Positions 1 to 64,000 of a stretch of 64,000 nucleotides of DNA are shown piece after piece. Source of the stretch: Bacteroides sp. Its GTDB lineage: Bacteria; Bacteroidota; Bacteroidia; Bacteroidales; Muribaculaceae. Every line of letters starts with the position of its first letter. Positions within the stretch are counted from its first letter, which is position 1. Where the stretch lies: the NCBI GenBank assembly GCA_014801985.1, contig JAAVDD010000034.1:55844-119843 (forward strand), read 5' to 3'. The position numbers were made by a program, and so were the translations under genes. Below the pieces are notes generated by a model, which saw nothing but the letters and a program-made list of their open reading frames with translations, searched no databases and was not told the origin of the DNA.

Positions 1-669
1 ACGGCCGGCGACTTGGGTAAGGTGCTTTCCGGGTTCGAGGTTCTGAACCCCGAGCTGGTGATCTGCCATCTCGATGATTCGGCAAGTTTCACTATGGAGT
101 TTACGATTAACAAGGGTCGCGGCTGGGTTCCGGCTGATGAAAACCGCGAGCTTATCGCCGGTGGTCCGGTGGATGAGATTGCAATCGACTCTATCTACAC
201 TCCCATCAAGAATGTGAAATACTCAGTAGAGAATTATCGTGTGGAGCAGAAGACCGACTACGAGAAACTTGTGATGGAGGTGACCACCGACGGTTCTATT
301 CATCCCAAGGAGGCTCTTAAGGAGGCTTCTAAGATTCTGATCCAGCATTTCATGATGTTCAGCGACGAGAAGATCTCTCTCGAGGCTCCCCAGGAGGACA
401 CTCCCGAGGAATTTGATGAAGAAGTGCTCCACATGCGTCAGCTCCTCAAGAGCAAACTTGTGGACATGGATCTGTCAGTACGCGCGTTGAACTGTCTGAA
501 GAGTGCTGAAGTGGAGACACTGGGCGAGCTTGTGGTATTCAACAAAAATGATTTGTTGAAATTCCGTAACTTCGGTAAGAAGTCGCTCAGCGAGCTTGAC
601 GACCTGCTCGAAAAGCTTAACCTTTCCTTTGGAATGGATATTTCGAAATACAAATTAGATAAAGACTAA
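1..669 (+). CDS. rpoA: DNA-directed RNA polymerase subunit alpha (5'-partial, runs in from the left edge)
   Basis: Frame open from base 1 ([48 protein letters not shown]...) with the alpha-CTD '[21 protein letters not shown]'-type ending; directly upstream of rplQ. Confidence 0.97.
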
Positions 670-677
670 ATCGCATA

Positions 678-1175
678 ATGAGACATAATAAGAAATTCAA
701 CCACCTCAGCCGTAAGAAGGGACACCGCGACGCCCTTCTTAAGAACCTCTGCATTGCTCTTATCGAGCACAAGAGAATATTCACGACTGTGGCAAAGGCC
801 AAGGCACTCCGCGTTTATGCAGAGCCCCTCATCACAAGATCCAAAAAGGATGATATGGCCAACCGTCGTCTCGTTTTCAGCTATCTTCAGAACAAAGAGG
901 CTGTGAAAGAGTTGTTCGGTGTTATCTCTGATAAGGTCGCTGACCGTCCCGGCGGTTATCTCCGTATCCTCAAGACCGGCAATCGTCTTGGTGACAACGC
1001 CGAAATGGCGATGATCGAGTTCGTTGACTTCAACGAGAACATGCTTGAGGCTAAGGGCGAGAAGAAAGCTAAATCCACTCGTCGTTCACGTTCAAAGAAG
1101 GCTGCCCCCGCAGCTGAGGCTGCTCCTGCTGCAGAGGCTCCCGCTACTGAAGCTCCTGCAGAGAACGCAGAGTAA
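678..1175 (+). CDS. rplQ: 50S ribosomal protein L17 with Ala/Pro/Glu-rich C-terminal extension
   Basis: [56 protein letters not shown]; follows rpoA. Confidence 0.98.
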
Positions 1176-1206
1176 TTCAGATAGTGAACTGCCGTATATA
1201 GTAAAC

Positions 1207-1234
1207 AGCCGGTGGCTCCACCGGGGCACCGGCT
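1207..1234 (+). terminator. Hairpin downstream of rplQ (weak terminator candidate, no clear T tract)
   Basis: AGCCGGTG-gctccaccgggg-CACCGGCT, 8-bp perfect stem. Confidence 0.45.
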
Positions 1235-1239
1235 GATTT

Positions 1240-1314
1240 GTCTCCATAGTTCAATGGATAGAATATCGGATTCCGGTTCCGACGATTAGGGTTCGACTCC
1301 CTATGGAGATACCA
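1240..1314 (+). tRNA. tRNA-Arg (anticodon CCG), CCA encoded
   Basis: Cloverleaf fits by eye: acceptor GTCTCCA/TGGAGAT, D-stem GTTC/GAAT, anticodon arm TCGGA-TTCCGGT-TCCGA, T-arm TAGGG-TTCGACT-CCCTA, terminal ACCA. Confidence 0.93.
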
Positions 1315-1372
1315 TTCAAAAAAGTCAATACATAGATTCACAATGTATTGGCTTTCTTTTCGTTTATAAGAT

Positions 1373-2041
1373 ATGGACATCAGAATTGAGGAGGGTTGGA
1401 AAGAAGCCCTGAAACAAGAATTTGATAAGGAGTATTTTCGAAAGCTTACAGAGATAGTGCGACGTGAGTATTCCACTCCCGGCCTTCGTATCTATCCGCC
1501 GGCACGACAGATTTTCGCTGCCTTCGATGAATGCCCATTCGATAAGGTGAAAGTGGTCATTATCGGTCAGGATCCTTACCATGGTCCCGGTCAGGCGCAT
1601 GGATTATGCTTCTCTGTAAATCCGGGTGTGCAAGTCCCCCCCTCCCTTCGAAATATCTTTAAAGAGATTAATGCAGATACCGGGGCTCCTATTCCGGCTG
1701 ACGGTAATCTTTTAAGATGGGCACATCAGGGGGTGCTTCTATTGAACTCTGCTCTTACCGTAAGGGAACATCAGCCAAAATCCCATTCCGGAATCGGATG
1801 GGAACAATTCACTGACGCTGCCGTCAGGGCTGTTAACGATAATCTTGAGAATGTAGTTTTTCTACTCTGGGGATCTGATGCAATCCGTCGAGGTGCCGGA
1901 ATTGATCGATCTAAACATCTTGTGCTTGAGTCGGTGCATCCTTCGCCTCTCTCTGCAAGTCGAGGTTTTTTCGGAAACCATCATTTTTCAAAAGCTAATG
2001 AATATTTGATTAGTAAAGGAAAGACACCTATAGAATGGTGA
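1373..2041 (+). CDS. ung: Uracil-DNA glycosylase (family 1)
   Basis: GQDPYHGPGQAHGLCFSV motif and HPSPLSASRGFFG motif. Confidence 0.97.
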   Translation: MDIRIEEGWKEALKQEFDKEYFRKLTEIVRREYSTPGLRIYPPARQIFAAFDECPFDKVKVVIIGQDPYHGPGQAHGLCFSVNPGVQVPPSLRNIFKEINADTGAPIPADGNLLRWAHQGVLLLNSALTVREHQPKSHSGIGWEQFTDAAVRAVNDNLENVVFLLWGSDAIRRGAGIDRSKHLVLESVHPSPLSASRGFFGNHHFSKANEYLISKGKTPIEW

Positions 2042-3303
2042 ATCACTTTTTTAAAATATTGACAATATTATTTCTTCTCGTTCTCTCACCGGAATTAAGA
2101 GGGGAAGAGACACGATCCGGCATCTTTGACCATCGCTTCCGCACATTGAAGACCGAAGTCGTGGACCGGTTTATGTCTCCACCTGTGATAGAATTGGGAA
2201 AAGGGGAACGGATACAGATTAGCTTCGATGAGATTGGAGAAGATGTGAGTTATCTTTCTGCTCGTCTGGTTCATTGCAATGTCGACTGGAAGCCATCCTC
2301 CCTTGTGGAATCGGAATATCTCGATAGTTTCAATACAATAGATCTCGACGACTATGCCTATTCCACCAACACATTCATCCATTATGTCAATTACCAGTTT
2401 CAGATACCCTGTGAAGGTATGAATCCGGTGAAATCAGGCAACTATCTCCTGCAAATATATGACCGTGACGAACCGGATCGAGTGTTGTTACAGACAAGAT
2501 TTCGAATTGCAGAGCCGGAGCTTACGGTTTCGGCAAAGGTTACTTCTCGGACTGACCGAGGTGCCAACGATAGATATCAGCAGTTAGGTGTGGCGCTTGA
2601 TGGAATCGGACCCGAATTTGGGAATCCATATCAGGATATAAAGGTAGAGATAATGCAGAATGCAAGGGAGACCACATCTCGTCTTTTGCTGACACCATTG
2701 AGAGTGGAAGGGGAAAGAGTTGTCTATGAGCATAGACCTGAATTGATCTTTCCGGCTTCAAATGAATATAGACGTTTTGAATCGACCAGTACTCGCTTTC
2801 CCGGAATGAGGGTGGATTCAACTCGATATGTAGAGCCGCTTTATCATACTTGGCTAACAACAGACTATCCTCGTGCAGACAGCAATTATGAATATGACAG
2901 CACCCAACATGGACGTTTCATGGTGAAGGAATACAATGCCACTGATTCAAGTATAGGAGCTGATTATATAACTGTCCATTTCTTTCTCGATACCCCTGAA
3001 TATATAGGTAAAGAGGTTTATGTAGATGGTGAATTCACGATGGGATTATTCTCCGAATCGAACCGGATGAGATATAACGGGGCAAAAGGGGGGTATGAAC
3101 TCGAAATTCCTCTGAAACAAGGAGCATATAATTATCAATATGTAGTCCGTAATAATGGAGAGAAGTCTGTGGAATCGACCTCACTCATAGAGGGCGACAA
3201 ATATGAGACAGAAAACGAATACAATATATATGTGTATCTGCGTAAACCGGGCGAGCGATATGACCGACTGATAGGATACGCTACAATAAATTCCAATGAG
3301 TAA
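2035..3303 (+). CDS. DUF5103-type protein; type IX secretion system plug-like protein
   Basis: Signal peptide, then 'RSGIFDHRFRTLKTEVVDRFMSPPVIELGKGERIQISFDEI...YLSARLVHCNVDWKPSSLVESEYLDSFN'; recognised family pattern. Confidence 0.8.
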   Translation: MVNHFFKILTILFLLVLSPELRGEETRSGIFDHRFRTLKTEVVDRFMSPPVIELGKGERIQISFDEIGEDVSYLSARLVHCNVDWKPSSLVESEYLDSFNTIDLDDYAYSTNTFIHYVNYQFQIPCEGMNPVKSGNYLLQIYDRDEPDRVLLQTRFRIAEPELTVSAKVTSRTDRGANDRYQQLGVALDGIGPEFGNPYQDIKVEIMQNARETTSRLLLTPLRVEGERVVYEHRPELIFPASNEYRRFESTSTRFPGMRVDSTRYVEPLYHTWLTTDYPRADSNYEYDSTQHGRFMVKEYNATDSSIGADYITVHFFLDTPEYIGKEVYVDGEFTMGLFSESNRMRYNGAKGGYELEIPLKQGAYNYQYVVRNNGEKSVESTSLIEGDKYETENEYNIYVYLRKPGERYDRLIGYATINSNE

Positions 3304-3306
3304 GAT

Positions 3307-3891
3307 ATGTTGCAGATAGATGATAAACTGGTTACACTCGACCTTGTAGAGAAATATTTCCATTGCGATCTTGACAGCTGTCTGGGTGCATGCTGCATAG
3401 AGGGTGATGCCGGGGCGCCGCTGACAGAGGAGGAATATGAGAAGCTTTGCGAGCTTCTTCCCGAAGTCTATCCGCTGCTGACACCGGCAGCGCAGAGAGT
3501 TATAGAGGAGCAAGGCCCCGGTTACTATGATGAAGAGGGCGACCTTGTAACCTCCATTGTCGACGGACGCGATTGTGTTTTCACCACATATGCTCCCGGC
3601 GGCCTCTGCCTGTGTGCGTTGGAGAAAGCTCACCGGGAAGGAAAGATACCCTTCTTCAAGCCGGAATCGTGCCATCTCTATCCTGTAAGGCTTAAAGAAT
3701 ACTCAGGGTTCACAGCCGTGAACATGCATCATTGGAAAATATGTAAATGTGCTGAAATTTTAGGACGCAAGAAGAAAATAAGAGCCTACGAATTTTTGAA
3801 AGAACCTCTGATAAAAAAATTTGGAAAGGAATGGTATGACGAGCTTGACAAAACAGCCAAGGAATGGCTTCGTCAGCAGAAAAAAGTATAA
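3307..3891 (+). CDS. DUF3109 family protein
   Basis: 'FHCDLDSCLGACCIEGDAGAPLTEEEYEKL' cysteine-rich N-terminus typical of DUF3109. Confidence 0.85.
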   Translation: MLQIDDKLVTLDLVEKYFHCDLDSCLGACCIEGDAGAPLTEEEYEKLCELLPEVYPLLTPAAQRVIEEQGPGYYDEEGDLVTSIVDGRDCVFTTYAPGGLCLCALEKAHREGKIPFFKPESCHLYPVRLKEYSGFTAVNMHHWKICKCAEILGRKKKIRAYEFLKEPLIKKFGKEWYDELDKTAKEWLRQQKKV

Positions 3892-4044
3892 AATAATGCT
3901 CTTATAAAATATTGATTATAAGTAAATTGAATATTTTTAACATAAATTTTTCATAAAATGTTAGGTCAATTCAGAAAAAAGTATTAATTTTGCGTATTGA
4001 TACTATGATCCTAACATGTAAGAATTTATTTAGTTAAGCCAAAC

Positions 4045-4080
4045 AAAAGCGCGGTGATTGTGAAATTACCGCGCTTTTTA
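4045..4080. terminator. Strong (bidirectional) hairpin terminator
   Basis: AAAAGCGCGGT...ACCGCGCTTTTT, 11-bp perfect stem with A/T flanks between convergent genes. Confidence 0.8.
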
Positions 4081-4094
4081 TCTTAATATATGTT

Positions 4095-5078
4095 TTATTC
4101 ATCTATATGCAACATCGTGGGATGGGCGGAAATAAATGCATTATAATAATCGATAGCTTTTGATTCTTCAAGAGATGCGATATATTCCGCCAATTGACTG
4201 TTGCCATGTATTATAGGTCGGTGGCTTAGGCGTTTGGTCACCTTCTCTCCTTCAGCTAATAGTTTGCGCGATTCCTCTGACAGAAAAGTTTCCTGAAATT
4301 TATTCCAGATATAATCTACGGCAGAATCGGAAGGGTGGACCAAGTCGGAAGTATAGAAACGGTAATCACGCAGATCATCGTTCATTATTTCAAATGATGG
4401 AAAATAATCCGCCTGTGGGTTTGCAGAACATATCTCCTCACATGCCAGCTGGAGAATGGCTTTGGAGCGGCTGTTGCCTTCGAAGCCATCTTTTAGATGG
4501 CGCACAGGACTCACAGTGAATATAATCTTTAGATTCGGAAATTGCTTGGCGATCAGCTTCAATAAGGTGTTCCATTCCTCAGTTATCTCTTTTACGGTGA
4601 GGCGACGGCGTATAAAAGTATCGCTTGGAAATTTATGGCAATTGGAGACTATATACCCAGGATGTTCCCGAAGTTCATATACCCATGCAGTGCCGAAGGT
4701 CACAATTAGCGTACGGGCCTCGAAAAGTCGATTGTGAAGTCGTATAAAACCGTGAAAAATCCGGTTCGTTGTATCATGGAGATCGTATGTGGTGGCGCCG
4801 GAATCTGTAAGCCAGGACACCCATAGGCTGCCATTCCTGACGGTCGATTCTCTGATGCAATCTAAGACATTGTTACAATTAATGGCTATACGCAAGGTAT
4901 TAGCAATAGATGCCGGATTGTAGAGAGTTCCCGTAATATTAGGGAAAGCCCTCCATCGGCAGAATCTCATGCGATTGCCTATGTAGTCGGTGAAGCATGA
5001 CCCTATAAGCACCGCCGGCTCCTCAGGATTCAGCAGTTTGGGGGATTTATGCGCGTCATATTCAGTTCTGAATTTCAT
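4095..5078 (-). CDS. GSCFA domain-containing protein
   Basis: 'MKFRTEYDAHKSPKLLNPEEPAVLIGSCFTDYIGNRM' with the namesake GSCF motif; ORF may extend to 5108. Confidence 0.85.
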   Translation of the reverse strand: MKFRTEYDAHKSPKLLNPEEPAVLIGSCFTDYIGNRMRFCRWRAFPNITGTLYNPASIANTLRIAINCNNVLDCIRESTVRNGSLWVSWLTDSGATTYDLHDTTNRIFHGFIRLHNRLFEARTLIVTFGTAWVYELREHPGYIVSNCHKFPSDTFIRRRLTVKEITEEWNTLLKLIAKQFPNLKIIFTVSPVRHLKDGFEGNSRSKAILQLACEEICSANPQADYFPSFEIMNDDLRDYRFYTSDLVHPSDSAVDYIWNKFQETFLSEESRKLLAEGEKVTKRLSHRPIIHGNSQLAEYIASLEESKAIDYYNAFISAHPTMLHIDE

Positions 5079-5363
5079 CTTGCCAATATTATCTATATTC
5101 TTGTGCACAATGTGGTGGTAAAATCAATCAAGGAACTGAGGACATTTTGGCCTATGATTTATGATGTTTTCCATCCGATTGCAAATTTAAATAAAATTCC
5201 CGATATTGAAATCATCTGTCGGCCTTATTCCTCTTTCTGGGAAGTTATTTCAAAATTGATATGATCAAACTTTACCTGTGCACATAATGTTATTACTGCA
5301 TAAAGTGAAGACTATGAGTAACATTCAGAAAACGATTCACTATAATCATAAAAATTTAGAAAT

Positions 5364-5561
5364 ATGAATGTTGAGGATTTTAGAGATTATTGCCTCTCCC
5401 TGGCTCAGGCTGAGGAGAATATGCCGTGGACTGAACCGCAATATCAAATCCATATATACATGTCGAAATGCACGAAGGTGCGTTTCAGCACGTGGCAAAA
5501 GCATCCGCGCCTTCAACACACCTTCGGATTGCTTGTTAAATTGGTGACTCCGATTATGTAG
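5364..5561 (+). pseudogene. Chimeric remnant: MmcQ/YjbR-like N-terminus fused to a duplicated C-terminus of cardiolipin synthase
   Basis: N-term 'MNVEDFRDYCLSLAQAEENMPWTEPQYQ' is MmcQ/YjbR-like; 'KCTKVRFSTWQKHPRLQHTFGLLVKLVTPIM' matches the end of the cls ORF at 7553-7648. Confidence 0.75.
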
Positions 5562-5581
5562 CCAATCATGATTCTAAAGCA
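5466..5581 (+). repeat. Copy A of a 116-nt duplicated segment (cls 3' end)
   Basis: Aligns without gaps to 7553-7668; about 21 mismatches by hand count. Confidence 0.85.
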
Positions 5582-6053
5582 TTTGATTGAATGAGTATAT
5601 CCGGGTAAATGTTATGCTTTTTGCATTCTTATTATATATCTTTACCGGAAACTGCTTGGAAAGTAAAGTTTTTTCCAATGAAGCAATTTCTTCGGAAGTC
5701 AGAAAGCAGTTCTTCCCCGGAAAGATAAAATTGATATTCTCAATTTTTCCTCTCTGATCGCAGGCAAAGGACAGTATGATTCTGTTGTTCTTTAATTCTT
5801 GAATCCGTTTTGTTCCCAAAACATTTTTAAATGAATTAGGAATAATGGAATCATTGTCAATATCGAAATCTTCCCCCATACTATATTGATGTTGGATCAA
5901 GGCTTTCTGTTTGTTGTACACAACACCTTTGTCATAATTAAATACATAGGTTGACTTGTTCACTTCCTTGTTCACAATTTGTGCTTGGGCAACCAGTGAA
6001 GGAGCGATGAATAGAAGTATCAATAGTAATGATTTAAAGATTGAATGGCTCAT
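5574..6053 (-). CDS. Small secreted protein of unknown function (TonB-C-like candidate)
   Basis: Signal peptide MSHSIFKSLLLILLFIAPSLVAQAQ followed by ~130 aa soluble domain. Confidence 0.6.
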   Translation of the reverse strand: MSHSIFKSLLLILLFIAPSLVAQAQIVNKEVNKSTYVFNYDKGVVYNKQKALIQHQYSMGEDFDIDNDSIIPNSFKNVLGTKRIQELKNNRIILSFACDQRGKIENINFIFPGKNCFLTSEEIASLEKTLLSKQFPVKIYNKNAKSITFTRIYSFNQML

Positions 6054-6193
6054 TTCAGTAACTGGAATTTAATTGAAGAGTATCAAACAAATCCTTTTTT
6101 AAGAAAGTCTTCCTAATTTAAACAAAATAGTAGAAATAAAAATTCTTGCAAGTTACCGATTATTTCATTAAATTAGCGGAATAAAAGAGAGAT

Positions 6194-7648
6194 ATGTCTA
6201 CAACGGCGGCACTATTATGGATTAGCTTCAATGAGTGGGTCACACTAATTATACTGATAGCCTATAGCGTCACTATAATAAGTATGGTCGTGGTCGTTCT
6301 GTCGGAAAACAGAAACCCTATCCGTTCGATAGCATGGGTTCTTGCGTTGCTTTTTCTTCCTATTGTCGGATTGGTGTTTTATCTCTTTTTCGGCCGCAGC
6401 CTGAAAGGACAGCATATCATAAGCCGGCGGAACAAGCGCAAGCTCATGAACCGTTTTCATCTGCGCCCGGTGAATCTGGATGAAGAGCCCCTTTCCGCTG
6501 AGGAACGCACATTGGTGAAGTTGGCTCGTAATCTTTGCACCTCTATCTATACTGTCAACAATGAACTTAAAATCTTCACTATCGGTCGAGACAAATTCGA
6601 ATCCCTGAAGCATGATCTCCGTAACGCGAAGCGCAGTATATACCTTCAATATTATATCTTTTCCGATGATGCCTTAGGAAAGGAGATTTCAGATATTCTC
6701 ATAGAGAAGGCAAGAGAGGGGGTGGATGTTAAGGTTATCTATGACCATGTCGGCAGCTTCTCAGCCCGCAACCGGTTTTTCAAGCGTATGAGCGAGAACG
6801 GGGTGGAGACGCATCCCTTCTTCAAGGTAACCTTCCCTCAGCTTGCCAATCGCATCAACTGGCGCAACCACCGGAAGATAGTGGTGATAGATAGCGAGAT
6901 AGGATATATAGGCGGGATGAACATAGCCGACCGTTATGAAAAAGGTCCGGCGGACGGCACAGCATGGCGCGACACACATTTCCGTCTTCGCGGCGACATT
7001 GTGGATGCCCTTATATATTCTTTCCTTGTTGACTGGAATTTCCAGAAGCCAGATAAAAAGGTTGATTATCCGACGCCTCATGTCAATGACATACACAACC
7101 ATGTCGGTATGCAGCTTATCAGTTCGGGACCTATGAGCAGTTACAACAACATAGCCCTCTGTTTTCAGAAAGCTATTTCAGCGGCGACGAAGTCTATCTA
7201 TATTCAGACTCCATATTTTCTGCCTACCGACGGACTTCTTCATGCGCTTGAGGCAGCGGCCTTGGCCAATGTGGATGTCCGGATCATGATTCCTCGCCGA
7301 GGTGATTCCAAAATGCTTCAATACGCCTCATTCTCATACGTCACGCAATGTCTGAAGGCAGGAATCAAGATTTATCTTTACGAGCCAGGGATGCTTCATG
7401 CCAAATCTATGATTGTGGATGATACGTTGGTTACTGCCGGATCCACCAATTTTGATTTCCGCAGCTTCGAGAATAATTTTGAGGCCAATCTTCTTATCTA
7501 TGACCGCGCCACCAACCGGGCTATGCGCGATATATTCTTTGAGGACTTGGCAAAATGCACGAAGGTGCGTTTCAGCACATGGCATAAGCGTCCGCGCCTA
7601 CAGCGCACCTTTGAATCTATCGTTAGATTAGTTGCTCCTATTCTTTAG
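6194..7648 (+). CDS. cls: Cardiolipin synthase (phospholipase D superfamily)
   Basis: Two HKD motifs (NHRKIVVIDSEIGYIGGMNIADRY; LHAKSMIVDDTLVTAGSTNFDFRS), N-terminal TM/PLDNc segment. Confidence 0.95.
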   Translation: MSTTAALLWISFNEWVTLIILIAYSVTIISMVVVVLSENRNPIRSIAWVLALLFLPIVGLVFYLFFGRSLKGQHIISRRNKRKLMNRFHLRPVNLDEEPLSAEERTLVKLARNLCTSIYTVNNELKIFTIGRDKFESLKHDLRNAKRSIYLQYYIFSDDALGKEISDILIEKAREGVDVKVIYDHVGSFSARNRFFKRMSENGVETHPFFKVTFPQLANRINWRNHRKIVVIDSEIGYIGGMNIADRYEKGPADGTAWRDTHFRLRGDIVDALIYSFLVDWNFQKPDKKVDYPTPHVNDIHNHVGMQLISSGPMSSYNNIALCFQKAISAATKSIYIQTPYFLPTDGLLHALEAAALANVDVRIMIPRRGDSKMLQYASFSYVTQCLKAGIKIYLYEPGMLHAKSMIVDDTLVTAGSTNFDFRSFENNFEANLLIYDRATNRAMRDIFFEDLAKCTKVRFSTWHKRPRLQRTFESIVRLVAPIL

Positions 7649-7668
7649 CAATTCATGATTCTAAAGCA
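7553..7668 (+). repeat. Copy B of the 116-nt duplicated segment (native cls 3' end)
   Basis: Ungapped alignment with 5466-5581. Confidence 0.85.
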
Positions 7669-7773
7669 ACCATCTAAAAGTCCACTTCCATTCACAACCT
7701 GCGCCTGAGCAGCAAGTAAGGGAGTGATAAGAAGAAGTATCAAGAATGCTGATTTAAAGATGGATTGATTCAT
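7645..7773 (-). pseudogene. Remnant of a paralogue of the 5574-6053 gene (signal peptide only)
   Basis: Minus-strand translation MNQSIFKSAFLILLLITPLLAAQAQVVNGSGLLDGCFRIMNC* parallels MSHSIFKSLLLILLFIAPSLVAQAQIVN of 5574-6053. Confidence 0.7.
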
Positions 7774-7850
7774 TTTATTTAATTTATCCAGTTTATAGGT
7801 GTAGTTTATATAACGTCTTAAGAGAAATTAAAATTGAGAAACCATATTTA

Positions 7851-8048
7851 TTGGCAAAAGGGATTGAAAAGTGTATGTTTTGCTTGGCAAAAGGGATTGA
7901 AAAGTGTATATTTTGCTTGCTAAAAGGGATTGAAAAGTGTATGTTTTGTTTGCTAAAAGGGATTGAAAAGTGTATGTTTTGTTTGGCAAAAGGGATTGAA
8001 AAGTGTATATTTTACTTGCTAAAAAGGATTGAAAAGTGTATATTTGCA
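7851..8048 (+). repeat. Tandem repeat array, 6 units of exactly 33 bp
   Basis: Unit TTGGCAAAAGGGATTGAAAAGTGTATGTTTTGC at 7851, 7884, 7917, 7950, 7983, 8016 with few substitutions. Confidence 0.97.
8016..8046 (+). promoter_or_regulatory. Bacteroidetes-type promoter formed by the last array unit
   Basis: (C)TTG - N20 - TATATTTG, 29 nt upstream of the ATG at 8076. Confidence 0.6.
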
Positions 8049-8075
8049 ATGTAATTAACTATAAATTATAAATAT

Positions 8076-8264
8076 ATGCTTTATCGTAAAATAGAACGTT
8101 CAATCAGAGAATATTTAACAGAGCGGAATGATAGGATTTTAGGAGTAAGCGGAGCAAGACAAATCGGAAAGTCCTATATTATCCGACATATAGGGCAGCA
8201 ACTTTTCAAGAACTATGTGGAACTCAATCTTATTGAAAATCGTGATATGAGAGAGGCATTTTGA
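8076..8264 (+). pseudogene. Truncated AAA_14/DUF4143-type ATPase N-terminus
   Basis: 'MLYRKIERSIREYLTERNDRILGVSGARQIGKSYIIRHIGQQLFKNYVELNL' contains the Walker A (GARQIGKS) of this ATPase family, then stops at 62 aa. Confidence 0.8.
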
Positions 8265-8516
8265 CGCATCCGGTGGAGAAGAGACCATGATACCGATATA
8301 AAACGCTTTTCAATGTCCGAGAGAGGATATCATTTTCTATTCTCTTAGAAAATATAAGAGTAATATTAATAAAAATTAACAATTATAAAATAGGAATTAT
8401 AGATATTATTTAAATTTTTTTCTTTAAGTTTGCAAAAATTTTCAAAACACAAAACCACACTATCTGAGATCTTAATTGTATATTGAGAAACCATAAAATA
8501 AATCGTACCTATATTG

Positions 8517-9134
8517 ATGTGCAGTCTTTCACAGAGTGAAATTGAAAACACAAAAAAGATTCTTTCAGAATTCGAGAGTCTTTATCCCGTCTCACCCGAT
8601 CTGTTCGATCCTTTGTTCGAAGTGGGAGAGGTGAGAGACTACACACGTCAGGAAATAATTATGCACCCCGGTCAGCAATTGCGCGAAGTGCATATCGTGC
8701 TCTCCGGACTCATAGGGTCTACCTACATCAGTGGAAACAAGGTGGTGATGAATGCGATGGCAATTCCCTGCACGGTGCTGCTCCATGGAGGATCTTTCTT
8801 CAGAAAAAGGGCACCCATGATGCAATGGGAGGCTTTGGTGAACACGCGTACTCTCTGCATTCCGGATTCATTCATACGCGAATATATGCAGAAAAGTCAT
8901 GAATTTGCCCTATGGATGCATGGAGTGGCTGAAAATTTTATCCTATATAGTGAGGAACGTGCCATTCTCCTTTCCGGGGATGCTGAACGCCGCTATCTTA
9001 ATTTGGAGAAAAATCTTCCAAGACGCATATTCCGCGAACTCCCCTCCAGAGTCGTGGCACGATATCTGGGTATCACAGAGCAGTCGCTTTCCCGAATCAA
9101 GAGGTCGCTTCTTAAATCGGAATCCGACGATTGA
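8517..9134 (+). CDS. Crp/Fnr family transcriptional regulator
   Basis: cNMP-binding-like fold plus C-terminal HTH 'SRVVARYLGITEQSLSRIKR'. Confidence 0.85.
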   Translation: MCSLSQSEIENTKKILSEFESLYPVSPDLFDPLFEVGEVRDYTRQEIIMHPGQQLREVHIVLSGLIGSTYISGNKVVMNAMAIPCTVLLHGGSFFRKRAPMMQWEALVNTRTLCIPDSFIREYMQKSHEFALWMHGVAENFILYSEERAILLSGDAERRYLNLEKNLPRRIFRELPSRVVARYLGITEQSLSRIKRSLLKSESDD

Positions 9135-9313
9135 ATTCCGAAATTATCTCGACAAATACTTTTTTTACCATCGGATAAACTTTTTCTCTATCCGAACCAT
9201 TAAATTTGCTTTCTAAATTACAGAATGTCGTATTTCTATAATGAATGCTATTCGTTTAATAATCAAATGGCCTTCACTGAAAGAAAAATGACAGAAATCT
9301 AAATCATTTATCT

Positions 9314-12300
9314 ATGAGTAACAACCTGTACATCTCTTGTGGACTTTTGCTGGTCGCTGCTTCAGCATTAACCGGATCGGCACTATCCATATCTGAAAAA
9401 ATCGTTCCTGCTGCCGATCAACCGCAGGGCCCTAATCTATATGGCACTGTAATTCTCTCCGATACAGAGGAATTCGACCAATGGGGCATCTATTCCATTC
9501 CGACTGCACCCGGCGAAGATTTCTCGCGTATAGTGGAATGCGCTGAAGGTTTCGGGAGAGGAAGTGGGGTCGCCACATCCTCCACCTATACCGCAGTGCG
9601 TTATTACACCTTCTATGGCATGTCTTACACCCAGGCCTATACATACGATCTGAAGACATGGGAACAAATAGGGCAGATGAAAAGTGTACCCTTTGAGATG
9701 ATGGCATACGATCTCGGATACGATCCCGTATCGGAGCAGATCTATGGATGCTTCTATGTGCAAGGTTCCGAAACAAAGGCATGGTTTGGCACAGCCGACT
9801 ATTCCAAGGGTGAAAGTCATAAGATTGCCGATATAGAGAAGTGGAATGCCTTGGCCTTTGATATGTGGGGACATGGCTATGCAATTGATATGATGGGGAA
9901 TTTGCTGAGCGTGGATAAGAAGACGGGAGCCACTTCCCAGATCGGTTTCACGGGCGTTGTGCCCCGTTACCCGACTTCCGCAACAATTGACCCTGAATCG
10001 GGGGTGATGTATTGGACAGCTTGTCCTGAAGATGGGCATTCATATCTATATAAGGTGGATCTCTCTACAGCTAAAGCCACCAAAGTCATGCAGTTCCCTC
10101 ATGATGAGCAGGTGATGGGGCTTTTCATTCCTGTGCCCGAAGCCATAGACGCCGCTCCGGCATCCCCGGCTTCACTTGATTTGAATTTCCCTAAAGGCAC
10201 ACTCAACGGAGATATTGTTTTTACACTCCCTGAAAAGACTTTCGGAGGCTCACCTCTTTCCGGATCTTTGGAATGGAGCATCTCCTGCGAAGGTCTCGAC
10301 GACCGGAGCGGGAAAGGAGAACCGGGTGAGGAGATTTCACTCTCATACAATATTGCCGAGCGCGGCGAATACCTTTTCTGTCTTACTGTCTCCAATGAAG
10401 CCGGACTATCGCCCCGTGTGCGGAAAGGTATGTTCATAGGTGATGGTGTGCCTGCCTCCACCACTGCCACCCTGTCTTATTCCGATGAAAAGGCTGTGGT
10501 GAGCTGGGAGCCGGTCACTGAATCGGCCGACGGCGGATATATAGATACTGAGGAGGTAACTTACCGGGTGACACGTCTTCCGGATAATCTTTTGGTATGT
10601 GATAATTTGAAAGGTTCTGAGATTGAAACCCCGCTCCCCGAACCGGATTCACTCGTAACCTATCGCTTCGAGGTTGTTCCCTGTTTCGCCGGTCTGGAAG
10701 GAGTTGGTTGCTTTACACAGACGATCACTCTTGGATTCGTGACACCGCCCTACGATCAGAAATTCGATTCAGAAGAGGATTTCAACACCTTTACAGTGAT
10801 TGATTCAAATGCCGACGGAAAGGCTTGGGAATACTGGCAGGGATACGCCCGTCTCTTCTATTCCGACCGTCCTTCCGACGACTGGCTGATATCCCCGGCA
10901 TTGAATTTGGTAAAGGATGAGCAATATAGCATCTCATTCGATGTGCGTAACAGTTACGGCAGTTTCAATCCGGAGCGTATCGAGATGATGATAGGGGAGG
11001 GCCCCTCGGTTGAAGATATGAATATTGTGCTTCTTGAGCCGACTGTGGTCGACAATGAAAGTTGGAAAAATATCAGTGTTGATTTCATACCGCGCAAGTC
11101 GGGAAAATATTGGCTCGGAATACATGGTATCAGTGATCCCAATATGTTCTGGGTCGGAATCGACAATCTCAGCATTAAGAGCGGGCGTTCCACCTCTGCC
11201 CCCGCTCCATGTGCGGAAATGAAAGCCACAGCCGATATGGATGGTGGTGACTCCGTGACTGTTTCCTTCAATGCGCCGACACATACGATAGCCGGTGATG
11301 CATTGGATGGTATCTCTCGTGTAGAGCTCTTCCGTGATGGGAATTCCGAACCTCTCTCTATCTTCTCCGACGTGAAGATCGGAGAGCAATTATCTTATGT
11401 CGACAAGGGGTTGTCTGATGGTATCCACACCTATACTGTCGTTGCTTGGAATGAATCCGGTGCCGGTGCGGTAGCCGTTGCTTCTGCCTTTGTCGGTATA
11501 AATGTACCCGGTGAGGTAGAGAACATATCTCTCAAGGAGATAAATGAAGGTGTGGCCTCCATAAGCTGGAATCCTCCGACTCTTGACCGCGACGGTTTCC
11601 CCATCAATCCCTCCTTTATTTCATATAAACTTGTGGATATAGATGGAGAGGAATATGAGACCACTGAAACATCGGCCTCTTATCAGGCTATGGCGGAGGG
11701 TTATCAGGATTTTGTTCGCTTCGGAGTGATTGCCAAGACTTCGGCAGGAGAGTCAACGATAGCATATTCCGATATGGTGCCTATGGGCGCCCCCTACGAA
11801 ACCCCATATCGCGATTCCTTCAACGATAATTTCGGAGGAATACTCGGCTCCACCAAGATAGAGGGTGAAACCCGTTGGGGTGTCGGCTATGACGGATATT
11901 TCGACGGTGTAAATTCTCAGGATGGTGATGATGCCATGATTCTTATGGAGGCGACCAGCCCCGGTGATTGTGGCGCAATTTACACAGGGAAGATCTCACT
12001 GAAGAATTGTAAGAATCCATCGGTTTCCCTTTTTGTATATCAGTTCACAGATAATGGGGTGAAAGATGATGAAAATACTCTCGAAATCGAAGCGAGGATT
12101 GCAAACACCGAAGAATACCGACTCCTGAAAAAGGTGGTTAATAATACCCTTCCTATGCCGGGATGGAACCGAGTGGTGGTTTCTCTTGCCGATTTTGAGG
12201 GAGAGGAGGTTCAGTTGCGTTTCAAATGCACGGCCAACAGCTATATATATTATCTTCTCGACAATGTGATAGTGGATTATATTCATCAGAGCAATCTTGG

Positions 12301-13645
12301 AATCCTGAGTATAGATTCCCCGGATTCTGTATATCCTGATGAGGAGTTTGAAATTAGAGTGACTGTGGAAAATTCATCGCTCACAGATGCTGAAGATTTC
12401 TCTCTGGAATTGCTTCGTGATGATGAGCCTGTGGAGACACGTGGGAATCTCGCTCTTTCTCAAGGCAAATTGATGGAGGTGGTGTTCAAATGTGCACTTC
12501 CTATAACAGAGACACGCGATGTTCGCTACAGTGTTCGTCTATCCTGGAATAAGGATGAGAATGCGGCAGACGACGAGGTATATGTAATGCCGATACATAT
12601 GGTCCATACCAACTTCCCGAAGGTGGATGAATTGCGTGGCAATGCTCTTGAAACCGGCAACCGTATTGAATGGGATGCCCTCGACATGACGAAATTCGAC
12701 GGCGAAACCGTGACAGAAGATTTCGAGGATATGACGCCCTTCTCAATGAATCCCGGAGGCGACTGGCGATTTGTGGATCGCGACAAAGCTGTGACTGCTG
12801 TGCCCCAGGGTGTTGAGATAGAGGGATTGGGTGATGACCGTGCCTATGCCTTCATTGTGATGAATTCCGATTGGCCCGGCTTTAACGGCACATTCGGCGC
12901 CAACTCCGGTAAACAGTATCTCATGGCTTCATACGCAGCTGCTCCCAACGATGACTGGGCGATTTCTCCGCGTCTTTCGGGCGAAGCACAGACCATCTCC
13001 TTCTATGCCAAGAACTATTATGAGGCACACGGAAAGGAGAGTATAGAAGTCAGATATTCCCTCAGCGGGAATGATCCTGCCGATTTCACAGGCGTGGCTC
13101 TCTCAAAGACTCTCGAAGGCAACGACTGGGAATATATCACGGTTGAGCTTCCGGAAGGTGCCGTATATGCGGCAATACATTATGTATCCAACGACCAGTA
13201 TATGCTCTTTGTGGATGATTTCAGCTATATTCCGGCGCCTTGGAGTGAGCGCATAAACCATATCGGTTACAATATCTATCGCGATGGGCTCCGTCTGAAC
13301 ACAACTCCTTTGAGCACCACATCCTATTTGGATTCCGATGTGGAGGAGGAGATGGCTGTTTATCATGTCACTGCGGTCTATGAAGAGGGAGAATCCGCAC
13401 CATCCGCATCATTCGAACTCCGTAGGTCGGGCATTTCAGAGATTGAAGATGCTTTAAGAGTAGAGGGTTTACGCGGAGCAATCCATGTTTCCGGTGCTGA
13501 AGGCAAGAATATATCTATCTGGTCTATCTCCGGTCTAAGGATTGTATCAATAGGTGAGGCCACCGAAAATATGGAGATTCCTCTTGAACCGGGTATCTAT
13601 ATCGTAGAAATAGCCGGCATCTCGAAGAAAGTCATTGTAAAGTGA
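9314..13645 (+). CDS. Very large secreted protein with fibronectin-III and choice-of-anchor-J/cleaved-adhesin-like domains and T9SS C-terminal sorting tail
   Basis: Signal peptide; repeated 'DWLISPALNL...YSISFDVRN' jelly-roll motifs and fn3-like stretches; tail 'ISIWSISGLRIVSIGEA...GIYIVEIAGISKKVIVK'. Confidence 0.85.
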   Translation: MSNNLYISCGLLLVAASALTGSALSISEKIVPAADQPQGPNLYGTVILSDTEEFDQWGIYSIPTAPGEDFSRIVECAEGFGRGSGVATSSTYTAVRYYTFYGMSYTQAYTYDLKTWEQIGQMKSVPFEMMAYDLGYDPVSEQIYGCFYVQGSETKAWFGTADYSKGESHKIADIEKWNALAFDMWGHGYAIDMMGNLLSVDKKTGATSQIGFTGVVPRYPTSATIDPESGVMYWTACPEDGHSYLYKVDLSTAKATKVMQFPHDEQVMGLFIPVPEAIDAAPASPASLDLNFPKGTLNGDIVFTLPEKTFGGSPLSGSLEWSISCEGLDDRSGKGEPGEEISLSYNIAERGEYLFCLTVSNEAGLSPRVRKGMFIGDGVPASTTATLSYSDEKAVVSWEPVTESADGGYIDTEEVTYRVTRLPDNLLVCDNLKGSEIETPLPEPDSLVTYRFEVVPCFAGLEGVGCFTQTITLGFVTPPYDQKFDSEEDFNTFTVIDSNADGKAWEYWQGYARLFYSDRPSDDWLISPALNLVKDEQYSISFDVRNSYGSFNPERIEMMIGEGPSVEDMNIVLLEPTVVDNESWKNISVDFIPRKSGKYWLGIHGISDPNMFWVGIDNLSIKSGRSTSAPAPCAEMKATADMDGGDSVTVSFNAPTHTIAGDALDGISRVELFRDGNSEPLSIFSDVKIGEQLSYVDKGLSDGIHTYTVVAWNESGAGAVAVASAFVGINVPGEVENISLKEINEGVASISWNPPTLDRDGFPINPSFISYKLVDIDGEEYETTETSASYQAMAEGYQDFVRFGVIAKTSAGESTIAYSDMVPMGAPYETPYRDSFNDNFGGILGSTKIEGETRWGVGYDGYFDGVNSQDGDDAMILMEATSPGDCGAIYTGKISLKNCKNPSVSLFVYQFTDNGVKDDENTLEIEARIANTEEYRLLKKVVNNTLPMPGWNRVVVSLADFEGEEVQLRFKCTANSYIYYLLDNVIVDYIHQSNLGILSIDSPDSVYPDEEFEIRVTVENSSLTDAEDFSLELLRDDEPVETRGNLALSQGKLMEVVFKCALPITETRDVRYSVRLSWNKDENAADDEVYVMPIHMVHTNFPKVDELRGNALETGNRIEWDALDMTKFDGETVTEDFEDMTPFSMNPGGDWRFVDRDKAVTAVPQGVEIEGLGDDRAYAFIVMNSDWPGFNGTFGANSGKQYLMASYAAAPNDDWAISPRLSGEAQTISFYAKNYYEAHGKESIEVRYSLSGNDPADFTGVALSKTLEGNDWEYITVELPEGAVYAAIHYVSNDQYMLFVDDFSYIPAPWSERINHIGYNIYRDGLRLNTTPLSTTSYLDSDVEEEMAVYHVTAVYEEGESAPSASFELRRSGISEIEDALRVEGLRGAIHVSGAEGKNISIWSISGLRIVSIGEATENMEIPLEPGIYIVEIAGISKKVIVK

Positions 13646-13739
13646 CGAGACAAAAGTAGAATAAATGTAAAGATTAAGATAAGATAGATTAAAGATTAAG
13701 TAGTAGTGGAGTAGGAGATCCGTCTTAGACGGGTCCGTA

Positions 13740-13771
13740 AGCCGGGGAGGTCACAGACCTCCCGGCTTTTT
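13740..13771 (+). terminator. Intrinsic terminator
   Basis: AGCCGGGgAGGT-cacag-ACCTCCCGGCTTTTT. Confidence 0.8.
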
Positions 13772-14049
13772 ATTCCCATAATCTTTGCGACCCTTTCTGT
13801 TTCCTTCTTTTCTTATCATTAATAAAGGTGCAAAAGTTGAACATTTGTTAAGAAATGATGATGAACAGCCGAGATTTAACGATGAAGGATGGAAAATAGT
13901 AGGAAAATAACAAGATTTATATTAAATTTGTCATTAAAGAATTGTATTGGAAAGAGAAATTATATCATTTTTCCGGATATCCTTTCTCTCCGGGTCCATT
14001 ACATTATGAAAATTAACAGCCTTCCCGGTGGCTAATAAAAACCAACAGC

Positions 14050-16059
14050 ATGAATAAATATATACTCGTGGCCGCGATGGCAACAGTTAGTATGGCAGCC
14101 TGGGCGAAACCTGACAATCCCACGGACTTCCAGATGAAATTCGATCTAAATGGAGGCAATCCGGTTGTTTCCGGATCCTTCGTTTGTTCCACACATCAAT
14201 ATTCCTGGGACGATCCTCAGCCGATCAAAAAAATCACGAAGGTCAAAGTGATAAGAGGCTGTTATAGTTTAGGAGAAATGGATATTCCGGTTTATGAATC
14301 GGAGGAAGAGCGCGAACCTGGTTCGTTGGTTGAGTTTACCGATGAATTCGGAGAATTTGAATATGGCTACGAATATAACTATGTAGCGTATATCTATGAT
14401 GAGAATGGAGAGGAGAGCTATGGAAAAAGCTTCTATCTTTTTGCCGGTGTAAAGCCCGGACAACCAACACTTACAGGTTCTTTAGGGGAGAATGGTTCTC
14501 TCCCTGTCACCCTGACAGTTACTGCTCCTGAGACTTTAGCGAGTGGTGATCCTTTGTCGGTTCCTTTGTCTCAGATTCGTATTACCGAATATATAGGTTA
14601 TAATGATGAACGGATAGTGAAAACTATAAACGATCCCGTTCCCGGAAAGACATATACCGTTACAGACGATGACGCAATCCCCGGTAAGAGGTATGATTAC
14701 CGTGCATACGCGGCTTGTGAGTATGGGGAGAGTGATTATGGATGGTATTCTATATTCGTTGGAGAGGATGTCCCCGGCTATCCCACGGATCTGACTATGA
14801 CTGAAAATGAGGATGGCAGTGTGACTCTTAATTGGAAAGCACCTGAAAATGGTAAGAATGGTGGTTACGTTAATCCGGCTAATATCCGCTATAAGGTGGA
14901 GCGTCATGGAGATCTTCCGGCGGTTCTTGCTGAAGATTTACAGGAATGCACATTCACCGACCCTCTTGATGACCTGACAGGACCTACAGCTGTTAAATAT
15001 GAAGTGATGGCCTATAATTCCTTGGGTGAAGGTGATTACACTATGACTTCTGAAATACTTCGAGGCCCGGCCTATCAGCTTCCATTTGAAGAGAATTTCA
15101 ATGCTCAGGTAGAAGGCTACTGGGGTTATGAATTTGGCGCAAATAAAAAGTGGGCTTATGAATATAGCGGTGGCTATAGTTCCAATTGGGATGTTACAAG
15201 CTATTCCTATTCACTCGGAATCAATGGTGTTGGTGACGGTAATGGCGTAGAAAGTAGTGATGACGATGCGTATATCCGCACATATTATGCAAGCCGTGGC
15301 AATATTGATACAATGGTATCTTCAGCAATTGACTTTAAGGATGCTTCCTTCCCCGTGCTGACATTCTATCATGCCACAAAAGATTTTGACCGCACCTCTC
15401 TTACAATCGGTATAAGAAAGAACGGCGAATCCACAGATCTTCTCACCTTTATCCCCGGTCTGTCTCAGAATTATGATGCAGAGACAGAGAAGCCTGCATG
15501 GATATCCTCACTTGTTTATCTCACGGATGCAGTAGGATCCGAAGCCTCTGTATATTTCACAACAGTTGTGCCTGAGGATGCAGATGACAATGCCGACATT
15601 GCTCTCGACCGTATCATCATATGCGATTATCCCGGTGTGGATAAGGTGGCAGTCACTGAGGCTAATGGCCAGCTTGAAGTCTCCTGGGAAGCTCCCAAGA
15701 ACAGCTATGGCGAAGAACCTCTCAGCTATGATGTGAAAATCGACGGAGTGACGACCGAAAATGTAGAGGACACTAAGTATGTTGTAGCCGCTACACGCGC
15801 TGATGACGTTGCTTCTCATAAGGTGGCCATACGTGCCAATTATGATGGTATCCCCGGTCGATTCTCTTCCGAGTTCGATGTGGTTCCCGGTGGTTCACAA
15901 AGTGGTATCATGGTGATCGGTTCCGAGTCAGATACCAATGTGGAATATTATGATCTCAACGGTCTGCGTGTGGTTCGCGCTATGAAGGGCTCCACTCTTA
16001 TCCGTCGTTCTGTAAAGGCCGATGGTTCCGTAAAAGTAGAGAAAGTAATTGTAAAATAA
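14050..16059 (+). CDS. Secreted fn3-containing protein, T9SS-type tail
   Basis: Signal peptide; fn3-like repeats 'YPTDLTMTENEDGSVTLNWKAPENGKNGGYVNPANIRYKVER'; C-term 'VEYYDLNGLRVV...KVEKVIVK'. Confidence 0.8.
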   Translation: MNKYILVAAMATVSMAAWAKPDNPTDFQMKFDLNGGNPVVSGSFVCSTHQYSWDDPQPIKKITKVKVIRGCYSLGEMDIPVYESEEEREPGSLVEFTDEFGEFEYGYEYNYVAYIYDENGEESYGKSFYLFAGVKPGQPTLTGSLGENGSLPVTLTVTAPETLASGDPLSVPLSQIRITEYIGYNDERIVKTINDPVPGKTYTVTDDDAIPGKRYDYRAYAACEYGESDYGWYSIFVGEDVPGYPTDLTMTENEDGSVTLNWKAPENGKNGGYVNPANIRYKVERHGDLPAVLAEDLQECTFTDPLDDLTGPTAVKYEVMAYNSLGEGDYTMTSEILRGPAYQLPFEENFNAQVEGYWGYEFGANKKWAYEYSGGYSSNWDVTSYSYSLGINGVGDGNGVESSDDDAYIRTYYASRGNIDTMVSSAIDFKDASFPVLTFYHATKDFDRTSLTIGIRKNGESTDLLTFIPGLSQNYDAETEKPAWISSLVYLTDAVGSEASVYFTTVVPEDADDNADIALDRIIICDYPGVDKVAVTEANGQLEVSWEAPKNSYGEEPLSYDVKIDGVTTENVEDTKYVVAATRADDVASHKVAIRANYDGIPGRFSSEFDVVPGGSQSGIMVIGSESDTNVEYYDLNGLRVVRAMKGSTLIRRSVKADGSVKVEKVIVK

Positions 16060-16166
16060 GTTGAATTAAGTCATGGATGAGGAGTGTGGACTCTGATGGG
16101 TCTGCCTCCTCTTTTTAATTCCAATAACAACCTCTTTTCCTTATTTCATTCATAAACAAAACTACT

Positions 16167-19100
16167 ATGAGAATTAAATTTGCTGTCTCGCTGATAGTAT
16201 TCGGCGCTATCTCGATTTCGGGTGCCTCCTTCGCTCCTGAATCTGAATCGGGAAAAGTGAAATTAGGGGATGTGAAACAGCAGAATCTAAAAGAGAAAGC
16301 TTTCACTCTTCGTCATACGGGCGATCCTGTAAGCATCACTCGCTCAGGAGAGACCGGTTCCACAATCTATGGGTTCATGTCGTATCAGGATGACCTCGAT
16401 TTCCTTGGCGGCTGGTATGAGTTGGAACCTTCGGGAAAGACATCACGTCTATGGACATATACGTATGCCGACATGGGTGTCTATATGAATAACGGATGGA
16501 TGCGCAACGGACATCTTTGTGGCACCTGTGTAATGTTACTTGGCTCTGAAGACCTCGTGGGTGTCTATGCTTATCAAGAAATAGATCCCCTGACCGGAGA
16601 AGTGATTGAGAGTCGTCCGATTGATATAGCTTACGACTATACCTCCTACTTTTATTCAGCAGCCTATGATCCCGTAGCGGATAAGATTTTCGGTTTTGGC
16701 CGAGGTGCTGATCCCGAGGATGCCACTTATTATTTCAAATCGGCTCCTGCGGACCGCCCGGAAGATACAGTAATAGTGAAGCAACTTGACTCTCCGGGGG
16801 ATAGATGCTATTCTTTATGCTATAGTGTGGTCGACGGTTGTCTTTATGGTGTCAATACTCGTGGCAATCTGGTTAAGGTCTTTTCCGACGGATCAATGAC
16901 AGAACTTTTCGAGTTGCCCGTACCCGACTTTGCCAATAGCAAGGGAGCCTTGGCGTTCAGTCCCAACGATGGCTACCTGCTATGGAATCCGGGGGTCTAC
17001 ACCTCGATTTCAGAACTTTATGCAATTTATCCTGAAGAGGAGCGCATGGAAAAGCTCTATCGTTTCCCGATAGATACGCAGTTTACATTCTTCATCACTC
17101 CCGATGGTCCGGCTGATTCCTCCGGTCCGGCTTCGGCTCAATTGATAAGTGCTGATTTCGTGAAGAATGATCTTAATGGAACTCTTAAATTCCGCTTGCC
17201 CGACTCAGCAATGAATGCCTCACCAATATCAGGCACCATTAAATGGACTCTTTTCGATAATGGCTCAAAACTTGATTCAGGGGAAGCTCAGACAGGATCC
17301 GAGCTTACGATTCCGGTTGTCGTGGATCAAGGTGAACATACTTTCCGTCTGGAGACTTCATTCAATGGCAAGGATGGATATCCTCGTGTATTACATAAAT
17401 ACGTGGGAGATGACGTTCCGATGGCACCTGAAAATGTAGTTCTTTCAAGAGAGAATGTAAGTTGGGATGCCGTGACAGCGGGTGCTCACGGAGGTTATGT
17501 GGATCCAACGGCTGTGACCTATAAGATCTACCTCAATAACGCTCTTATAGGCACTACATCTTCCACTGAAATGAATGTGGAGATTGATCCCGATAGAATT
17601 CAGGATGTATATAGGGCGCAGGTGAAAGCCGTTTACGCCGATCATGAATCCGAGCCCGGAGAATCGGAAAAATGTGTTATAGGGAAGCCATATTCTCTCC
17701 CGATGAACGTCAAGCCGACCGAACATGATGGGGAGATGGTCACCATTATAAATGTCGATGGCAGTCCGGAATATGGTATGTGGCGCTTGAGCGATTCCTG
17801 GGGTGACCTCTGTTTCGCATCCGGCTGGAGCTATAATCAGCCCGACGATTGGTTGATTATGCCGGCAGCCGAGTTTGAAAGCAATGAAGTCATATATGAG
17901 GTATCGCTTGAAGCAGCTCGTGGCGGCTATTCCGGTTCTTTGGAATATTTCGAAGTGTGGGCAGGTAATGCACCGACAGTTGAGGCAATGACAATCCCTG
18001 TGATTCCCAAGACAAGAGCTCAGAAGTTCAATGAATGGAAAGAATATAGCGGTAAGTTTGCAGTTCCAAAGGCCGGAACATATTACATTGCTATAAGAGG
18101 TTGCTCCGCACCTGATCAGAAGGATCTCATCGTGAAAAATATTACTGTCTCTGCCACAGAGGAGGTGGCTGCTGTCCCATCTTCGGTTTCCGACCTTGAG
18201 ATCGTAGAATCCAGCGATGCCGATCTGACCGCAACATTGAAATTCAAGATGCCTGAGACTTATCTCACCGGTGAGGCCATACCCGCCGATACGAAACTAA
18301 CCGTGATCGTTCAAGCTGCTGAAAGAAAAGAGATCGAGGCGCTCCCCGGATCTGAACAGAGAGTTGTGATCGGAACAGCACAAGGGGATAACTATATCAC
18401 AGTCACTCCGGTGGCCGATGGGATAGAGGGCACACCATCAGAAGCATCAGTATTCACAGGAATGGATTATCTATCCTATTGTGAAGATTTCACAGGAACT
18501 GTTACAGCCGACAATATGAGCATAGACCTTACCTGGAGAGCTCCTGATGAGAGTCTCTACGGTGGTTATGTATCCTCCACGGGCATTGAATATATGATCG
18601 GTCAGATTTCTTCAATGGGTGAGTTCCTTGAAGACCCTGTCTGCGCCGGTGTAGATGTTACTGAATACACATATACGCTTCCTGAAGGGACAACTCAGAA
18701 TTTCATACGTATCGGAATCGCTGCCAAGAATGCAGCCGGAATTTCACCGGCACGCTCATACGTGGGGCGTGTGATGGGTACTCCTTACAAACTCCCGATG
18801 GTCGAGACATTCCCTAACATGCAATTTACCTACACACCTATGCAGGCCTCGGCTCCCACATCCAAGTATACAGACGGAAGTTGGACATGGTGTCAGCCCG
18901 AACTTGTCAATCCGGCATTTGCAAATAGTGAAATTGCATTTGGCGTGATTGGCTATACTGAATCGCCCGAAGCATGGGTGCGTATGGGGCTGCCACGTTT
19001 CTCCACGCTATCTCTCGACAACGCTCATGCAGTGTTGAAGATATGGAACGGTGATGGATCGGCAACTCAGAAGAGTGTCTATGCCACTAAATATGGTATG

Positions 19101-19487
19101 CCCAACCTTGAGAAGATCGCTGATATACCGATGTCGACAGGCTGGCAGGATGTTATCGTGGAAATACCTTCAAAATATCTCGGCGAGCAGTGGATTGGCC
19201 TCTATATTGATGGTTGCCTCCCCACATCGGAGAATTACCTCATTATCGGCGGTTACTCCATCCAGCCCACCAGCGGCACTGCGGAGATGGTCAATACCGG
19301 TGCGGTCGTGACTCGCAGCGGTGAACATCTCCTTATCTCAAATCCTGATAAAGATATGATAACTGTGGCTGCTGCCAACGGAACAATCCTCTATTCAGGA
19401 TCCGATGCTAAGGCGGAAATTTCGCTCCCCGGCAAGGGTGTATATATGGTGAAAGCCGGATCGCGTAGCTATAAGATTGCTTTCTGA
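16167..19487 (+). CDS. Large secreted fn3/choice-of-anchor-J-like protein, T9SS-type tail, paralogous to 9314-13645
   Basis: Signal peptide, N-terminal propeller-like region, fn3 and 'PDDWLIMPAAEFESNEVIYEVSLEAARGGYSGSLEYFEVW' domain, C-term 'GKGVYMVKAGSRSYKIAF'. Confidence 0.82.
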   Translation: MRIKFAVSLIVFGAISISGASFAPESESGKVKLGDVKQQNLKEKAFTLRHTGDPVSITRSGETGSTIYGFMSYQDDLDFLGGWYELEPSGKTSRLWTYTYADMGVYMNNGWMRNGHLCGTCVMLLGSEDLVGVYAYQEIDPLTGEVIESRPIDIAYDYTSYFYSAAYDPVADKIFGFGRGADPEDATYYFKSAPADRPEDTVIVKQLDSPGDRCYSLCYSVVDGCLYGVNTRGNLVKVFSDGSMTELFELPVPDFANSKGALAFSPNDGYLLWNPGVYTSISELYAIYPEEERMEKLYRFPIDTQFTFFITPDGPADSSGPASAQLISADFVKNDLNGTLKFRLPDSAMNASPISGTIKWTLFDNGSKLDSGEAQTGSELTIPVVVDQGEHTFRLETSFNGKDGYPRVLHKYVGDDVPMAPENVVLSRENVSWDAVTAGAHGGYVDPTAVTYKIYLNNALIGTTSSTEMNVEIDPDRIQDVYRAQVKAVYADHESEPGESEKCVIGKPYSLPMNVKPTEHDGEMVTIINVDGSPEYGMWRLSDSWGDLCFASGWSYNQPDDWLIMPAAEFESNEVIYEVSLEAARGGYSGSLEYFEVWAGNAPTVEAMTIPVIPKTRAQKFNEWKEYSGKFAVPKAGTYYIAIRGCSAPDQKDLIVKNITVSATEEVAAVPSSVSDLEIVESSDADLTATLKFKMPETYLTGEAIPADTKLTVIVQAAERKEIEALPGSEQRVVIGTAQGDNYITVTPVADGIEGTPSEASVFTGMDYLSYCEDFTGTVTADNMSIDLTWRAPDESLYGGYVSSTGIEYMIGQISSMGEFLEDPVCAGVDVTEYTYTLPEGTTQNFIRIGIAAKNAAGISPARSYVGRVMGTPYKLPMVETFPNMQFTYTPMQASAPTSKYTDGSWTWCQPELVNPAFANSEIAFGVIGYTESPEAWVRMGLPRFSTLSLDNAHAVLKIWNGDGSATQKSVYATKYGMPNLEKIADIPMSTGWQDVIVEIPSKYLGEQWIGLYIDGCLPTSENYLIIGGYSIQPTSGTAEMVNTGAVVTRSGEHLLISNPDKDMITVAAANGTILYSGSDAKAEISLPGKGVYMVKAGSRSYKIAF

Positions 19488-19544
19488 CAATAGGATAATA
19501 TATGAGAGATATTAAAACCTAATAACCTCATACTGATTGAAATA

Positions 19545-19580
19545 AAAATGCGGCTGCCCGAAACAGTCGCATTTTATTTT
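19545..19580. terminator. Hairpin terminator between convergent genes
   Basis: AAAATGCGgCTG...CAGtCGCATTTTATTTT. Confidence 0.75.
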
Positions 19581-19662
19581 TTAATATGTCACGCACTGAA
19601 GTTACGTACATAAATTGGCTTTATGCCCACTTGCATTTTCTGATGCCATAAGTAGATTTCAA

Positions 19663-20214
19663 TTAGTCCAAAAATTGGCGTAAGTATGAAATAAGAGATT
19701 CTCCTTCGGCCAACTCTAATTTCTTCCCAATGCGATAACGGGTTGATTCTACCGATCGAACTGATTTATTGACTATGCTTGCAATCTCTTTGTTGGAGAG
19801 GTTCATTATAAGATAGGCGCAAATCCTGACTTCCCCCGGAGTGAGGCCGGGGTGAGCAGAATAAAGATTCTTAAAAAATTTTGCATGAGCCTGTTCAAAA
19901 TGATGTTCAAATTTCTTCCGACCATCCCTTTTTGCTTCTGAAGAGGAAACCAAATCTCCGATGAGTTTTATTTTTTGAGGTAAATCTTCTTCTTTATTCT
20001 TAACCAACTCCCCAATTCTGTTTAGAGTGTCTTCCACGGCAGCCACTTGTAAAAGTTGCGAAGCTAACTTGCTATCTCCAAGCTGTGATAGTTCAGCTCT
20101 TGCCTCCTCCGTCTTTTCATATTTATTCTGAGTCTCGGCTAAAGAACGTTTAAGGGTACATATTTCAGATGTCCTCTGTCGTCTTTCTCTAATAACATGA
20201 TCTCCACCTATATT
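19663..20214 (-). pseudogene. C-terminal fragment of a coiled-coil/LuxR-type HTH regulator (5' truncated)
   Basis: HTH 'LTPGEVRICAYLIMNLSNKEIASIVNKSVRSVESTRYRIGKKL'; the open frame extends past the annotated GTG through a coiled coil (ERRQRTSEICTLKRSLAETQNKYEKTEEARAEL) to a stop near 20215-20217; no TPR or TM region upstream. Confidence 0.65.
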
Positions 20215-21150
20215 TTAAATCTGCCCGATGACATTGGGTTTGATAGGAAGATTTTAGTTGAAGAAGGGACCGGCACATGGTGTGGTAACTGCCCACGAGG
20301 AATTGTAGGTATGCGTCAAATGGCTGAGAAATATCCTGAAAAGTTTATAGGTGTAGCAGCTCACTCCTCCGACAGAATGCAAATTGAAGCATATCAGCCC
20401 TACTTGAACCGTTATATTGATATAGTCGGTTATCCATACTCTACTATTGATCGCGTGATAAGCTGTGATCCGGAATTTAATGAACTTGAGGAGAATTTCC
20501 TGAGAGAAATGGAGATACCTTCGCTTGCAGAGATTTCCATTGAAGATATGTCTATAATTGGCGATATGGCATACGTAAATCCAAGGGTAAAATTTGCTGT
20601 TTCTGAAGATAATACAGAATATGGTTGGGCATATGTAGTGACAGAAGATAATGTAGGCCCTTATAACCAGACAAATTATTATACGGATGGTTCTCTTTCC
20701 GGCTGGGATTTCAGTGAAAATCCCGTAAATATATATTACGATGAAGTGGCAGTAGGAGCAGCTCATATACTTGGTGAAAATGCACTGCCTGGTTCAATTG
20801 AAGCTGAAAAGGCCTATTCTCTTCCTATGACTTTTGATGTTCCCGGGGTGCAAAATTGGGATAATGCCCATTTAATTGTAATGGTACTCAACATGAAGAC
20901 CGGCTATATTGAAAATGCAGTTCGCAAAAGCTTTGCTCAAAATTCTATAAAGGGTATAGACGAGGATGATAACCTCAGGGTTAACCTCTCAGGCGGTGAA
21001 ATAACTTTGGTTTCCGGTGATTTGGCGGATGTATATAATCTTCATGGTGTCAAAATCGGGACCCTAAATAACGGTGAACATTTAAGTGTGGGATATGGCG
21101 TATATTTATTGAAGACAAGTAAGAAAGCATATAAGGTTGTTGTAAAGTAG
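20197..21150 (+). pseudogene. Omp28-related thioredoxin-fold secreted protein, apparently missing its N-terminus and signal peptide; T9SS tail present
   Basis: 'ILVEEGTGTWCGNCPRGIVGMRQMAEKYPEKFIGVAAHSSD' (CGNC motif); no signal peptide; tail 'VYNLHGVKIGTLNNGEHLSVGYGVYLLKTSKKAYKVVVK'. Confidence 0.65.
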
Positions 21151-21195
21151 GATTTCTTACTATCAAGGAGTTCCCCTACCGGATGCACAAAGTAA

Positions 21196-21238
21196 GATAG
21201 CCGTGTCTGATTACTCGGACACGGCTATCTCATTTTTA
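21196..21238. terminator. Strong bidirectional terminator
   Basis: GATAGCCGTGTC...GACACGGCTATC, 12-bp perfect stem between convergent genes. Confidence 0.85.
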
Positions 21239-21263
21239 TATGGAGATGTAGAGAAATTTGATT

Positions 21264-23297
21264 TTACTCCTGAGCAAGAATAAGGGCGGAATAGGCAGGA
21301 ACGGTTATCTTGCCACCCTTTGTTGTGCCGAGGTTGCCTTCCGGATCAATAGCACCGTCGGAAGCAACGATCTTCCAGTTGCCGCCCTTCACGTTCACTT
21401 CCTGAGCTTTTGAAGCACCGTTGAAAATAACCTTTATCTCTTTCCAGCTGTCGCCGTTGGCATTATTCTTCAAAGAATAGGAAATGAGGTTCGGAGTCTT
21501 CTTGGAATCAATCTTGTCGAAAACAAGGTTCTTCGCGATGTCGTCAGCCTTGGTCATGCGGAATGCTGGATGAGCCTTGCGGAGAGCTGTCAGACCCTTG
21601 TAGTAATTGAAGAGGTCGTTATATTTAGTCTTGTTTGCCCAGTCGATTGCATTGATGGAATCCGGCTGATTGTAGGAGTTGTGTACCCCTTTCTTATCGC
21701 GGAACACCTCTTCGCCGGCAAACATGAATGGGGTGCCCTGAGAAGTGAAGACGATCGTCTGTGCAAGCTTGGCAGCCGCGAGCATATTCTCTTCCGGCTC
21801 CCCTTCCATCGACTTGCGGAGCTTGTCGGTGAGGCATAGGTCATCGTGACAAGAGATGTAATTTACGATCATCTCAGGGGAAGCTGCATAGGGGAACTTG
21901 GAATTGTTGCCTTTCTTGAAATCCACCTGCGGATGAGGCGTTGCAGCCACGATACCGATCTTCACAGTCTCTTCAAGTCCGGGTTTGCCGGTGGCGAACC
22001 CACGGTCGGAGGCATCGGTGTAATGTCCTTTAACGGCATCACGAAGGTCGTCGGAGAAAACAGCAATATCTTTCATTTTGCTTACGTTCTCTTTAAGCGC
22101 GCGACGTTCCACTGCAAGAGGAGAATCGCCAGCTGTCCAACCCTCACCATATACGAAGATAGAGGGATTGATTTTCTTAAGCTCCGCAGCCACATCGTTC
22201 ATTGTCTCAGTGTCGTGAATAGCCATCAGGTCGAAGCGGAAACCATCGATATGGTATTCATCTGCCCAATATTTCACTGAATTCACGATGTAATCATGCA
22301 TCTGCTTACGATCAGAGGCTGTCTCGTTGCCGCAACCTGAAGCATCCGACCAAGATCCGTCGTTGCGGTGACGATGATAGTATCCCGGGGCGGTAAGCTC
22401 GAAATTGGAGCCTTCATTCTCGGCCGTATGGTTATATACCACATCCATGATGACACCTATTCCCGCATCATGGAGAGCCTTGATCATCTCCTTCATTTCG
22501 CGCACACGAGAGGAGGGGTCGGAAGGATTGGTGGAGTATGAGCCTTCCGGAGCATTATAGTTTTGAGGATCGTATCCCCAATTGTATGTATTCTGCCATA
22601 GATTGGCTTCATCCACAGAGTTATAGTCGTAGGAAGGGAGGATATGCACGTGAGTGATACCGAGTTCCTTGAGATGGTCGATACCTGTTTTCTGTCCGGA
22701 AGGGGTAGTGGTGCCTTCCTCTGTCAACGCAAGGAATTTACCTTTGTTGGCAATTCCGGAAGATGGATGCATCGACATATCACGATGATGCATTTCATAC
22801 ACGATTACATCAGAGAAATTCTTCACCTCCGGACCTTTATCGGCATTCCAGCCATCAGGATTCGTTGTGGCGAAATCGATGATTGCAGCGCGTTTGCCGT
22901 TCACACCCACAGCCTTTGCCCATACGCCGGGGGTCTCATTAAGCCATTTGCCGTCGTGCTTGATGCGGAAAGTATAGAATTTACCGTAAAGCTTCTCAGG
23001 TACGCTTGCAGTCCAAGTGCCGTTGGAAGCGTCGAATTTCATGTTGAGAGTGGAGTAGGGTTTTCCGGTATGGCCGTTGGTGTAAAGATTCACCACCGCT
23101 TCCTGGGCCTTCGGGCTCCAGAGACGGAAGTGAGTGCCCGTATTATCAACGGTCAGCTCAAGGTCATCGCCGTTGTAGGTAGGATAGGAAAGGAACTGCG
23201 CGTCATAGTCGCTCTGGGCCGATGCCGGCATGGCAGCGCCAAGTGCGCACAGCGGCATCACAAAAGCCATCAGTCTTGAAAGGTTTTTGGATTTCAT
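21264..23297 (-). CDS. pulA: Type I pullulanase (GH13), secreted
   Basis: 'YNWGYDPQNYNAPEGSYSTNP' plus GH13 motifs 'DVVYNHT', 'GFRFDLMAIHD', 'YISCHDD'; signal peptide. Confidence 0.93.
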   Translation of the reverse strand: MKSKNLSRLMAFVMPLCALGAAMPASAQSDYDAQFLSYPTYNGDDLELTVDNTGTHFRLWSPKAQEAVVNLYTNGHTGKPYSTLNMKFDASNGTWTASVPEKLYGKFYTFRIKHDGKWLNETPGVWAKAVGVNGKRAAIIDFATTNPDGWNADKGPEVKNFSDVIVYEMHHRDMSMHPSSGIANKGKFLALTEEGTTTPSGQKTGIDHLKELGITHVHILPSYDYNSVDEANLWQNTYNWGYDPQNYNAPEGSYSTNPSDPSSRVREMKEMIKALHDAGIGVIMDVVYNHTAENEGSNFELTAPGYYHRHRNDGSWSDASGCGNETASDRKQMHDYIVNSVKYWADEYHIDGFRFDLMAIHDTETMNDVAAELKKINPSIFVYGEGWTAGDSPLAVERRALKENVSKMKDIAVFSDDLRDAVKGHYTDASDRGFATGKPGLEETVKIGIVAATPHPQVDFKKGNNSKFPYAASPEMIVNYISCHDDLCLTDKLRKSMEGEPEENMLAAAKLAQTIVFTSQGTPFMFAGEEVFRDKKGVHNSYNQPDSINAIDWANKTKYNDLFNYYKGLTALRKAHPAFRMTKADDIAKNLVFDKIDSKKTPNLISYSLKNNANGDSWKEIKVIFNGASKAQEVNVKGGNWKIVASDGAIDPEGNLGTTKGGKITVPAYSALILAQE

Positions 23298-23428
23298 GTA
23301 AGAAAATATGAGATTAAAAAATTTTGACTTAGATTAAGATTTGTATTTAGATAATTTTGCCGTAATTCTATCTGAATACAAAATTAATCTTTTTCTTTTT
23401 AATTGTAAACAACTTTTTATTTAAATCT

Positions 23429-23460
23429 TTTGCCCAAATACGCAAAAATCATTAAATTTG
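23429..23460 (+). promoter_or_regulatory. Consensus Bacteroidetes promoter
   Basis: TTTG - N20 - TAAATTTG upstream of the 23602 CDS. Confidence 0.65.
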
Positions 23461-23601
23461 CAGACGACTATCAAACAAGTGTTAAAACACAACTAAACAA
23501 CCCCGATTTCGGAGGAGAGCAACTAAATGGGATTCAGCATTGTTTAGCCGGATTTCAGAAAGTATCTCTTCGGATTCATAAAAGTCCATATACGCTAACT
23601 G

Positions 23602-25614
23602 ATGATCAAAAAAATTCTTCTTCTTCTTACTTTCCTCCTATGTGGAGCACAATATGGATTCTCGAATGCCGAGAAAGTGGATGAAATAGAGCGTCAGCTC
23701 AATCAGAAACTTGCGCATACCAGGAGTCAGGAGGATTCAATCAAGATTCTTTATGACCTCTTTGACCTTGTGCCGCGTAGGGAGAAGCTTCACTATTCCA
23801 CAGAGCTTTATAATCTTGCCACGCGATTGGATCGCAATGACATCCGTCTCGACCTTCTCCGTCAGCTCAGCCAGTTGGCTCCTGCTGTGGGCAATCCGGA
23901 TTCCGTGTATCGTTACATCAATGAGGAGGTTTCGAAAATTCCCCGTAGCCGCGAGCAGGAGGAGACGGCGCTTTTCATACGCATGAGGCAGGTGGCCGGG
24001 GAGGCGCGTGTGGCTGATTCCAAAAAGATAGAGGGGCGTATCGCCCAGCTTATAGCAGAGGAACCCAGGGCAAAGGATTTTCCTCTGAATCTCCGTGTGC
24101 TACGACTTTTCACCATCGTGGAATATCTCACCAACAGTGGTGTGGAGGGTGGTCTGCTTGGCGAATACGTCGGCATGCTCAAGGAGCGTATGAGTCAGGC
24201 CGATTTCCAGCTTTATGCACTTAATAATATTCTCCTTACGGAATCGGCCAACATCTATACCACAATCGGGAATCCGAAAGAGGCTGTGGAGGCCGATAAG
24301 CAGATGCTCAAGATGATTGGGGATCTGGAGAATAAGTATCATTCGGAGGGTAGAAAATACCGTAATTATCTCCCGAATAAATATATCATATATCGCCGTA
24401 TGCTCGGCAATTTCCCGGCGCTTACTCCTCAGGAGATTGAGGAATTCTACAGTAAAATCCGGGAATACGTGAAGGAGGATGAGGATGTGCAGCGCACTGA
24501 GAATAACACTCAGCTTGCACTGCTCACTTATTCGATGGCAACAAAGGATTATGCCACTGCAATTCCACTCATCCGGAAGACCCTGATGAAGGAGGAACAG
24601 CCTGCCAAACGCCGTCGCCTTCTTTTCTGGCTCAAGACTGCTGCCGAGGGTGTCGGAGACAAGGATACTCAGATAGAAGCATTGCAGTTGTATAATGATA
24701 TGCTTATTGAGCGCGATACGTCCAGCAGCTCTGACCGCGCCAAGGAACTCGATATCCGCACACGCGTAAATGAACTCAGGGCTGATAATGTCCATCTCCA
24801 GATCGAGAAGGAAAAGGAGGAGAAGGAAAGCGTGGAGAGAATGATGTCTTTCGTCATGATTGGCTGGGTGGTGTTTGCTGCCATTCTCTTTGTGCTGTTG
24901 TTTATATGGATGAAATACCGGACGGCTACCGTGCGCATCGGACAGTTTATCAAGAATCTTGATGATGAATGTCTTTATCTAAAGGAGCAGCAATATAGCG
25001 ACTATATGCGCGATGACACGGAAAAACGTGTGAATGTGCTTAATAAAAAGGAGATTTTACGTCGCAAGCGTTCGAAGTCGATTATCGATATGCTTAATTA
25101 TATAATGAACGACCTTCTCTATATCTCCTCTATCGGTAAGTTGGGGCGTGGTAAATTCATCCGTCCTGTGAGTGTGCGACAAGTGATAATTGATGAATCC
25201 GCTATTGCACGCGCCAACCAGACTTCCGGAGCCAAACTGGAGATTGTCTATCCTGAACATGACATTGAATTGCGCACGGATAAAGAGTGTCTGGAATATA
25301 TACTTCATCATATATTCTTTGCTGCCAACCGTGTGGCTGAGGGTGGTGAAATCAAGCTTGAAGTTAGGGAGAATGACCATGGAGATAAGGTGGAATTCGT
25401 TTTCAGCAATTCAAGCGTATTTGTGCCCGAAGGTAATGAGGATGTAATGTTTGATAATTTTCTCGATATTGAGAAACTTTGTGAACGTGATGATGCCGGC
25501 CTCTTCCTGGCTCGTCTGAGTGCCATGCTTCTCGATGGAAAGATTTATCTTGATCGCACCTACACTGAAGGTAGCCGCTATATATTCAGCGTATCCAAGG
25601 TGATGGGAAGATAA
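23602..25614 (+). CDS. TPR-containing membrane sensor-like protein with degenerate histidine-kinase-like C-terminus (DUF5112/DUF5113-like)
   Basis: Signal peptide, helical repeats, TM 'MMSFVMIGWVVFAAILFVLLFIWMKY', C-term resembling HATPase without canonical H/N/G boxes. Confidence 0.65.
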   Translation: MIKKILLLLTFLLCGAQYGFSNAEKVDEIERQLNQKLAHTRSQEDSIKILYDLFDLVPRREKLHYSTELYNLATRLDRNDIRLDLLRQLSQLAPAVGNPDSVYRYINEEVSKIPRSREQEETALFIRMRQVAGEARVADSKKIEGRIAQLIAEEPRAKDFPLNLRVLRLFTIVEYLTNSGVEGGLLGEYVGMLKERMSQADFQLYALNNILLTESANIYTTIGNPKEAVEADKQMLKMIGDLENKYHSEGRKYRNYLPNKYIIYRRMLGNFPALTPQEIEEFYSKIREYVKEDEDVQRTENNTQLALLTYSMATKDYATAIPLIRKTLMKEEQPAKRRRLLFWLKTAAEGVGDKDTQIEALQLYNDMLIERDTSSSSDRAKELDIRTRVNELRADNVHLQIEKEKEEKESVERMMSFVMIGWVVFAAILFVLLFIWMKYRTATVRIGQFIKNLDDECLYLKEQQYSDYMRDDTEKRVNVLNKKEILRRKRSKSIIDMLNYIMNDLLYISSIGKLGRGKFIRPVSVRQVIIDESAIARANQTSGAKLEIVYPEHDIELRTDKECLEYILHHIFFAANRVAEGGEIKLEVRENDHGDKVEFVFSNSSVFVPEGNEDVMFDNFLDIEKLCERDDAGLFLARLSAMLLDGKIYLDRTYTEGSRYIFSVSKVMGR

Positions 25615-25632
25615 AGATAAAGAAGAAAAATA

Positions 25633-25675
25633 AAGATTGCGGTTTCCTGTAAATGGGAACCGCAATCTTTTTACT
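25633..25675. terminator. Bidirectional hairpin terminator
   Basis: AAAGATTGCGGTT...AACCGCAATCTTTTT. Confidence 0.85.
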
Positions 25676-25717
25676 TGGTGAAACATATAGGGTTTAATTT
25701 TTAAGTAGCTGCTTAAC

Positions 25718-27901
25718 TCAGAGCCTGAATTTTAGTCTTGCTTTTGAACCGGGGATATGAGCAATATACACGCCGGGTGATAGGGAAGAGAGGTCTATTT
25801 CTTCTATTGTGGAAGATATGGAGGATGATATAAGTTGTGTTCCAGCCATATCCGTAACCTCTATTCTTGCGGCCATTCCTTCCGGATTCCATATAATCAA
25901 CTTTCGGCATTCTAATGATAATCGGGGATTGTTATCATTTTTGTTTAATCCATATTCCGGAAAAATAGATCCTGTGGAGGAGAAGGCGGATATAGCAAGC
26001 TTAAGACCGGCTGCCGGGTCGAGATAACCTTGTCCATGCCGTGGATTGGGGGTGTCGGGGAGTGTCGAGCCAAAACGGTTGGTTTGAGCTATTACCTGCT
26101 GTGCCTGAGAAGAGGTAAGTGAGGGAACAGCCTCCAACCAGCAGGCGAGTGTCCCCGCCACATATGGAGCCGACATGGAAGTTCCATGGTTTGTTACCCA
26201 TAGATAACGGTCGCCATTCAGAACAGTCTCGGCATTGATTGGTTCGCTATCGGGATGAGCATCCCAATAATGTCGACTTATAGCTGAGACCACATTATAT
26301 CCGGGAGCCACGGTAGATGGCATTACACGTCCGTCGAGAAGAGTGGAATACCCGCTTTCCGGTGCGATTGATCCCGGTTTTCGTGAGATGGAGAAATCCT
26401 CTCCGGCTATGTTGGGGGTATGGTCGCGGTTGACATACATTCCGACGCTGATTATGTTTTGCCCTGTGGCCAGATCGCTGAAAGAGAGAAGGGAACCCGG
26501 TGCCGGCTGATCAGGAAGAGAGCGGAAAAGAGTGAATTGCCAATCAGCATAAATATCGGCATGAGTGCCAGGATGACCAGCCACCTCGACAATTGGAACA
26601 TAACGGGCCCAAGGACCTCCGGATGATACAATATCTGTGTGAGCATCATATTGTAAGAGCGCTTGATAACGACCATTTTCTGAATCAATATTCCCTTGAA
26701 GCTCAAACCAACCGGAATATATGGAAGCGAATGTCTCATCAAAGATAGTCACAGCTCCCTCAACGTCTGAGGCATCCGAAGGATTGGAAGTAACGGTGAA
26801 ACTGTCGCCATTATGTAATTCCTGCCAAGGATATAGGATGAGGGTGTGTCCTTGGTCGGCATCCCGGATACCGAAGCGTACGCGTAGAGGAGATGCATTA
26901 GCGCTCCATATATCCACCGCACCGTAGGGATTGAACTGCACCCAGTCGTGGCTATAGAGCGCAAGAGCGGCAGAGGGGAGAGATTCGGAAAAATCCACAG
27001 GGAGAGTGAAATTGGAATTACCTGCATTTCCGGCCGAGAGCACCACAAGAGCCTCCTCTGCAATACGGTCAAGATATTGAGAGAAAAGAGATGTGCCGTC
27101 GTGAGGTCCTGTGTAATTACCCATCGACATATTTATTACGGCGCGTTTCCCTTGTTCTTTGGCATATTCGAGGATATCTTCCGCACCGCAAAGCAGCCCG
27201 ACATCAGATAGCTGTGAAGTGGTGACCACTATATCTGCATCCGGTGCCATCCCTCTGTAATCGCCGAATCCCCCAGCCATGATATTGGCCACATGGGAGG
27301 CATGCCAGTTATCATAGTTATCGGTCTTCCAATTCTCATATTCCTCTTTCGATTCGAGAAGGATTCTCTCGCCGGAACCCTCCTTGTATTGAACGATGCG
27401 TTTGATTCTCGGCTCTCCGGCGGAGTCAAGAAATGCGAGATGAAGCGGATCTATGCCTATGTCGCATATCCCGGCCACAACCCCTTTCCCGGTGAAAGGA
27501 GGGAAAGTCGGGGAGGAGGAATGGATTGAGGATGCTTCAAACCATTCGCGTGCCTTATCCATGTTAGGTGCCACTTGGCGTCCACGTTCAATCTTCACGA
27601 TTCCTTTAGGAGATCCGGGTGTCTTTTTGATAGATCGACTCTTACGGGCATTCCCATTAGAATATGAATAAGGTATATAGCAAAGAAGCAGCTCGTCGCG
27701 ACGACGCAATATCTCGACTCCTGCCTTCTCAAGATCTTCAATGGCATCCTCGGAATCAATCTTTATGATAGCTGCATAATGAGTGTCGTCAGGGGAGGTG
27801 ATTTCCTCACTGTCGCCCTTGGCAAATGCCACCGGAAGAGGGAAAAGGGAGGCAACAAGAAGGGAAAGTTTTAAAAAACGGGTAGTAAACGTATTATTCA
27901 T
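25718..27901 (-). CDS. S8 family subtilisin-like peptidase with T9SS-type tail
   Basis: Catalytic Asp (GICDIGID), His (NWHASHVANIMAGG), Ser (NHGTSMSAPYVAGTLA); tail 'SLSPGVYIAHIPGSKARLKFRL'. Confidence 0.92.
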   Translation of the reverse strand: MNNTFTTRFLKLSLLVASLFPLPVAFAKGDSEEITSPDDTHYAAIIKIDSEDAIEDLEKAGVEILRRRDELLLCYIPYSYSNGNARKSRSIKKTPGSPKGIVKIERGRQVAPNMDKAREWFEASSIHSSSPTFPPFTGKGVVAGICDIGIDPLHLAFLDSAGEPRIKRIVQYKEGSGERILLESKEEYENWKTDNYDNWHASHVANIMAGGFGDYRGMAPDADIVVTTSQLSDVGLLCGAEDILEYAKEQGKRAVINMSMGNYTGPHDGTSLFSQYLDRIAEEALVVLSAGNAGNSNFTLPVDFSESLPSAALALYSHDWVQFNPYGAVDIWSANASPLRVRFGIRDADQGHTLILYPWQELHNGDSFTVTSNPSDASDVEGAVTIFDETFASIYSGWFELQGNIDSENGRYQALLQYDAHTDIVSSGGPWARYVPIVEVAGHPGTHADIYADWQFTLFRSLPDQPAPGSLLSFSDLATGQNIISVGMYVNRDHTPNIAGEDFSISRKPGSIAPESGYSTLLDGRVMPSTVAPGYNVVSAISRHYWDAHPDSEPINAETVLNGDRYLWVTNHGTSMSAPYVAGTLACWLEAVPSLTSSQAQQVIAQTNRFGSTLPDTPNPRHGQGYLDPAAGLKLAISAFSSTGSIFPEYGLNKNDNNPRLSLECRKLIIWNPEGMAARIEVTDMAGTQLISSSISSTIEEIDLSSLSPGVYIAHIPGSKARLKFRL

Positions 27902-28014
27902 GATAAAAAAACGGAAAAAGAGGTGAACATATTTTATCTTAATTAGGTATTATAAATAAGTAGTTTCAGCTAATATACTTACTCCCTCTTCTCCTAAAAA
28001 TATAAAGAAAGCTT

Positions 28015-29397
28015 ATGTCCACTATAAATGAAAATTTGCCTGCACCCAATCTTGCGGCCTCTTCAGATGGTTCCTCTGATCCCACGACAGGAGGAAGAGT
28101 CGATTCTAAAATCTATCACACTGAAGCTGTTGACAATGTCAGCAAGAAGCGACTTCTGATAGCGGTGGTCGCTATAGGGGTTGTGACCGGGCTTGCCACA
28201 TTTCTCATGAAGGAATGTATCAAATGGATAGGAAAACTTGCTTCGATTGGGCTTCATTCCGATGGATCCAATTATCTATTGCTTTTGCTTCCGGTGGTCG
28301 GTATCTTTTTGGCGATGGTCTTCCAGCGTTATCTTCTTAAGGAAGATCTTTCCCATGGCACGGCAATGATAAAGCGAGATCTTCAGAACGGACAATATAA
28401 ATTGAGGAGCAATCTGATGTATACCAATATTATTGGCTGTTCTGTTACTATTGGATTTGGAGGTTCGGCAGGAGCCGAAGGACCGAGTGCGTACACAGGG
28501 GCTGCCATAGCAAGCAATTTTGCCCGTTGGCTTCATATCGACGACCGTTGGTTGCGCTTGCTTATAGGCATCGGAGCGGGGGCGGGTATAGCCGGCATCT
28601 TCAAGTCGCCTGTCGGAGGTGTGCTTTTCACTTTGGAGGTGCTTGGTCTTGAACTCAGCACTCTCCCGGTCATTGCATTGGTAGCTGCTTGTCTTATCTC
28701 ATCCTGCACGGCGCTTGCCTTTGGTGGATTTGCATTCGACTTAAAATTTGTGGACTATATCTCATTCGACCCGTCAAATTTTATCTGGATGACACTGCTG
28801 GGGGTGTTCTGCGGAATTTACAGTATATATTATGATACTTCGCAGCAAGCAGCCGGGAGATTTTTCAATGGGATTTCAAATCCTTGGTTCCGGGCGTTGA
28901 TGGGTGGTATGGTTTTATCTGCAGCGATATTTTTCTTCCCCTCCCTTTTCGGGGAAGGATATGGGATAGTGGATAAGATTATCAATTGTCGTCCATCCGA
29001 ATTATTGAGTTTCAGTCCATTTTATACAGGAATGTCAACGACGGGACTACTGATGCTCGTCACAGCAGGTGTATTGCTTCTTAAGGGGATAGCTGTGGCG
29101 GCTACCATCAACGGTGGAGGTGTGGCCGGAGATTTCGCTCCGACACTCTTTGCCGGATGTTTGGCCGGCTATCTCTTCGGGCTGATGATGAATACATGGT
29201 TTGGCTTTAATCTTCCCGTAGAGAATTTTGCTCTCTTAGGTATGGCTGGTGTAATGGCCGGCACAATCAAAGCCCCCCTTATGGCTATATTCATCACGGC
29301 TGAGATGAGCAACAGTTATCAGTTTATGTTTGGCTTCCTCCTTGTAGCCGCTGTCAGCTATGGTATAGTATTTCTCTGGGACCGTTATCGGAGATAA
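28015..29397 (+). CDS. ClC-family chloride channel/antiporter
   Basis: 'GFGGSAGAEGPSAYTGAAIAS' and 'GGGVAGDFAPTLFAGCLAGYL' signature segments, multiple TM helices. Confidence 0.9.
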   Translation: MSTINENLPAPNLAASSDGSSDPTTGGRVDSKIYHTEAVDNVSKKRLLIAVVAIGVVTGLATFLMKECIKWIGKLASIGLHSDGSNYLLLLLPVVGIFLAMVFQRYLLKEDLSHGTAMIKRDLQNGQYKLRSNLMYTNIIGCSVTIGFGGSAGAEGPSAYTGAAIASNFARWLHIDDRWLRLLIGIGAGAGIAGIFKSPVGGVLFTLEVLGLELSTLPVIALVAACLISSCTALAFGGFAFDLKFVDYISFDPSNFIWMTLLGVFCGIYSIYYDTSQQAAGRFFNGISNPWFRALMGGMVLSAAIFFFPSLFGEGYGIVDKIINCRPSELLSFSPFYTGMSTTGLLMLVTAGVLLLKGIAVAATINGGGVAGDFAPTLFAGCLAGYLFGLMMNTWFGFNLPVENFALLGMAGVMAGTIKAPLMAIFITAEMSNSYQFMFGFLLVAAVSYGIVFLWDRYRR

Positions 29398-29406
29398 AGG
29401 AAATTA

Positions 29407-29943
29407 TTAGTATCCGAAAAGGTGATGCAATTCCATAAAACGATTGAGGGTATCTTCTCCGTGATGATCCATGGAAGAGATCACTTTGGAGAGGGACTTC
29501 TCTTTTGTAATATCACCGGATTTTGAGTAGAATTTATCTGCATAACATACGGCTTTCTCCTCTATTGTTTCGGGAAGCATATCCACCGGAGGGAGGGGGA
29601 GATGTTGGGAAATGATATCTTGGGCTGTTAGTCCCGCGCCGGTGTGACGTTCACAGAAACGGGCAAGTTCGGGATAACCCTCTTTCCTTAGGATTTCTCC
29701 ACCCAAGAGACCATGTCGGATGTAAGGTTCTGTGCCTTGACATTCTATTCCCGGAGCATCGCAAAGAAAGATACCGATATCATGGAGCATGGCACCGTTG
29801 ACAACCAGACTTTCGTCGAATGAGAGTCCGGAATGACGAAGAGATTCAAGCGCCTTGTCACGAACAAGTTCGGAATGAATGATAAGTATATCGCGAAGTT
29901 TCCCTTCCGGATAGTATTTTTCAATTATGGAATATGGATTCAT
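29407..29943 (-). CDS. HD domain-containing phosphohydrolase-like protein
   Basis: 'VNGAMLHDIGIF' and 'IRHGLLGGEILRKEGYPELARFCERHTGAG'. Confidence 0.85.
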   Translation of the reverse strand: MNPYSIIEKYYPEGKLRDILIIHSELVRDKALESLRHSGLSFDESLVVNGAMLHDIGIFLCDAPGIECQGTEPYIRHGLLGGEILRKEGYPELARFCERHTGAGLTAQDIISQHLPLPPVDMLPETIEEKAVCYADKFYSKSGDITKEKSLSKVISSMDHHGEDTLNRFMELHHLFGY

Positions 29944-30003
29944 AATGCAGTGATGGGAGGCAAAGATTATTCTATTCAGGACAGAGATACGGTTTTATAT
30001 AGA

Positions 30004-30038
30004 AACCGAGGGTACGGGCAAAGCCCGAACCCTCGGTT
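30004..30038 (-). terminator. Hairpin terminator downstream of ilvE
   Basis: AACCGAGGGTaCGGGC-aaa-GCCCGaACCCTCGGTT. Confidence 0.8.
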
Positions 30039-30054
30039 AATGAAACTTAAATTA

Positions 30055-31092
30055 TTAGTCTTCTTCTTCGATGATCTCAACCCAGCCATGTTTATCTTCA
30101 GCTTCGCCGAGCTGGATGGCGCGGAGGGCGTTGAAAAGCTGAGTGGATTTCGGTCCTGCCTCATTGTTGGTAGAGAAAATGAATTTCTTGCCATTGTCGA
30201 GGTCATGAATTTCAGCTACAGGAGAAATCACGGCAGCAGTTCCGCAAGAACCCACCTCCTCGAATGTCTCCAGTTCCTCGTAGGGAATCTGACGCTCCTC
30301 TACTTCCATACCGAGGTCGCGAGCGATCTGACGCACGCTCTTGTTGGTGATGGAGGGGAGGATGGAGGGTGAAGCGGGAGTGATATATGAATTACCACGG
30401 ATACCGAAGATATTAGCTGCACCACACTCGTCAAGATATTTCTTCTCTTTGGGGTCGAGGTAAAGCATCACTGAATAACCGAGGTCATGTGCCTTCTCTC
30501 CGGCCTGAAGGGAAGCTGCATAGTTTCCTCCAATCTTGAACGAACCTGTTCCTTTGGGAGCCACGCGGTCGTATTCACGAGAGAGACAAACTTTGGAAGG
30601 TTTGAATCCCTCTTTGAAATATGGGCCAACCGGAGTTACGAACATGATAACGGTGTATTCCTTGGAGGGCTTCACGCCGACCTGTGCGGATGTGCCGATC
30701 TCAAGAGGACGGATATAGAGGGAAGCGCCGGTTCCATAGGGAGGAACGAAACGAGCATTGAGCTTAACCACCTTGCGCACCATCTCGCAGAAGAGCTCTA
30801 CGGGCATGGGCTGCATCATGATACCCTCTGCAGAGCGGATGAAACGCTTTGCATTCTCATCCATGCGGAAGACGCGGATCTTACCATCCTTGCCACGGAA
30901 AGCCTTAAGGCCTTCGAATGATTCCTGACCATAGTGGAGGCAGGTTGCTGCGATATGAAGAGGGATATACTCATCCTGGCTCACCTCGATTGGCCCCCAC
31001 TCACCATCTTTGTAAGTGCAGCGTACGTTGTAGTCAGTCTTGATGTAACCGAAGGGGAGTGAATCCCACTGAATGTCAGGTTGTTGTTTCAT
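30055..31092 (-). CDS. ilvE: Branched-chain amino acid aminotransferase
   Basis: 'ATCLHYGQESFEGLKAFRGKDGKIRVFRMDENAKRF', 'GGNYAASLQAGEKAHDLGYSVMLYLD', 'EEVGSCGTAAVISPV'. Confidence 0.96.
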   Translation of the reverse strand: MKQQPDIQWDSLPFGYIKTDYNVRCTYKDGEWGPIEVSQDEYIPLHIAATCLHYGQESFEGLKAFRGKDGKIRVFRMDENAKRFIRSAEGIMMQPMPVELFCEMVRKVVKLNARFVPPYGTGASLYIRPLEIGTSAQVGVKPSKEYTVIMFVTPVGPYFKEGFKPSKVCLSREYDRVAPKGTGSFKIGGNYAASLQAGEKAHDLGYSVMLYLDPKEKKYLDECGAANIFGIRGNSYITPASPSILPSITNKSVRQIARDLGMEVEERQIPYEELETFEEVGSCGTAAVISPVAEIHDLDNGKKFIFSTNNEAGPKSTQLFNALRAIQLGEAEDKHGWVEIIEEED

Positions 31093-31128
31093 AATATTTA
31101 GAATTTATGGTTGGAAAATGCAGTTTAA

Positions 31129-31461
31129 TCAGACGGCGACCTTACAAGTAAGGTTACCGATCTTCACGATATACACACCATGAGCCGGGAGAGTGAGCTG
31201 ATTTGTGCCGGGTGGGAGAGTCTCGTTATTGACAAGGCGTCCCAAGATTGTGAACACCTTAATTTGCACGGAATGATTGGCAGTCACAATGATTGTGGAT
31301 GAAGCCGTCTTTATCTCCATCTCTGTCTCCTTTACCACTGTCTTTGCATCTGAGCGTTCAGCTTTGAGCACCTCCCATTTATTGGTAGCGCCCTGAGCCG
31401 GAATGGCGAGAGCAACCGCTGCCAATGCAAGAAGGGTATATTTTCTGATACGCTTGATCAT
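31129..31461 (-). CDS. Very small secreted protein consisting largely of a T9SS-type C-terminal sorting domain
   Basis: Signal peptide (MIKRIRKYTLLALAAVALAIPAQG), then 'VQIKVFTILGRLVNNETLPPGTNQLTLPAHGVYIVKIGNLTCKVAV'. Confidence 0.65.
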   Translation of the reverse strand: MIKRIRKYTLLALAAVALAIPAQGATNKWEVLKAERSDAKTVVKETEMEIKTASSTIIVTANHSVQIKVFTILGRLVNNETLPPGTNQLTLPAHGVYIVKIGNLTCKVAV

Positions 31462-31571
31462 TTCGTGTGTATTTTGGGTTTTTAAGCCATCGGAAAGCTG
31501 TAAACTCATCGAGGGCTGATTTATTGTGTAAAGTTACAAAATATTGCGTTGATTACAAAATGAAAATATAA

Positions 31572-31606
31572 AAAATGCCGCGCAGAGTGAATCTGCACGG
31601 CATTTT
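31572..31606 (-). terminator. Terminator downstream of rpsA
   Basis: AAAATGCCGcGCAGA-gtgaa-TCTGCaCGGCATTTT. Confidence 0.85.
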
Positions 31607-31626
31607 CTGTGGTATTAACTAAAAAT

Positions 31627-33411
31627 TTACTTACCTTCTTTCTGCATCTGCTCTTTGAGAGCCTGAAGAGCGCCAAGGTCGCCAAGAGTGGTTTTCTCGA
31701 TCTGGGGAGCCTGAACGTTCTCAGATGCGGGCTTGTTGCTCTTGCGGTTGTTGGATTTCTCGCGACGCTCAGCCTTGTTTGCATCCTCGGAGATGCGGCT
31801 GTGGCTGAGGATGATGCGCTTGTTGTCTTTGTTAAACTCGATAACCTTGAAGTTGAGCTTCTCGTCGAGCTTAGCCTGAGTGCCATCTTCCTTAACAAGG
31901 TGCTTGGGGGTTGCGAAGCCCTCTACGCCGTAGGGGAGAGAGATAACTGCGCCCTTATCCATAACCTCTGTGATTGTACCCTCGTGGATAGAACCAACAG
32001 TGAAGATAGTCTCGAATACATCCCAGGGATTCTCCTCAAGCTGCTTGTGACCAAGGCTGAGACGACGGTTGTCCTTGTCGATCTCAAGAACCTGAACCTC
32101 GATATCGTTGCCCACCTGAGTGAACTCAGAAGGATGTTTGATCTTCTTAGTCCAAGAGAGGTCAGAGATGTGGATGAGGCCGTCAACGCCCTCTTCGATC
32201 TCAACGAATACGCCGAAGTTAGTGAAGTTGCGAACTTTCGCAGTATGGCGGCTGCCGATAGCATACTTAGTCTCGATATCCTCCCAGGGATCTTTCTTAA
32301 GCTGCTTTAGACCGAGGCTCATCTTGCGCTCGTCGCGGTCGAGAGTGAGGACTACGGCCTCTACCTCGTCGCCAACCTTAAGGAAGTCGTTAGCGCTGCG
32401 GAGGTGCTGGCTCCAGCTCATTTCAGAAACGTGGATCAGACCCTCAACGCCGGGCTGTACCTCAACGAATGCACCGTAATCAGCCATAACAACAACCTTA
32501 CCCTTAACGTGGTCGCCAACTTTGAGATCGGCAGTGAGGTTATCCCAGGGATGGGGCTGGAGCTGCTTGAGACCGAGAGCGATACGCTTCTTCTCGTTGT
32601 CGAAGTCGATGATAACAACCTTGATATCCTGATCAAGCTCAACCACTTCACGGGGATCGCTTACGCGGCCCCAAGAGAGGTCGGTGATATGAACGAGACC
32701 GTCTACGCCGCCGAGGTCAACGAATACACCATAAGGAGTGATGTTCTTAACCTTACCTTCGAGCACCTGACCTTTTTCGAGCTTGGAGATGATCTCCTTC
32801 TTCTGCTGCTCAAGCTCAGCCTCGATGAGGGCTTTGTGAGAAACGACAACGTTCTTGTATTCCTGGTTGATCTTAACAACCTTGAATTCCATAGTCTTGT
32901 CAACGAATACATCGTAGTCGCGGATAGGACGAACGTCGATCTGCGAACCGGGGAGGAATGCCTCGATGCCGAATACATCGACAATCATACCGCCCTTAGT
33001 GCGGCTCTTGACATAACCCTTGATAACTTCGTCGTTCTGTAGAGCCTCGTTGACACGATCCCAGCTGCGAGTCTGGCAAGCCTTCTTGTGAGAAAGGCGG
33101 AGCTGACCGTTCTTGTCTTCGAGAGTCTCGATATATACCTCAACTTCGTCGCCGACTTTGAGGTCGGGGTTGTAACGGAACTCGCTTACGGGGATGATAG
33201 CGTCAGACTTCATACCGATGTCCACGCGCACCTCGCGCTTGCTGATAGATTTAACGATACCGTTTACAACTTCATTTTCTTTTGCAGTTTTAAGCGATTC
33301 GTCGTAGGTGTGGGTTAACTCTTCACGGCTCTTCTCACCTGCGGTTTCGCCGTTTGCATAAGCATCCCAATCGAAATCTTCGATTGCTGTAAAATTTTTT
33401 GATTCAGACAT
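31627..33411 (-). CDS. rpsA: 30S ribosomal protein S1
   Basis: Repeated S1 domains (e.g. 'GKVKNITPYGVFVDLGGVDGLVHITDLSWGRVSDPREVVELDQDIKVVIIDFD'). Confidence 0.96.
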   Translation of the reverse strand: MSESKNFTAIEDFDWDAYANGETAGEKSREELTHTYDESLKTAKENEVVNGIVKSISKREVRVDIGMKSDAIIPVSEFRYNPDLKVGDEVEVYIETLEDKNGQLRLSHKKACQTRSWDRVNEALQNDEVIKGYVKSRTKGGMIVDVFGIEAFLPGSQIDVRPIRDYDVFVDKTMEFKVVKINQEYKNVVVSHKALIEAELEQQKKEIISKLEKGQVLEGKVKNITPYGVFVDLGGVDGLVHITDLSWGRVSDPREVVELDQDIKVVIIDFDNEKKRIALGLKQLQPHPWDNLTADLKVGDHVKGKVVVMADYGAFVEVQPGVEGLIHVSEMSWSQHLRSANDFLKVGDEVEAVVLTLDRDERKMSLGLKQLKKDPWEDIETKYAIGSRHTAKVRNFTNFGVFVEIEEGVDGLIHISDLSWTKKIKHPSEFTQVGNDIEVQVLEIDKDNRRLSLGHKQLEENPWDVFETIFTVGSIHEGTITEVMDKGAVISLPYGVEGFATPKHLVKEDGTQAKLDEKLNFKVIEFNKDNKRIILSHSRISEDANKAERREKSNNRKSNKPASENVQAPQIEKTTLGDLGALQALKEQMQKEGK

Positions 33412-33679
33412 TTAGAATCAATTTGGGGTTTTGTGGGATTATCCTGGAAAAAGGATTCCCTGGTTAATAAATATAATTATCCCGCGCTCTCTGTGCGCAA
33501 GGCTTTGCAAAGTTAGTAAATATTTCTGATTCTGACAAATAAACTTTATGAAAGCCTCTCTTTTTATGTCTGATGAAAAATTTTTTAAAATATTTTTAGA
33601 TTTAATGTCACAAATCTCCGTTTCCGTGAGTCTATACAGCAAACGATATTTCAAAACCACCCCTCTAATGACAATCAAT

Positions 33680-35953
33680 ATGAAGTTGAAATCTTTACTC
33701 ACCACATGTTTTACATTTACGGCTGCCTTATATGTCGCAGCTTCGGCTGAAGATCCGAAGAGCGCAGTTGCTTCGAGCGGGAACACCGTAGATGAGAAAA
33801 CCGACTCTGTATATTTCAATGAGGAGGATTTCACTAATCTTGATGAATTGGTTGTGGTCGAGCGTCAGAAGCTCGTGAAAAGCGATGGTGCGACACTGAG
33901 TTATAATGTCACGGAGGATCCGGAGGCTGCAAGTGCCAACACGCTTGAAATCCTTCGCAAGGTGCCCGGAATCACTGTCGATGCCGAGGATAATATAAAG
34001 GTCAACGGACAGTCGAGCTTCAAGATTCTGCTCAATGGCCGCGAAGATCCGATGCTCAAAGGGGATTTGAAAACAGTGTTGAAATCGATTCCTGCCTCTA
34101 CTATAAAGAAAATAGAGGTGATTTCCGAACCGGGTGCGAAATATGATGCCGAAGGTGTCGGGGGAATTCTGAATATCGTGACCGACCGCACCCGCAGCCT
34201 CACAGGATTTAATACGCAGCTGGGAGCATGGGTCAATTCTTATCAGGCCGGGGGATATGTCAATGGGCGCGTGAAGCTAAATAAGGTTATGCTTGATGCC
34301 AACATATCCTATAATAATGGGAAAATATGGCCGAGAAGCGGTATCTCCGAACGAACGATAGAGAGTCTTGATGATTCAGAAAATCATCTGATGACCGCAC
34401 GCCAGAAAGCAAGAAACGGATGGGATTATACAGGAGTCAAATTAGGGATGTCGTGGGAGCCTGACACGCTGAATCTTTTCACACTCTCGGCTAATTACGG
34501 TTATAATTCATGGGATAATAATGGAGAAGAAGATAGGGATATGAAGCGACCTGACCTCTCTACCCTGTGGAGTCTGCACCGTGATTTCAATTCCATAGGA
34601 ACTTATACAGGAGTGGGAGCGCAATTGTCGTATCAGCACAACTTCCGCAGAGACGACCATTTCATAGTGGCCTCATACGAATATGATTACGCCGGGCAGG
34701 ACAATAGCAACGACTATCGTATAAATTATCTGGTCGGCAACAGCGGTGAGAGTCCTTATAGTGCGGAGAAAAATGATATACGGGCGAATTATCACATCTT
34801 TCAGATCGATTATTCCAACCGCTTTTCGCCGCGTCATCTCCTTGAAGCGGGAGGAAAGGTATTCCTTAATCATAATACCTCCCATAATCTTCCTTACTAT
34901 GGGGAATCGCAAGAGACTGCCCGTCCTGATGAGTCGGTTGAGATGAAAATGCTCCAACCTATGAATGTCTATGCTCTATATGGCTCCTACACCGGGACTT
35001 TCTCCAAATGGAACGTCAAGGGAGGAATAAGATATGAGCACACCTACATGGGTGGAAGATACAGGATAGGCGATTATCCGGATTTCACCACTCGTCTCAA
35101 CGATATAGTGCCCAATGCAGCGGTAAGCTATAATCTATCTAATGCCACGAGCTTGCGTTTCGCCTACCAGATGCGCATATCGCGTCCCGGATTATGGAGT
35201 ATCAACCCCTATGTGAACACTCTTACACCCGGTCAGATACAATATGGTAATCCTGATTTGAAAAGCGAGAAGGGACATACATTCTCTTTCTCATATTCCA
35301 ATTATGAAGGGAGCAAATTCACCGGAAGCGCCAAGCTTACCTATAGATATGTCAGCAACGGGGTGAATGATGTCATTTTCATGAAAGATGGGATAATGAA
35401 CAGCACCTACGCCAACATCGGGAAATCGCATCTCGGGATGCTCGATCTCTCCGGCGACTGGAACATCACTTCCGATCTGCGATGGTCGATATATGCCTCC
35501 GGCAGCTATCAATATATGATTGCTGATTCCGAACTCCTTAGGGCCAAGAATCATGGCTGGCAGACAAATATCTCCACTAATCTCAACTATACCCTCAAAT
35601 CCAAATGGAGGATGAGCGCGTATGGCGGGATGTGGACTCCCTGGATTGATCTTCAGGGCGAAGGCACCACCACAGGCTACTACTATGGCCTCGGTGCTTC
35701 CCGATCCTGGTTGAAAGATGACGCTCTGACGCTGCAGCTCAGCGCCGGTAATATCTTTCCGACACACCGCACCAACTCCTATCGACAGGAGGATGAGAGC
35801 GTGAGGCTGACATATCGCGGGCGATATAGCCAATGGAATGTCGGCTTGAGCATAACCTTCAAGTTTGGCGGTCTGACGGCAGGCGTAAAGAAAACGGCTG
35901 CAAATATTGAAAAGGAGGATTCCTCTTCCGGGGGATCGAAGGGAGGAAACTGA
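33680..35953 (+). CDS. Outer-membrane beta-barrel family protein (TonB-dependent receptor-like)
   Basis: Plug-like 'LEILRKVPGITVDAEDNIKVNGQSSFKILLNGREDPMLKGDLKTVLKSIPASTIKKIEVISEPGAKYDAEGVGGILNIVTD' then barrel; ATG chosen at MKLKSLLTT. Confidence 0.88.
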   Translation: MKLKSLLTTCFTFTAALYVAASAEDPKSAVASSGNTVDEKTDSVYFNEEDFTNLDELVVVERQKLVKSDGATLSYNVTEDPEAASANTLEILRKVPGITVDAEDNIKVNGQSSFKILLNGREDPMLKGDLKTVLKSIPASTIKKIEVISEPGAKYDAEGVGGILNIVTDRTRSLTGFNTQLGAWVNSYQAGGYVNGRVKLNKVMLDANISYNNGKIWPRSGISERTIESLDDSENHLMTARQKARNGWDYTGVKLGMSWEPDTLNLFTLSANYGYNSWDNNGEEDRDMKRPDLSTLWSLHRDFNSIGTYTGVGAQLSYQHNFRRDDHFIVASYEYDYAGQDNSNDYRINYLVGNSGESPYSAEKNDIRANYHIFQIDYSNRFSPRHLLEAGGKVFLNHNTSHNLPYYGESQETARPDESVEMKMLQPMNVYALYGSYTGTFSKWNVKGGIRYEHTYMGGRYRIGDYPDFTTRLNDIVPNAAVSYNLSNATSLRFAYQMRISRPGLWSINPYVNTLTPGQIQYGNPDLKSEKGHTFSFSYSNYEGSKFTGSAKLTYRYVSNGVNDVIFMKDGIMNSTYANIGKSHLGMLDLSGDWNITSDLRWSIYASGSYQYMIADSELLRAKNHGWQTNISTNLNYTLKSKWRMSAYGGMWTPWIDLQGEGTTTGYYYGLGASRSWLKDDALTLQLSAGNIFPTHRTNSYRQEDESVRLTYRGRYSQWNVGLSITFKFGGLTAGVKKTAANIEKEDSSSGGSKGGN

Positions 35954-36009
35954 TATTAATGCAGTAAGGTGAAGCGGAATTTAATAGAAAATAGCTATAT
36001 TTGCAAAAG

Positions 36010-36498
36010 ATGGAAGAGAAGGAATTCCGACAAAAGGTGATGCCACTTCAGCGGCGGATGTATGCCGTGGCGCTGAAGTTAGGGATGCCTCCCGACGATG
36101 CCGCCGACGCTGTGCAGGAGACACAGCTGAAGTTATGGCGCGGTCGGGAAGGGATTCCGGAAGAGCCCGGGGCGCTGACTGCCTATTGTATGGTGTCGCT
36201 GCGCAACGAATGCATATCCATTCTCCGCAAACGACGCGACCAAAGTCCGCTGGACCAGGCCGGGCAAATAATCGGAGAAACGGGACCGGAGGCCGTGGAG
36301 ATGCGCGACACCCGACGGCATATCGAGCAACTGATTGATTTGCTTCCTGAAGGACAACAGCGCGTGATACGACTAAGTAGTTTCGGTGAATTTGATGTTC
36401 CCGAAATAGTCGAAGCCACGGGATATAGTGCCGGAAATGTGCGCCAGCTCCTCTCAAGAGGTAGAAAACGACTTAGGGAACTCTTTATCAACCATTGA
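36010..36498 (+). CDS. ECF-type RNA polymerase sigma factor
   Basis: Sigma-70 region 2 'MYAVALKLGMPPDDAADAVQETQLKLW' and region 4 'LPEGQQRVIRLSSFGEFDVPEIVEATGYSAGNVRQLLSRGRKRLRE'. Confidence 0.9.
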   Translation: MEEKEFRQKVMPLQRRMYAVALKLGMPPDDAADAVQETQLKLWRGREGIPEEPGALTAYCMVSLRNECISILRKRRDQSPLDQAGQIIGETGPEAVEMRDTRRHIEQLIDLLPEGQQRVIRLSSFGEFDVPEIVEATGYSAGNVRQLLSRGRKRLRELFINH

Positions 36499-36524
36499 AA
36501 AACAACCTCTTAAATCCTCAATAA

Positions 36525-37361
36525 ATGAAAGAAAGAACTGAAATAGAAAAAATAAGGATACTCCTGGGGAGATGGTATTCCGGAGCATCCTCACCCTCGG
36601 AGGAGAAAGAGCTACGGGAGAGGCTTCTCTCTGCGGGCCAACTTCCTGCCGACCTTGAGGAGGAACGAGCATTCTTCTCAGCTATTGAAGAGCCGGATTC
36701 CATACTTCCTGAGATGCCGCTTGAATATAGAGAGCGTATCGAGGCCGCATTGGAAGCGGAGATGGCCGGAGAAAGAAAGACTGCTCCCTTCAAGGGAAGG
36801 ATATTCAACCGCCGCCTCTGGCTTCGCAGTGGAACAGGGATAGCTGCCTGCCTTGCGGTTGCATTTGCCGCCCAGCAGCTTTGGGATGCTCCCGACATGG
36901 GTATGGAGTCGTCGGGCGAGAAGGTGGCAATCAATATATCGCAACCTGTGGCAAGCTACGACAGTCTTCCTGTCCATTCGCTTACGCTCACTCCCTCCCA
37001 AGAGATGACTGCGAAACCGACCACGACTTCTTCAGCCAAATCAGGAAAAACGGCGAGAAAGATTCGGAAGGTGCAACCACAGATAGAAATAGATAAGAGT
37101 TATGAGGATGATGATTCGGAATATCTATCTGCTGCTGAAGAGGAGCGCCTTGCAAGAAGCAATTATCGGGTGGTCAGAGATGCGGAGGAGGCCGACGACC
37201 TGCTAAATTCCATTTTCTCGCGGATGGAGAATACTATGGCGATGGAGAGCAGCCGCATTTCAAAGATTGAACTCGAATATGATTCCGAGGTGACTCGGCT
37301 CATGCAAACAGATAATGTAGAACAATACAAAGAACCATATCATGATGAAACCCCTTTATAG
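36525..37361 (+). CDS. Putative anti-sigma-like single-pass membrane protein
   Basis: Follows ECF sigma; acidic N-term, one TM-like segment 'GTGIAACLAVAFAAQQLW', low-complexity C-term. Confidence 0.55.
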   Translation: MKERTEIEKIRILLGRWYSGASSPSEEKELRERLLSAGQLPADLEEERAFFSAIEEPDSILPEMPLEYRERIEAALEAEMAGERKTAPFKGRIFNRRLWLRSGTGIAACLAVAFAAQQLWDAPDMGMESSGEKVAINISQPVASYDSLPVHSLTLTPSQEMTAKPTTTSSAKSGKTARKIRKVQPQIEIDKSYEDDDSEYLSAAEEERLARSNYRVVRDAEEADDLLNSIFSRMENTMAMESSRISKIELEYDSEVTRLMQTDNVEQYKEPYHDETPL

Positions 37362-38055
37362 AATCCTATTTGCAATTCTCTTTATTCTCTTTCCCTCCAC
37401 TTCCTACGGAGAAGAGATTTTTGCTAAGTTGGCGGAGATAAAACAGGTGGAGAGCACTTATGTTTCCGGTCGGTTCGCCCATAATATGAAGCGATGGAAC
37501 TCACGTTCGGGGCAGCACGCCATAAATCTCAGTCAGGGCTTCTCCTCCCTTTATAACTATCAGTGCTATTCCTTGGAATCGGTCACGCTCGCACGTAAGA
37601 TTCTGAAGGATTATCTTGATAAGGATAAAGGAATGGAGTTGGTGATGCGCACCAACAATTATGGAGCGGAATATATGGTTTATGAGAAGTTCAACAAGGA
37701 GGATAAGCTGACACGTATGCTTATCTGGAATTGCGAGGCGCCTAATATATGCGAGATAGTTGTGGTCGATTGGAAAGATGGATTGGTGCGTGACACCTCT
37801 TCCAGATTCATGGTCAATCCTGATTCATCAATTACGATTTCAATTGACCAATTATCGGATTTTGCACAACTTTCAGAACTTTCACAACTCAGCGAGCTAT
37901 CGCAGTTGTCGGAATTTACAGGACTTTCGCCACTGAGTGAACTATCGAAATTGTCGGAGCTTTCCGATTTGAATGATCTTCCTGATAGCTTTTATATGTC
38001 AAATTTCCGGGACACACCAGACTTCAACGGAATTATAAAAATTGAATATAAATGA
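37342..38055 (+). CDS. Secreted protein of unknown function (DUF6108-like candidate) with C-terminal L-S-x tripeptide repeats
   Basis: Signal peptide; start overlaps the upstream CDS by 20 nt; tail QLSDFAQLSELSQLSELSQLSEFTGLSPLSELSKLSELSDLNDLPDSF. Confidence 0.65.
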   Translation: MMKPLYRILFAILFILFPSTSYGEEIFAKLAEIKQVESTYVSGRFAHNMKRWNSRSGQHAINLSQGFSSLYNYQCYSLESVTLARKILKDYLDKDKGMELVMRTNNYGAEYMVYEKFNKEDKLTRMLIWNCEAPNICEIVVVDWKDGLVRDTSSRFMVNPDSSITISIDQLSDFAQLSELSQLSELSQLSEFTGLSPLSELSKLSELSDLNDLPDSFYMSNFRDTPDFNGIIKIEYK

Positions 38056-38906
38056 AAAAGATAATATTTTTGATGATGCTTCTTGCCATTGGTACAATAG
38101 GGTGTAGCTCGATGGCCGACCATGTGGGTAAGAATGGGAAAGGAGATGCGAGCGAATATGAATGGACCATTGAATTGAGCCAGAACATTGTGAAGATAGA
38201 GAATTATCTTTCAATGGATATCGAATATCGGGAAGGTCCCGGAAGGGTAACGATCACCGGTCCGGAAAAAATGGTCAACAGTATCAGAATACGTACTTAC
38301 GGGGCGAAAATAGACTTCACCCTTAAACCGGGAGTGCATTCCGCTGATTTATCTAAAGTGAAATGTGTCATAAGTCTGCCCACGATAAATGAAGTATCCA
38401 TTCATGGTTCGGGAGATTTTTCGGCTAAAGATATCACGAGCGTTATTTTCAACGTCAATATCTTGGGTTCGGGCGACCTCAGCATCAACAGTATAGAGGC
38501 AACCTCGGTGAAGTTCCTGCTTCGTGGATCGGGAGATATGAAGATAGGGAGTGTGATGTGTTCCACTGTTCAGTTTCTTACCCAAGGTTCGGGAGATATC
38601 ACGGTCAAAACACTCTCCAGCACCTCTACTCAGGCTATCCTCCAAGGATCCGGGGATACGAGTCTGCTAAAAGTGAAAGGCACTCAGCTGGAGCTTAGGG
38701 CGCAAGGTTCCGGTGACATCATTGCCTCTAATATAGATGTGACTTCTTTGAATGCCATATCACAGGGATCAGGTGATATTTCAGTATCCGGTCAGTCGGT
38801 AACGGCCAATCTGACTCTTCAAGGGACGGGCGACATTTCTGCACGAAAGCTTAAATGTAGCCGTGTGAATAAGATGGCATATGGACAGGGAGAGATTAAT
38901 ATCTGA
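38052..38906 (+). CDS. Head-GIN/DUF2807-type lipoprotein with GSGD solenoid repeats
   Basis: Lipobox-like 'LLAIGTIGCSS'; nine GSGD-type repeats; ATGA overlap with upstream CDS. Confidence 0.82.
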   Translation: MKKIIFLMMLLAIGTIGCSSMADHVGKNGKGDASEYEWTIELSQNIVKIENYLSMDIEYREGPGRVTITGPEKMVNSIRIRTYGAKIDFTLKPGVHSADLSKVKCVISLPTINEVSIHGSGDFSAKDITSVIFNVNILGSGDLSINSIEATSVKFLLRGSGDMKIGSVMCSTVQFLTQGSGDITVKTLSSTSTQAILQGSGDTSLLKVKGTQLELRAQGSGDIIASNIDVTSLNAISQGSGDISVSGQSVTANLTLQGTGDISARKLKCSRVNKMAYGQGEINI

Positions 38907-38920
38907 TATGATAATCTGAG

Positions 38921-38954
38921 CCGATGCCGCGAAGAAGGCATCGGCTTTTTTGTC
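38921..38954 (+). terminator. Intrinsic terminator of the sigma operon
   Basis: AGCCGATGCC-gcgaagaa-GGCATCGGCTTTTTT. Confidence 0.9.
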
Positions 38955-39109
38955 GCAATATATGGAGGATATATCGCAGATAAGGAGGAAGTGATATGGA
39001 ATTTTTGGGAAATTAGGGAATAATGGTTAATTTTGTAAGCCCAAAGGATTTTTCTCGGCTTAAGATGAATCCTACAATTCCATAAGAAACCACAAAAAAA
39101 CAAAACAAT

Positions 39110-39895
39110 ATGAAGTTTTCCAAAATTTTCGGGATTCTGATGTGCCTCTGCGTGGCAATGCCGGCGGCCGCACAGTTTAATTTGAAGAAGGCAGTATCGG
39201 CTGCCCAAAAAGGAGTGCAGGCAATGACTCTTTCCGACGAACAGATGGCAGCTTACGTTAAACAGTCGGTTGACTGGATGGATAAGAATAATCCCGTTCT
39301 GCCCGAAGACAATCCCTATGTGATTCGTCTTCGCAAGCTCACTGCAAATTGCAAGGATGCTGATGGAATACCTTTGAATTTTAAGGTATATGATGTGATT
39401 GATGTGAATGCTTTCGCTTGCCCTGATGGCAGTGTGCGTGTCTTCTCCTCTTTGATGGATATCATGAGCGATGATGAGCTGATGGGCGTGATAGGCCATG
39501 AGATTGGTCATGTGATCAAGCGTCACTCAAAGAATGCCCTAAAGCATGAACTTCTCACCGGCGCACTGATGGATGCAGCCGGGGCTGCCAACAACACAGT
39601 GGCTGTGCTCACAGATTCTCAGCTTGGTGCTCTCGGCCAGTCGCTGATGAATGCCAAGTATTCTCAGAAGCAGGAATCTGAGGCTGATGATTGCGGCTAT
39701 GATTTCCTTGTGGCAAACGGCCTTAACCCCTGGGGAATGTCGATGGCTTTCGAGAAGCTTATGGGTTCTGAGGGTGACGTGAAGCAGAGCACAATCCAGA
39801 AGATGTTCTCTTCTCATCCTGATACCAAGAAGCGTATCGAGAAGATGGCTAAGCGTGCTGAAAAGGATGGATATACCAAGCCGGAGACGAAATAA
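39110..39895 (+). CDS. M48 family metalloprotease
   Basis: HExxH in 'VIGHEIGHVIKRHSKNALKHE'; 'QESEADDCGYDFLVANGLNPWGMSMAFEKL'. Confidence 0.92.
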   Translation: MKFSKIFGILMCLCVAMPAAAQFNLKKAVSAAQKGVQAMTLSDEQMAAYVKQSVDWMDKNNPVLPEDNPYVIRLRKLTANCKDADGIPLNFKVYDVIDVNAFACPDGSVRVFSSLMDIMSDDELMGVIGHEIGHVIKRHSKNALKHELLTGALMDAAGAANNTVAVLTDSQLGALGQSLMNAKYSQKQESEADDCGYDFLVANGLNPWGMSMAFEKLMGSEGDVKQSTIQKMFSSHPDTKKRIEKMAKRAEKDGYTKPETK

Positions 39896-39987
39896 GGTTA
39901 TAAGGTTATGGGGTATTGGGTTAGAAGTTTATATGATTATTGGGTTATTTAGTAATAATTCAATAAGTATAAACTCCCTATATTAAT

Positions 39988-40025
39988 AAAAATGCGCAAC
40001 AGATAGTCTGTCGCGCATTTTTATT
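39988..40025. terminator. Bidirectional hairpin terminator
   Basis: AAAAATGCGCaACAGA-tag-TCTGTcGCGCATTTTT. Confidence 0.85.
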
Positions 40026-40040
40026 TTATTTATAATATTC

Positions 40041-40571
40041 TTAATATTTAGATTCTGAGGGTTCAAAAAGCTGGGCGATTGCTTCCTGCATCTTGGCTTC
40101 GGCGGAATCCATCTCATTTTCCATTACATCTACGCCTGGGAGAACCCAGTTCTGGAGGAATTCGCGCACTTCCATACGCACATTCTTGGCATCATCGCGG
40201 GTGGCAATAACGGGTACGACACGTGTGTTTGCGAAGTCTTCCTCATCCATGAATGTAAACATTGCCTGGGGAAGTGAATCCCACCAGTTAGGGGCTATCA
40301 TTATAACGCCGGTCATCTCCTTCATTGCGCCACGACTGAATTTGCCTACAATCTCAGGACGCACGCGACGCTCTTTCTCTGCCTTTGTCACTGCCTCGAA
40401 TTCCTTGGGATCAGACGGATATGTCTCCACAGGGACGATTGCAAATGTCTCAAAGTCTACATTCTTGGCCTTGAGAAGATTTTCAGCTATCTTAGCGAGT
40501 TTTGCACTATTAGAAGTCTCTTCTTTCCCCTTCTGGGAGAAATAAGCAATTAGAATTTTTTCAGGTTTCAT
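40041..40571 (-). CDS. Flavodoxin-like protein
   Basis: 'ILIAYFSQKGKEETSNSAKLAKIAENLL' phosphate-binding loop-like start, alpha/beta fold pattern. Confidence 0.65.
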   Translation of the reverse strand: MKPEKILIAYFSQKGKEETSNSAKLAKIAENLLKAKNVDFETFAIVPVETYPSDPKEFEAVTKAEKERRVRPEIVGKFSRGAMKEMTGVIMIAPNWWDSLPQAMFTFMDEEDFANTRVVPVIATRDDAKNVRMEVREFLQNWVLPGVDVMENEMDSAEAKMQEAIAQLFEPSESKY

Positions 40572-40645
40572 AGTATCTTTCTATAATTTGTGTTTTTCAT
40601 ATTCTATTATTATAACGCTAATCTGTGGAATAAGGTTGAGGAAAT

Positions 40646-41143
40646 CTATCTAATGGAGAGAGCCAGCGGAGTGAATTTTACGATGAAGGGAGCGCCTGAG
40701 GCTCTTTCCGGTTCCGAGGGAAGATAATAGAAAGCGCGTTGTGTATCCCACGACTTTATATCCACTGCACGTGTCTCACCGGGAGGTATGTGGCAGTCTA
40801 TGCGGTGAAATTTACGGTTGAGCTGACGGCCGTCGGGAGTGAGATATTCGATTGAAAGCTCCACGGAGAGAATCACGCGGTCGGTATGGTTGGTTATGAA
40901 AAAAGATTCTCTTGTGCTCTGTAGTTTTTTCTCATATCCTGAAAAGATGATGTTCCGGCGCGAATACATGGAAAGAGTATCGTCGGAAATGGATACGCGG
41001 AATGTCCCGGCCTCTTTCTGAGCACGCTTCTCCTTATCTGTCTCCTTGGTGGGGAGACGATAACCGGTTTTCCTTGCCGACACCGACAGTGGAAGGATAA
41101 TGAGTAAGATTGGGATTATGAAGAGCTTTTTCATGGGAACCAT
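40646..41143 (-). CDS. Secreted protein of unknown function
   Basis: Signal peptide-like N-term; in minus-strand gene series 40646-47420. Confidence 0.5.
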   Translation of the reverse strand: MVPMKKLFIIPILLIILPLSVSARKTGYRLPTKETDKEKRAQKEAGTFRVSISDDTLSMYSRRNIIFSGYEKKLQSTRESFFITNHTDRVILSVELSIEYLTPDGRQLNRKFHRIDCHIPPGETRAVDIKSWDTQRAFYYLPSEPERASGAPFIVKFTPLALSIR

Positions 41144-41144
41144 G

Positions 41145-41696
41145 TCAGATATATATGGGATTTCGTGGAGCCGGGGAGGGATATATGCGGATAAGACCTT
41201 TCGGAAGCTTATCGAGTGGGGATGATGAGGAGAAGAGAGTGAGGAGCTGCCAGAACTTTGGCAGGAATCTGTTTATCCGGGTGGAGATTCTGAATTTACG
41301 CTTCTCAATACGAATGGTTCCGTCTCGGTCGGTGAGTGTGGCGAGACAGTCGCTTGGGTCGGAGAGGATGCCGTTGTGTCGGGAGGTAAAAAGCGAAAGC
41401 CTGAATTTATCGCTATCCACAGAGGATGACAGGCTGCCTATCTTTTCGCCGGGATGGAGTCGGCAATCGGGAGAGGAAATCACGGTCAGAGTATATTCCC
41501 GCCGTTTTTCATTGGCACAACTGATAAGGACCACTGTATTATCCTCCGGAAATTCCCAGATTCCTTCAACGCGGTCGAGTGGATTGCGATCGCAAAATTC
41601 ACGGGCGGCCGCCAAGTCTCGTATGGTCTCTCCCTTTGCAGCAGAGGAAGAGATCATCAAGAATATAATGGTGAGGAGATTAAAGAGAGTTCTCAT
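41145..41696 (-). CDS. Secreted protein of unknown function
   Basis: Signal peptide-like N-term (LLTIIFLMISSSAAKGE), compactly spaced with neighbours. Confidence 0.5.
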   Translation of the reverse strand: MRTLFNLLTIIFLMISSSAAKGETIRDLAAAREFCDRNPLDRVEGIWEFPEDNTVVLISCANEKRREYTLTVISSPDCRLHPGEKIGSLSSSVDSDKFRLSLFTSRHNGILSDPSDCLATLTDRDGTIRIEKRKFRISTRINRFLPKFWQLLTLFSSSSPLDKLPKGLIRIYPSPAPRNPIYI

Positions 41697-43198
41697 GATT
41701 TAGTGGAGAAAGTATATGAGAGACCCACGGAAAGAATCTCCTTCATCATCCAGCGGTTCCATTTTGGATCAAGAGTCTTGTCGGCTGTTGAATCGTAGCG
41801 GAGGTTGAGATACAGCTGGGTGGAGAAGAAACGGTTGAACTGAAATTCAAGAGTGTTCTGCCAATCGGCATTGCTATCTTTATAATCAGTGAAAAGGAAG
41901 AGGCGAGTCTTATAGAGGATATTATCGAGGAGCTTCCAGGAGAAATTCACCTCCGTGGAGCTACCGAATTCATTCAGCACACGCTCATTCTGCTCCATAC
42001 CGAACTGAAGATGATCCACCTGCGGATCAATTGCCGTCTTGAGATTGTAGGAGAGGGGTGAGATAGAGGCCGAGAAATTGATGGTTTTTTTAGCGTTTTG
42101 CTTCGTATATGTCATACCGACACCGAGCGTCAGAACACCGGGAGTGAGGAACGATGCCGAGCGCACCATTGAATCCGAAGGGTAGTTGTTTAGGAACTGA
42201 GTCTTGAACTGCCCTGTAAAGGAATAATACCAATGATGTGCGGCCTTGTATCCGAATTTAATGTTATATTGGAACAGGTCTTCCGATATGGTGTACTTAT
42301 GTAGGTCGTTGTTGCCGGTGGCATTCATTCCGAGCTTGTAACTGAGAGTGCTCTGGAACATCATGTCCGGATGATACACAGGGTTAAGCTGCACATCCCA
42401 GAGGAAATTGGCGAGGAGGGCGAGATAATCCGTACCACCCTGATACCAGTTTTTCGAAAGATATGCCTGCGAAAACTGCATGGCTGCGTTGACCACATGT
42501 AGCCAATGTTTTTTCTCAATCTCCACTTCTTCAATCACGGCGGATTCGATATTGACATTAAGTTTCTGACGTCGCAGGAAAGCCGCGTAGCTATAATCCT
42601 CCGGGGGCATTGAAGGGGGGAGAGGGAGAGTCCAGAAGGCAACATTGCGTTGTGAAGGATTAGTTATGACATCCATATAGATAAGGTCGAGCTGACCATC
42701 GAAAAGTCTTGACTCACGCTTCAACCAATCGGGCACAACGTCACCGGTTATAATCGGCGAGAGCTGTTCTTTCACCACCGCCTCGCGTATAATCATCGAA
42801 TCCGGTCTCTGCACCGGAAGGTCGGCAAGATCCCAAGGGGATTCCTCTCCCGCCACAGGAAGATAGACCACTCTATCCACTGAATCCGGTTCTTCCCAAA
42901 GATAGAGGGCACGGAAATCCTGAGCTGACAACACAGAATCCGGGTGCCATTGCAGACCGGGACGCGGAGTGGGACGATAGCCCATAAAGAATCGCGGAAT
43001 CATGAAAAGATTGACATCGCTCCGACTCTTTTCAAGGGGTATCTCCGCCAGAATCTCCTCCACAGAGCGTATCGAATCGATAGGCTCTTCAATCTCAGCA
43101 TTTGGAAGTGGGGCATTAAAAGTTAAAGCACCCACTCCAAAAGTCGGGATTGCGAGGAGCGATGAGAGGATGATGGTCAATAGTGTGGTCGTTTTCAT
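41693..43198 (-). CDS. DUF3078-type outer-membrane protein
   Basis: Signal peptide; C-terminal beta-barrel-like region 'NWYQGGTDYLALLANFLWDVQLN...YKLGMNATGNNDLHKY'. Confidence 0.7.
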   Translation of the reverse strand: MKTTTLLTIILSSLLAIPTFGVGALTFNAPLPNAEIEEPIDSIRSVEEILAEIPLEKSRSDVNLFMIPRFFMGYRPTPRPGLQWHPDSVLSAQDFRALYLWEEPDSVDRVVYLPVAGEESPWDLADLPVQRPDSMIIREAVVKEQLSPIITGDVVPDWLKRESRLFDGQLDLIYMDVITNPSQRNVAFWTLPLPPSMPPEDYSYAAFLRRQKLNVNIESAVIEEVEIEKKHWLHVVNAAMQFSQAYLSKNWYQGGTDYLALLANFLWDVQLNPVYHPDMMFQSTLSYKLGMNATGNNDLHKYTISEDLFQYNIKFGYKAAHHWYYSFTGQFKTQFLNNYPSDSMVRSASFLTPGVLTLGVGMTYTKQNAKKTINFSASISPLSYNLKTAIDPQVDHLQFGMEQNERVLNEFGSSTEVNFSWKLLDNILYKTRLFLFTDYKDSNADWQNTLEFQFNRFFSTQLYLNLRYDSTADKTLDPKWNRWMMKEILSVGLSYTFSTKS

Positions 43199-43245
43199 TT
43201 TGGGTTATCTATTATGGAAAGTATGGAAGGGAATAGGATTTCTCC

Positions 43246-44856
43246 TTATTTCGGAGCCGAGAGGAGAGAATCATATTCCGACGATTTTATCAGACGATAA
43301 GCTTCCCGGAATATGGGGTCGTATTCATTAAAGACCTTGAAATAGGTGGCTGTGTCGAATATGTCGCGTCCGATAAGCCCTTTGATCACCATCGAGAATA
43401 GCGGACGACTTCTCTGCGCTTCCTCCGGATTAGGCTCCACGCCCTCTTTTCGAGCCATTTCGAAAAGGTCGGAAAGCATGGCATCAGTGACGGTGAATTC
43501 TTTGACAAACTGATCGTCGTTCTTATACAAACGTTTAAGTTCCTTGCGGTTCTCATCCACATACTTTATTGCAAACTGGTTGATGCAACCCTTAGCCTGG
43601 ACATCACGGTAATATTTTGTGAATTCCGTGGTGTCGAGCGGCACAAAGAGGTCGGGGGAGATGCCTCCACCTCCATAGATAGGACGTCCGAGCCGGAGAG
43701 TGTTGACTTTAAGCGAGTCGATATATTTTATGGAATCGGCGTGCATAAGCTCGCCATGATTGTAGCGGTCCACAATATCCATAGCGTATGCTTTCTGGTC
43801 GCCCTTCACGTATGGTTTCTGGATATCACGTCCTGTGGGGGTATAGTAATGAGCCACTGTAAGCCGGATCATCGATCCGTCGGGGAAGGGGAGCGGTCGC
43901 TGCACGAGTCCTTTTCCATATGTGCGACGCCCTACGATAAGGCCTCGGTCCCAGTCCTGCACGGCTCCGGAAGTGATTTCGGCTGCCGAAGCACTGTACT
44001 GATTCACCATCACCACGAGGCGCCCATCCTTGAAGAGAGGCTTCGACGACTGGGGTTCGGTCTTGAAATCGAAACGCGGGGAGTTAAGACCTTCGGTATA
44101 GACCGCCGTTTTTCCCTTATCAAGAAATTCACCGAGAATATCCACTGCGGCGTTCAGATACCCTCCGCCATTGTCAACAAGGTCGAGGATTAGCTGCTGC
44201 ATACCCTTTTTCTTAAGATCCTTGAGAGCCTCCGCAAGTTCTTTATGGGTGTCGGCTGCAAACTTGTTGATACGAATATATCCTGTGGTTGGATCGACCA
44301 TATAGGCCGCATCTATGCTATAGATAGGTATGTCGGCGCGAGTGATACGGAAATCCACCGTGTCGACCAATCCTGCCGAACGACGAAGCACCTTTACATC
44401 GACATTAGTCCCTTTCGGACCGCGCAGCCTCTTCATGATATCCGAATTTTTCATCTTCACTCCTGCGATGGCAGTGTCGTTGACTGCGATTATGCGGTCG
44501 CCGGCCACAAGGCCCACACGCTCCGACGGGCCTCCTGCAACAGTGGATATGACATAAAGCGTATCGCGGTTCATATTGAAAGTGATTCCTATTCCGCTGA
44601 AATTGCCGGCCAAGGGTTCGTTAAGCTCCTTGGTCTCTTCCGGATTGGAATAGGAGGAATGGGGATCAAGCTCTTCGAGCATTCCCTTGATTGCGGCCTC
44701 CACGAGTTTCTCTTCATTCACAGTATCCACATAAAGCTGGGAGATGGCATTTTCTGCCATTCCGAGTTTCTGATAGGGTTGGAACTGGGCCTTTGAGAAG
44801 CCGGCGCCTGCAAGCAGGGCGAGGAGGAGAGGTAAATATATAAATCTTTTCTTCAT
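43246..44856 (-). CDS. S41 family C-terminal processing peptidase with PDZ domain
   Basis: 'GLVAGDRIIAVNDTAIAGVKMKNSDIMKRLRGPKGTNVDVKVLR' PDZ, 'VMVNQYSASAAEITSGAVQDWDRGLIVGRRTYGKGLVQ' catalytic region. Confidence 0.93.
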   Translation of the reverse strand: MKKRFIYLPLLLALLAGAGFSKAQFQPYQKLGMAENAISQLYVDTVNEEKLVEAAIKGMLEELDPHSSYSNPEETKELNEPLAGNFSGIGITFNMNRDTLYVISTVAGGPSERVGLVAGDRIIAVNDTAIAGVKMKNSDIMKRLRGPKGTNVDVKVLRRSAGLVDTVDFRITRADIPIYSIDAAYMVDPTTGYIRINKFAADTHKELAEALKDLKKKGMQQLILDLVDNGGGYLNAAVDILGEFLDKGKTAVYTEGLNSPRFDFKTEPQSSKPLFKDGRLVVMVNQYSASAAEITSGAVQDWDRGLIVGRRTYGKGLVQRPLPFPDGSMIRLTVAHYYTPTGRDIQKPYVKGDQKAYAMDIVDRYNHGELMHADSIKYIDSLKVNTLRLGRPIYGGGGISPDLFVPLDTTEFTKYYRDVQAKGCINQFAIKYVDENRKELKRLYKNDDQFVKEFTVTDAMLSDLFEMARKEGVEPNPEEAQRSRPLFSMVIKGLIGRDIFDTATYFKVFNEYDPIFREAYRLIKSSEYDSLLSAPK

Positions 44857-44860
44857 TTTC

Positions 44861-45400
44861 TTATAAATTATGTGGGAGGAGTGAGGAGGTGTCGTAACCA
44901 TGTGCTGCCAACTCGCGGACTACGGAGGAGGATATGTAGCCATATTCAGGCTCCGCACATAGAATCACTGTGTCTATACCGAGAATCTTAAGGTTCACAT
45001 CGGCAAGATTCCGCTCATATTCAAAATCAGCGGCACTGCGGATTCCGCGAAGGAGGAAAGAGGCTCCCATCTTTCGTGCAAAATCGGCAGTGAGCCCCGT
45101 ATAGCTCATCACCGTCACTCTCTCAGGAGAGGAGGGGGTGTTAAGGAAACCTACGGCTTCCTCTATCATCTTTATGCGACTTCCTATCTCCTCGGCAATG
45201 AGGGCCGGATCGCGGTCGGAACACTTGTTGATGTTATATCCTACGGCCACAATCACGCGGTCGGCAATTCCAAGTCCGCGCTCCACTATGCGTAGATGTC
45301 CGCGTGTGAAGGGATTGAAAGACCCTGCAAAAAGCGCTGTGCGAACTTGTCGGGAATCTTCCATAATCCGTTTTTTTGAATCTTCGGCAGGGTTTTCCAT
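44861..45400 (-). CDS. coaD: Pantetheine-phosphate adenylyltransferase
   Basis: 'ALFAGSFNPFTRGHLRIVERGLGIADRVIVAVGYN' and 'FLLRGIRSAADFEYERNLADVN'; start uncertain (45364 possible). Confidence 0.95.
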   Translation of the reverse strand: MENPAEDSKKRIMEDSRQVRTALFAGSFNPFTRGHLRIVERGLGIADRVIVAVGYNINKCSDRDPALIAEEIGSRIKMIEEAVGFLNTPSSPERVTVMSYTGLTADFARKMGASFLLRGIRSAADFEYERNLADVNLKILGIDTVILCAEPEYGYISSSVVRELAAHGYDTSSLLPHNL

Positions 45401-45404
45401 TTTT

Positions 45405-47420
45405 TTAAATCTGCGAATCGTCTTCAATCACGAGATTGTTGATGATAAAATTCTGGCGTTCCATAGTGTTTTTACCCATATAAAACTCCAAAAGTTTGTC
45501 AACGGCATCCTCGCGTTTGAGTTTCACGCGGTCGAGGCGCATATCCGGACCGATGAACTCAGCAAACTCAGCATCATTGATCTCACCGAGACCTTTGAAT
45601 CGTGTGATTTCCGCATTGTTGCCAAAGCGTGCTATTGCTGCCTCACGCTCCGCATCGGTGTAGCAATACACGGTGTCTTTCTCTTCAGGAGCTTCGACAG
45701 CCTCACTCTCCTTCACAGATTTCTTCTTAGGCTTGCGCTTCACGCGGCGTGTGGAATTTTTATCACGCACGCGGAATAGCGGGGTCTGGAGAATATAGAC
45801 ATGCCCTTTCTTCACGAGGTCGGGGAAGAACATCAGGAAGAAGGTGATGATGAGGAGACGGATATGCATTCCGTCGACATCGGCATCCGTGGCGATTATC
45901 ACCTTGTTGTATCGTAGACCCTCTATTCCATCCTCTATATTGAGGGCGGCCTGAAGGAGATTGAATTCATCATTTTTATAGACCACCTCCTGCGTCATGC
46001 CGTATGAATTGAGCGGTTTACCACGGAGGGAGAACACTGCTTGAGTTTCGGCATTCCTCACCTTGGTAATCGTTCCGGATGCGGAAAGACCCTCGGTGAT
46101 GAATATTGCCGACTCATCGCGTCGGTCATCGGTCTTGGCATTTGGTTTACGTGTGTCGTTGTAATGCACTCGGCAATCGCGTAGCTTCTTATTGTGGAGG
46201 CTCACTTTCTTAGCTTTCTCGCGTGCCAGTTTGGCCACACCCGCCATAGCCTTGCGTTCCTTCTCGTTTGCGGCAATCTTGGCGAGCATCGCCTCTGCCA
46301 CATCCGTGTGTTTATGCAAATAATCGTCGAGTTCCTTTTTGATGAAATCGCCGATGAATTTGTTTACAGTAAGCTCGCTGTTGGGGGCCACAGTCTTGGA
46401 GCCGAGCTTCACTTTTGTCTGGCTCTCAAATACAGGTTCCTGAATCTTTACAGCCACAGCTGCTACAATGCCATTGCGGATATCGGAAAATTCAAAGTTC
46501 TTTCCTGAAAATTCCTTGATGGTGCGGCTCACGTGCTCGCGGAAAGCGGAGAGGTGTGTTCCTCCCTGAGTGGTGTGCTGACCATTGACGAAAGAATAAT
46601 ATTCCTCGCCATACTGAGCCGTGTGTGTCAGCACAATCTCTATATCCTCTCCCTTCAGATGGATTATGGGATAGAGAGGTTCGGAGGTCATGTTGTCTTT
46701 GAGGAGGTCGAGTAATCCGTGACGGGAGAGATATTTCTTGCCGTTGTAGAAAATCTGGAGTCCGGTGTTGAGATAGGTATAATTTTTTACCATTGTCTCG
46801 ACAAACTCCGGATTGAATTTATAATTCTGGAATAGGGCATTGTCGGGGGTGAATTTTACGAAAGTCCCGTTAGCCTCCTTTGTATCGATTATATCCGACT
46901 GATGAAGGAGTTTACCACGGTCAAATTCCACCTCAACCATCTTTCCGTCGCGCACGGAGGCCACGCGGCAGTGAGTGGATAGGGCGTTGACAGCTTTAAG
47001 TCCCACACCATTCAGACCGACGGATTTCTTGAAGTTCTCACCGTCAAACTTACCTCCGGTATTAATATTCGAGGAGACCTCTTTCACCTTTCCGAGAGGT
47101 ATTCCTCGGCCATAGTCGCGCACGGTCACCTCTCCCTCTTCGGAAAGGGTGATATCGATGCGCTTTCCTGCGCCCATGTTGAATTCATCGATGGAATTGT
47201 CTACCACCTCCTTGACCAACACATAAATACCGTCTTCGGCATGGGTGCCGTCGCCGAGTTTTCCGATATACATACCTGGACGGCGGCGTATATGTTCGTT
47301 CCAGTCGAGGGTCTGGATGGCATCTTCATTGTAATTGCCGGCAGCGGAGTTGGTGATCTCCACGTCGGCTTCTTCAGTGATATTGTCTTGCGTGTCGTTG
47401 TTAAATAGATCTTCGGCCAT
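45405..47420 (-). CDS. parE: DNA topoisomerase IV subunit B (type IIA topoisomerase B subunit)
   Basis: '[15 protein letters not shown]', '[12 protein letters not shown]', '[14 protein letters not shown]', '[24 protein letters not shown]'. Confidence 0.92.
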
Positions 47421-47568
47421 TATGAATGCATTCTTTTTGCAAAGGTATAAAAAATTTGGGAAAATGGCAAAAGGGAAATCTCCTTGCTTTCTTTCCCTGA
47501 TGGAAAAGGAAAGAGAATGTAATAACGAGAGCCGCGATGCGTTAAAAAGAAAAAGTGAACATAAGATA

Positions 47569-48087
47569 ATGAAAGATTTTGCAGCAATAGATTTCGAGAC
47601 TGCCAACGGGAGCAGGTCGAGTGTTTGCAGTGTGGGTATAATCGTTGTAAGAGGGGGAAGAATCACCGATCGTTTCTATCGTCTGATACGCCCTTTTCCG
47701 AATTATTATACCAGTTTCACCACTGCCGTTCATGGTCTGACCCATCAGGATACCTGCGATGCGAATCCATTTCCGGATGTATGGGCCGAGGCCGCTCCTC
47801 TAATTAATGGTCTGCCATTAGTGGCTCATAACTCCCCTTTTGACGAAGGGTGTCTGAAGGCTGTATTCGCCGCCTACAATATGCCTTATCCGAATTATAG
47901 ATTTTATTGCTCCTGCAGGGCATCGCGTCAATTTTTCGGGAGAGATCTGCCTAATCATAAACTTCATACCGTCTCGGCACGTTGTGGGTATGACTTGGAG
48001 CATCATCATCATGCATTAGCTGATGCGGAGGCTTGCGCACATATCTGGCTCACTCTTACGGGAGAGACCGATTTCCTGACAAGGTAG
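47569..48087 (+). CDS. 3'-5' exonuclease (DnaQ-like)
   Basis: '[24 protein letters not shown]' ExoI; '[13 protein letters not shown]' ExoII; '[15 protein letters not shown]' ExoIII. Confidence 0.92.
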
Positions 48088-48110
48088 GATTATTAAACTC
48101 ACAAAAATAG

Positions 48111-48146
48111 AAGGAGGCAATTACGCAGTGGTAATTACCTCCTTTT
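48111..48146. terminator. Hairpin terminator
   Basis: AAGGAGGcAATTAC-gcagtg-GTAATTaCCTCCTTTT. Confidence 0.75.
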
Positions 48147-48213
48147 CGTGGTTTAGCAGGGTATGTGTCTGCACAGGGATTATTTCCTATTTATTTCTTA
48201 TCTTTGAAAAAAA

Positions 48214-48900
48214 TTATTTCTCAGTGCGTGCTGCAAGCACGCCTTTCCAGCATATGGCTGCTATGGCAGCGCCTACGAGCGGACCAACCACCATGATCCA
48301 GAAATCGGGCCATGCTTCAGGCGACCAGAGGGCGGGACCGAAGCTGCGTGCAGGGTTCACGGAGCAGTTGTCCACGGGAATGCCTACGATATTCACCAAT
48401 CCGAGTGCAAGACCGATTGCGAGACCGGCGAAGTTGCCGAAGCCGAATTTGGAATCGGTAGCGCCGAAGATGATAAGCACGAAGAAGAATGTGAAGAGGA
48501 TTTCCATAAGGAGAGCCATGCCGGCAGTTGCTCCGGGCTGGAGAACGTTGGTTGCGAGAGAAGCATCGCCTGTGATGCCACCGAAGTTGAAACCTCCGTC
48601 CATATTCATGAACCAGTAGAGGAAACCTGCACCGATGGCGGCCCCGATGAGCTGGCTGATCACGTAGCCTATGAAATCTTTGGTGGGGAGCTTGCCTGCA
48701 CACCACATTGCGAAGGATACAGCCGGATTGACGTGGCAGCCGGAGATATTGCCAATGCAGTAGCAGAGACATACAAGCACGAGGCCGAAGCAAAGGCCGA
48801 TACCGAGAACGCCTATTGAAGGACCTGCAAGCACTGCGCTACCGCAGGCCATAAGAACGAGGAACATGGTGCCGAGACCTTCGGCCAGATACTTTTTCAT
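48214..48900 (-). CDS. MIP family aquaporin
   Basis: Two NPA motifs: 'GCHVNPAVSFAMWC' and 'CSVNPARSFGPALW'. Confidence 0.93.
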   Translation of the reverse strand: MKKYLAEGLGTMFLVLMACGSAVLAGPSIGVLGIGLCFGLVLVCLCYCIGNISGCHVNPAVSFAMWCAGKLPTKDFIGYVISQLIGAAIGAGFLYWFMNMDGGFNFGGITGDASLATNVLQPGATAGMALLMEILFTFFFVLIIFGATDSKFGFGNFAGLAIGLALGLVNIVGIPVDNCSVNPARSFGPALWSPEAWPDFWIMVVGPLVGAAIAAICWKGVLAARTEK

Positions 48901-49038
48901 AGTGGAACGTTTTAGATTGTTAAAAATAAATATGCTATTATAATATGCAAGAGGGGTGGAAGGTTCATAAAATAATGATGTTTTATAACATATTTTCAAG
49001 CAATTAGCCCTTTTAATCCCCCGGAATGAATAAAAAAT

Positions 49039-49070
49039 GAGGCACCGCCCCGTGAAGGGGAGGCGCCTCT
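49039..49070 (-). terminator. Hairpin terminator of the 49120 CDS
   Basis: GAGGCaCCGCCCC-gtgaa-GGGGaGGcGCCTC. Confidence 0.7.
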
Positions 49071-49119
49071 GGATATAAAAAGTTAATGGTTTGAACTATT
49101 TATCTCATGAATGAAATGC

Positions 49120-52100
49120 TTATTTCACGAGCACTTTTTCGGATTTGCCGTTAACGACCTTGATGTAAAGACCGCTTTCGGGATTCTTCACGCGCACACC
49201 CTGAAGGTTGAAGTAGATAGCCTCTTCAGCATCGGCTGCGAGATCGGAGATACCGGTGGATGGACCCATCCAAGCCAATATTACATACTTCGCCTGCAGG
49301 TTTACCATAACGGCATATGTACCGGGTTCCACTTCAAATGCAGCATCGGGATCCTCTGTCTGAAGCATACCATAGTAGCGCACAGGTTCATCCTCATCCA
49401 CTTCATCATCTTTAATCAATTGGCCATCGGCGGCATAACGGATGCCGAGTTCATTCCATGCGTTATCTCCGGAAGTAGTGGCGAGCTGAGTGCAGAAGGA
49501 GAAGTATCCATTAGATCCGTCAGGACCGGAGATATCCACTGCCTCAGCAATATACATTGTCATGCTTTCATCATATTCAAGTTTAACACCATTTCGGGGA
49601 TCCCATTCTTGACTCGCAATGTTTCCAATCAAGTAGATTTCCGAGGGATATTCAGGCTCGTCGGGAGTCTCCACATAGCTGCTCCAGTCGGGAACGAAGT
49701 CCTTATCGTTGGAGAATGCTATCAGAGATCGACCGGCTTCGTCAAGATTGAACCAGCATACGCCGTTCCAATCTGAGGAAAGAGTGATGTCTGCGGGATT
49801 TCCACCATTGTAGACCTCTGTCAGCTTATCAAGTGCGATTGGGTTGCCATTACCTCCGACATTATATTCATTCCAATCGGCATCGGCAAGTTTGAATTTC
49901 TCTCCCTCCAAGATATTCTGCCCTTCGGCGCAGACAAATTTCCAAACCTGACCTTCGGTCACCTCTTCCATCGCCCATGCTTCATCAACACCGTAAGAGT
50001 TCATTTCGCCACGGAGGTAGATTGTCACGGGACCCACCGGTTTCGGAGTTTCTGTGGAGAGAGTAATGGTGGAAAGGTCGCCTGATACGGTGATTGTATA
50101 GTCGCCTTTCCAGGGGGCTTTGATGTTGGCATCGTAACCTGCTACCAGATTTACAGCCACTCCGGGAGTGTCGCCATATTCGCATCCGAGAACACCTTCA
50201 TTAAAGAGATCCCAAGCATTGAGGTCATTTTCGGGATCACCCTTGGTCGTGGAAATTTTAATCTGAGTAAGATTATTCACTGTAAGGGTGTATTTCCCGT
50301 CTGCGTAAGTGAAGACATCGGGTTCAGCCGGATTCCATGTACCATTTGTGAATTCTCCATCACCTGTAGCGTAAAGCGTAGCTGGTTCGTCGGGATCATC
50401 AGGATTAACGGTAAAGCCGCTGAAGGAGAGTTCGAGGGTATTGGCATTGAAAGTTGCAGTGTATTTCACATTTGCAGGGAAGTCGAACTTACAGTTGATA
50501 CCTGCTTCAGTCTCGGCTTCCTTGGTGAGAGTGGCGGAAGGATTGGAGGCAGAGAATATTACATCCTCGTTATACCATTCCTCCTGGTTGCCATTTACAT
50601 CCATCTGCACACCGAACTGACCACCGGAGTAAGCGGGGGTGAAAGAAGCGGAATAAACACCTTCCTCACCATCAACTGCATTCATAGGAATGGATGTCCA
50701 TGTTTCGCTATTGAATTGGCCGTGGAGAGCATAAGATATAACCTTCTTTACTTCACCTTCCTGACCTTCTATTGTAAGTTTTGCAGAGGCAAAGTCATCA
50801 GATTGAACAAGAGTGAATGTAACATTGCCGCCGATACCGAGAGTCATGTTGTCTGAGCCGGGACGAAGAGTATATTCGCCGTTTTCAAGTGCGTTTCCTG
50901 CACCGGTGAGCTCACGGATTCCCCAGTCGCCACCAAAGAATTTGAATGGCTGAGTCGACATATCGGGCACGGTAAGAGTATAAGTGATACCATCCTCTGT
51001 CTGCATCTTCAAAGCATCTCTTGCACCCCAGTTGTAACGTTGGCTTGTAAGATACATTTCGGGATATTCATCGGGCACATCCTCACCCTGACCTGCGATG
51101 GTAAGAGTAGCGGTCTGATGTAATTCGCCGAGCACGAAAGTAAATGTCACATTTCCTCCATTGTCAAGGCTCATATCGCCTGTGGAGCCGAGTGTGTTAA
51201 GCTCGTAGGTTCCATCAGGCATATTCTGACGACCACAAGAGAAGTAGTAGTTGTGGGCGTCATCACCTAAGAATTTGAAGTTGTCGTCACCTTTTATATT
51301 TACGGTGAGTGTATAGGTCTCGCCGTCGGTGGTTTGAAGACGATAAGCCTCTTCTGCTTCCCAGCTGTTCATATCTCCGACAAGGTAAATCGGCGGGAAT
51401 GGATCAGCGTCGTGATCCTGACCCTCGATATTCACCTTTATGGAGGAGAAATTATCTATATTTGTAAGGGTGAATGTCACGTTTCCACCTGTGTGGAGAG
51501 TCATGTTGGCTGTCACATCGCCGTCGAGTGTGAATTCACCGTTATGGATATTCTGCTGACCATTTGAGAAGTACTTTTCAGGAGTGGTCTTAACCAAGAA
51601 TTTAAAGGCGACATCAGATCCGGCATCAGGCAAATTCAATGTATAAGTGATGCCATCGGTAGTAGCCATCTTGAGCTTTGCGCTCTCCTGGAATCCGTTG
51701 CGGTCGCTAAGAAGATAGACAGCGGTAAACTCATCCGGCGCCACTTCACCGACACCCTCTATTTTAAGGGATGCGGTCGACCAGTCGTCACTCGTCTTTG
51801 TAAGTGTGAAAGTGACATCCTTAGTATCTCCTTCCGGTATATCGAGCGACATATTGCCACTTCCTTTTTTAAGTTCGTAAGTGCCGTCGCCGATACCTGT
51901 TCCTGCACCGGTAAGCTCACGTGTTCCCCAGGCGCCACCGAAGAATTTGAATTCCTCATTGGTCATTGCCGGAACATTTAGGGTGTAGGTCACTCCATCT
52001 TCGGTCTGCATTCTGTAATCGGCACTTTTACCCCAACTAGTCATAGCACCGACGAGATACATCTCGTCAAATTCGGAGGGAACCACTACATTTTCTACAT

Positions 52101-52455
52101 AGCTTCCATCTACAATCTTTGCAATAGGGTCGATATCTCCACCCTGGCTTTTGATGGATTTTGCTCCATATACGGCTCCATCCACCACTTTAAGGTCGGC
52201 AGTTTGTTTAGCATCTGCCCATTCTGAATCAGAAGAACGGAAAATCACATTCTCTTGATCTGTATCAAGAACATAAAGAGTATGTCCATCAATTTCTACA
52301 CTGGATAGCTCAGGGCAGGAGGCCGCTGCAGGAGACCAATTATACCCGTAGACTGTGTCCCATCCTGTTCCGGTATTGTCGAAGTAGACCGTGGCGGCAT
52401 CCATATAGGAGGCTGCAAGGAGGCCTGCTGCGACAAGCATTAGATGTTTTTTCAT
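49120..52455 (-). CDS. Large SusE/SusF-like secreted protein with tandem starch-binding-like domains and T9SS-type tail
   Basis: Repeated 'YLVGAMTSWGKSADYRMQTEDGVTYTLNVP', 'YLVGDMNSWEAEEAYRLQTTDGETYTLTV' modules; tail 'YFNLQGVRVKNPESGLYIKVVNGKSEKVLVK'. Confidence 0.8.
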   Translation of the reverse strand: MKKHLMLVAAGLLAASYMDAATVYFDNTGTGWDTVYGYNWSPAAASCPELSSVEIDGHTLYVLDTDQENVIFRSSDSEWADAKQTADLKVVDGAVYGAKSIKSQGGDIDPIAKIVDGSYVENVVVPSEFDEMYLVGAMTSWGKSADYRMQTEDGVTYTLNVPAMTNEEFKFFGGAWGTRELTGAGTGIGDGTYELKKGSGNMSLDIPEGDTKDVTFTLTKTSDDWSTASLKIEGVGEVAPDEFTAVYLLSDRNGFQESAKLKMATTDGITYTLNLPDAGSDVAFKFLVKTTPEKYFSNGQQNIHNGEFTLDGDVTANMTLHTGGNVTFTLTNIDNFSSIKVNIEGQDHDADPFPPIYLVGDMNSWEAEEAYRLQTTDGETYTLTVNIKGDDNFKFLGDDAHNYYFSCGRQNMPDGTYELNTLGSTGDMSLDNGGNVTFTFVLGELHQTATLTIAGQGEDVPDEYPEMYLTSQRYNWGARDALKMQTEDGITYTLTVPDMSTQPFKFFGGDWGIRELTGAGNALENGEYTLRPGSDNMTLGIGGNVTFTLVQSDDFASAKLTIEGQEGEVKKVISYALHGQFNSETWTSIPMNAVDGEEGVYSASFTPAYSGGQFGVQMDVNGNQEEWYNEDVIFSASNPSATLTKEAETEAGINCKFDFPANVKYTATFNANTLELSFSGFTVNPDDPDEPATLYATGDGEFTNGTWNPAEPDVFTYADGKYTLTVNNLTQIKISTTKGDPENDLNAWDLFNEGVLGCEYGDTPGVAVNLVAGYDANIKAPWKGDYTITVSGDLSTITLSTETPKPVGPVTIYLRGEMNSYGVDEAWAMEEVTEGQVWKFVCAEGQNILEGEKFKLADADWNEYNVGGNGNPIALDKLTEVYNGGNPADITLSSDWNGVCWFNLDEAGRSLIAFSNDKDFVPDWSSYVETPDEPEYPSEIYLIGNIASQEWDPRNGVKLEYDESMTMYIAEAVDISGPDGSNGYFSFCTQLATTSGDNAWNELGIRYAADGQLIKDDEVDEDEPVRYYGMLQTEDPDAAFEVEPGTYAVMVNLQAKYVILAWMGPSTGISDLAADAEEAIYFNLQGVRVKNPESGLYIKVVNGKSEKVLVK

Positions 52456-52810
52456 TAGAGTAAGAATTTATAAAGTATTGTTATGGTAAAAAATACAATT
52501 TAAGGTTTCAATGGATTAAACTGTTAAGCCCCGTAACCAAACGTTCAGTTCGGAGGAGTTACTTTCTACTGATGTCGAGAGTTTTTCAGGCGGTTAGCGG
52601 AAAGAGTTAATCATGAAACGGTTAAGTTGAGTTAATGTCCGGGTCTGTTTTTGGGTTGCCCTTTTCGCTGCAAATTTAGAAATAATAATTGAGAAATACA
52701 AGAAATTAAATCTGTGTAGTAGTATTTTATTTTTCAGGTTATCATCTTAATGTCGCTTTATCTATGGAGATGTATAAAGGTGGAATTATTGGAATAATTT
52801 TGAAATAAAT

Positions 52811-52841
52811 TTTGCGGAATGAATAAAAATTGATAAATTTG
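52811..52841 (+). promoter_or_regulatory. Consensus Bacteroidetes promoter
   Basis: TTTG - N19 - TAAATTTG; ~120-nt predicted 5' UTR before ATG 52970. Confidence 0.7.
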
Positions 52842-52969
52842 CACACCAAACCCATGAAGGCTTAACCTTATTATCTGAACAAAGTATTTGTATGCTAATC
52901 TTTCAGAGTGCAGTTGAGTGAAATTGAGTGTATATGATATACTTTTAACTAATTATAAATTCTAAGCTA

Positions 52970-54487
52970 ATGAAAAAATTCTACTGTGCGTTGGCAGCAG
53001 CGGCGATGGCCCTGACTGCAAATGCAACCGATTATTATCTGATCGGCGGTTTCAACGGTTGGGCTGAAAAAGATGCCAGCTGTAAATTTGAGGCAGGATC
53101 AAATGCCGATGAGTATGTGCTGACTTATGCCGGCACCCTGACAAGCGGATTCAAGATCAATGACGGGACATGGACCAATGATGCCGTCAATTTCGGGTCA
53201 AACGGAAAGAATATCGAAGTCGGAGAGGTTTACACGATGAATGTCGGCGGTTCAACCGGCAATATCAGCATGGCCGGCAATATCGAGAATCCTACATTGG
53301 TGCTTAACGTAAGCGATCCCACCGCTCCCACACTCCTTATCAAAGGAGAAGAGGTTGAGGCCACTTATATCTATGGACTATGGGGTAACTTCGATGGTTC
53401 TGCAAATTGGAGTGCCATTGACATGACAGAAAAGGATGGCAAATGGGTTAGTGCGGCTACGGAAGTGGCTGATTGCTCATTCGGTATCAGACAGTTGGAT
53501 GCCGCATCCGATTCACAGGTTAATTGGCTTTCTTCTGCAGGTGAGGCTGATGTGACTGTTGGAACTGCTATGCCTGTTAAAGTGGAAGGCGAAAACTTCA
53601 ATCTTGCAGCAGGTACCTACGTCTTTACTTTTGATGTCGATGCAATGACTCTTCTTGTGAGCGAAGAGGGCGATGTTCCCACTCCTCCGGTGGTCGAGGC
53701 TAAGGATCTCTACCTTGTAGGCGGCTTCAATGGTTGGGATCTTAATTCCAGCATTAAATTCGAGAAAGAGAATAACGTATACACCCTTGTCCTTGAAGAT
53801 GGCCTGACAGGTGAATGGAAAATTATCGATGGCAGTTGGGCGTACAATTTCGGTGCCGGTAATGCAGATGCCCTTGAGAACGGTGTAGAGGCTGACGCAT
53901 GGTTCGGTTCCAGTCTAAACTTCAACTCTTCATTCTCCGGTAAGACTACTATTGTCTTCACTCTTGTTGAAGGATCAGATGTAAAAGAATCCTCGATTCC
54001 TTCAAAAATTGTTGTTACTGCCGAAGGCGTTGCTGAGCCTGCTCCTATTGAAGACTGGTACGTAAGTGTTGTTGGTGGTTTCAATACTTGGACTGCCGAT
54101 GGTGTTCATCCCAATACAGAGGGCTTGGTTGAATTCACAGACCTCCAGATTGGCAACTCAGAATTTAAAGTTAAAGTTTGGGACGGTCTTGCTGATAACT
54201 GGTACAGCACAGGTGAGGCTGTAGCTCTCAATACTCCGACTACTATTGCCGGTAACAACGACATTAATATGACTATCGAAGGTGCAGAAGAGGGTCAGTA
54301 TTTTGATGTTACTTTTAACGTTCTTACCAACACTCTTACAGTTAACACTGCAGCCGGCGTTTCTGCAATAGCGGTAGAGAACGGTGAAGCTGTTTATTTC
54401 AATCTTCAGGGTATGCAGGTTGAGAATCCCGTTAACGGTATCTTCGTTAAGGTTTGCAACGGCAAGGCTGTGAAGGTGGTTAAGTAA
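52970..54487 (+). CDS. SusE/SusF-like secreted protein with T9SS-type tail
   Basis: 'YYLIGGFNGWAEKDASCKFEAGSNADEYVLTYAGTLTSGFKINDGTW', repeated 'LYLVGGFNGWDLNSSIKFEKENNVYTLVLEDGLTGEWKIIDGSW'; tail 'YFNLQGMQVENPVNGIFVKVCNGKAVKVVK'. Confidence 0.82.
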   Translation: MKKFYCALAAAAMALTANATDYYLIGGFNGWAEKDASCKFEAGSNADEYVLTYAGTLTSGFKINDGTWTNDAVNFGSNGKNIEVGEVYTMNVGGSTGNISMAGNIENPTLVLNVSDPTAPTLLIKGEEVEATYIYGLWGNFDGSANWSAIDMTEKDGKWVSAATEVADCSFGIRQLDAASDSQVNWLSSAGEADVTVGTAMPVKVEGENFNLAAGTYVFTFDVDAMTLLVSEEGDVPTPPVVEAKDLYLVGGFNGWDLNSSIKFEKENNVYTLVLEDGLTGEWKIIDGSWAYNFGAGNADALENGVEADAWFGSSLNFNSSFSGKTTIVFTLVEGSDVKESSIPSKIVVTAEGVAEPAPIEDWYVSVVGGFNTWTADGVHPNTEGLVEFTDLQIGNSEFKVKVWDGLADNWYSTGEAVALNTPTTIAGNNDINMTIEGAEEGQYFDVTFNVLTNTLTVNTAAGVSAIAVENGEAVYFNLQGMQVENPVNGIFVKVCNGKAVKVVK

Positions 54488-54692
54488 AAATCATACTTCC
54501 GATGATATAATAGAGGGCCGCTCCCAAGCAGGAGCGGCCCTCTTTGCGTATTTCATACACAAACTCGGCAGGACTTTCGGGTGCCCAAGCCAGACCCGTT
54601 CCGGATCCGACGAGGTAGAGCGGCGAGCCATTCTGAGCATTAGCTGCTAATGTCAAGAAAGCCACCGCTGCGAAAGCATTGAATTTTTTCAT
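54480..54692 (-). pseudogene. Truncated SusE/F-like gene (signal peptide plus start of first domain)
   Basis: 'MKKFNAFAAVAFLTLAANAQNGSPLYLVGSGTGLAWAPESPAEFVYE' then runs into the neighbouring terminator hairpin. Confidence 0.7.
54512..54547. terminator. Very strong hairpin terminator
   Basis: AGAGGGCCGCTCC-caagca-GGAGCGGCCCTCT, 13-bp perfect stem. Confidence 0.85.
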
Positions 54693-55099
54693 TTGATTAT
54701 AATTTAGAAAGTTAAAGGTGGAAGACGAAATATTTTAAGGTTACGCCTCATGCTAATTGGATTATAGATGCAAAATATGAATTTAATTTGTAAATGGCAA
54801 ATTATCACTTAAATAAAATTATGATGCTTGCAGAAATTGATTTGCATTTTCAGGATACCACATGTGTAATAATATCGTTTAAGTAGCTACTTAATTTCGA
54901 TGGGCTACCAATGTATATGGGATGTAGCAAAGGATTTTAAATTAAGAGGGGAGGGGGACTGACAGACGTGAGTTAATATTAAAGGAAACGAATGATGTAA
55001 AAAAATAGAATATAAGTAGAATATTATAAAAAATATAGAAAATAATATGTTAAGAATAAGCAGGTTACTGAAAGTATGTTATATAACATATCTAAAAAT

Positions 55100-55130
55100 T
55101 TTGCAAACGAGAAAAAGGATTGTAATTTTG
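55100..55130 (+). promoter_or_regulatory. Consensus Bacteroidetes promoter without a convincing downstream ORF
   Basis: TTTG (55100-55103) - N19 - TAATTTTG (55123-55130). Confidence 0.6.
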
Positions 55131-55136
55131 CAACAC

Positions 55137-55376
55137 CGAAAGGAATTAAACCTGACGCAAAAATCGCGGAAAGACTTAGCAGTCTGCAGGAGGATTCCAA
55201 CCATGATTTTGCGTTAACAAGATATAAAGATAAGACCAAGAAAATCTTTGAACAATATTAAGACATGCAAGCAACAGGGTAATTGATTATTATTTTGACC
55301 TTAATCGAAAGAAGAAAAGACCACGACGTGAGTCGGAATCTTTTGCAAGCCTCGGTCCTTTGGACCGGGGCTTGTT
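55137..55376 (+). ncRNA. Candidate non-coding transcript (~240 nt)
   Basis: Predicted promoter at 55100-55130, only tiny downstream ORFs, ends in a CAAGCCtCGGTCC-ttt-GGACCGgGGCTTG hairpin. Confidence 0.35.
55346..55374 (+). terminator. Strong hairpin (terminator-like, poor T tract)
   Basis: 13-bp stem with one T.G wobble and ttt loop. Confidence 0.55.
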
Positions 55377-55492
55377 GACTGTATTAGACAGGAGAATATG
55401 GGGATATAAAAAAGACAGGAGTACTATTGTCTTGTACTCCTGTCTTATTCTTTAATACTTCAGTCTGTTCTTTGTTTCACCTGTCTTACTCT

Positions 55493-57598
55493 TTATTCGA
55501 AGCCACGCAGACGGAGGAGAGCGTTGCTGTCGGGCTCATGTCCGCGGAAACGCTTGAAGAGCACGAGAGCATCCTCTGTGTCGCCCGACTCAAGGATATT
55601 CTTTTTGAATGAATCGGCAGTCTTCTTGTCGAAGATACCTTTCTCCTTAAAGAGTTCCCATGCATCAGCCTCAAGAACCTGGCTCCAGAGATATGTGTAA
55701 TAACCCGAAGCGTAGCCGTCGTCGCCGAAGATATGCTTGAAGTAGGGAGAACGATAACGGAAGGTGATCTCCTCAGGCATACCGATCTCATCAGCTACCT
55801 TCTTCTCAAATGCCATTACATCCTCTACCTCAGCCTCGGCACCATACTTGAGGTCGAGCAGGGCGGCGCCGGCAAGCTCAGTGGTGGTGAAACCCTGATT
55901 GAATGTTCCGGCAGCATTCAGTTTGGTGATGAGGGAATCGGGGATAGCCTCGCCTGTCTTGTAATGCTTGGCATAACGCTTCAGGGCCTCAGGCTCGAAA
56001 GCCCAATGCTCATTCATCTGCGAACACATCTCCACATAATCGCGGTCTACATTCGTGCCGGCAATCGACTTGTATGGTGCGCGTGAAAGAATCGACTGAA
56101 GGGCATGTCCGAACTCATGGTAGGTGGTCTCCACCTCGTCGATGGTCAGTAGGGCGGGCATATCGCCGGCAGGACGGGAGAAGTTGCCCACATTGTATAC
56201 TATCGGACGGCGAGTCTCCCCATTCTCGAATATTCCGCAGCTCTGAAGCTGCTCCATCCATGCACCCTGACGCTTGGAATCGCGGGGGAAATAGTCGCAC
56301 ATCCATACTGCCACGTGTTCACCGGTCTTGGAATCCACCACATCGTAGACCTGAACCTCATCCATATATTTCGGTGCATCGTTCATCGGAACCATCTTGA
56401 TGCCGTAGAGACGTTCAGTCGTATCGAAAAGACCCTGCATCACATTCTCAAGAGAGAAATATTCGCGCACCTGATTTTCATCAAGGTCGAATTTCTGTTT
56501 CTTCACCTTGTCGGCATAATAGTAATAATCCCAAGGAGCAATCTTGAAACCTCCTCCCTCAGCATCCACGATGGCCTGCATATCGGCCACCTCCTCATGT
56601 GAGCGTTTCACGGCGGGTTCGAACACGGAGAGAAGAAGATCTGTGGCAGCTTCCGGAGTCTTTGCCATCACTCGCGAAGTCATCATCTTTGCGAAATTGT
56701 CGAAGCCCATGATCTTTGCCTTCTCATTGCGAAGCTTCACAATCTGGGAGATTACCGGAAGATTGGAATTCTCGCCTGTGGATGCAAGGGAGGTATATCC
56801 TTTGTAGATAGCCTCACGCAGACCTCGGTTGTCGGCGTATTGAAGCACCGGCAGACGGCTCGGGGCATGGAGGGTGAACACCCAGAGACCGTCGAGACCA
56901 CGTTTCTTTGCTTCATCGGCAGCCTGAGCCACAGAAGATTCCGGCAGACCCGCGAGATCGGCCTTGTCGTAGACCACTACGGTAAACTGATTTGTGGCGG
57001 CAAGCAGATTCTTGTTGAACTGGATGAAAAGTTTCGACAGCTCATCGTTCACTTTCACCAGCTCCGCCTTCTTTTCGGGAGAAAGAGCCGCACCCTGCTC
57101 GGCAAACATACGGTAATACTTCTCCACTACTCGTTTCTGAACCGGAGTGAGTTTAAGTTTGTCGCGTGAATCGTAGACAGCCTTTATACGCTGGAAGAGT
57201 GCATCATCGAGATTCACCTTATTGTTGGCCTCGTTGAGAAGAGGGATGGCCTCTTCAGCCATAGCGGCAAATTCGGGAGTGGAGAGGGCACTCTCATAAT
57301 GATAGAATACGCTTGCCACACGCTCCAGAATCGGAGAAAGATTTTCGAGCGGGAGGATAGTGTTGTCAAAATCGGGGAGAGCGCGATTGCGGGTGATTGC
57401 GGAGAGATTTCGGTCCTGCTCCTCGATTCCGGCTTTGATGGCTGGAATGAAATCCGACACCTTGATTTTTTCGTATGGAGGGATTCCATACTTCGTGGTG
57501 TAGGGCTGCAGGAAGGGGTTTGTAGAGTCCTGTGCCATAATCTGTAATGGTGTGGCGGCGAGGATAGCCCCGATCGCCACGGTAGCAAATCTGTTCAT
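55493..57598 (-). CDS. M3 family metallopeptidase (peptidyl-dipeptidase Dcp-like)
   Basis: HExxH 'TYHEFGHALQSILSRAPYKSIAGTNVDRDYVEMCSQMNEHWAFEPEAL'; signal peptide. Confidence 0.93.
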   Translation of the reverse strand: MNRFATVAIGAILAATPLQIMAQDSTNPFLQPYTTKYGIPPYEKIKVSDFIPAIKAGIEEQDRNLSAITRNRALPDFDNTILPLENLSPILERVASVFYHYESALSTPEFAAMAEEAIPLLNEANNKVNLDDALFQRIKAVYDSRDKLKLTPVQKRVVEKYYRMFAEQGAALSPEKKAELVKVNDELSKLFIQFNKNLLAATNQFTVVVYDKADLAGLPESSVAQAADEAKKRGLDGLWVFTLHAPSRLPVLQYADNRGLREAIYKGYTSLASTGENSNLPVISQIVKLRNEKAKIMGFDNFAKMMTSRVMAKTPEAATDLLLSVFEPAVKRSHEEVADMQAIVDAEGGGFKIAPWDYYYYADKVKKQKFDLDENQVREYFSLENVMQGLFDTTERLYGIKMVPMNDAPKYMDEVQVYDVVDSKTGEHVAVWMCDYFPRDSKRQGAWMEQLQSCGIFENGETRRPIVYNVGNFSRPAGDMPALLTIDEVETTYHEFGHALQSILSRAPYKSIAGTNVDRDYVEMCSQMNEHWAFEPEALKRYAKHYKTGEAIPDSLITKLNAAGTFNQGFTTTELAGAALLDLKYGAEAEVEDVMAFEKKVADEIGMPEEITFRYRSPYFKHIFGDDGYASGYYTYLWSQVLEADAWELFKEKGIFDKKTADSFKKNILESGDTEDALVLFKRFRGHEPDSNALLRLRGFE

Positions 57599-57605
57599 AC
57601 TGTTA

Positions 57606-58715
57606 TTAATTGTTTTTGGTAAACTCGAATTCTGCGATAAGGGGATAATGATCGCTTGATCGGATGCGTCCCTTCTTCACGTTTAGAGCCTCGATCGGAC
57701 CTCGGAAGAAAATCTGGTCGAGATGGAACCAGAAGGCGTGACGGTTGTATGTGACGAGAGGGCCGAAGGAGGTCTCCACGTATGCATCGCGCAGGTCATC
57801 ACCGCGAAGAAGACGATAGCACCATGATTCGGGCACGTCGTTGAAGTCGCCGCATATTATGAGGGGGCCGTGAACATTATCTATCGCCCTGCGGATAGCG
57901 GCAGCCCGATCAGCGCGGAACACCGTCTTGTTATGGAATTTATTCATGATTGAGCCTTTAAGCTCACCCATTGCTTCCTTCCCGTTCCCCTTGGCAATAT
58001 CCTTCACAATGTCGCGCTCCTTATCCGACAGCGACATGGAAATGAGATGCATATTGATAAGGGTTAGCTCACGTCCCTTTATCGTCACCTTATATGCCGA
58101 CATCCAGCGGTTATCGCCGGATCCGAAGAATGCCTCATGGTTAAGCATACGGATAGGATATTTGGAAAGCACCTTCTGGTCGCTGAAAAGCGGCCCGGCG
58201 GTGTAGGGATAGACCTTGTATAGCGTATCCTTGAAGGAGGCGAGATTATGAATCTCTCCGGGGTCGTGAAGAGTGTTGACCTCCTGGAGGCAGACGATAT
58301 CCGCTCCCGAATTAATCACATATTCAAAAGATCGGTTGCCGGGGGCATCGTTCCCTTTCTCCTGGTCGTCGCCATGCAGGATATTATATGTCATCACCTT
58401 GAAGGTGACGGAACCGGGGGTAGCCTTCTTGGATGAATGGAAGGGGATGGCGGTGGTGATCGGCGACCATGCAAGGAATAGGGTGAAAACGCCTATGCCT
58501 GCCGTTATCCAACGGCCACATAAGACCCAGAGCAGGATCACTATCATAGTGGCGATAACAAAATAAGGCATCGCCGTAACGAAGAACACAGGGAAGGTTA
58601 TGTATGCCGGGTTTATATGTCCGCCGAAGGCAGCCAGAAGCGTAAGGGCATAGAGCACGAACGACGCTATCCGGAGAATTGTACGGACAAGAGGTTTTAC
58701 TACTGGAAGAAACAT
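57606..58715 (-). CDS. Endonuclease/exonuclease/phosphatase family membrane protein
   Basis: N-terminal TM helices; 'KVMTYNILHGDDQ', 'DIVCLQEVN', 'ICGDFNDVPES', 'SSDHYPLIAEF'. Confidence 0.9.
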   Translation of the reverse strand: MFLPVVKPLVRTILRIASFVLYALTLLAAFGGHINPAYITFPVFFVTAMPYFVIATMIVILLWVLCGRWITAGIGVFTLFLAWSPITTAIPFHSSKKATPGSVTFKVMTYNILHGDDQEKGNDAPGNRSFEYVINSGADIVCLQEVNTLHDPGEIHNLASFKDTLYKVYPYTAGPLFSDQKVLSKYPIRMLNHEAFFGSGDNRWMSAYKVTIKGRELTLINMHLISMSLSDKERDIVKDIAKGNGKEAMGELKGSIMNKFHNKTVFRADRAAAIRRAIDNVHGPLIICGDFNDVPESWCYRLLRGDDLRDAYVETSFGPLVTYNRHAFWFHLDQIFFRGPIEALNVKKGRIRSSDHYPLIAEFEFTKNN

Positions 58716-58774
58716 ATCTTTTATTTAGGGTTATATTATTCTTTCTTATGAAATTATGTTATTATCCGGTTCTT

Positions 58775-59581
58775 TCAGAGTCGGGAAGATATGGCATTTA
58801 GCTCTCGTTTTTCCGAAGAGGAGAGGGATGCATATCCGGAGACTCTCACCTTGTCAAGCAGTTGGTCGAGGCGTTCTTCATCCGATAGAGTGCTGCCCGA
58901 TGTATTGCGGGAGGAATCCGTGGCTGCATTCGACTTCATTCTGCGCCATTTCTCTGCAATCCAGCCTGCTGTGGTGGAGCCGGATGTTCCTTTGAGTATG
59001 GCCGGAGCGAAAAGTCCGAAAATCACTCCACCGAAATGCGCAGAAAAACCGCCGGCGTTTCCTCCTCCGATTCCGAGGAACGTGAGGAGAATGCATAGGA
59101 GTGCGATATATTTCAAGCGTACTCCGGTGATGAGGAAGAGTCTGAGTTCAAGATTTGGAGCCATTACTGAAGCGGCGGTCATCACTGCCAGTACAGCCGC
59201 CGAGGATCCTATTAGGTAGCTTCCGGGAAGGGGAGATCCCATAGCGCAGACCGTCACATAGAAAATCGCTCCCGTCAGTCCCCCTCCGAGATAGGTCCAA
59301 AGAAGGGAACGGGAGGAGGAGATGTAAAGGAATATGCGTCCGAACCATAGAAGCCATAGCATATTGAAGAGCAGATGAAGTAAGGAGGCCTGCGTGAACA
59401 TATAGCTCACTGCTGTCCATGGCCGACTGAGGAACAGATCCCAATCCGAAGGAATGACCAGCGAGGGGAGAAGGGGTATGTCGGATAGGGATAGAACCCC
59501 CACCGTGATTGCCACAGCCAGATTGACGGCGATAAGCGTGAAGAGGAGAGGGGAGCGCGAGATATATTCTTTGAATGTCAT
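58775..59581 (-). CDS. Rhomboid family intramembrane serine protease
   Basis: 'HLLFNMLWLLWFGRIF', 'YLIGSSAAVLAV' (Ser), 'SAHFGGVIFGL' (His). Confidence 0.88.
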   Translation of the reverse strand: MTFKEYISRSPLLFTLIAVNLAVAITVGVLSLSDIPLLPSLVIPSDWDLFLSRPWTAVSYMFTQASLLHLLFNMLWLLWFGRIFLYISSSRSLLWTYLGGGLTGAIFYVTVCAMGSPLPGSYLIGSSAAVLAVMTAASVMAPNLELRLFLITGVRLKYIALLCILLTFLGIGGGNAGGFSAHFGGVIFGLFAPAILKGTSGSTTAGWIAEKWRRMKSNAATDSSRNTSGSTLSDEERLDQLLDKVRVSGYASLSSSEKRELNAISSRL

Positions 59582-59639
59582 TGAATGAAAGTCATTGAAT
59601 CCGGATAAATATCGGAGCCGAGGCTCCGGCAATGGCACA

Positions 59640-60398
59640 TTAGAAATAGTTTCCGCCGAGGGTCCCTTTCTTTTTCCAGTAAAGGAGCAGGATCAATCCG
59701 AAGAGCATTCCTCCGAGATGGGCAAAATGGGCAACAGTGGACTGCGCTCCTCCCACTCCAAGGAAAAACTCTATCACTCCGTAACCTATCACCATATATT
59801 TGGCCTTGATGGGAATGGGGATAAAGAAAAGATATAGCGGCATATTAGGAAAGACGAATGCAAATCCGAGCAGCAGACCGAAGATTGCCCCGGATGCACC
59901 GACTACAATCATTGTCATATTTTTGAAAGCCTCGATATTCTGTGTAAGCGAGATGTCGCCCGAAGCAACGGCTGCATCCACGGCCTGTTTCATGTGTTCG
60001 TATGTGAGACCGTTCAGGCGAGCCATGTCGGAGATATATTCATGTTCCCATGTGAGTGCCCAAACACCCTCTTGCACCAGGGCGGCTCCGATGCCGCAAA
60101 TCATATAGAACACGAAGAAGCGTTGCGAACCCCACACCTGTTCAAGAATACGCCCGAACATCCATAGCGTGAACATATTGAAAAGGATATGAAAGAAGTT
60201 GTGGGAATCATGCACAAACATATATGTTATTAACTGGGCCGGGTTGAACAGGGAGGCCGAGATATAATGCAGTCCGAGACGGTTGGTTATGAAATATCCG
60301 ATCTGATTGGGGAAGAGCACCATCGCCAGCCATATAATAAGATTGACGATGATAAGGTTTTTCGTAACCGGTGGAATCTCTTTTAGAAAATTGTTCAT
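59640..60398 (-). CDS. Rhomboid family intramembrane serine protease
   Basis: 'FHILFNMFTLWMFGRILE', GASG motif 'VVGASGAIFGLLLGF', 'VAHFAHLGGMLFGL'. Confidence 0.92.
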   Translation of the reverse strand: MNNFLKEIPPVTKNLIIVNLIIWLAMVLFPNQIGYFITNRLGLHYISASLFNPAQLITYMFVHDSHNFFHILFNMFTLWMFGRILEQVWGSQRFFVFYMICGIGAALVQEGVWALTWEHEYISDMARLNGLTYEHMKQAVDAAVASGDISLTQNIEAFKNMTMIVVGASGAIFGLLLGFAFVFPNMPLYLFFIPIPIKAKYMVIGYGVIEFFLGVGGAQSTVAHFAHLGGMLFGLILLLYWKKKGTLGGNYF

Positions 60399-60504
60399 AT
60401 TTCCTGATGTGTATAATAATTTACAAATGTAGCAAAATTGCGTGGAGTCTGAAAGAAAAATAAGAATTTTTAAGAAATTGAGTGCAAGAGAATCTTGAAA
60501 TATT

Positions 60505-60535
60505 TTTGCACTTCATTGGATTTTGATTAATTTTG
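60505..60535 (+). promoter_or_regulatory. Consensus Bacteroidetes promoter
   Basis: TTTG - N19 - TAATTTTG upstream of ATG 60582. Confidence 0.7.
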
Positions 60536-60581
60536 TAAGGTATTGGAAGATTAATGATAACATAAACTTAACCATGAACGA

Positions 60582-62561
60582 ATGAAATTACTCCGTTGTC
60601 ACATTATCCTTATTATTATTTTGGGATCTCTCCTTCATCTTTTATCCGGTTGCGGCATCACAGGTGAATCCCGGAAAAGTATGGATCGAGCGGAGGCACT
60701 GATGGAGTCTGCCCCCGATTCAGCCATGACCATCCTTGATTCCATCACCCTCGGAGCCCTCTCCTCGGAGAGAGACAAGGCGCGCCATGCCCTCCTGAGA
60801 TCGATGGCCCTCGACAAGAACTTCATAGACACCATCACCTTCGATGTCCTTCAGCCCGCAATCGACTGCTATCTTGAAAAAGGAACCCCCGACGAAAAAC
60901 TGCGTACCCTATACTATCAGGGCCGCATATATCAGAATAGAAAGGAGGATGAGGAGGCGATGAAATGTTTCATCAAGGCCACCGAATTCAACGCTGGCAT
61001 CACCGACAGCCTGATGCTTGCACATGCCTATACAGCAAAGGGCTCCATCTACTACGACCAGAACAAATACATCTCCGCGATTCGGTCGTATCTGAAGGGG
61101 GCCGACATTTACCGGGACATATCCAGGGTGGATTACCAGACCGATAACCTTCTGCAGGTCCTGGACTCCTACATCAATATCCAAGACAGGTATCATTCCG
61201 ACAGTATATTGGATATAGTTAAGACGCTACCGAGGGAGTATTATGAGGCGCAGAACCTGTATCTGCATTGCCGGATAGTCTATGCCAATAAATTTCTTTC
61301 CCCGATGGAGATCAGGGATATGCTCGATACCATACATCGTGACAGGCTAAACGATGACCTCCTTCTGGATCTGGCAAGAGGATATGTGAGGGCAGGTGAT
61401 AAAGTAAATTCCATGGAATGCCTGAAAGAGGTCTCCCTCTCCTTCCGCGACCGTGTGAAGTACTCTGCGATAAAATCGGAGGTAGAGGAAATTAACGGTG
61501 AATACCGGGAAGCGTTGACCTCCTTGAAAAAGGGGATCGAGGCCTCCGATTCTATAGTGGGAGAGTGGACAGGAGACGACAGGCTCTTTGCCGAGAGTAA
61601 ATATGAATTGGAGAGGCAGATAGATGCCGGCAACGAGCGTGAGCTGAGGATTATATTCATCTCCATTATCATAATCCTGAGCCTGTGTACCATATCGCTG
61701 GGACTCTTGCTGTGCCTTGCCAAAGCCAAGATAAAGGCTATGGGTAATGATAAGACAATAAGGAATCAGAAGTATGAGGCCGTTCTGGTCAACAGAAAAT
61801 TCGCAAATATTCAGAAGCAGCAGGAACAGATTAACAGGGAGCACGAGGCTCTTCTAAAGGAGAGGCACAGGTTGAAGGAGGAAAACAGTTTATATAAAAG
61901 CGAGGCGGAAAGACTCAGGAAGGACACGGAGAGGCAGGAGATGAGGATTGAGGAATGCGACCTTGAACTATCCCGGATAACCACCATGTTGGATCAGACG
62001 TCAACCGAGCGCGATGCGATTCATGACAGATGCGCAGACCTCATGAGAAGCAACAAGGAGTTGCTGGAGAGAGTTGCAGAAATGCAGGCCACTGCGCAGA
62101 CGCTTGATGATGAGAGGGGGATGCTGTCACAAAGACTGAAAGACACCGTAAGAGAGGCCGAGACGATGAGGCGACACCTTATTGATGAATCCACATTGAT
62201 AAATGCACTCATAGCCGGTCATATCACCTCCAATGACAGTTATCTGGGCATGTACAGGAGATTACAGGATATGATTGACAATGACAGGGAGGGTTTCCTG
62301 AAGGCCATGAGGGAACGCTTCCGATCAATCTATCCCGGTTTCATGCGTCATCTCGACGATTTGAGTCTCTCGGATACAGAACAAAATTATGTATGCCTCT
62401 ATGCTTTGGGTCTTCGTCCCAAGGAGATTGGCGACTACCTTGGGAGTAAGAGATACTATATTGTCAGCAGTAAGATACGTATGAAGCTTGGATTGGATAA
62501 GAACGGCACAAACCTCGGAGCATTCATAAAAGGAGAAATAGGAAGGGAGTGGGATCAATAA
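60582..62561 (+). CDS. Membrane-anchored TPR/coiled-coil protein with C-terminal LuxR-like HTH
   Basis: Lipobox-like N-term (LLSGC), helical repeats, TM 'LRIIFISIIIILSLCTISLGLLLCL', long coiled coil, 'LSDTEQNYVCLYALGLRPKEIGDYLGSKRYYIVSSKIRMKLGL'. Confidence 0.75.
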   Translation: MKLLRCHIILIIILGSLLHLLSGCGITGESRKSMDRAEALMESAPDSAMTILDSITLGALSSERDKARHALLRSMALDKNFIDTITFDVLQPAIDCYLEKGTPDEKLRTLYYQGRIYQNRKEDEEAMKCFIKATEFNAGITDSLMLAHAYTAKGSIYYDQNKYISAIRSYLKGADIYRDISRVDYQTDNLLQVLDSYINIQDRYHSDSILDIVKTLPREYYEAQNLYLHCRIVYANKFLSPMEIRDMLDTIHRDRLNDDLLLDLARGYVRAGDKVNSMECLKEVSLSFRDRVKYSAIKSEVEEINGEYREALTSLKKGIEASDSIVGEWTGDDRLFAESKYELERQIDAGNERELRIIFISIIIILSLCTISLGLLLCLAKAKIKAMGNDKTIRNQKYEAVLVNRKFANIQKQQEQINREHEALLKERHRLKEENSLYKSEAERLRKDTERQEMRIEECDLELSRITTMLDQTSTERDAIHDRCADLMRSNKELLERVAEMQATAQTLDDERGMLSQRLKDTVREAETMRRHLIDESTLINALIAGHITSNDSYLGMYRRLQDMIDNDREGFLKAMRERFRSIYPGFMRHLDDLSLSDTEQNYVCLYALGLRPKEIGDYLGSKRYYIVSSKIRMKLGLDKNGTNLGAFIKGEIGREWDQ

Positions 62562-62673
62562 AATGGAGTGCGGTTGTTAAACTTTATATTGCACTGTAAG
62601 AAGTACAAGTATAAATAAAATTTTAATTTATTAGATTTCAATATATTACGATTTTGATTTGTTAAACTTATTT

Positions 62674-62705
62674 TTTGAATGTAGTTGGAAACCTTATTAA
62701 TTTTG
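62674..62705 (+). promoter_or_regulatory. Consensus Bacteroidetes promoter
   Basis: TTTG - N20 - TAATTTTG, 24 nt before ATG 62730. Confidence 0.7.
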
Positions 62706-62729
62706 CCGGACAAACTAATTCCAACTATT

Positions 62730-63086
62730 ATGATAAAAAGAATTATCGCGACATTATTTGCAGTCCTCGCCGTACTTCCGGCTGTGGGGGAAAAAACGAC
62801 CATTCCTATCAAGGGATATAAGGGTCATGCCGACAAGGTGGATCAACCGGTTAAACATCGCAACCCGATGCTACTACCCGTGGAGGTCACGTATGATGAT
62901 GAGGCCATGACCATAGAGGTTTCATGCACCGCTGATCTTGAAGGGGAAGTGTCAGTCTATGACTCCCACGATGAGATGGAGGGATATTCACCCTGTATGA
63001 ATTCCATTATACCGTTAACTAGTTATGGGTATCACATCATCGTTATCGAGGGCGATGATTGGATCGGCACTGGTGTAATTGAATAA
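62730..63086 (+). CDS. DUF3244-type small secreted protein
   Basis: Signal peptide MIKRIIATLFAVLAVLPAVGE; 'NPMLLPVEVTYDDEAMTIEVSCTADLEGEVSVYD'. Confidence 0.7.
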   Translation: MIKRIIATLFAVLAVLPAVGEKTTIPIKGYKGHADKVDQPVKHRNPMLLPVEVTYDDEAMTIEVSCTADLEGEVSVYDSHDEMEGYSPCMNSIIPLTSYGYHIIVIEGDDWIGTGVIE

Positions 63087-63155
63087 AAAATACGGACGTA
63101 ATCAAAAGGATCACTAAATATTTCTAATATCCATAATCTCTAAACCACAACAGCT

Positions 63156-64000
63156 ATGAGAGTAAAATTTATGTTTCTAAGTCTGCTGCTCAGTTGCATC
63201 TTTTCTTCTGCAGCCATCGCACAGCCATTACCCCAACCCTTTGCTCAGGAATATGAATATGTGGATTTGGGCGATCTTTCAATATATTCCAATGAAAGGA
63301 ATGGTAGAGAATTTCAGGATCCTGAAATGGGCCAGACAGTGGCTAAAATACAGAGTCTGCCCCGGAAGGCAAGAGTGAAACAGCCGACACGCTCAGACGT
63401 GAGATTTCAAGATGTGACGGTGGTGACCGCAGGAAGTCTTGCATCATTGCTTGGTAACGAAATAAATGAAATAGATTCACTCGTAGTGCGTGGCCCGGTA
63501 AACTACGTAGACATATATACGATGTGGAGGAGTAGTTTTTATGGTAAACTGACTGTACTTAATCTGGAGAATGCTGAAATTCAAGATAATCGTCTGCCGA
63601 GGAATGCCTTCTGGTATCAAGAGGAGCAATATACTCTCGGCTCAGACATTATTGAAGCCATCAATCTTCGCAGAATCATACTGCCAGAGGGATTGGAAGA
63701 GATTGGTGAAGGTGCATTTGCCTATGCTATAAATCTGGAAGAGATTAACTTCCCTTCCACTTTAAAAGAAATTCAAGGACATATTTTTACCGATTGTGTT
63801 CGTTTGAATGTCAATCCTCTTGTTATACCCGAAGGAGTGGAAGAAATAGGGTATATGGCCTTTAATAATTGTAAGTCACTTACTGCAAAGGTAGTGATGC
63901 CATCGACTTTAAAGAGAATCAAAGGAGGGGCTTTCGTTGGAAGCAGGATAACGGAATGTAATTTTCCTGAGGGGTTGGAGGAAATTGGCGAGTGTGCATT
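63156..64000 (+). CDS. BspA-like leucine-rich repeat (LRR_5) surface protein, 3'-partial at the window edge
   Basis: Manual translation from ATG 63156: signal peptide, then 'ILPEGLEEIGEGAFAYAINLEEINFPSTLKEIQGHIFTDCVRLNVNPLVIPEGVEEIGYMAFNNCKSL'; absent from ORF track because it runs off the end. Confidence 0.88.
   Translation, partial: MRVKFMFLSLLLSCIFSSAAIAQPLPQPFAQEYEYVDLGDLSIYSNERNGREFQDPEMGQTVAKIQSLPRKARVKQPTRSDVRFQDVTVVTAGSLASLLGNEINEIDSLVVRGPVNYVDIYTMWRSSFYGKLTVLNLENAEIQDNRLPRNAFWYQEEQYTLGSDIIEAINLRRIILPEGLEEIGEGAFAYAINLEEINFPSTLKEIQGHIFTDCVRLNVNPLVIPEGVEEIGYMAFNNCKSLTAKVVMPSTLKRIKGGAFVGSRITECNFPEGLEEIGECA

Follow-up and report, generated by a model that had tools for sequence, protein, structure and literature searches.

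Gene-specific arrays of direct repeats, putatively operators for autoregulation, precede AAA_14/DUF4143 (PDC-S01) ATPase genes

The intact genes of a subfamily of AAA_14/DUF4143 ATPases (PDC-S01 in PADLOC) are preceded by two to eight direct repeats, set at a pitch of 32-33 bp before the start codon. The core of the repeat is private to the gene, the array in most cases (in Bacteroidota) holds a single promoter box, and the sequence of the core co-varies with residue 269 of the encoded protein. Taken together, these properties make it probable that the ATPases are autoregulatory, each one binding to the array that covers its own promoter; binding would then be direct and presumably cooperative, with repression as its likely outcome.

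The window, i.e. the whole 64-kb stretch of DNA that was analysed, contains such an array in front of a broken ATPase gene. The relevant features, in window coordinates, are as follows.

7642..8365, no strand assigned: segment with the array and the ATPase remnant, missing at the same junction in relative G273
7850..8047, plus strand: six direct repeats of 33 bp each, identified from the sequence, by Tandem Repeats Finder and by a 16-mer scan
7850-7882, 7883-7915, 7916-7948, 7949-7981, 7982-8014 and 8015-8047, plus strand: the six units of the array
7861..7875, plus strand: core 1, GGATTGAAAAGTGTA, composed of a common A-tract half and a gene-specific GTGTA half
7894, 7927, 7960, 7993 and 8026, plus strand: starts of cores 2 to 6
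8015..8046, plus strand: the array's sole consensus promoter (CTTG at 8015-8018, 20 nt, TATATTTG at 8039-8046), overlapping the last core
8076..8264, plus strand: truncated AAA_14/DUF4143 ATPase gene of which the 5' part remains, 62 codons followed by TGA (AAA_14 match, blastp)

The six-unit array proposed in the first-pass annotation is real. Tandem Repeats Finder reports it at 7851-8045 (period 33, 5.9 copies, 91% matches, 0 indels), in agreement with the sequence itself and with the count of the 16-mer GGATTGAAAAGTGTAT, which occurs exactly six times in steps of 33 bp (7861, 7894, 7927, 7960, 7993, 8026); when up to 3 mismatches were allowed, shuffled sequences contained on average 0.93 occurrences and 0 of 100 shuffles reached six. 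The 15-bp core GGATTGAAAAGTGTA is unchanged in all six units, and the other 18 bases of the unit vary slightly. Given the homogeneity of the units (91% alike), the array has probably grown recently. The annotation had described every unit as (C/T/A)TTG, 20 nt and TATRTTTTG; NTTG, the spacing and TATR were indeed found in all six, but unit 5 ends in TATATTTTA. It had rightly confined the exact TAnnTTTG box to the last unit (8039-8046). The consensus applied here is that of the sigma-ABfr promoter (TTTG / TAnnTTTG), as given in PMC7366714. Taking an exact TAnnTTTG in every unit as the mark of a Bacteroidetes promoter array, the window array falls short, with one unit out of six.

The gene that had been called the downstream ATPase possesses AAA_14 homology (ORF P0001, 30.2 bits at a cut-off of 27, residues 19-59, with GARQIGKS as Walker A sequence; 52-68% to intact relatives in blastp), but it is not an intact gene, as the homology to intact ATPases crosses the in-frame stop after 62 codons and ends at about residue 84. 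The window gene does not encode a complete ATPase with a DUF4143 nuclease-like domain, and no C-terminal part was found nearby; the truncation is known from one assembly, an incomplete MAG (76.9%). Because relative G273 has just 15 bp between the flanking genes where the window has 724 bp, this segment would either have been gained in the window genome and then decayed, or have been lost in G273. The ATPase gene being broken, the array cannot serve it, and the best reading of the array is that of a relic, probably the leftover control region of the decayed gene. The surviving paralogue G000:C52 may possibly still bind its six perfect sites, since the core of that paralogue is near-identical and the protein has R269. 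Around the phospholipase D-like gene at 6194-7648 the window contains a partial duplication (5458-5581 resembles 7545-7668, and 5958-6055 resembles 7680-7775, which includes the start of a decayed minus-strand gene for a secreted protein), and short imperfect tandem repeats with periods of 23 and 21 occur at 39896-39947 and 55435-55495, respectively.

The first-pass annotation had suggested a search for recurrence of the unit upstream of AAA_14/DUF4143 genes, and a genome search was positive. The window core was found in 30 of 397 genomes of the host's family, in nearly all cases repeated at intervals of exactly 33 bp. At fourteen of 29 loci with this core (L008-L036) a complete ATPase reading frame lies close by, and at a further two the ATPase is truncated or cut by the contig end. 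The window's own genome contains a second, somewhat degenerate array with the same core upstream of the intact paralogue G000:C52, and four other paralogues (~450-460 aa) with 33-bp arrays of quite different sequence. At six loci (L008, L012, L017, L018, L034 and L035) same-core arrays of 2-4 units lack an ATPase within 1.5 kb; such orphan arrays would be expected of relics, and of a function in trans as well.

The ATPase proteins of the window genome were aligned and served to collect relatives in named genomes, and an order-level census of genes was built with the PDC-S01 profile; start codons were picked by profile alignment and arrays were detected with a fixed scoring scheme. Arrays at 32-33 bp precede 62 of the 74 census genes and 177 of 207 genes overall (the latter set, unlike the census, includes loci found via the core itself), as compared to 0 of 37 control upstream regions; with this scoring scheme the array was undetectable in about 16% of the census genes. 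An exact-period scan from 12 to 60 on the 74 genes assigned 48 of them to a period of 33 and 12 to a period of 32, with 0-2 at any other value. Most arrays consist of three or four units. The window locus has the same arrangement, with cores repeated in tandem at 32-33 bp just upstream of an ATPase start. A phylum-wide census outside the host's order yielded few members. Array-bearing members beyond the Bacteroidota were found in Clostridia, Spirochaetes, Fibrobacter, Akkermansia, Kiritimatiellae and Eggerthellaceae; the rarer phyla are represented by single genes each, the array being short in some of them, and the genomes are in many cases MAGs. Members on plasmids occur in Acinetobacter (the arrays sampled from four plasmids were identical, and these plasmids may be clonal), in Pasteurellaceae (Glaesserella) and in Collinsella, and a single record represents a Parabacteroides plasmid copy of the array. 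In Glaesserella parasuis (L317, plasmid NZ_CP071488.1) an array-bearing ATPase gene is immediately followed by a type III restriction-modification system.

Inverted repeats were seen before other AAA ATPase genes. Seven of nine paralogues in the window's own genome (L037-L041 and L047-L050) have long inverted repeats in the 200 bp upstream of the start, different in sequence in each case, with scores of 13-31 as compared to at most 10 in 37 controls; at L039 a 62-bp palindrome precedes the start. Among the shorter PDC-S01 subfamilies in the order-level sample, 10 of 37 genes reached an inverted-repeat score of at least 12 and 12 of 37 had 33-bp arrays.

Within the main clades the first half of the core is an A-tract, often TTGGAAAA or TTGAAAA, and the second half varies, with GTGTA, GTCAT, CGCACC, ACGGACA and GTGGAA as examples; other clades have cores of other kinds, such as the CCTTG-type, and some array-bearing genes are without a clear core. 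Close proteins have the core in common and distant ones do not. Around 50 arrays in nine genomes with several paralogues were compared, and no two paralogues had a core in common; genome G399 has arrays at 10 of 10 paralogues, and G168 has 14 matches. One global regulator with a common site was thus rejected, and, as every paralogue has its own core, the paralogues should not cross-regulate.

An exact TAnnTTTG lies within the span of 98 of 132 Bacteroidota arrays (about three quarters, where 15 were expected), and 83 of these 98 have exactly one such -7 box; the box is missing from the span of the other 34. Of 74 units with an exact AAAAGTGTA in relatives, 20 run on into TAnnTTTG. In three arrays of Clostridia (L086, L091 and L093) the TTGAAA of the core, similar to a -35 element, stands 17 nt before TATAAT or TAAAAT as the -10 box, and the pitch of 32-33 bp is kept in this class, where the promoter type differs. 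The sites are thus located on and around the promoter, some of them downstream in the leader, a placement that would fit repression best. Since the position of the sites relative to the promoter varies, the bound protein may activate instead.

The AlphaFold model of the ATPase (pLDDT 92.5) comprises an AAA+ domain, a winged-helix pattern at residues 236-292 and a C-terminal PD-(D/E)XK domain. The predicted winged helix (helices 236-251, 260-263 and 270-282; strand 286-292) lies between the ATPase and nuclease domains, and residue 269 directly precedes its predicted recognition helix. Foldseek matched the model to the archaeal Walker ATPase 2QEN, to Cdc6/Orc1 on origin DNA, to Avs3 and to MuB; by sequence, no solved relatives were found, and searches of NCBIfam and PHROGs gave nothing useful. 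Residue 269 is Arg in 50 of 54 genes with a TGT array and in 32 of 111 others (165 genes; Fisher 9e-16), which puts it at the top of 407 protein columns for association with the core (next column 1.2e-7). Phylogenetically independent pairs gave 7.4 for and 0 against the association. As the column was chosen on clade I, the held-out set of 31 genes, with R269 in 10 of 10 TGT arrays and in 9 of 21 others (p 0.004), and clade II weigh most; clades II and III alone gave pairs of 2.9 to 0, too few for a significant sign test. R269 goes with TGT cores in unrelated clades, Thr or Ser with GTCA, Lys with CGGA, and the combination of W267 and R269 with CGCA arrays.

Based on the above, we propose that the array is a multi-site operator of an AAA+ ATPase that also has a winged helix and a PD-(D/E)XK nuclease domain, in which one core would constitute one binding site. 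The pitch of 32-33 bp, about three helical turns, would line up neighbouring protomers along the same side of the helix, and the orientation of the repeats would suit their head-to-tail assembly. Because the promoter of the gene sits within the array, the bound ATPase should control, and most likely repress, its own transcription. More tentatively, and with some doubt on our side, the arrays could form a system of private addresses, in which a winged-helix code (residue 269 and its neighbours) reads the unique array, so that paralogues coexist without crosstalk, orphan arrays serve as decoys for a surviving paralogue and occupancy possibly activates the nuclease.

It is conceivable, but unlikely, that promoter control is secondary and that the private array serves to station the ATPase-nuclease for immune sensing, for example to be released or activated when infection changes DNA or transcription. 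PDC-S01, an ATPase plus PD-(D/E)XK, is among the most abundant defence candidates according to PMC12988326; the catalytic residues E344, D370, E385 and K387 and the Walker residues are invariant or nearly so, the fold is related to those of STAND immune ATPases and MuB filaments, and some of the genes lie near restriction or toxin-antitoxin genes. Nevertheless, the location of the arrays at the gene's own promoter is more simply explained by autoregulation. For a separate DNA-binding regulator there is a precedent in RptR, which acts on three direct repeats at a regulated defence locus (PMC12255303), but with a private core for every paralogue one regulator per gene would be needed, the annotated cases have no constantly adjacent partner gene, and the core is tracked by residue 269 of the ATPase itself. 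We consider such a regulator very improbable.

The first-pass annotation had offered three readings, of which that of a binding array for a regulator is supported by the recurrence of the unit upstream of AAA_14/DUF4143 genes. On the other two readings, a phase-variable promoter array and a decoy for RNA polymerase or its sigma factor, transcription would start repeatedly at the copies or RNA polymerase would be drawn off by them, and copy number would determine the output. All six window units do resemble the -33/-7 pattern, and their similarity points to recent growth, but the conserved part is the gene-specific core, a minority of units reach the box, an array usually has a single exact -7 box, and the pitch is kept in phyla with other promoters. 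The promoter array was rejected on this basis, and readings of this type retain a very slim chance. Tandem repeats in general can also be RNA elements, CRISPR-like arrays or recombination substrates, with no protein partner at the DNA. An RNA family was rejected, as no Rfam match was obtained, and so was a CRISPR array, as the units are contiguous, without unique spacers and 91% alike over the whole unit; considering also that the core co-varies with a residue of the predicted DNA-binding helix, this reading is the least probable of all. Autoregulation by the ATPase remains our preferred explanation.

If so, the private cis element at each gene is a testable candidate ligand for the PDC-S01 ATPase and a first approach to a candidate phage-defence gene that is among the most common and yet unexplained. 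The arrays allow intact and lost copies to be found by DNA alone and provide, together with the proteins, naturally occurring data from which a code of protein-DNA recognition could be read, and their private cores suggest how as many paralogues as in G399 and G168 could share a genome without crosstalk.

Four intact paralogues of the window genome have full-length PADLOC matches to PDLC04792/04786/04788 (best E-values 2.1e-171 to 3.5e-98); the window remnant represents the 5' end of such a PDC-S01 gene and differs in being broken. According to PMC12988326, PDC-S01 comes fourth in abundance among the defence systems of prokaryotes and, like most such candidates, awaits validation. The open-access literature on DUF4143, COG1373, AAA_14 and PDC-S01, in the passages covered, contained nothing on repeats and no mention of an array or private operator. 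As for the sigma-ABfr promoter, the last window unit fits it and most related arrays hold one box, but this box is a single feature inside the array and not the repeated unit. Cdc6/Orc1 and archaeal Walker ATPases (2QBY and 2QEN; Foldseek E 3.7e-6 and 2.8e-8, with low TM-scores of 0.27-0.43) likewise have a winged helix after the AAA+ domain; the Orc proteins bind to origins of replication and are not known to have the nuclease domain. RptR of a type I restriction-modification island also binds cooperatively at the promoter of a defence gene, which contains three direct repeats, but according to PMC12255303 it is a small, separate, dimeric repressor with 9-bp units and a palindromic 6-bp site, whereas the arrays described here have asymmetric cores of ~15 bp at a pitch of 32-33 bp, and their reader is probably the ATPase itself.
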